23,956 nt of DNA, taken from the IMG/VR virus record IMGVR_UViG_3300030331_002589, positions 1 through 23,956 of that record; one strand, 5' to 3'. This DNA comes from a virus. Shown here in pieces: positions 1-23,956 of the stretch. The notes below the pieces were generated by a model that worked only from the letters and a program-made list of their open reading frames with translations, had not been told where the DNA came from and ran no database searches. The translations under genes and the position numbers were made by a program. The stretch's first letter is position 1. Each line of letters begins with the position of its first letter.

Positions 1-26
1 TTGTACCCTATGCTGCCGAACCTCAT
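1..26 (-). CDS. possible start of a further gene (partial)
   Basis: An ATG at 26 opens a frame that stays open to the window edge (first residues MRFGSIGY). Its start overlaps the TGA of the 40-aa frame at 26-148 as TGATG, the junction type used throughout this window. Nothing can be said of its product from eight residues. Confidence 0.25.
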
Positions 27-148
27 CAGTTCAGCCTCAGCAGCGTCATCAACGTCGTCATGAAGCGATTTCTAGGTGGCTGCTCTATGTGTAAATTATT
101 CATAGTCTCATTAGCCCATTTGTTGAACCATTGGCAGTTGCGCTCCAT
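26..148 (-). CDS. possible 40-aa protein
   Basis: This short frame starts at ATG 148 and ends in a TGA shared with the ATG of the next frame (TGATG). The peptide begins MERNCQWFNKW and has one cysteine; I recognise no domain. A TATA-like ATTTACAAG (168-176) sits 19 nt upstream of the ATG, the same spacing as in the two strong promoters of the window. Support is therefore the junction type and the spacing only; a chance frame of this length is quite possible. Confidence 0.3.
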   Translation of the reverse strand: MERNCQWFNKWANETMNNLHIEQPPRNRFMTTLMTLLRLN

Positions 149-331
149 GGTGTATTTTCTACACTGACTTGTAAATGAACATTGTGTATGTATGGGAGGG
201 AAACGGGACGTAGGGAATTGAACGAAAACTACGCTATGACTGGGAGTGAAGTGAAATGTCTTCCCCGTTTTTACTACACAAACCTCCCTTGTACATGGTG
301 CTTCAACAATTATGCACGTAGCCTCAGCACC
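149..331. other. non-coding gap with weak promoter
   Basis: About 180 bases without a convincing gene, between the zinc ribbon gene ending at 332 and the possible small gene starting at 148. A plus-strand frame at 182-409 crosses it but is antisense to the zinc ribbon gene and I reject it. A TATA-like ATTTACAAG lies at 168-176 on the minus strand. I see no clear hairpin terminator. Confidence 0.35.
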
Positions 332-502
332 TCAAGCCTTCTTGAATGCGGAGTCCCGCCAAATGTGGCTGCACTCCTTGCATTCCCAAAGATGGACTCT
401 CTTTCGTAGCCCATCGTGATACCTCGCAGACAGTCTCCTTGGTATGTGCTCATGACCGCACTTGCGGCATGATACACGCAACTTGTCCATGAACCTACCC
501 AT
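332..502 (-). CDS. small zinc ribbon protein (56 aa)
   Basis: This 56-residue basic protein has two CxxC knuckles: CRKCG at residues 12-16 and CKEC at 41-44. They are separated by an Arg/Lys/His-rich loop, the layout of a zinc ribbon. Such proteins usually bind nucleic acid or other proteins; the exact role is unknown. The ATG at 502 overlaps the chaperonin stop as TAATG, which points to translational coupling. A second ATG at residue 5 is an alternative start. It is the last gene of the operon that begins near 4.2 kb. Confidence 0.65.
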   Translation of the reverse strand: MGRFMDKLRVSCRKCGHEHIPRRLSARYHDGLRKRVHLWECKECSHIWRDSAFKKA

Positions 503-2001
503 TACTGCTCGCCTCTCTTCACCACTATGTCGTCTATCTTCAGAATGGCAGTGGTCACTTCAGTTGCGCTGAGTATGGCTTGACGAACGAGTTGCACTGG
601 TTCCACGACTCCAATCTCCCTCATGTCCACTATCTCGTTTATCTTCTCCACATCAGGCCCAAACGTGTACATGCCCTCTGCTATCGCATTCCTGAGTGAG
701 AACACGCAGTTCAGTGGAGTGTGACCCGCTACCTCGCCTATGGTCGCTGGAATTATCTCAAGCGTGTCAGCGAACGAGTTGATAGCCATCTGCTCCATGC
801 CCTGTATCTTCGGTGCCTCGGTTCTCAGGTGACTGGCTATGGCAGCGTACGTTGAGCCGCCACCAGCGACAATCTTCCCACCGTTCATGACCAGTGATAC
901 GACACCTAGAGCGTCATCGAACCCCCTCTCGACCTCATCGAGAGTGGTGTGACTCGCACCGCGTATGATTAGAGTGGACTGAGTTGACTCAACCTCTCCC
1001 TCCACGAACAGGTAGTGCACGTCGTTGTGCTTCTGCCTGACTATCTTGCATGGTGCTGCTGTCTCTAGGTCATCGATTGAATGCGATACGCGGATTCCTA
1101 TGGCTGATGATAGAGAACGCATGATGCTCTCCTGTATCCTCTTCACCACTGCTATGCCGTTCTTGTGCAGGTAGGCTAGGGCTGAGTCCTCCACATTGTC
1201 CCTCGTGAACAGGACACCACCATTAGGCAGCATCGATACCACTGTCTTCACCTTCTGCGTCAGCGTTTGTCCAGCACGTCTTCGGACGGCCTCGTACTGC
1301 TGCATGTCGGTCACTTGTATCTGCAAGTGCTCCATCTCCTTCTCAGACTCCAGACCGCTCATCAGTAGAACGACGTTGGACTCGACGGGTATGTCCATCT
1401 CAATCGCATAGTCCCTGTTGACCACCACGCCTCTGAACAAATGGGAGTCAGTGAGCGCACCGCCGGGGAACGACAGCACGTTCACCTTGTCAGCATCACC
1501 AGCGGCCTTCACTGCATCAACGCAGAGTCTCGATACTATGTCCTTCGCTGATGCTAGGGTCTTTCCCGATATGGCCGTCTCAGCCACACGTAGCAGGTCG
1601 TCTTCATCAGGCTCGTACGAGAGGTTCCCATCGAGGTATTCCACTGCCATACGCGCTGCCTTGTTGTAGCCGTCGCACACCAGCGATGGGTGAACGCCCT
1701 TGCTGAAAAGATTCTCAGAGTCAGCCAGCATCTGCCCTGCTAGGACCACCGTCGATGTCGTTCCATCGTAGCACAGGCTCTCCTGCGTCTTGCTGATGTC
1801 TATAATCATCTTAGCAGCAGGGTGACCTGCTTCTATCTCACGCAGTATGGTTGCACCATCGTTCGTGATGATGGCATTGCCACCTGCATCGACCATCATC
1901 TTATCTCGACCTCTCGGGCCGAGTGTGGTCCTCACTGTGTTCACTATCGCTCTTGCTGCTCTTATGTTGCTGTGCAACGGGTCTTTTCGCTCTTCGCTCA
2001 T
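502..2001 (-). CDS. ths: group II chaperonin (thermosome/CCT-like)
   Basis: An ATP-driven protein-folding chamber subunit of the archaeal thermosome / eukaryotic CCT family. Visible hallmarks are TTLGPRGRDKMMVD (residues 25-38), TNDGATIL (46-53), the nucleotide loop DGTTSTVVLAG (79-89), the apical GGALTDSHLFRGVVV stretch, GGGSTYAAIASHL, and the ending VDMREIGVVEP...SATEVTTAILKIDD. At 499 aa it is shorter than the usual 540-550. The N terminus lacks about 30 residues that precede the family's NI.AA helix, and there is no GGM-rich tail. In the nucleotide loop the usual GDGTT reads YDGTT; the Asp is kept. The start ATG overlaps the TGA of the small gene upstream (ATGA). A virus-coded chaperonin probably helps fold virion or replication proteins; group II chaperonins have been reported in magroviruses (from memory). 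Origin by capture from an archaeal host is inference. Confidence 0.95.
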   Translation of the reverse strand: MSEERKDPLHSNIRAARAIVNTVRTTLGPRGRDKMMVDAGGNAIITNDGATILREIEAGHPAAKMIIDISKTQESLCYDGTTSTVVLAGQMLADSENLFSKGVHPSLVCDGYNKAARMAVEYLDGNLSYEPDEDDLLRVAETAISGKTLASAKDIVSRLCVDAVKAAGDADKVNVLSFPGGALTDSHLFRGVVVNRDYAIEMDIPVESNVVLLMSGLESEKEMEHLQIQVTDMQQYEAVRRRAGQTLTQKVKTVVSMLPNGGVLFTRDNVEDSALAYLHKNGIAVVKRIQESIMRSLSSAIGIRVSHSIDDLETAAPCKIVRQKHNDVHYLFVEGEVESTQSTLIIRGASHTTLDEVERGFDDALGVVSLVMNGGKIVAGGGSTYAAIASHLRTEAPKIQGMEQMAINSFADTLEIIPATIGEVAGHTPLNCVFSLRNAIAEGMYTFGPDVEKINEIVDMREIGVVEPVQLVRQAILSATEVTTAILKIDDIVVKRGEQ

Positions 2002-2174
2002 TCTTCTTCATCTCCTTTTTCGTCGTTGTTTTCCACAAAGGGCCAGCCAACGTACACTGCTGTCTTAGATGCCATTCTCATCAAGTCCGACAATGCGGCT
2101 CCACTCGTTATGGCTGTCAGCAGTCTGTCCATTCCTACTTTCAGTTTGTATTCTTCTTCGTTCATTTCTACCAT
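1998..2174 (-). CDS. small acidic protein upstream of chaperonin (58 aa)
   Basis: A 58-residue frame starts at ATG 2174, overlapping the exonuclease stop (ATGGTAG), and ends with an ATGA overlap on the chaperonin start. An internal ATG (residue 4, 2165) is an alternative start. It has an amphipathic middle (about residues 10-45) and an acidic tail, NNDEKGDEEE. I recognise no family. Because it fills the whole space between two real genes with coupling overlaps at both ends, I take it as real. A link to the chaperonin (adaptor or substrate) is possible but only from position. Confidence 0.6.
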   Translation of the reverse strand: MVEMNEEEYKLKVGMDRLLTAITSGAALSDLMRMASKTAVYVGWPFVENNDEKGDEEE

Positions 2175-2776
2175 TCCAATTCAACTTCAATTATGTTCCC
2201 AGTCTCAAGACACCTTGATTTTAGGAATCCTTCTTCCCTACCCTTCATGTACAGGTCGTATGTCAATTGAGCGTCCTTGAGACAATACTCAATGACGTCG
2301 TTGTGTCGCCCCTCTCGCCATGCTGTGGGTGCGTCTGCGCTCTCCATGAGTTTAACCTCATCTAAGTTGCAGCGAGCCAAGTCATTCAGACCGGTCAGCA
2401 ACTTGCCGTATGACAGCGAGTGCTTTGAGAATAGGTTTTTGGTGTCTATGACCGCATCGGACTTGCCCATGATGTCCCCAACGGCCCAACAGTCCAATGC
2501 ATCCCTTATGACGGGAAGGTCGAATGACTTGATGTTGTGACCGAGCAGTCTACCACCCTTCTCGATGTGGCTCTGTAGAAAGTCACCCAACACTTGAGGG
2601 TGCAGGTCATGTACATGCGCATTGTCGATTTGCACCTCTGCCTTCGTGAAGACGTTGGCATTGCTGCCGTCCCAAGTCGCGACTACACTGGGCTCAAAAA
2701 GAGACATATTGTTCCATCCCCCTATCTCCCAAGAAAAGTTAGCAGTCTCGATATCAAGTGACAGTATATTGCTCAT
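2168..2776 (-). CDS. DEDDy 3'-5' exonuclease (RNase H-like fold)
   Basis: A stand-alone 3'-5' exonuclease domain of the PolB/DnaQ proofreading type. Exo I is SLDIET (D8, E10), Exo II is HNIKSFDLP (N81, D86) and Exo III is YCLKD (Y164, D168), the DEDDy signature. All four acidic residues are present, so it should be active on DNA or RNA 3' ends with two metal ions. At 202 aa it is a single domain with no polymerase attached. It overlaps the AAA+ gene upstream by ATGA. PolB in this genome already carries its own exonuclease, so this one probably serves repair, end processing or RNA/DNA primer removal; that role is inference. Confidence 0.85.
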   Translation of the reverse strand: MSNILSLDIETANFSWEIGGWNNMSLFEPSVVATWDGSNANVFTKAEVQIDNAHVHDLHPQVLGDFLQSHIEKGGRLLGHNIKSFDLPVIRDALDCWAVGDIMGKSDAVIDTKNLFSKHSLSYGKLLTGLNDLARCNLDEVKLMESADAPTAWREGRHNDVIEYCLKDAQLTYDLYMKGREEGFLKSRCLETGNIIEVELEW

Positions 2777-4203
2777 TCCAAGTTCTCCTTGACTCTGATG
2801 AACACCACGCGCCCATCCTTCGTCGTGTCGAACATGCTCCTAGCCCACTTATCGAAGTTATTGTATGCACTGCCCTGAGAGACGGTGTTCTGCTGCTCGT
2901 ATGACCTGATGACCTTGGTCTTGCTGCGCCAGCCGTCTCCCCTGTTTCCTAACTCAACACCATCCACGGCATTGTAGGCATTGACCCACTTGCTCTTGTT
3001 GTTGGCCTTCTCCTGTACCTTCGGTCCAATCTCAACCTCGTCCTCCAACCAGAGTATCAGGTTCCTGAAGATGTCGTAGAGTATGTCCTTAGCCATGTCA
3101 ACATGCTCACCTGTCACGACCCATGACTCGTCTAGCATGGCAATGTGCGTAGCGAAGATGAGGGTGTTGTTCTCCATCGCTGGTATGAATGATGACACGA
3201 CTTCCAATATGTTCGGGTTCAACCCATTCAACAGCGTGTAGTAGTCGTCTATGGCGTCCAGCAGAGCGGGGTAGAAGGTATTCTCATCAGCAGTGAACAT
3301 CTTTTCCATCACTGATTGCACGAGGGCCTCCTTGTCTGGTCTAGCCATCTCATCCCACTCTACGAACGTCGTCTCGGTCATGTTCAGGACCCTGTTCCTC
3401 AATCTCAACTCAAGGTCCTTGAAATAACTCGTTATGTCGTCATATGATACCTTCATGGGAGCAGTCACCTTGAATGCGCTCTCAGCCCTTATCTCGCTGA
3501 CGGCCTTCCTCCTTTCCATGGTCCAGTTGCTCCAGTAGAGCAGGACCCTTTGGAAGATACCCTTCGTCAATACGTATTCCTTCACACCGGATGGTGGGTA
3601 TGTTGTAATCCACAGCGACACGAGGGATTCAGTCTCTATCCTGCCTGTCTTCGTGTGCTTGACGAGCATGTTGTTGTTGCTTCCCACTGGGTTGCAAGCG
3701 GATTGCAGGTACAACACAGTTTCCTGACTGTGCTTGTTGGGGTTCAGTATGATTGAGCCTTCATCGAAGTTGAGTGCTTTTTGACCTGTAAGCATGCCTT
3801 CCTTCAGAATGGGAATCTTGTTGCCTTCAGCATCCTCCTCCATCTCAAAGCCACCGATGAGACCAGCGTCGGTACCAGTCGTGTACAGGTCGCTGTTGAT
3901 ACCGATGTCCTTCAAGACGTCACCGACGAACTCCCACGCTATGGACTTACCAGTCCTACTTGATTGAATCCAAAACACATGATTTCTAGGGTCTAGGTGT
4001 GAGGAACCCCATGGTATCCTCACATATGGTACTGCTACCTGTCCTTGGATGAAGAAGAATGACAGTAATCCGGGTATGTCATTGTCAATCGATGTCGCGT
4101 TGAAATGGTCAGTATAACCTTTCAGAATTCCGTATTTTCTTGATGCTCTATATTCACTCGCCTTACGCATAATTACCCCATAAGAGGTCAGCATATAATT
4201 CAT
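2773..4203 (-). CDS. MCM-like AAA+ ATPase, likely replicative helicase
   Basis: This looks like a divergent AAA+ motor. A Walker A-like SSRTGKS (residues 81-87) lacks the usual first glycine; Walker B is LNFDE (D147, E148). A sensor-1-like strand SLWITTYP lies near 197-203, and GIFQR (R219) fits an arginine finger. A later helical stretch, EHVDMAKDIL, resembles the MCM lid. No MCM N-terminal domain is visible; the last 80 residues may form a winged helix. As the only helicase candidate beside a near-complete replisome, it is likely the fork helicase (inference). I give the longest frame, ATG 4203. However, AT-rich promoter-like boxes lie at 4193-4213, and the ATG at 4170 (residue 12) sits about 22 nt past TTATAT, so the true start may be 4170. 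It ends in an ATGA overlap with the exonuclease gene. Confidence 0.6.
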   Translation of the reverse strand: MNYMLTSYGVIMRKASEYRASRKYGILKGYTDHFNATSIDNDIPGLLSFFFIQGQVAVPYVRIPWGSSHLDPRNHVFWIQSSRTGKSIAWEFVGDVLKDIGINSDLYTTGTDAGLIGGFEMEEDAEGNKIPILKEGMLTGQKALNFDEGSIILNPNKHSQETVLYLQSACNPVGSNNNMLVKHTKTGRIETESLVSLWITTYPPSGVKEYVLTKGIFQRVLLYWSNWTMERRKAVSEIRAESAFKVTAPMKVSYDDITSYFKDLELRLRNRVLNMTETTFVEWDEMARPDKEALVQSVMEKMFTADENTFYPALLDAIDDYYTLLNGLNPNILEVVSSFIPAMENNTLIFATHIAMLDESWVVTGEHVDMAKDILYDIFRNLILWLEDEVEIGPKVQEKANNKSKWVNAYNAVDGVELGNRGDGWRSKTKVIRSYEQQNTVSQGSAYNNFDKWARSMFDTTKDGRVVFIRVKENLE

Positions 4204-4213
4204 TTGTATAAAA
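4193..4213 (-). promoter_or_regulatory. AT-rich promoter before the AAA+ gene
   Basis: Reading the minus strand, TTTTATAC (4213-4206) and TTATAT (4198-4193) follow a 36-base gap after the XPF gene, one of the few real gaps in the window. Both look like archaeal TATA boxes. TTATAT lies 22 nt before the ATG at 4170, close to the 20-nt spacing at the RFC promoter. A leaderless or short-leader start at 4170 would fit. It lacks the extended motif of the two stronger promoters. Confidence 0.45.
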
Positions 4214-4239
4214 TGAATGTTGAAACATGATAATAATGA

Positions 4240-4938
4240 CTATCTCCCCTTCTTTCGCTCCACGTGTATGGGTTCCTCGGAGGTGATGACATCAACCACT
4301 CTCCTTCTCATCACATCGCCCATCCCCTTGACAGCCCTCAGAGACTCAGGAAATGCCATCTCCTCTATGCTACCGCATTTCTCAAGCATCCTCTCACCCA
4401 GTTCCTTACCAATACCGGGTATGGCTACTAACATGTCGAGCCTCACATCATTCGTGCTGACTCTCCTGATACCACGAGCACCATGGCTTGACGCTGGTTT
4501 GTGCAGTTTATCGTGAAGTTTCACTATAAACATCGCAGCCTCGCTGGTGTTCTCCGTGAAGAAGACCTGACAATCGAAGTCGGCCATGACTCTCGCGATT
4601 GTGCCAGTGAGTTCGTTCTGCACACGGCTGTATGTTATCTTCTTGCCATTCTGCTTAGCCATAGCCACATGCTTCGATATCGAGCCGTGTATAACTAAGA
4701 AGAAACGCTCATAATTCGCATCCATATTATCCAACTGACGCCAAAGATGACCACTGTGACTGGACTGGAACAGGTCGCTTATGCTCTTGGCCTCTATGCA
4801 CGCCTGTCCTGAGAGATAGTCGCCTACAACCAACTGCTTGCGAAGAACAACTAAGCCAACTTTCTGTGCCTTTCTGATGACTGACTCACAGAGAGTCCCT
4901 CTCTCATTGCTGTCTACAATCAAATCAGGTTTAGCCAC
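4240..4938 (-). CDS. xpf: XPF/ERCC4-type structure-specific endonuclease
   Basis: A short, helicase-free XPF like those of some archaea (232 aa). The ERCC4 nuclease domain shows VDSNERG (D9, E12), VVGDYL (G39-D40) and the core EAKSISD (E49, K51, D55), followed by the usual HSGHLWRQL helix. The family signature is ERKxxxD; here Arg is replaced by Ala, but the catalytic E-x-K pair remains. Two helix-hairpin-helix motifs follow (VAIPGIGKELGERML and RAVKGMGDVMRRR), as expected for binding forked or flapped DNA. I see no PCNA-binding box at the Lys/Arg-rich C terminus. The start is GTG 4938, which has a strong GGAGGT 7 nt upstream and overlaps the previous gene's stop. Likely role: cutting branched replication or recombination intermediates. 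Last gene of the replication operon. Confidence 0.9.
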   Translation of the reverse strand: MAKPDLIVDSNERGTLCESVIRKAQKVGLVVLRKQLVVGDYLSGQACIEAKSISDLFQSSHSGHLWRQLDNMDANYERFFLVIHGSISKHVAMAKQNGKKITYSRVQNELTGTIARVMADFDCQVFFTENTSEAAMFIVKLHDKLHKPASSHGARGIRRVSTNDVRLDMLVAIPGIGKELGERMLEKCGSIEEMAFPESLRAVKGMGDVMRRRVVDVITSEEPIHVERKKGR

Positions 4939-5158
4939 CTCTCTTACCTCCGTGAAAATGACAGTAATGAGGGTGTTTCCTATACTTTCTCATCGCACAC
5001 CTCTTACCACTCCTGTTGGTGTGCTCACACCTGCTGCCGTTCTTGGGTCTCATCATGCACTTGTTGCAGATACCCGAGTAGGATGACCTGCTCTTGACGT
5101 TGTTCGATGACCTCGGCCCACCGCACTCAGGGCATTTCTGACTGAATGTGTGCTTCAT
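4931..5158 (-). CDS. small double zinc-finger protein (75 aa)
   Basis: A basic 75-residue protein with two zinc sites: CPECGG with CNKC (a zinc ribbon, residues about 9-34), and CEHTNRSGKRC followed by CHFH (C-x7-C...C-x-H-type site, about 44-69). The second kind recurs in small viral proteins of unknown role. I take ATG 5158 as the start because it overlaps the primase stop (ATATGA); the frame is open further upstream, but that part lies inside the primase gene. The position between primase and XPF suggests a role in DNA transactions; this is inference. Confidence 0.7.
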   Translation of the reverse strand: MKHTFSQKCPECGGPRSSNNVKSRSSYSGICNKCMMRPKNGSRCEHTNRSGKRCAMRKYRKHPHYCHFHGGKRGG

Positions 5159-6249
5159 ATCAGTCCCTCGGCGGTGCCGTCGTAGTAGCGGCAGATACCA
5201 CTGCATAACCCCTCGGTTATCAGTGTCTTGCATGTCGATAGCGAGTATCCAGTCTCCACTATGCTAGTGACCTGCGTTCTCGTTATGTCCTCATCGTAAT
5301 CGACCCAACCCTGTGCGCCGCAGAAGTCTACTATCTTGTCTATGTGCTCGACCCTCTCGTGCTCCTTCACGCTGTCAGGTGGGAAGAACCACCTCAACCT
5401 AGCAGCCAAATAACTGACTAGGTGGAAACGAGCCTTGTGTATGGGGTTCCCCTCACCAAGCGCTGACTGCGCTAAACAGGGCAGTATCAGCATCTTGTCG
5501 TGTGAGATGTCAGGCAGGTCAACCTGTCTCTTTCTCTTGGTGAACTGCACTGCCCTCTTCACTGGTAGTTCAAGATGCAGAGGTGTGGTTCCAAGGGAAA
5601 TGTACCCCTCACGCGCATCTTGTGCAACGTCCAGTAACTCGTAGTAATCGAGGGTCATTATCTCATCAGACTGCAATGGTATGCTCCAACAGGAGCGGCG
5701 CATGTTGAACGAGTTTGGTATTCTTATCATCCCTGACATGTCGAATGCCACAGTGGGGTCGCAGCATGATATGTTCAGTGCATCATGCCATTTCCTAAGC
5801 AGGTTCTTGCCTCCGTTCTTTATGCGAGTCACCTCAAACCCATTCGTGGGCATGTGAGTCTCGTCTATTGGAATCCAAAAGTGAAAACCACCACCGCTGA
5901 ACCACACGTAATGCAGGTAATCATTGTCGATGAGATGCTTGTGCAGTCTCTTGACCTGCTCCTGCATGAAGGAGAACTCGACCTCAACCCCCCTCTGCTT
6001 GAAGTCCTTGCAGTCGAAGTCCAACACGAAGTGCCTGATGACAGGCGTGTTGTAGTCCACCCTGTGATGCTTGGGAGGGGTCGTGCCCCTGTATCCATAT
6101 GCTGTGAAGTATGCGTTGGATATCCCATTTCTGCCTTCCCAGTACTTCTGCAACTCACGCTTGTCATGCACAATTCTCCTATAGCCACGAGTGGTCTTGT
6201 CTCCTATTATGAGGACCTCTCTAGGGTAGTCGAATGCTATGAAGGACAT
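5155..6249 (-). CDS. priS: fused archaeo-eukaryotic primase, PriS catalytic plus PriL-like Fe-S domain
   Basis: Makes primers for DNA synthesis. The N-terminal two thirds are an AEP catalytic domain: FVLDFDC (D77, D79), FSGGGFHFW (118-125, with the catalytic-loop His123), D170 and IRIPNSFNMRR (R176, N179). The C-terminal part (about 255-355) matches the PriL iron-sulfur domain: PCL (C258), HKARFHLVSYL, DITRTQV, then STCKTLITEGLCSGIC (C340, C349, C353), giving the four cysteines expected for a 4Fe-4S cluster. In cells these domains are on separate subunits; here both are on one 364-aa chain, missing the PriL N-terminal domain. Fused small primases are known in a few archaea and plasmids. The start ATG 6249 has GGTG upstream. 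It is coupled to the zinc-finger gene downstream. Confidence 0.88.
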   Translation of the reverse strand: MSFIAFDYPREVLIIGDKTTRGYRRIVHDKRELQKYWEGRNGISNAYFTAYGYRGTTPPKHHRVDYNTPVIRHFVLDFDCKDFKQRGVEVEFSFMQEQVKRLHKHLIDNDYLHYVWFSGGGFHFWIPIDETHMPTNGFEVTRIKNGGKNLLRKWHDALNISCCDPTVAFDMSGMIRIPNSFNMRRSCWSIPLQSDEIMTLDYYELLDVAQDAREGYISLGTTPLHLELPVKRAVQFTKRKRQVDLPDISHDKMLILPCLAQSALGEGNPIHKARFHLVSYLAARLRWFFPPDSVKEHERVEHIDKIVDFCGAQGWVDYDEDITRTQVTSIVETGYSLSTCKTLITEGLCSGICRYYDGTAEGLI

Positions 6250-6257
6250 TCAAACAC

Positions 6258-6581
6258 CTAGTCTACATACTTCCTGTAGAGTTCTATTGCTTTGTTGCCT
6301 ATGACTTGTGGTGCAGAGTCACCGTACTTGGCATACGCCACTGGGTTGACAGTCACGTCGAAGGCAGCATATCCACCACCATCCAATGTCTGTTGATACC
6401 CGTTGCTGACTCTTACCTCGTCACCATGGACACCATAGACAGCAAGATGAACACTCACTCTGGGTAGTTCACCCTTCAACATGAAGTTCTCCATCATGAC
6501 CCTCTTGTTTATCCATTCGACGGTCTCGTTCAACTTTCCACTCAATCTCGTTTCTTCCATTTTCATTATCTCTTCATTCAT
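6258..6581 (-). CDS. unknown protein (107 aa) in the replication operon
   Basis: I do not recognise this protein. An N-terminal helix-rich segment (residues 1-37, many Glu/Lys/Met) leads into a likely beta-rich segment (38-95, VSVHLAVYGVHGDEVRV) and a final helix. The start is well supported: ATGA overlap with the nuclease gene and a perfect AGGAGGT 7 nt upstream. Lying between the Cas4-like nuclease and the primase, it may be a replication accessory, but nothing in the sequence shows a function. Confidence 0.75.
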   Translation of the reverse strand: MNEEIMKMEETRLSGKLNETVEWINKRVMMENFMLKGELPRVSVHLAVYGVHGDEVRVSNGYQQTLDGGGYAAFDVTVNPVAYAKYGDSAPQVIGNKAIELYRKYVD

Positions 6582-7579
6582 TGTAATACCTCCTGAATCT
6601 CAGGAACGCTAAATGCAGGGCATATGTGTATGAACGAGCAGTTGCTGCATGCCCTTCTGATGCAGCCACAGTTCACTTTGCAGGAGTTGCTGTGTATGGG
6701 TGGGAAATCGTTGTCTATGTGGGCCTTTACCAACTTCTTGGTTGTATTCACTATCGACTTGTCGCTGTAGCGTGCAATCCTCGATACGTCCTCTATGACC
6801 CATTTGGCCTCATCACCATTATTGACTCTCCCATTCGGGAACTCCCACGCCCATTGTGATACTGGTAGGTAGTCAGGCTGTCCCGACTTCATCAGGAGGT
6901 GCCGGTAGAAGTTCATCTCAAATCTCATGCTGGTCATCTTGTAAGGCCTGTTGACCCACTTTCCGGTCTTCAACTCCATGATGATGAATCCACCCTCGCC
7001 ATCATCGAATATCCTGTCTATGTACCCTTTGTAGTGAACAGGTACGACTTGACCATCCACCTCTATCTCCTCGGTGGCGTGCGCCTCGTACTCATTCCCG
7101 ACTGGAAGCCAAAGTTTGGGTATCTTGTCGGTGTAGCACACTAGGAAGCGCAACCACTGCCAGTTGAACCACACGTCCAGACACTCAGCCTCGTCATGCC
7201 TCCATCCCTCATCAGGTGAGACCATGAAAGACTCAGCGAGTTGCTTTGCAAGGGCATGGTTGTCGTTGTCCATCAAGAAGACTATCTCATCGAGATTCTC
7301 CTCGGCCCTCTTCCAAAAGTACTCAACCACGTTGTGCACGTTCGTACCGCGAACCATGGCCTCAGTCTCATCACTGGGCATCCTCAACACTGTGCTGAAG
7401 TAGTACTGCTGTGGGCACCACTTGAAGTTGCCAAGCGATGACTTCGTTATCCGCAACTTGCTGCCCTTCTGAGGCCAAGCGTAGGAGGATTCCTCGTAGG
7501 ACTTCTTGAGTTCCTCAGTGGCATAGTTAGCACTGTGTGTGAAACTCTCCTCGTTTGGATTGAACTTGAGGAATGTCAT
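6578..7579 (-). CDS. Cas4/RecB-like PD-(D/E)XK nuclease with Fe-S cysteines
   Basis: A DNA exonuclease-type protein of the RecB/Cas4 superfamily (333 aa). Seen in order: a first cysteine in FKWCPQQYYF (C55), RGTNVHNVVE (H82), YIDRIF (D188), IIMELKTG (E202, K204) and a following MRFEMNFYRHLL helix in the QxxxY position. A C-terminal cysteine group follows (C300, C304, C306, C311, C314, C320). One early and three late cysteines binding an iron-sulfur cluster is the Cas4/AddB pattern. No CRISPR array or other cas gene is in the window, so a role in replication, recombination or DNA end processing is more likely than spacer acquisition. The start ATG overlaps the upstream stop (ATGA) with GGTGAGG before it. 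Confidence 0.88.
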   Translation of the reverse strand: MTFLKFNPNEESFTHSANYATEELKKSYEESSYAWPQKGSKLRITKSSLGNFKWCPQQYYFSTVLRMPSDETEAMVRGTNVHNVVEYFWKRAEENLDEIVFLMDNDNHALAKQLAESFMVSPDEGWRHDEAECLDVWFNWQWLRFLVCYTDKIPKLWLPVGNEYEAHATEEIEVDGQVVPVHYKGYIDRIFDDGEGGFIIMELKTGKWVNRPYKMTSMRFEMNFYRHLLMKSGQPDYLPVSQWAWEFPNGRVNNGDEAKWVIEDVSRIARYSDKSIVNTTKKLVKAHIDNDFPPIHSNSCKVNCGCIRRACSNCSFIHICPAFSVPEIQEVLQ

Positions 7580-7770
7580 TCCTCACCACTGTCCTCTATC
7601 AGCCGCTGTAGATAGACTACTGCGTCCATCAGTTCCTCTTGGAGATAAATCAACCAAGTCACGAAGTCGAAGTCCGTCCTCTCCATCGTCACCCCGTACT
7701 TGTCCAATCCTATCTTCGCTCTTTCCTGTATCTTCTTGCATACTTCATCTTCTATTCTACTCATTTTCAT
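7576..7770 (-). CDS. small MazG-like protein (64 aa)
   Basis: A short, all-helical protein with KYG (24-26), a WLIYLQEELMDA helix and an EExxD-type metal site (E45, E46, D49). This resembles the half-size MazG-like domains often found in phages, which are related to all-alpha NTP pyrophosphohydrolases. If active it would clean up or rebalance dNTPs or hydrolyse alarmones. The second metal-site helix of full MazG is not clear, so activity is uncertain. I use ATG 7770, which overlaps the PolB stop as TGATG; TTG and GTG codons two and one positions upstream are less likely. Sits between PolB and the nuclease. Confidence 0.6.
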   Translation of the reverse strand: MKMSRIEDEVCKKIQERAKIGLDKYGVTMERTDFDFVTWLIYLQEELMDAVVYLQRLIEDSGEE

Positions 7771-10136
7771 CACCAATATTTCTTTGGAATCTTATCACCA
7801 CAAGCATACCCAACGTCCCAACCAAGGACATCATAGATGGGTTGTATCTTCGCTTTGATGAACTTGTTAACCATAGTGTCGTAGTCAATGGAGAAGTCCT
7901 TCACTTCAGACTCCTCCCTGTATGATACGATGTTAGTGTAGGGCTTGCCGGTTGGGACCTCGTTGACATACAGCCATTGTGCGCTGTCAAACACACGAAT
8001 AGGGTCGTTGGTAGCCAAGTGCTCATTGTAATATATCGCGCCTTTAGCGGCATTCGGTGGTACTCTCTCGTACTGTGCTTTACCTAACCTACCATAAGGC
8101 GCTAATTCGTTAGCGGTATATTCTCCCTTCTTTAGTTTCAATGCTATCGGTCGTATTATCTCCGATACCTCGTTCTCGGTGGCACCGCTGCCCACCAAGT
8201 GGAATATTTGATTCTGAATCTGTTTAGTTATTGGTGATGCGTTCGCTGACTTATGCTCAAAACCTGTCACCTTCAGGTGTCCCTTCTTGCTCTCCGGCCA
8301 CTGTATAATGCCGAAGTTCCTGTTCTTCGATGAACCTATGAAGAAGTAATCGAAGTATGCCTCTGCCTCCACAATCAGCGTGGGGAGCAGTTCTGCCTGT
8401 ATTGTCTCATTCAAGTGCTCGACAAGCGCATCCACCTCATCGAATGGCACCTGTATGTAGGAGGAGTCGGTGTGTCCTGCGAGGACCTTGTACCCCTTCT
8501 CCTCGGCCTTGGATGCCAATGTGTCTATGGCCTTACGCCCCATCGAGGTGATGGCTCCACCTACATCGGGGTCTGTCCACATGCCTCCCACCTTGGACTG
8601 GGACACGTACCCATAGGCAGCGTTGGCTAGAATCTTCACAGCCAGTTGCATCATGTCCCACTTGAGTCTCTCATCCTCGCTCGTGGCTTCATACATCCTG
8701 CCCTTGTACTCCTTCCTCAATTCCAGTAGGTCCTGCATTATAGTGGGCAGTATGCCCTTTTTCTCGCTAGAGGGCAGCCACATCGAACCATCAGGCATGG
8801 TCAGTATTCCCTCTCTCGGCGTACCTGTGTATTTCGTAGTCGGGCACAGGTTGGCCCCTATCATTATTTGAGGGTACAGGGAGGCGAAGTCGCCAAGCAG
8901 CACACCTTCATACAGACCACCCTCCTTTGCGAAGACGTTCGCTGCCTTGAGATGCTCCCTGTTGTATCTGAAAGAGGATGGTGCCTTCAAGTCCGTGTAG
9001 CGACCGAACATGCCACGGAGGTAGTTCGTGACTCTGTGCGTGCTCTTCATCTGCACACCGCAGAATCGCTGCACTGTCGTGAAGAATGGAACGAAGTTTA
9101 TCATCTCGCATATCTTCCTCAACTCGGTGGTGTCAACTAGACAATAGTCAACGAACAGGTCGAAGTGAGTATACCACCACGTCCTGACATCGAGTTTGTT
9201 GCCATCCTCGTCCTGCTGTATCTTTCCTGACAGTTTCAGTTCCTCAGCGATTGTCTGTAGTTTACGGTTGGGTAGGTTTCCCCTCCCTGATTTAATCCAC
9301 AGCGACTCTATGCCGCTGCCTGTGCTGCCCTTGGCTGCTGTGTCCAGTATGAGACGACCAGTGATTGGCTGTGCTGTCTCCTTGTATCCGTTCTTCACGT
9401 GCGGCCTTATCACATTCCCCACAGGGCTGAGCCGGTCAGGTTCGGTCAGGCGCCTTATGAGATGAGGTAGGTCAGCCCAAGCGATGGCATGCGCTATCAG
9501 TATGTCAGGGTCACACTCATCCAAGTGGTCGAGGAAGGCATCATGCATCTCACCCTCTGAGCCGTACATCCTCCTCTCATACCCACCCTCCCTATCGATG
9601 AAGTCGATGGTCACACCATTCTGTCCCTCGCTCTCTTGACTCCAAGCGAAAACGACAGGGTGCTCAGCGTGTGTATCGTCAACCGCCATCACCGTGGTGG
9701 CATCGGTATTGACATCCCACTCAAGGTCGAAGTACCACACCCTTGGATGAAACTCAGGCATGCTGAGTCTCTCAGGGAACATGTGTAGGAGAACTTGGTC
9801 CTCGTAGGGCACATCGGCCTCGTACGTTCTCATTTGGTCCTTTAGTTTCCACAGTTGGGATGGGTTCGGGACTGTCAACTTCATGAGTTGAACGCCATCT
9901 CTCCCCTCTGCACGTACGTCCCAATGAACCTCCAACCCTGTGAACATTCTCTGCACCCTGTCTATGTATCTCCTAGGCGTCTCGACAGGTATCCAGCAGA
10001 ACGGGGAGATGTACCTCTTGTCCTGCGGAGTGATTATCTCGCTTTGCAGCGTACCGTTCTCATCCCTCGTACGTAGGTACAAGTGAGGTTCCTCCACGAA
10101 ATCGAATCCGTTCGGGAAGAAGTAATCGATTATCAT
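7770..10136 (-). CDS. polB: family B DNA polymerase with 3'-5' exonuclease
   Basis: The replicative polymerase (788 aa). Exonuclease: Exo I YFDLEWD (D137, E139), Exo II AHAIAWADLP (D222; the usual Asn is replaced) and Exo III YCLVD (Y331, D335). Polymerase: motif A GDFASLYP (D416), motif B KILANAAYG (K501, N505, Y508, G509; usual NSxYG reads NAAYG) and motif C AGHTDSS (D557). The usual motif C is YGDTDS; here the first Asp is His555, while the key second Asp remains. A thumb region follows (KVTGFEHKS). ATG 10136 has GAGG 7 nt upstream inside the PCNA gene's end. The PCNA gene immediately precedes it, consistent with a processive clamp-bound polymerase. No intein seen. Confidence 0.97.
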   Translation of the reverse strand: MIIDYFFPNGFDFVEEPHLYLRTRDENGTLQSEIITPQDKRYISPFCWIPVETPRRYIDRVQRMFTGLEVHWDVRAEGRDGVQLMKLTVPNPSQLWKLKDQMRTYEADVPYEDQVLLHMFPERLSMPEFHPRVWYFDLEWDVNTDATTVMAVDDTHAEHPVVFAWSQESEGQNGVTIDFIDREGGYERRMYGSEGEMHDAFLDHLDECDPDILIAHAIAWADLPHLIRRLTEPDRLSPVGNVIRPHVKNGYKETAQPITGRLILDTAAKGSTGSGIESLWIKSGRGNLPNRKLQTIAEELKLSGKIQQDEDGNKLDVRTWWYTHFDLFVDYCLVDTTELRKICEMINFVPFFTTVQRFCGVQMKSTHRVTNYLRGMFGRYTDLKAPSSFRYNREHLKAANVFAKEGGLYEGVLLGDFASLYPQIMIGANLCPTTKYTGTPREGILTMPDGSMWLPSSEKKGILPTIMQDLLELRKEYKGRMYEATSEDERLKWDMMQLAVKILANAAYGYVSQSKVGGMWTDPDVGGAITSMGRKAIDTLASKAEEKGYKVLAGHTDSSYIQVPFDEVDALVEHLNETIQAELLPTLIVEAEAYFDYFFIGSSKNRNFGIIQWPESKKGHLKVTGFEHKSANASPITKQIQNQIFHLVGSGATENEVSEIIRPIALKLKKGEYTANELAPYGRLGKAQYERVPPNAAKGAIYYNEHLATNDPIRVFDSAQWLYVNEVPTGKPYTNIVSYREESEVKDFSIDYDTMVNKFIKAKIQPIYDVLGWDVGYACGDKIPKKYW

Positions 10137-10138
10137 GC

Positions 10139-10900
10139 TTAAGCCTCTTGGTCAATTACTACTACTTTACGCTCCCAGTCCTCTCCACTCTGCACAACTA
10201 TCAGAGGTGCTGCGTCACCGCAGTGGAATGTGGATAGGGTCTTGTTGTCCAAGACAGACAAGGCGGAGAGCAACCAAGACCCGAACGACGATACTATCGT
10301 GTGGTTCGGTCCCTCGGCGTCTTCCACGTTGGCTGAGCATGTCAGCGCTGAGCCGCCTCTCTTGTATGCATGAAGCACAATCTCGCTCTCCTCGGCATTT
10401 GCCTTGATTTGAAACTCGGAGTCAACGCTGAGTGACTTCGCTATGTTTGCACCGTCAATCAAGTCTGAGAACAGCACCTTGCCATGTGTGCTTAGTTCCG
10501 TGTTCCTTCCGAACTTCCTCCACTGACCAGTCTCGCACTCCATGACGAGTCTCGACATGGTGGGTGCGAGTTGTGCCGTCTTGCACGACTGCACAGGGAT
10601 GGATATCTTCTTGCTACCATTCTGCATCACCAACTTGTTGTTCAACTCGGAGACTATGACATCTCCCTTGGACTTGGATAGGAACGCATTCGTCTTCTTC
10701 ATGTCCGAGAAGGTCAGGTTTCCAGCGGCCTTGACAGCATCATCGTGCTTCTGCTTGTAATGTATGTAGTGCGTGCTCAACGCCGCATCGTACTCGATGT
10801 AGTCATCCGACGATGCGACGATGCGCACATCCTCCATCCTATCCCCTATCGAAGATAGTATGGACTTCCATACCTTAGCGTCAAGGACGACCTTGACCAT
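10139..10900 (-). CDS. pcn: PCNA sliding clamp
   Basis: Ring-forming processivity factor for the polymerase (253 aa, the normal length of archaeal PCNA, about 245-260). The overall layout fits: an N-terminal VVLDAKVWKSILSSIGD helix as in clamp domain 1, basic surface residues in the first half, an interdomain segment near 120-135, and the ending HCGDAAPLIVVQSGEDWERKVVVID, close to the family's G.D.PL.I......V..L ending. Divergent in detail, but the position between a RecA-like ATPase and PolB in an operon with RFC makes the call firm. Start ATG 10900 overlaps the upstream TGA by spacing of one base (TGATATG). Confidence 0.88.
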   Translation of the reverse strand: MVKVVLDAKVWKSILSSIGDRMEDVRIVASSDDYIEYDAALSTHYIHYKQKHDDAVKAAGNLTFSDMKKTNAFLSKSKGDVIVSELNNKLVMQNGSKKISIPVQSCKTAQLAPTMSRLVMECETGQWRKFGRNTELSTHGKVLFSDLIDGANIAKSLSVDSEFQIKANAEESEIVLHAYKRGGSALTCSANVEDAEGPNHTIVSSFGSWLLSALSVLDNKTLSTFHCGDAAPLIVVQSGEDWERKVVVIDQEA

Positions 10901-10901
10901 A

Positions 10902-11849
10902 TCAAAGCCGCCCTTCTTCTAGTTCCTGCAACCCATACCATACTGGCTTGCCGCCAGCCTCGGTAGTGAGGATGATGCGCCTCTGACCCTGTAGACCAGC
11001 GTCGGTCTTGCTCTTCTCGTATGTCGCAGTGAAGCGCTGGTTGGTCAGGTTCCCGTTCTCGTCCCTCACGTCCTCCCTCTCAAAGAGGATGATTTGGAAC
11101 ACGAGTCCAGCAGTTGACTTCTCCCATGCCGGTCTCGTACCGCTCATGGGTCGTAGCGAACGCTCGTCGTTGTCATTGGTCTGTGCCAAGTGGGTCTCAA
11201 GGAACACCCTGACGCCCTTCTTCACAAGTCCCCTGCACAGTGTTATCAGTTGCAGGAATCTCGTCTTGCGCAGTCCCCAGTCCCACTGGAACTCGACGCG
11301 CCTGTTGTCTGCTCCAGCGCCGCGTATGTCGGCAGCGGAAATCGCATCCTTGCTGAGTCCGAGGTCGTGTATCCTCATGTTGTTGATGCACACGCTATCG
11401 AAGCCGTCAAGCCCGGTGATGAGGACACCCCACAGTTTCTCGCTGTTGTGCACAGCGTACTGTAGTAGCCTCATCGTCCTGTTGTGCGTCTCCGGGTAGT
11501 CTATGGCCGTCCTGTCGTTCGTCATGTAGACGTATGGCTCCCATACCACGATGGAGTCCATGTCAGGGTAGAAGGCGCTCTTGTTCGCTTGGGCGCCTCC
11601 ATCGAAGTCCAAGGCCCACAGGCTCTTCTCCCCGCCCTCACTCACGTACTTGCTGTACGCCGAGGTGACGACGGCTGTCTTACCTGTGTTCTCATTACCG
11701 ACCAAGCCCACGAACGTGTGCCCTATCCTATCGGACATGTTTTCCATCTCCGCCTCAAGAGCGGCGAAGGGGTTCTTTCTCTCGTGTGACGGCAAGGCAG
11801 CGTCATTCAACTCTGCCTGTGCCGCAGCGGTCTTACCGAAACCAGCCAT
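10902..11849 (-). CDS. RecA/RadA-superfamily ATPase, probable recombinase
   Basis: A 315-aa P-loop ATPase: Walker A GNENTGKTA (51-59), Walker B GVLITGLDG (D148), and a later strand VRVFLETHLAQT that fits the RecA-fold sensor segment. The short N-terminal extension is Ala-rich. It lacks the full length of archaeal RadA (about 320-350 with an HhH domain) and resembles the minimal RecA-like ATPases found in viruses (Sak4-like group). Likely role: strand exchange or annealing during replication-linked recombination, possibly with the RPA-like protein in the same operon. Starts at ATG 11849 in a TGATG overlap with the coiled-coil gene. Confidence 0.75.
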   Translation of the reverse strand: MAGFGKTAAAQAELNDAALPSHERKNPFAALEAEMENMSDRIGHTFVGLVGNENTGKTAVVTSAYSKYVSEGGEKSLWALDFDGGAQANKSAFYPDMDSIVVWEPYVYMTNDRTAIDYPETHNRTMRLLQYAVHNSEKLWGVLITGLDGFDSVCINNMRIHDLGLSKDAISAADIRGAGADNRRVEFQWDWGLRKTRFLQLITLCRGLVKKGVRVFLETHLAQTNDNDERSLRPMSGTRPAWEKSTAGLVFQIILFEREDVRDENGNLTNQRFTATYEKSKTDAGLQGQRRIILTTEAGGKPVWYGLQELEEGRL

Positions 11850-12058
11850 CAGCCCTGTCCTCCACTTGCCTTGTTCAGTGCCTCTATGTCCCGTAGGAGC
11901 GCTTGGCTTGCTTGTATCACGGTATTGGCGTGCCTCTCAAGGAGGCTCTGCGTCAACTGCATCCTAGCCATTTGCTGCTCAAGTTCTGGGACTCTCGCTG
12001 CTGCTGCTTTCAGTTCGTCGTTCTCTTTCTTTATGTCTGCTAATGTTCTCTTTGCCAT
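11849..12058 (-). CDS. short coiled-coil protein (69 aa)
   Basis: Almost entirely helical, with heptad-like spacing from about residue 5 to 60 (IKKENDELKAAAARVPELEQ and onward). No catalytic motif. Start ATG 12058 follows a 12-base gap containing GGAG 8 nt upstream. Position between the RPA-like and RecA-like genes suggests a small adaptor or mediator; the function is not shown by the sequence. Confidence 0.75.
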   Translation of the reverse strand: MAKRTLADIKKENDELKAAAARVPELEQQMARMQLTQSLLERHANTVIQASQALLRDIEALNKASGGQG

Positions 12059-12070
12059 TCAATCATCTCC

Positions 12071-13450
12071 TCACTCAAACTGCGATGGGTCTGCGTTGCC
12101 ACCCGAAGCGCCCCTGCGAGCACGACGCGAGTCGCAATAGATACCGAACGCTGTCAGTTTGGGAACCTCTGTGTTTTCTCTTCTCATCATACCCACACGA
12201 CCGAACACGAAGATGGTGCTGCCTTCAGCGTAGTTGTACTTCTCGCCGTCTGTGTCGGTGAAGTGAAAGGGCGTTGTCATGTCGTGCATGGCACTACCTA
12301 TGTTGCAAAGCACTTCGGAGCCAGCGCCGCTACCGTACATGGACTGCAATCCAGTGGACGATATGGATAGGCTGTATGAACGGCCACCCTCATCGTACTC
12401 TGTGTCTCGTGCATCGGTTGACATGCGTACCACGTTGCCTTTGACGAATACCAACGGACCAGTTCGACCTGACCTGCCATCCTTGCTTGACCACTCTCTA
12501 GCCCCGGACTCGTATGCCTCGGACAGTTCACTGAGGTTCACGAACATGTCATGGAACTCGCTGCTTGTCCAGTACGTGGATGGCTTGAGCAGTTTCCTGA
12601 CGTCCTCTTCAACGAAATCATTACGATAACTGATGGTGTCTACGAAGCCCTCTCTCGTATCGAGCACATCCTTCCTGTACTCGTCGTTCTCACGCGGTGG
12701 CCTCGCTGATATGACGCATGGCTCTCCGACTCTGATTCTCCTCATGGTGTCCTCACCCTTCAAATCTACACGCCACAGTTCGATTCTTCCCTCATTCACG
12801 AATGCATCTTTCTCATTCCCGAGGAACCAAGCGTACCTGCCCATCTCATCGACGCTGTACGGGCTACCGGCCTTACTGACGAAGCAGATGTAGTCATTGC
12901 CGCCCAAGTGTATACCACAGGCAGGAGTCTCGTCTGCTGATTGAGATGTCTCTATCTTTCCATTCGCAGTCTCAACGCTCCAAAGACCGTTGCTGGCGAC
13001 GTAGTGACCTGCACCACGTGCCATTGCCTCGTTCGGGTCGTTCCTGTACAACTTTGATATCCAGTTCATCAGACCAGTACCACGGTTGTCGGAACGAGCA
13101 TCGACGCCTACGAACTGTCCAACGTACACCTCGTTTCCAGCACCTGTGGTCGGTCCCTTCCTAGTGGCTACGAATGCCGACTCAGCCCAGTCTATGAGCA
13201 AGTCCTCATCCTCAGAGGCCCAGTCTTCGCATCCAAACTCCTTCTTTATGTAGTCAAGATAGAAGTTTGCGACCTCCTGCTTGGACTCACCCGTCCTCTC
13301 AGCGGTCTTCTCTATCCTCTCAAGGACGCCTTGCGGCAGAGTCTGCTCACTCTGCTGCTGTTGCATCTGCTGTGTCTTGTTGAAAGGATTTCCAGCACCG
13401 CTATTTTCATTCATCATTTTTTCCATTTCGGCTCTATGTTCATCACTCAT
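12071..13450 (-). CDS. rpa: RPA-like OB-fold ssDNA-binding protein
   Basis: Probably the single-stranded DNA-binding protein of the fork. A Gln/Asn-rich flexible start (1-40) is followed by a helical segment, RIEKTAERTGESKQEV, like the helix region of archaeal RPA. At least two likely OB-fold regions follow (roughly 100-270 and 335-445). The second, with GPLVFVKGNVVRM, TPFHFTDTDG and GSTIFVFGRV, has the strand pattern of RPA DNA-binding domains. No zinc finger is evident. ATG 13450 is chosen because AAGGTGA lies 6 nt before it; a GTG at 13459 overlapping the RFC stop (GTGA) is an alternative. The call rests on fold-like pattern and operon position rather than a strict motif. Confidence 0.65.
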   Translation of the reverse strand: MSDEHRAEMEKMMNENSGAGNPFNKTQQMQQQQSEQTLPQGVLERIEKTAERTGESKQEVANFYLDYIKKEFGCEDWASEDEDLLIDWAESAFVATRKGPTTGAGNEVYVGQFVGVDARSDNRGTGLMNWISKLYRNDPNEAMARGAGHYVASNGLWSVETANGKIETSQSADETPACGIHLGGNDYICFVSKAGSPYSVDEMGRYAWFLGNEKDAFVNEGRIELWRVDLKGEDTMRRIRVGEPCVISARPPRENDEYRKDVLDTREGFVDTISYRNDFVEEDVRKLLKPSTYWTSSEFHDMFVNLSELSEAYESGAREWSSKDGRSGRTGPLVFVKGNVVRMSTDARDTEYDEGGRSYSLSISSTGLQSMYGSGAGSEVLCNIGSAMHDMTTPFHFTDTDGEKYNYAEGSTIFVFGRVGMMRRENTEVPKLTAFGIYCDSRRARRGASGGNADPSQFE

Positions 13451-13455
13451 TGTGT

Positions 13456-14403
13456 TCACCTTGTCTCCCTTCTTATTGCTGCAACCATGTAGTCACAGAA
13501 GGAATGTGCATTGTCAGGCCATGTGTAGATGTGGGTCATGATGTCACCGTAGGCTACCATGGCGTCGAAGAGGCTGGTATCTGTCAGAGATGCGTCGAGT
13601 TGCTTCTTCATATTCCTGTAAAGCACGCTCATCACCGCTCGCAAGTCACTGCCGTTATCGAGCATGGCATGAAGTTTGCTCCTGAGTTTCATGAACTGAC
13701 CCTCAACCACGAGTTCAGCCAAGTCAACCGACGCCATGGCTTGTATCTTCTCGACTCTGTTGTATAGTGCTAGAGCGGTCTGAGGTAGTGATTCCAAGAT
13801 GTTGATGCATAAGCGAAGGTCACCGTTCATCTGCTCAACCAAGGCGGGTAGGCTCTTCGACCATTCCTTCAGCACATCATCAGGGACGCCGCATGTCATG
13901 CATACGTCCCACAACCTAGCAGCCCCCTCATTCGATGTCAGGGGTTTGAATGTATATGTGGCACACCTTGAGCGGATTGCCGGTCTTATCTTCTCCATCT
14001 CATTGGCTGTCATTATTATGAGAGCATTGTGGGAGTAGTTCTCTATGAGTTGACGCATGGCATCCTGTGCTTGGGTCGTCAGCCCATCGGCCTCATCTAT
14101 CAGAATGACCTTCCTGTCAACACCCACCGGTTTGACACGGAGAAACGTCTTCAGGTCCTCACGGATGAAGGATATACCCCTATCGTCAGAGCCATTCGTC
14201 TCCTCGTAGTTAACGTGCATCTCATCGCCAAGCATCATATTCGCTATGACCCTAGCAGTGGTGGTCTTACCAGTTCCCGGTGGACCCACGAAGAGGAGTG
14301 CAGCAGGAGCACCGTTTTGTTGCCAAGATAGGATATCGCTCTTCAAATCCGGGTTTCCAGCGATATCATCTATACGGCTAGGCCTCGCTTTTTCATTCCA
14401 CAT
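13456..14403 (-). CDS. rfcS: replication factor C small subunit (clamp loader)
   Basis: AAA+ ATPase that opens PCNA and loads it on primed DNA. Seen: Walker A GPPGTGKTTT (40-49), Walker B VILIDEADGL (D103, E104), sensor 1 TAN (132-134) and the RFC signature IRSRC (143-147) with the trans-acting arginine. The C-terminal collar region follows. At 315 aa it is the normal small-subunit length. No large subunit is present in the window, so it either works as a homopentamer or uses the host's RfcL. It is the first gene after a strong TATA promoter; the ATG lies 20 nt past the TATA box, so the mRNA is probably leaderless. Confidence 0.96.
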   Translation of the reverse strand: MWNEKARPSRIDDIAGNPDLKSDILSWQQNGAPAALLFVGPPGTGKTTTARVIANMMLGDEMHVNYEETNGSDDRGISFIREDLKTFLRVKPVGVDRKVILIDEADGLTTQAQDAMRQLIENYSHNALIIMTANEMEKIRPAIRSRCATYTFKPLTSNEGAARLWDVCMTCGVPDDVLKEWSKSLPALVEQMNGDLRLCINILESLPQTALALYNRVEKIQAMASVDLAELVVEGQFMKLRSKLHAMLDNGSDLRAVMSVLYRNMKKQLDASLTDTSLFDAMVAYGDIMTHIYTWPDNAHSFCDYMVAAIRRETR

Positions 14404-14412
14404 GACACTTGC

Positions 14413-14435
14413 AAATCTAACCCTATTTAAAGAGA
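14413..14435 (-). promoter_or_regulatory. strong archaeal promoter of the replication operon
   Basis: On the minus strand this reads TCTCTTTAAATAGGGTTAGA followed by TTT. TTTAAATA is a good archaeal TATA box, and its end lies 20 nt from the RFC ATG, so transcription should start at or very near the start codon. The whole 23-bp block differs at one base from the block at 17943-17965. The TAA stop of the upstream gene (14427-14429) lies inside the TATA box. Confidence 0.8.
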
Positions 14436-14801
14436 AGTAGATTTTTCCATCATTTCATCAAAGTCGCTGGCCCACATCTTCATCGATTCCCAATCACTTG
14501 GAAATGGATTATCTAAGGCCCATTTCACAACTTGAAGTCCCTTCTTATCATGCAATAGATTCCAACAGTTGTAGGCGTTGCATGTCTTCTGGATGTAGTT
14601 GACCATCTTCTGGATGTCGCTTCTCGATGAGTACACGGCTTGCTCTTTTCCCAACACATCATGCAGCATCTCTGGTTCTGGATGCCTCATCATCATCTCC
14701 CCACGATACCCGAACTTGGAGTTCTTGTCTTTCTTCAACCTCACACTGAATCTTATTCCATGGAGCAGTATACCGATTCTCATGAAAAATTTCTCATTCA
14801 T
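14427..14801 (-). CDS. unknown protein (124 aa)
   Basis: I do not recognise it. Basic N-terminal half (IRFSVRLKKDKNSKFGYRG) and a helical, Trp-rich second half (YNCWNLL, VKWALDNPF, WESMKMW). No metal site or P-loop. It starts in an ATGA overlap with the ligase-like gene and its stop codon TAA is inside the TATA box of the next operon, so it is the last gene of the unit that starts at 17934. Confidence 0.7.
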   Translation of the reverse strand: MNEKFFMRIGILLHGIRFSVRLKKDKNSKFGYRGEMMMRHPEPEMLHDVLGKEQAVYSSRSDIQKMVNYIQKTCNAYNCWNLLHDKKGLQVVKWALDNPFPSDWESMKMWASDFDEMMEKSTSL

Positions 14802-16081
14802 TCCATCACCATCAAATCAACTAACTGCGTGAGGTCGGTTATACCCATGTTATTCTCAATCTGGTGAAAGACAGCGTGTTCAAAACACATCCCAGTTGAA
14901 TTGAAAGACGGAGAAGATATGGACATAACAACACAAGTATGTGCTGGTAATTCATACTTAACACCGACACTCGGTAATTCGTTCACGTTATAGCGTTTCA
15001 ATGCTCTATAAACATAAGATGTTTCATCAAGAGTCGTTGTCCTCACGCTCCCGACTTGAAGGAAGTCAGTACCATCAAGCACCTCTATACCCAGTTCGAC
15101 GTAAATATCACCCGCCTTGTACCATGAGAGGCGCACAGGGTGTATGTGGTAATCAAGGACGAGTATGTGAGCGCCCTCCTGTTGCACATCATACGGACTC
15201 GTATTCGGGAATCTGACTGTGTTCTTCTCTGCCCAGTCCTCTATGGTTGACCAAGACGGTATGGGAACGGGCATCAGCACATCAAGCCCGCGCCCGCCGA
15301 GCCTCGACAGTCTATCACTCAATGACAAATCAGGCTCATCAGGGAAGTAGGCATCGTAAATCTGACCCTGCTTCGACTTCTCCACAACACAGTCATCCAT
15401 GTGCTCTATGATTCTGCTGCCTTTTCCCTCTATCAACTGACACAGACCACTGTTGTACTCTTTGAGATTCAATGTGTTTCTCCAAGCCTTGACCCTTCTA
15501 GGCACGTAGATTGTGAATGAGTCATCGCTGAAGCGCTCAGGAGCGTGTAGCATCGTCTGTATGGCATCATGGAGTTCTATGTTGTCGCCTAGCAGCCTAC
15601 CGCGCAGCAAGACACTCTCGTCCACGCCGTTGCGCAACACCGCTCTGAGGAACGTCTCCTTCGTTATCCTCTTGCGAGCACCTAACACGGTTCTCCAAAA
15701 CAGACGAGCCTCGACTTGGTTGATTTGCTTCGCTATGTCTAGGAAGGTGATAGGTGATGTCTGGTTGGTGAATGCAATCATCATGCTCGCAGCCTTAGAG
15801 ACGCTCCATCTCTTCGCATTACCTGACTCGCTCACTAAGTTGTCAATCAAACCCTCTTTGTTCTTGACTACATCAACCACTACATCAGGGAATATTTCTG
15901 TGGCACGTGCAACATGTGAGACCATCTTCGCGAACGACCATACCTCGCATCTCTCTGCGAAGAGTATGGTAGCCAAGTCGGATATGTGTTTGTCCTCTGC
16001 TTCTCTGAGGGCGTCTATCAGTGGGTTCTTCCTACCGTAGTAATAGTGCTCATGGAGACTCGCTATGTCCGAGTATAGCAT
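14798..16081 (-). CDS. degenerate ATP-dependent DNA ligase-like protein
   Basis: The three-part layout resembles an ATP-dependent DNA ligase (427 aa from ATG 16081). Residues about 20-180 look like the helical DNA-binding domain (RLFWRTVLGARKRITKETFL, then LRGRLLGDNIELHDAI, as in the family's G-D-L-G helix). About 225-325 would be the nucleotidyltransferase domain, and 326-400 the OB domain (EVLDGTDFLQVGSVRTTTLD, like the family's DG.F..VGKV segment). Motif I should be E-x-K-x-D-G-x-R; here it reads VEKSKQGQI (E234, G239), with Ser where the AMP-accepting Lys belongs and Gln for Asp. An EG (302-303) and WYK (320-322) fit motifs IV/V loosely. So it may be inactive, use a shifted Lys, or not be a ligase. 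GGAGTG lies upstream of adjacent GTG (16084) and ATG (16081), which sets the start; the frame is open to 16162 inside the previous gene. Confidence 0.5.
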   Translation of the reverse strand: MLYSDIASLHEHYYYGRKNPLIDALREAEDKHISDLATILFAERCEVWSFAKMVSHVARATEIFPDVVVDVVKNKEGLIDNLVSESGNAKRWSVSKAASMMIAFTNQTSPITFLDIAKQINQVEARLFWRTVLGARKRITKETFLRAVLRNGVDESVLLRGRLLGDNIELHDAIQTMLHAPERFSDDSFTIYVPRRVKAWRNTLNLKEYNSGLCQLIEGKGSRIIEHMDDCVVEKSKQGQIYDAYFPDEPDLSLSDRLSRLGGRGLDVLMPVPIPSWSTIEDWAEKNTVRFPNTSPYDVQQEGAHILVLDYHIHPVRLSWYKAGDIYVELGIEVLDGTDFLQVGSVRTTTLDETSYVYRALKRYNVNELPSVGVKYELPAHTCVVMSISSPSFNSTGMCFEHAVFHQIENNMGITDLTQLVDLMVME

Positions 16082-16355
16082 CACGTAGTTCACTCCAAGT
16101 GTTGGGCCTCGGCTGTGTCTCCACGCCGAACTCTTCCCTTGTGAGTGCCTTCGCCTTTTCAATTGTTATGCCTGTTTCGTACTTCTTGCCCATCAGATAC
16201 ATGCAATCCGTCATCAGCGATACCCTTGACCTCTTGCTGTTCCACAAGTCGTGAGTGATGATTGTGTTGTACAGCCTGACGCCTTCCATGACCTGCTTCG
16301 GCTTCAATCCGAAGAGCATCCCAAGCCTGTATCCGTGTGTTTGAAAACTATTCAT
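16050..16355 (-). CDS. unknown small protein (101 aa)
   Basis: Mostly helical, basic in the middle (NSKRSRVSLM). Residues about 45-95 faintly resemble the second cyclin repeat of transcription factor B, a helix pair ending in a helix-turn-helix, but the match is too weak to name it. It starts in an overlap with the upstream stop and overlaps the ligase-like gene by about 30 bases. It is the only gene in the unit that could be a transcription factor on this argument. Confidence 0.65.
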   Translation of the reverse strand: MNSFQTHGYRLGMLFGLKPKQVMEGVRLYNTIITHDLWNSKRSRVSLMTDCMYLMGKKYETGITIEKAKALTREEFGVETQPRPNTWSELRDAILGHSESP

Positions 16356-16563
16356 CCCAAACCACTTCGTTTATGATGTCCATCGTGGTCTTGTCCTCGT
16401 CAATTTCATATTCGACGTATCCCTCTAATTCGCAGTTCCTGCACTTTACGCTGAAGCATATCATCTTGTCATCCCATTCCTCCAAGGACACAATCTGCCA
16501 GTTCCAATGTGTACAGCATATGCAATCGTCCTCATGCCTCGCTTTGCATCCTGAACAAGTCAT
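16348..16563 (-). CDS. small zinc-binding protein (71 aa)
   Basis: Cysteine pairs CSGC (3-6), CICC (about 14-17) and CRNC (about 42-45) with an acidic C-terminal half. This suggests one or two zinc sites, for example a ribbon formed by the first and last pairs. Function unknown. I use ATG 16563, which shares a base with the upstream TGA (TGATG) behind a G-rich Shine-Dalgarno; a GTG one codon earlier is possible. Confidence 0.65.
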   Translation of the reverse strand: MTCSGCKARHEDDCICCTHWNWQIVSLEEWDDKMICFSVKCRNCELEGYVEYEIDEDKTTMDIINEVVWDE

Positions 16564-17339
16564 CACAAACCCCCCTCTATACCAAGCGCATTCATTATCT
16601 CCATCACCTTCCGTGTGTGCTCATCTTTTTTGGGTTTAAGTACGCTCAAATCAGGTTTGCACTCGACACACTTGACTCTCAGCCTCCCCCTGCCGAACTG
16701 CTGATTCACCTTGCCGCAGTCAACGCATGTGTAGGTCCTCACCTTGCCATCCAACTTCGGCTTGCAGTGCTCGTGCCTCTTTCTCGTAGGACCCTTGCCA
16801 GTCTGCACACCGGGCTCATTGCACACCTCGCAGGTGAACGTCCTGACGACTGCCTCACGTTCGACCTTGGGCTTACACGTAATGCATCTCTTCCTCGCTG
16901 TGCCTCTAGTCGTCTGCTGGCCCTCCTTACCACACACATCGCATGTGAAGGTCCTGACCCTGCTCCTGTTCCTCGGATTGCAGTCAGTGCAGTACTTCCT
17001 ACCCGGCCCCAATCCCGTCTGCGTACACTCGACGCCGCACGTGATGCAGTTGTACACCCTGACGGATGGTTCCCTGCTCGCTCTTATCTTCTCGTTCCTG
17101 TATGCCTTCTTGCACTCATGGCTGCACAGTCTCGGCCTTCTACCTCTCTTGAGCCTGAAACTGAACGTCGTGCCACATTGCACGCACTCGGTCTCAGCGA
17201 CACTCTCATCATTGGGTTCCTCGACGGGCGCATCATCCACAATCGTCTTGCCCAACGTGGCTAACACTGCGTTCACGTCAACGCTACCCACGTCAATACC
17301 AAAACCCGTCAACCAAGACTCGGCCTCGCTTCTCGTCAT
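16563..17339 (-). CDS. tandem zinc-ribbon protein (five modules)
   Basis: A basic protein built of repeats. After an acidic 50-residue start come five CxxC...C modules at about 35-residue spacing. Counted from the GTG at 17354, the leading CxxC pairs start near residues 57, 103, 138, 175 and 210. Modules 2-5 share a pattern: C-x2-C-G, Q-x-G/T, basic G-x-R-K, then C-x2-C-K/N-P. In module 4 the third Cys is replaced (RKRHEHC, a His could serve). Some modules contain AT-hook-like basic runs (GRRPR, GRGRLR). Such arrays usually bind DNA or RNA. Role unknown. GTG 17354 overlaps the previous gene; ATG 17339, just after its stop, is my preferred start. The recent look of the repeats suggests internal duplication. 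Confidence 0.75.
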   Translation of the reverse strand: MTRSEAESWLTGFGIDVGSVDVNAVLATLGKTIVDDAPVEEPNDESVAETECVQCGTTFSFRLKRGRRPRLCSHECKKAYRNEKIRASREPSVRVYNCITCGVECTQTGLGPGRKYCTDCNPRNRSRVRTFTCDVCGKEGQQTTRGTARKRCITCKPKVEREAVVRTFTCEVCNEPGVQTGKGPTRKRHEHCKPKLDGKVRTYTCVDCGKVNQQFGRGRLRVKCVECKPDLSVLKPKKDEHTRKVMEIMNALGIEGGL

Positions 17340-17340
17340 T

Positions 17341-17934
17341 TCATTGCTGCTCACTTATCACCATCTCCTGTAGGTCTTCCATCGTGACATTCGCGCCATC
17401 CAATGGTAGCGCTATCATGTTGAGCAAGGAGTCTCCCGCTCTCTCTGTCCACGTCATCTCCAGCAGTTGTCCCATGACCTCCTGCACAGAGGCAGCGTGC
17501 TTCGCATTGTTCTTCAACCAAGAATCTGCATTCTGCGCCTTTACCATCGCCTCAGCGATTCTCCTGTACGCAGCCTTCGCAAGTGGCCCTGTGACATCCT
17601 CTCCCTTCGGGACGAGCATACCCACGAGCATGTCCAGCAAGACTGCTATCTGCAACTTCGGCGGGACCTTGTTCGGTATCCTCTGTCTGACCATTGAGCA
17701 CCTTCTGTACCCTCTACCATGCGTCTTCCCTGTGTCATCGTTCGATGGGACGAGCATAACCGAGGAGCCTGTATTCAGGTCCTTCACGAACAGCATGGGG
17801 TCTGAGTAGTATTCGCTCTCCTTGCTGTGCTTCTCACGCTCCATGCTGGTCATGGCCTTAGCCAAGTTCGACAGGGCCTTACCTGAGCCATCCGTCCAGT
17901 TCATTTCCTCGATATCCTTTTTCATGTCAATCAC
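17341..17934 (-). CDS. unknown protein, first gene of its operon (197 aa)
   Basis: I do not recognise it. Mainly helical, with a possible beta segment around 48-64 (MLFVKDLNTGSSVMLVPS) and a long helical region about 90-170 (LQIAVLLDMLVGMLVP). No P-loop, metal site or signal peptide. The start codon is GTG 17934, 19 nt after the TATA box, the same spacing as the leaderless RFC start; an ATG three codons later (17925) is the alternative. Being first after a strong promoter suggests it is made in quantity. Confidence 0.75.
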   Translation of the reverse strand: MIDMKKDIEEMNWTDGSGKALSNLAKAMTSMEREKHSKESEYYSDPMLFVKDLNTGSSVMLVPSNDDTGKTHGRGYRRCSMVRQRIPNKVPPKLQIAVLLDMLVGMLVPKGEDVTGPLAKAAYRRIAEAMVKAQNADSWLKNNAKHAASVQEVMGQLLEMTWTERAGDSLLNMIALPLDGANVTMEDLQEMVISEQQ

Positions 17935-17942
17935 TTATACCT

Positions 17943-17965
17943 AAATCTAACTCTATTTAAAGAGA
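17943..17965 (-). promoter_or_regulatory. strong archaeal promoter, twin of the RFC promoter
   Basis: On the minus strand: TCTCTTTAAATAGAGTTAGA then TTT, identical to the block at 14413-14435 except for one base. TATA box TTTAAATA; its end is 19 nt from GTG 17934. The TAA stop of the upstream gene (17957-17959) is inside the TATA box, exactly as at the other copy. Confidence 0.8.
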
Positions 17966-18253
17966 CGAATTAAGATAGTCACGCAGATAGAGGGTGTTGT
18001 GTACAACGACTCTCTCCTCCCTCACTATCGGCATCCTCACCGCTTCCTCGGTTGGTAGTTCATCGAACCCTCTTATCCGAACCGGTGGGTCCATCTCCGC
18101 TCCCAGTGCATTACACTTAGGACATGCCTTGACCTCACGTAGATGCTGCTCAGTTGCCAAATACCTCTCCGGCCATGACCTCTTTGGTGCACCGCACAAG
18201 TTAGCATCATCAGGCCAGTCGTCCACCTTGATGTGTCTCAATGGTGCTTTCAT
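17957..18253 (-). CDS. unknown small protein with CPKC (98 aa)
   Basis: One CPKC pair (44-47) plus a single Cys at 20 may form an incomplete or shared zinc site. The rest (RIRGFDELPTEEAVRMP and a VVVHNTLYL strand) matches nothing I know. ATGA overlap with the gene upstream. Its last codons (TCT CTT TAA) are part of the promoter for the next operon, so its C terminus is constrained by that DNA element. Confidence 0.65.
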   Translation of the reverse strand: MKAPLRHIKVDDWPDDANLCGAPKRSWPERYLATEQHLREVKACPKCNALGAEMDPPVRIRGFDELPTEEAVRMPIVREERVVVHNTLYLRDYLNSSL

Positions 18254-18495
18254 GCCTCTCTCTCCGTGTAGTCGGAATGGTGCTTAGGCAACTTGTGCAT
18301 GCGTCTGCTCATCATGTTGTCAATCAAGACGGCGACGTTCTTGGCGGCTTTATCGAACCTGTCGCTGCTCACCTTGTCGTCGCACATGACGTCCTTGAGA
18401 CCACTCAGGTCGATGGTGTCCTGAATGAGATTCATTATCTCATACTCGCCATGCGTGATGCTGACTATCCTCTCGCTCATTCTTGCATCAATCAT
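18250..18495 (-). CDS. unknown small helical protein (81 aa)
   Basis: Predicted mostly helical by eye (EYEIMNLIQDTIDLSGLKD; DKAAKNVAVLIDNMMSRR), ending in a basic/acidic tail. No motif recognised. Coupled by ATGA overlaps on both sides, between the SANT protein and the CPKC protein. Confidence 0.65.
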   Translation of the reverse strand: MIDARMSERIVSITHGEYEIMNLIQDTIDLSGLKDVMCDDKVSSDRFDKAAKNVAVLIDNMMSRRMHKLPKHHSDYTEREA

Positions 18496-19094
18496 TCAAG
18501 CACCTTCCTGAGTTTGCCGAGTAGGACATCCAACTTCAGAATGGTGTCCTCTATGACGAGCCTCTGCTCTGCACACTTGGCCTCAATCTCCTTGTGCTTC
18601 TCAGCGAGTATCTTCGTTACACTCTCAAAATCATCCACTGGGTTGACTTTCTTTCCCCTCGGACGTTGTTTGTATGCATCATTTCTACGTTGTCTCATGA
18701 GTTGGTAAAACCTCGTATTGCATGCGGCTTTGGTCCTGCCAAGTTCCTTTGCTATCTCATCCTTCATCGAAGGATGATTGTCCTTGTGCTCCGACCACAA
18801 CGAGTATAGTTTCTCATCTTCCGTATTCGTCCATCTCTTGTGTATTCGTCCATTTTTCTTTTGTGTCCGTTTACCCACTGCCCAACGATGCCCTGATGAG
18901 CCCCTCCGCAAATTCAATTTTTCACCATGCTCGCCTCTCTTCCTCAAGGTGTCCACTCTTGCGTCTATGGAAGCAGTTGTCCTGTCCATGAATAACGCTA
19001 TGTCGTTCCTCTTTATTCCTTGAGCAAACATGTTCACAAGTTTCTCATCTTCATTCTTCGTCCATCTTTTGTTTTTATTTTTCACTCTCTTCAT
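18492..19094 (-). CDS. double SANT/Myb-like DNA-binding protein
   Basis: Two Myb/SANT-type repeats: KRWTKNEDEKLVNMFAQG... (about 9-54) and KRWTNTEDEKLYSLWSEH... (about 86-136). Each has the first-helix Trp-(T)-x2-ED-E-L pattern and a later basic helix (SIDARVDTLRKR; ACNTRFYQLMRQ). A very basic linker separates them, and the last 40 residues (158-200) form a likely coiled coil, so it may dimerise. This layout fits a sequence-specific DNA-binding regulator or nucleoid protein. Myb/SANT domains are typical of eukaryotes and of some phage and viral proteins. Start ATG 19094 (200 aa) has GGAG 8 nt upstream and follows the PC4-like gene's stop; the frame is open to 19142 inside that gene. Confidence 0.8.
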   Translation of the reverse strand: MKRVKNKNKRWTKNEDEKLVNMFAQGIKRNDIALFMDRTTASIDARVDTLRKRGEHGEKLNLRRGSSGHRWAVGKRTQKKNGRIHKRWTNTEDEKLYSLWSEHKDNHPSMKDEIAKELGRTKAACNTRFYQLMRQRRNDAYKQRPRGKKVNPVDDFESVTKILAEKHKEIEAKCAEQRLVIEDTILKLDVLLGKLRKVLE

Positions 19095-19095
19095 T

Positions 19096-19353
19096 TCATT
19101 CACTCCTTTGTTTCTGTTCCATCTCCTCTTTCGCCTTCTCAATGGCGACGTTCAACGCGTTCACGAAGTCCTCGGCCTGTTCGATGCTCAGCCGAAAACC
19201 ATGCTTCGTGTGTGTTGTTCCTTCTCTGTGCATGTTGTGTAGCCTCGCATCAATCCATATCCTCTGATAGTAATCGACTGTGCTCAGCACAACCTGCCCC
19301 TTTCCGTTCTTCCACTTTCCTTCCATGCTCGCTGTTCTCCATATCTCACTCAT
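19096..19353 (-). CDS. PC4-like ssDNA-binding protein (85 aa)
   Basis: The segment from GQVVLSTVDYYQRIWIDARL to THTKHGFRLSIEQAEDFVNALN has the PC4 (transcription coactivator p15) order: beta strands with a conserved vDiR-like strand, a loop, then KkGisLs-like KHGFRLS and an amphipathic helix. PC4-fold proteins dimerise and bind ssDNA or melted promoters. The sequence match is partial, so this is a fold-level suggestion. The start is firm: AAGGAGG 10 nt before ATG 19353. Neighbours are a SANT protein and two zinc ribbons, which suits a transcription or replication accessory role. Confidence 0.5.
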   Translation of the reverse strand: MSEIWRTASMEGKWKNGKGQVVLSTVDYYQRIWIDARLHNMHREGTTHTKHGFRLSIEQAEDFVNALNVAIEKAKEEMEQKQRSE

Positions 19354-19450
19354 TCTTACTCTTCCTCCTTACACATGTCTTGCACAGTCTCCTGTTCCTG
19401 CGTGACCACCATATTGGTCGGTAGTCACCGCACTCTGTGCAGTTGTTCAT
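19346..19450 (-). CDS. tiny zinc ribbon protein (34 aa)
   Basis: MNNCTECGDYRPIWW, then basic residues and CKTC: two CxxC pairs about 16 residues apart, which is enough for one zinc ribbon knuckle pair. ATG 19450 has AGGTGAG 7 nt upstream, and the stop overlaps the start of the PC4-like gene. The strongly basic C terminus (VRRKSKNE) suggests nucleic-acid binding. Confidence 0.6.
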   Translation of the reverse strand: MNNCTECGDYRPIWWSRRNRRLCKTCVRRKSKNE

Positions 19451-19458
19451 CTGCCATC

Positions 19459-19545
19459 TCACCTGCTCACCGCCTTGCAATGAGCACACCTGTGTCTCCT
19501 GTCATGCCCCCAACTGACGCTTCTGTTGCACCATCTGCATTTCAC
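19459..19545 (-). CDS. tiny zinc ribbon protein (28 aa)
   Basis: CRWC (residues 3-6) and CAHC (20-23) flank a Trp/His/Arg segment. I choose GTG 19545 because GGAG lies 8 nt upstream; a GTG at 19554 overlapping the previous stop would give 31 aa. It fills most of the gap between two accepted genes and repeats the CxxC...CxxC plan of its neighbour, so I think it is real despite its size. Confidence 0.55.
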   Translation of the reverse strand: MKCRWCNRSVSWGHDRRHRCAHCKAVSR

Positions 19546-19550
19546 ACCAG

Positions 19551-20273
19551 TCACTCCTCTTCATCAGGGACTATGACCTTCTTACAGAAGAGTCCCCACA
19601 ACCAAGGTGGGACTCGCTCATCGTCAATCATCTTACCCACAGGTGTGTAGTCCTGCGCATCGTAGTCGTCGTTATCCAATGCTGTGATAATCTCCTCCCT
19701 CGTCAGGGCTTGATACTCCACTCCCTTCACGATGTGCCGATGATGCCTCTCATCGCCCACCATGCTCCTGAAGTCCATCGGGTCCACATTGATGACCTCG
19801 CCACACTGGCACGTCACAGGGTAGGCCCACACCTCAACCATGTGCGTGTCGCCATTCTCAAGCAAGGTCTCCTCCTCGCTCAGCATCACAGCGCTCACAC
19901 GACTGTGGTCCATCTCACGGAGTGGGAACCCACAACTGCAACGCCACGATGACACCACATCATCCAAGTGCTCCTGAGAGATTCTGTTCACATCATCCTG
20001 AGTCCTCGGCGTCTCGTCCCACTTCACATTGCTGTCCTTTATCTTGTATCCCAAGTCCCACAACAACGACCTCACACCAGCCAAGGCACGCATCGTCTCG
20101 GGATGCTGCACACATCTCACCAACTCGTACGTCTTGTCCTCGACCCTCATGAACACGAAGCCCAGTCCCTCGGGCGCCCACACTCCGTTGACGGGAACCA
20201 TGTCGAAATGCTCCCTGCCCCAACTCACTATCTCAGGCGACGTCCAATCCATCTCTTGTCTTCTCTCACTCAT
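19551..20273 (-). CDS. unknown protein with zinc ribbon (240 aa)
   Basis: Cysteine pairs CSCG (about residues 111-114) and CQCG (about 156-159) suggest a zinc ribbon in the centre. The flanks are acidic and Trp-containing (WTSPEIVSWGREHF at the start; VPPWLWGLFCKK near the end). I recognise no enzyme. The ATG at 20273 (MSERRQ) overlaps the previous gene's end; the frame is open three codons further (20282). Confidence 0.65.
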   Translation of the reverse strand: MSERRQEMDWTSPEIVSWGREHFDMVPVNGVWAPEGLGFVFMRVEDKTYELVRCVQHPETMRALAGVRSLLWDLGYKIKDSNVKWDETPRTQDDVNRISQEHLDDVVSSWRCSCGFPLREMDHSRVSAVMLSEEETLLENGDTHMVEVWAYPVTCQCGEVINVDPMDFRSMVGDERHHRHIVKGVEYQALTREEIITALDNDDYDAQDYTPVGKMIDDERVPPWLWGLFCKKVIVPDEEE

Positions 20274-20511
20274 TCTCATCATCTCCGTACAACTTCATCA
20301 CATTGCAATTCTTGCACACAACCAGTTCCTTGTCCCCCTTGCAAATCAACCGTATAGTGTCCCCTTGGCATACCTCGCAATCCTTCATGCCTATAATAAC
20401 ATCTACTGGGACGAACCCATGACCGTTGATTTCCCACAGCGTGCTGCCGAGAGGGTAGACTGTGCCATCTATCACTACACTGCCGTCTGTCTGCACCTGC
20501 TCAGGCTTCAT
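20266..20511 (-). CDS. small zinc ribbon protein (81 aa)
   Basis: CEVC (about 45-48) and CKNC (about 66-69) with beta-prone residues between them form a zinc ribbon. The N-terminal part (SVVIDGTVYPLGSTLWEI) looks beta-rich. Role unknown. Starts two bases after the upstream TAG with GGTG before it. Confidence 0.65.
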   Translation of the reverse strand: MKPEQVQTDGSVVIDGTVYPLGSTLWEINGHGFVPVDVIIGMKDCEVCQGDTIRLICKGDKELVVCKNCNVMKLYGDDENE

Positions 20512-20513
20512 CT

Positions 20514-20795
20514 CTACACCTGCTCAGCGTGCTTCTTCTGCAACTTCAACAACTCAGCGTGCTCAATCATGTGCTTCTCCGTGTGCTCCAAGGAATATGA
20601 CTGGGTGACCAGACCACCGCCGTAGTCCTTGCCCCTGTACTTACTGAAGCCCAACTCCTTCGCAATCTTGTGGGCCTTGTCGTATGTCATGTCCTTATCA
20701 TCACACAGGTCCTTGAACACGAGCCAGTGCACGACGTACCTAGGGTTGCCGTTCACATCGCTCTTGACCCTGTACCAATTGAATCTCAGGCTCAT
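20514..20795 (-). CDS. unknown small protein (93 aa)
   Basis: Beta-prone start (RFNWYRVKSDVNGNPRYVVH) and a helical second half ending in Lys/His/Gln-rich helix (LLKLQKKHAEQV). No family recognised. ATGA overlap with the gene upstream. Confidence 0.6.
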   Translation of the reverse strand: MSLRFNWYRVKSDVNGNPRYVVHWLVFKDLCDDKDMTYDKAHKIAKELGFSKYRGKDYGGGLVTQSYSLEHTEKHMIEHAELLKLQKKHAEQV

Positions 20796-20983
20796 TGCTT
20801 CACCTCCGTGATTGTTCTCATCATCTTCTTGTCAGCATATCCGTAGGATACATCCATACCGAATCCTATCTCATGCATTACCTGCATCAGTGCAACCATT
20901 CTCTCCTCGATGTGAGGTGGTGGGTCACATGGCTCACCATCCACATCGTACTGCAATGCTATCGTGTAGAACTTCTTACTCAT
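20792..20983 (-). CDS. unknown small protein (63 aa)
   Basis: A short alpha/beta-looking protein (KFYTIALQYDVDG, a Pro-rich turn, a Met-rich helix, GMDVSYGYAD). No motif recognised. Coupled by ATGA overlaps at both ends, which is the main reason to accept it. Confidence 0.6.
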   Translation of the reverse strand: MSKKFYTIALQYDVDGEPCDPPPHIEERMVALMQVMHEIGFGMDVSYGYADKKMMRTITEVKQ

Positions 20984-21396
20984 TCCTGTTCACCTCCCAC
21001 GTGTGGCTCAGCACCGACGACCTGTGTGATGAGGTTCGCACTCCTCGCGAAAGCCAGCAGCCCCTTGATGTCGTTCTTGGCAGGGTTGATGTCGCACACC
21101 ATGCCCTCGGGATGATTCAACTCATCGCCCCTCACCATGAACTGCACGACGCCGTTCTCGTACCTCAGTATCTCAAAGGGTATGTACATCATCTCGCCTG
21201 ATGCGCCTGACTTCAACGTCGGGGTCTGCATCTTGAGCCAGTCGCTCACGCCCTTCTGACACTGCATCCTCTCAGCATAGCCGTACTTTCTGTTCATGCC
21301 CTCGCACATGGTACTCGTCACACCTTGGATGTGCATCATTCCATCGTCGTAGTTGCATTTCACTTGCATTCTGTTTTCATTCATTTGTTCACTCAT
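20980..21396 (-). CDS. unknown protein (138 aa)
   Basis: Scattered cysteines without a clear zinc pair, Met-rich, with a likely beta-rich centre (MMYIPFEILRYENGVVQFMVRG). No family recognised. Overlaps the phosphatase gene's end; GGAGGAG lies upstream of ATG 21396. Confidence 0.65.
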   Translation of the reverse strand: MSEQMNENRMQVKCNYDDGMMHIQGVTSTMCEGMNRKYGYAERMQCQKGVSDWLKMQTPTLKSGASGEMMYIPFEILRYENGVVQFMVRGDELNHPEGMVCDINPAKNDIKGLLAFARSANLITQVVGAEPHVGGEQE

Positions 21397-22495
21397 TTCT
21401 CTTCTCCTCCATAAATACCGCGTTTAGAGAGACCACTCTCTCCATGTCATCCACGACCGAGAAGGCAAGCGGATACTCCCTCTCAGTCACAGGGCAGAGG
21501 AACATGCGCTGCTCAGCGCTCTTCCCCTTCTTCCTAATCCTGTCATGTTGCCCTGCGTTGCTCATCAGACAGTATTTGCATCTCCCGTCGAACTCTATCT
21601 CAAGGGGATGCATGTCAGCCCTGCAAGAACGGCAGGTCTCCATGCCATCGTGGTCGTTCAGGTCAACCGTGAAGTGGTCATAGAACTCCTTGTCATCACG
21701 CACTGAGTTGTGCACATACACCACATCGCTCCTGTCATCGCTCATCAATGTCCAGCCGCTTGTGTTCTTGCCTTGCTTCTTCTTGCCGCCGTAGTCGCTC
21801 AACGTCTTCTTGTTGTACGACTTGGCCTTCTTGTCTTGCTTCTTCTTGTTCTTCTTGGTCGGCTTCTCATCCTCCCATTCGTCCTCCCACAAGTCCTCGT
21901 AGTCAATGCCTGATGACTTGAACGCGCTCATGTCGAACTTGGCGACTGGTGCCTCAAGGAACAACGACTCACCCATGGGTATCTCAAGCACGTCAGCGAT
22001 GTACTGCTGCTGTGACTTGCCCTCGACGGCGTGGTTGCAGTAGACGCTCCTGATGTGCGTCACGAGTTGCGATGCATCCTGCCATGTGTGCTGCTCCTTC
22101 GGTAGCATCAGATGGGCGAGTATGCACAACTGCACACCGGTCCTGCCGTGACCGCCCATGCATGAGCAAAGCACAGTCTTGATGTCATTGCTCTTGAAGT
22201 CCTCCACCAGTGCGAGCCAAAACGGTCTGCCCACATGCTGTGGTATGCCGAAGTCCGGCCAGTCGATGACGACCAACTCAGGCATGTCATCCCCCCTGAC
22301 CTTCGTGCCGCATGACCATCCTGTCGGCATGCTGTTCGTGATGTTCCTCGTTCGTATCACTCCATGTGGACCGATAGCCACATCGGGCCTCGGCTTCATG
22401 TTCTGCCATCCACCCTGACGTGTGTTGCCTCCAGCGTGGACTCTGATGCCATGTGCCTCAAACACGAGTGGGTTGCCTGTGTGACACTGTGCCAT
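21389..22495 (-). CDS. protein tyrosine/dual-specificity phosphatase with zinc ribbon tail
   Basis: The N-terminal 170 residues are a cysteine-dependent phosphatase. The P-loop is SCMGGHGRTG (nucleophile Cys112, Arg118 from ATG 22495), and the WPD loop IDWPDFGIP supplies the general acid (Asp81), about 30 residues before it as in the family. It would hydrolyse phosphotyrosine, phosphoserine or possibly an RNA 5' phosphate. A Lys/Asp-rich linker (about 200-250, with WEDEWEDEKPTKKNKKK) and a CRSC...CKYC zinc ribbon (about 285-310) follow. At 368 aa it is much longer than a bare domain. The ATG overlaps the upstream stop as TGATG. Its neighbour upstream carries a phosphohistidine domain. The substrate could be a host protein, a virion protein or that neighbour; the sequence does not say. 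Confidence 0.85.
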   Translation of the reverse strand: MAQCHTGNPLVFEAHGIRVHAGGNTRQGGWQNMKPRPDVAIGPHGVIRTRNITNSMPTGWSCGTKVRGDDMPELVVIDWPDFGIPQHVGRPFWLALVEDFKSNDIKTVLCSCMGGHGRTGVQLCILAHLMLPKEQHTWQDASQLVTHIRSVYCNHAVEGKSQQQYIADVLEIPMGESLFLEAPVAKFDMSAFKSSGIDYEDLWEDEWEDEKPTKKNKKKQDKKAKSYNKKTLSDYGGKKKQGKNTSGWTLMSDDRSDVVYVHNSVRDDKEFYDHFTVDLNDHDGMETCRSCRADMHPLEIEFDGRCKYCLMSNAGQHDRIRKKGKSAEQRMFLCPVTEREYPLAFSVVDDMERVVSLNAVFMEEKRNE

Positions 22496-23956
22496 CACTC
22501 AACACCCCCTTGCATCATCTCGTGTACCTGATTCACCCAAGCCTTGCTGTTATCGCTCATCTGCGTCAACTGCTTCTTCAGGAACTTCTTCAGCAGGTTC
22601 ATCATCGGTGTGTACACCTTGTCATCGATGTTCAGACCGTTCCATGCCTCAACGAACATCTCACCGCTCACCTCGTCGTACTTCCTCTCCTGCAACAGCC
22701 CACATACAGCGTGTGTGATTGGCAGCGAACTCTTCCTTGGTAGCGCCAAGTAGACGGACGGTGCCTCGCCAGTGAGCAACATGGTCTGATAGTCGAGACC
22801 ACCTGCATCGATGACGGACAGCATGAACATCTTCTGCTCGCATATCTCGCAATTGCTCCTGCCGCATGGGATGAAGTACTCGTCGTTGTCAGTGTACTTG
22901 TTGCTGAAGTGCAGCATGTCAGTGCTCATCTTGTCCAACTCAGCCCTGAACCCGTCAACTGGTATCCTGCCGAGGTTGTTCTGCTTCCAGTACGACGGTG
23001 CCTTTCCGGTCGCTGCGAACAAGTCAGTCCAACTCAGCGCTGGCGTCTTCCTCGCTTTGTCCTCGCCCTTGTACACCTCTCTCACCAGTTCGTATGCTCT
23101 GAACATCGAAGCAACTCCTGTCTCGCTGTGCGGGAAGTACCCCGACTTGCCTTCCTTGTTCTTCGTGGCGTAGTCAAAGGCAGTGCCGTGTAGGAACTTG
23201 TTGAACAGGCTGCCGTTGTTGTGGTGCCAGTTCTCAACCTCGTTCAACTTGGACACCAGTGACTTCAGCACATCCACGTCGCCGTTGCTGGACAGGAACT
23301 CCTCGATTTTGTCAGCCACAATCGCTGCTTCCTCGGCGCACTTCATCCAGTTCTTCCCACCGTAGCCTGACCTCCATCCGGTGTTGAAGTGGAACGCACA
23401 CCACCTCAGTGCCTTCGCCATCTGATGGTACTCAAGGTGCAGTTCATCCAACACGGCGAACCAGTGCTGTCTGTTCACCACCGACTCGGAGAGCGTGGCA
23501 GTAGGTTTGACCTCTTTGATGTTGTCAATACCCACAGCAGCGCTCAGCACAGCCATGACCTCGGGCGTCATGTCGCTCTTGACGCCTCGCATGCCGTTCC
23601 TCATCTCACCGAAGCACACGGACAACGCAGCCTTGACGACCCATCCAGCGAACATGCCACCTAGTGTGGCGGCACTCGCACCGTTCACGTTGAGTCCCTG
23701 CCATTGGTGGAAGAAGTGGCCGAACCACCCATGCTGCCTCGTGTAGCGATGCTTGGATGCAATCAGTCCTGTGTGGAACGCATTGACATATGTCTCGTGG
23801 TAGGGGTCGTATGGTCGTGGTACAATCTCCACGCCATTCTCCTCCTTGGCTACCCAAGTGGGTGAGCCCTCGACCCACACCTCGCCCACGTTGACCTCAC
23901 CAACCACATACGGTATCTCGTGCTGTCTTGCATGTGCACAGATGTGGGAGCCGAGC
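22495..23956 (-). CDS. PEP-utilising swivelling (phosphohistidine) domain plus unknown domain, 5' partial
   Basis: The frame is open to the window edge, so the N terminus is missing; a GTG at 23907 is only an internal codon on this view. Residues encoded at 23955-23899 read LGSHICAHARQHEIPYVVG, matching the PEP-utilising mobile domain G-x-x-SHAAIvARe.giPavVG. The phospho-accepting His would be codon 23946-23944. It is followed by the expected strand pair GEVNVGEVWVEGS. In PEP synthase, PPDK and rifampin phosphotransferase this domain shuttles phosphate from an ATP-grasp domain; such a domain may lie just outside the window. The following 430 or so residues match neither the PEP-binding barrel nor anything I know. 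They are helical, Trp/His-rich, and contain CGRSNCEIC, a possible metal site. Confidence 0.65.
   Translation of the reverse strand, partial: LGSHICAHARQHEIPYVVGEVNVGEVWVEGSPTWVAKEENGVEIVPRPYDPYHETYVNAFHTGLIASKHRYTRQHGWFGHFFHQWQGLNVNGASAATLGGMFAGWVVKAALSVCFGEMRNGMRGVKSDMTPEVMAVLSAAVGIDNIKEVKPTATLSESVVNRQHWFAVLDELHLEYHQMAKALRWCAFHFNTGWRSGYGGKNWMKCAEEAAIVADKIEEFLSSNGDVDVLKSLVSKLNEVENWHHNNGSLFNKFLHGTAFDYATKNKEGKSGYFPHSETGVASMFRAYELVREVYKGEDKARKTPALSWTDLFAATGKAPSYWKQNNLGRIPVDGFRAELDKMSTDMLHFSNKYTDNDEYFIPCGRSNCEICEQKMFMLSVIDAGGLDYQTMLLTGEAPSVYLALPRKSSLPITHAVCGLLQERKYDEVSGEMFVEAWNGLNIDDKVYTPMMNLLKKFLKKQLTQMSDNSKAWVNQVHEMMQGGVE

Follow-up and report, generated by a model that had tools for sequence, protein, structure and literature searches.

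Glucan water dikinase, a dikinase of the pyruvate phosphate dikinase (PPDK) family, is paired with the dual-specificity glucan phosphatases SEX4/LSF2, which act on the same substrate. The viral locus described here features a comparable pairing of a dikinase-type protein and a dual-specificity-type phosphatase, although the likeness is one of analogy only and no glucan-binding domain is seen in the viral protein. PPDK and PEP synthase (1kbl, 2r82, 2ols) share with the viral protein the order of the first two domains and the catalytic-type residues, but end in a C-terminal TIM barrel, whereas the viral protein ends in an all-helical domain, here called HNNG. Rifampin phosphotransferase (RPH; 5fbs, 5hv6) likewise combines a PPDK_N-type ATP-grasp domain and a phosphohistidine swivel domain with a third domain other than the PEP barrel. 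In RPH, however, the order is ATP-grasp, RIF-binding domain and swivel, whereas in the viral protein it is ATP-grasp, swivel and HNNG. The same three components are found in one gene block in bacteriophages (phrog_18609, phrog_20946 and the PTP phrog_17568; DLP3 gp135/139/140/141, J26, KarBoss and RcZahn). The phage block consists of four separate genes, including two PTP genes, whereas in archaeal viruses kinase and HNNG are fused and a single PTP is present.

The window, i.e., the whole stretch of DNA analysed, is a 23,956-bp viral record, a fragment whose contig ends at the upstream side of a minus-strand ORF. Among its products are two nucleases (ERCC4-type and PD-(D/E)XK), a group II chaperonin, a clamp-loader-type AAA ATPase and a family B DNA polymerase. 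This gene content, rather than a tree, is the basis of the assignment, and fits a Magrovirales-like archaeal virus; the order Magrovirales comprises viruses of marine Poseidoniales archaea (PMC10768690). The window also encodes, at 18492-19142 on the minus strand, a 216-aa protein with a Myb-like DNA-binding domain (Pfam Myb_DNA-binding, E 1.6e-9), unusual for an archaeal virus. Neither the ORF nor its phosphatase is mentioned in the Magrovirus papers checked. Pfam and PHROGs gave no significant match for the ORF, and no relative came up when viral contigs were searched directly with the window protein. The features of the ORF are the following:

22495..23955, minus strand: 5'-truncated kinase/phosphotransferase ORF, open to the window edge, with 486 aa left of the expected ~800
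23944..23946, minus strand: putative phospho-accepting His codon CAC (His 4 of the window fragment, H334 of the relative L060, aligned with H455 of PPDK)
23836..23955, minus strand: C-terminal part of the phosphohistidine swivel domain, from family alignments and the fold of L060
23146..23808, minus strand: all-helical HNNG domain, putative acceptor domain (GExR, W..YGG..W, HNNG.LFNK; phrog_20946 homology)
22840..22866, minus strand: CGxxxCxxC in the C-terminal extension, possibly binding a metal (Cys in 36/36 covering relatives)

No stop codon interrupts the frame between the ORF stop codon (22495-22497) and position 23955. An earlier note on this DNA had pointed out that the frame runs open through the window edge and that starting at the first GTG would hide an SH motif; the sequence bears this out, as the GTG at 23907 would cut off the motif in the first residues of the ORF, LGSHICAHARQHEIPYVVG. 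Homologues were sought in the 50 records behind 58 loci in viral contigs matched by the family B DNA polymerase of the window. Twenty-three were found, with identities of 31-45% over long alignments. Twenty-two of them are 681-855 aa long with an intact frame, while the other (L079) is cut by the end of its contig. Homologues are present in 11 of the 13 records of at least 80 kb, and an alignment-based scan led to 46 loci. All 23 homologous open frames pass through the point equivalent to the window edge, and 22 extend ~280-360 codons further upstream. Since the window contig ends at this edge, the missing N-terminal part is supplied by the homologues. In a set of 38 relatives, the swivel His is kept in all 36 that cover the position, preceded by Ser in 35 and by Thr in one. 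PEP-utilizers is the sole Pfam family matching more than one member (6/38, best E 0.008, below the Pfam cut-off). This recurrence and the conservation of the His argue that the SH motif is not a chance occurrence. A 1371-aa version (L128, 1533-5648) has an N-terminal extension of ~480 residues, and AH replaces SH at the swivel His.

The full-length protein was modelled with AF2 in L060, a relative of 804 aa with 45% identity, using a 38-sequence alignment (mean pLDDT 83.8). The model features an ATP-grasp domain, a swivel domain (275-375) and an all-helical C-terminal domain. The top Foldseek match in the PDB is the rifampin phosphotransferase RPH-Lm (5fbs, E 1.3e-3), followed by ATP-grasp enzymes at prob 1.00. 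VIA-align matched the model to PPDK 2dik (Z 8.7, rmsd 3.4, 181 aligned residues), RPH 5hv6 (Z 8.3) and PEP synthase 2ols (Z 8.1, covering model residues 58-370), while PPDK 2r82 covers model residues 58-350 with its residues 6-471. The alignments end at residue 261 of the model, corresponding to 341 in 1dik, and at residue 350, corresponding to 471 in 2r82. Provided that the last aligned residues are ungapped, these end points would align Q255/R257 with Q335/R337 and H334 with H455. Unrelated ATP-grasp enzymes score equally (Z 8-9 is typical), so PPDK cannot be told apart by Z alone; in the model, it is the downstream swivel and the residue pattern that mark the protein as PPDK-type. K71 (SQK), R121 (FLR.CP), E230 (ELEFV), and Q255 and R257 (LTQIR), in L060 numbering, are invariant in 34/34 sequences, and the equivalents K25, R94, E327, Q339, R341 and H455 are invariant in phage kinases. 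Thus, fold and invariant residues of L060 indicate a PPDK_N-type ATP-grasp domain, lying outside the window itself, and the ATP-grasp that the earlier note expected upstream of the swivel is encoded by the relatives. The swivelling phosphohistidine domain that it placed at the ORF start is likewise recovered, since the SH segment of the L060 model falls in the domain aligning with the swivels of PPDK and PEP synthase, and the structural alignments run through residues 350-370.

At the sequence level, the archaeal-virus ATP-grasp and swivel domains are too divergent for proof. Pfam PPDK_N matched none of the 38 members, and the family profile found nothing credible among PDB sequences. HMM-HMM comparison with phage kinases gave a single match, at the SH motif (E 1e-3, prob 20%), and none in the ATP-grasp domain, so the link between the archaeal-virus ATP-grasp and the phage kinases rests on fold and invariant residues.

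The remainder of the ORF is, as had been suspected, something other than the PEP-binding barrel. Modelled alone, window residues 41-486 (mean pLDDT 84.9) form helices, with no strand of at least 3 residues, and R162, G199, G200, H245, N246 and K253 of the HNNG domain are invariant in the family alignment. A tblastn search in phages returned two weak matches only, in Vibrio phage KarBoss (E 0.03) and Stenotrophomonas phage DLP3 (E 0.4). Both belong to phrog_20946, annotated as of unknown function. HHalign comparison of archaeal-virus and phage alignments gave a prob of 97.6 with 5 phage sequences and of 98.1 (E 1.1e-13, 125 columns of the core) with 71. The residues common to both sets are ExR, YGGxxW and HN.GxxxNK, and the phrog_20946 core reads ExRH, YGGxxW and HNNGxxFNK. 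As judged from these profiles, the HNNG domain is homologous to phrog_20946. The earlier note had thus taken the protein to be more isolated than it is, as its parts also occur in bacteriophages, each annotated separately. Searching the PDB with the helical domain produced chance-level helical matches only (peptide transporters and GPCRs; Z <=6.0, Foldseek prob <=0.15), and the fold search also found one unnamed viral model (prob 0.84, E 0.07). It is possible that HNNG represents a new fold.

The CGxxxCxxC region is an add-on, because a minimal relative of 547 aa (L131) stops shortly past the HNNG core and has no such extension. This fused kinase-HNNG protein is encoded by a 67-kb contig that is not magrovirus-like (L131, 4911-7134), is followed by a 192-aa PTP with the loop HCHHGHGRTG, and is preceded by a gene resembling, by eye, a homing endonuclease. 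Two tandem large proteins with HNNG domains (ELRH, YGG/FGGxxW, QHNT..F.K) are found in a 595-kb uncultured phage (LR756511; L137, 7269-10181 and 10196-12277). No kinase or PTP motif is seen within 8 kb of them, so that HNNG might be able to do without the kinase.

Downstream of the fused gene, the window carries the following features:

21389..22495, minus strand: PTP/DSP-type phosphatase gene (Pfam Y_phosphatase, 6.4e-06, above cut-off), its ATG overlapping the kinase stop
22142..22162, minus strand: Cys-x5-Arg phosphatase loop CMGGHGR(TG), the same loop as in phage PTPs
20980..21396, minus strand: 138-aa gene after the phosphatase, with counterparts in L093, L094 and L102

The junction between kinase and phosphatase in the window reads TGATG, and the neighbouring gene, with its Cys-x5-Arg loop, is assigned to the PTP fold. 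A PTP gene immediately follows the fused gene in all of the 45 archaeal-virus loci in which this could be tested, the commonest overlap being 4 nt. A protein of ~435-575 aa starting roughly with GWNTWxRYxxAG recurs beside the cassette, on either side, in several archaeal viruses, and was located as follows:

L093, 3275-5002: GWNTWxRYxxAG-type protein
L094, 10641-12293: GWNTWxRYxxAG-type protein
L102, 9453-10973: GWNTWxRYxxAG-type protein
L130, 8394-9701: GWNTWxRYxxAG-type protein

In bacteriophages, the cassette is found in dozens of genomes in a fixed order, i.e., a barrel-less 'PPDK' kinase, PTP1, the HNNG protein (phrog_20946) and PTP2, the annotations being 'pyruvate phosphate dikinase', 'tyrosine phosphatase' and 'hypothetical protein'. 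In several genomes it sits between the large terminase and the DNA polymerase/portal genes. Here HNNG is a protein of its own, in which polar residues are invariant. When 80 phage and prophage loci were selected by the HNNG protein alone, and counts were restricted to loci with room for the gene, the kinase was found upstream in 65/66, PTP1 in 70/74 and PTP2 in 76/78; near-duplicates among the 80 mean that these counts overstate independence. Among isolate-phage genomes with HNNG, the kinase is present in 39/39 records, a count that leaves out one 5.8-kb fragment and the 595-kb uncultured phage, and a PTP is present in 37 records. The phage protein P0003 found nothing in viral contigs as a single-sequence query, whereas an alignment query succeeded. 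No published description of the cassette was found in the literature, the coverage of which was incomplete.

We regard it as probable that the window ORF encodes the C-terminal ~60% of a phosphotransferase of the His-swivel type, which has three domains, one of them a new acceptor domain, and works with a partner phosphatase. The ATP-grasp domain would transfer phosphate from ATP to His 334 (L060), i.e., His 4 of the window fragment. As in PPDK and PEP synthase, it is probably the beta-phosphate that would be transferred, with a pyrophosphoryl intermediate. The swivel domain would then bring the phosphate to the helical HNNG domain, which would take the place of the PEP/pyruvate barrel of PPDK in the chain, and would bind and position the acceptor. 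The PTP encoded by the overlapping next gene may dephosphorylate the same product, or a protein or phosphohistidine intermediate, although kinase and phosphatase need not share one substrate. Together the two would make phosphorylation reversible or allow it to be proofread. That kinase and HNNG are fused in archaeal viruses suggests which of the phage proteins likely work together. The unknown archaeal-virus protein and the phage 'pyruvate phosphate dikinase', 'hypothetical protein' and 'tyrosine phosphatase' hence most likely belong to a single conserved viral machinery.

More tentatively, bacterial and archaeal tailed viruses may share an unrecognised system of reversible phosphotransfer. 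It would consist of a PPDK-type dikinase, the barrel of which is replaced by a new fold, HNNG, with a catalytic or acceptor role, in trans or fused, and of dedicated PTPs, and would act on a substrate with no such known chemistry (e.g., a nucleotide, a nucleic acid or a defence signal). The function is directly testable, because Vibrio, Stenotrophomonas, Rhizobium and Rhodobacter phages carrying the cassette are in culture.

The near-constant presence of adjoining PTP/DSP phosphatases would also suit a regulatory protein kinase/phosphatase pair, in which host or viral proteins bound by HNNG are phosphorylated, the PTP reverses the modification and the cell is reprogrammed; the free-standing phage HNNG, given its invariant polar residues, could itself be a phospho-carrier. 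We consider this unlikely, because the known PPDK-superfamily enzymes, with the exception of PTS enzyme I, have small molecules or glycans as their substrates, and no result obtained here indicates a protein target.

With RPH-Lm as the best Foldseek match, an ATP-grasp/swivel enzyme whose acceptor domain is other than the PEP barrel, the protein might be a phosphotransferase inactivating small molecules or antimicrobials, or it might counter defence by acting on a signal nucleotide of the host. This is quite improbable, since the swivel comes last in RPH but is followed by the helical domain in the L060 model, and no homology was found between HNNG and the rifampin-binding domain, this domain not being among the matches listed in the fold searches with the C-terminal model. 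Moreover, PADLOC gave no credible match, and the gene stays stably beside core genes, unlike the genes of a variable island. A CARF match to P0003 (PADLOC, E 0.001) was taken as chance, being weak and outside the conserved core.

Phage relatives are annotated as pyruvate phosphate dikinase, and J26 ORF98 has been modelled and docked as PPDK and read in terms of carbon metabolism (PMC12038007). Phage kinases do match PPDK_N and PEP-utilizers strongly, but their profile aligns only to PPDK residues 4-541 of 874, no PEP-utilizers_C or other barrel family is matched, and the PPDK signature CGExGG occurs in 0/62; there is little conservation in the tail past the swivel, of median length 201 aa. In the PPDK equivalog model TIGR01828, KarBoss covers positions 3-503 of 865 at about half the cut-off score. 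DLP3 alone reaches, and only just, the cut-off of a shorter NCBIfam model (NF004531, 534 positions). Because the barrel is missing, the published reading rests on two domains that are not pyruvate-specific; phage papers invoke carbon metabolism though the pyruvate-handling domain is missing. In the window protein, the all-helical prediction and the phrog_20946 homology leave no C-terminal PEP/pyruvate TIM barrel at the corresponding position. An ordinary metabolic PPDK or PEP synthase, i.e., an auxiliary metabolic gene interconverting pyruvate and PEP, is accordingly very improbable. The extreme divergence from known ATP-grasp/swivel enzymes might suggest a protein that has lost catalysis and retains the fold alone, as a scaffold or structural component, but this is more improbable still, since the residues invariant across 34-36 divergent sequences are exactly the catalytic-type ones.

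Bacillus phage G encodes a 365-aa 'pyruvate phosphate dikinase' (gp139; L135, 7881-8978) comprising only the end of the ATP-grasp domain and the swivel, and an HNNG protein was not found in this phage at the search threshold. The name 'thymidylate synthase' given to phrog_17568 is a misannotation, as members match PTP/DSP families, and it has spread into GenBank records, e.g., DLP3_141 (L086/L087, L085). In J26, the 'pyruvate decarboxylase' WYC17970 occupies the PTP2 position and probably reflects the same naming error.
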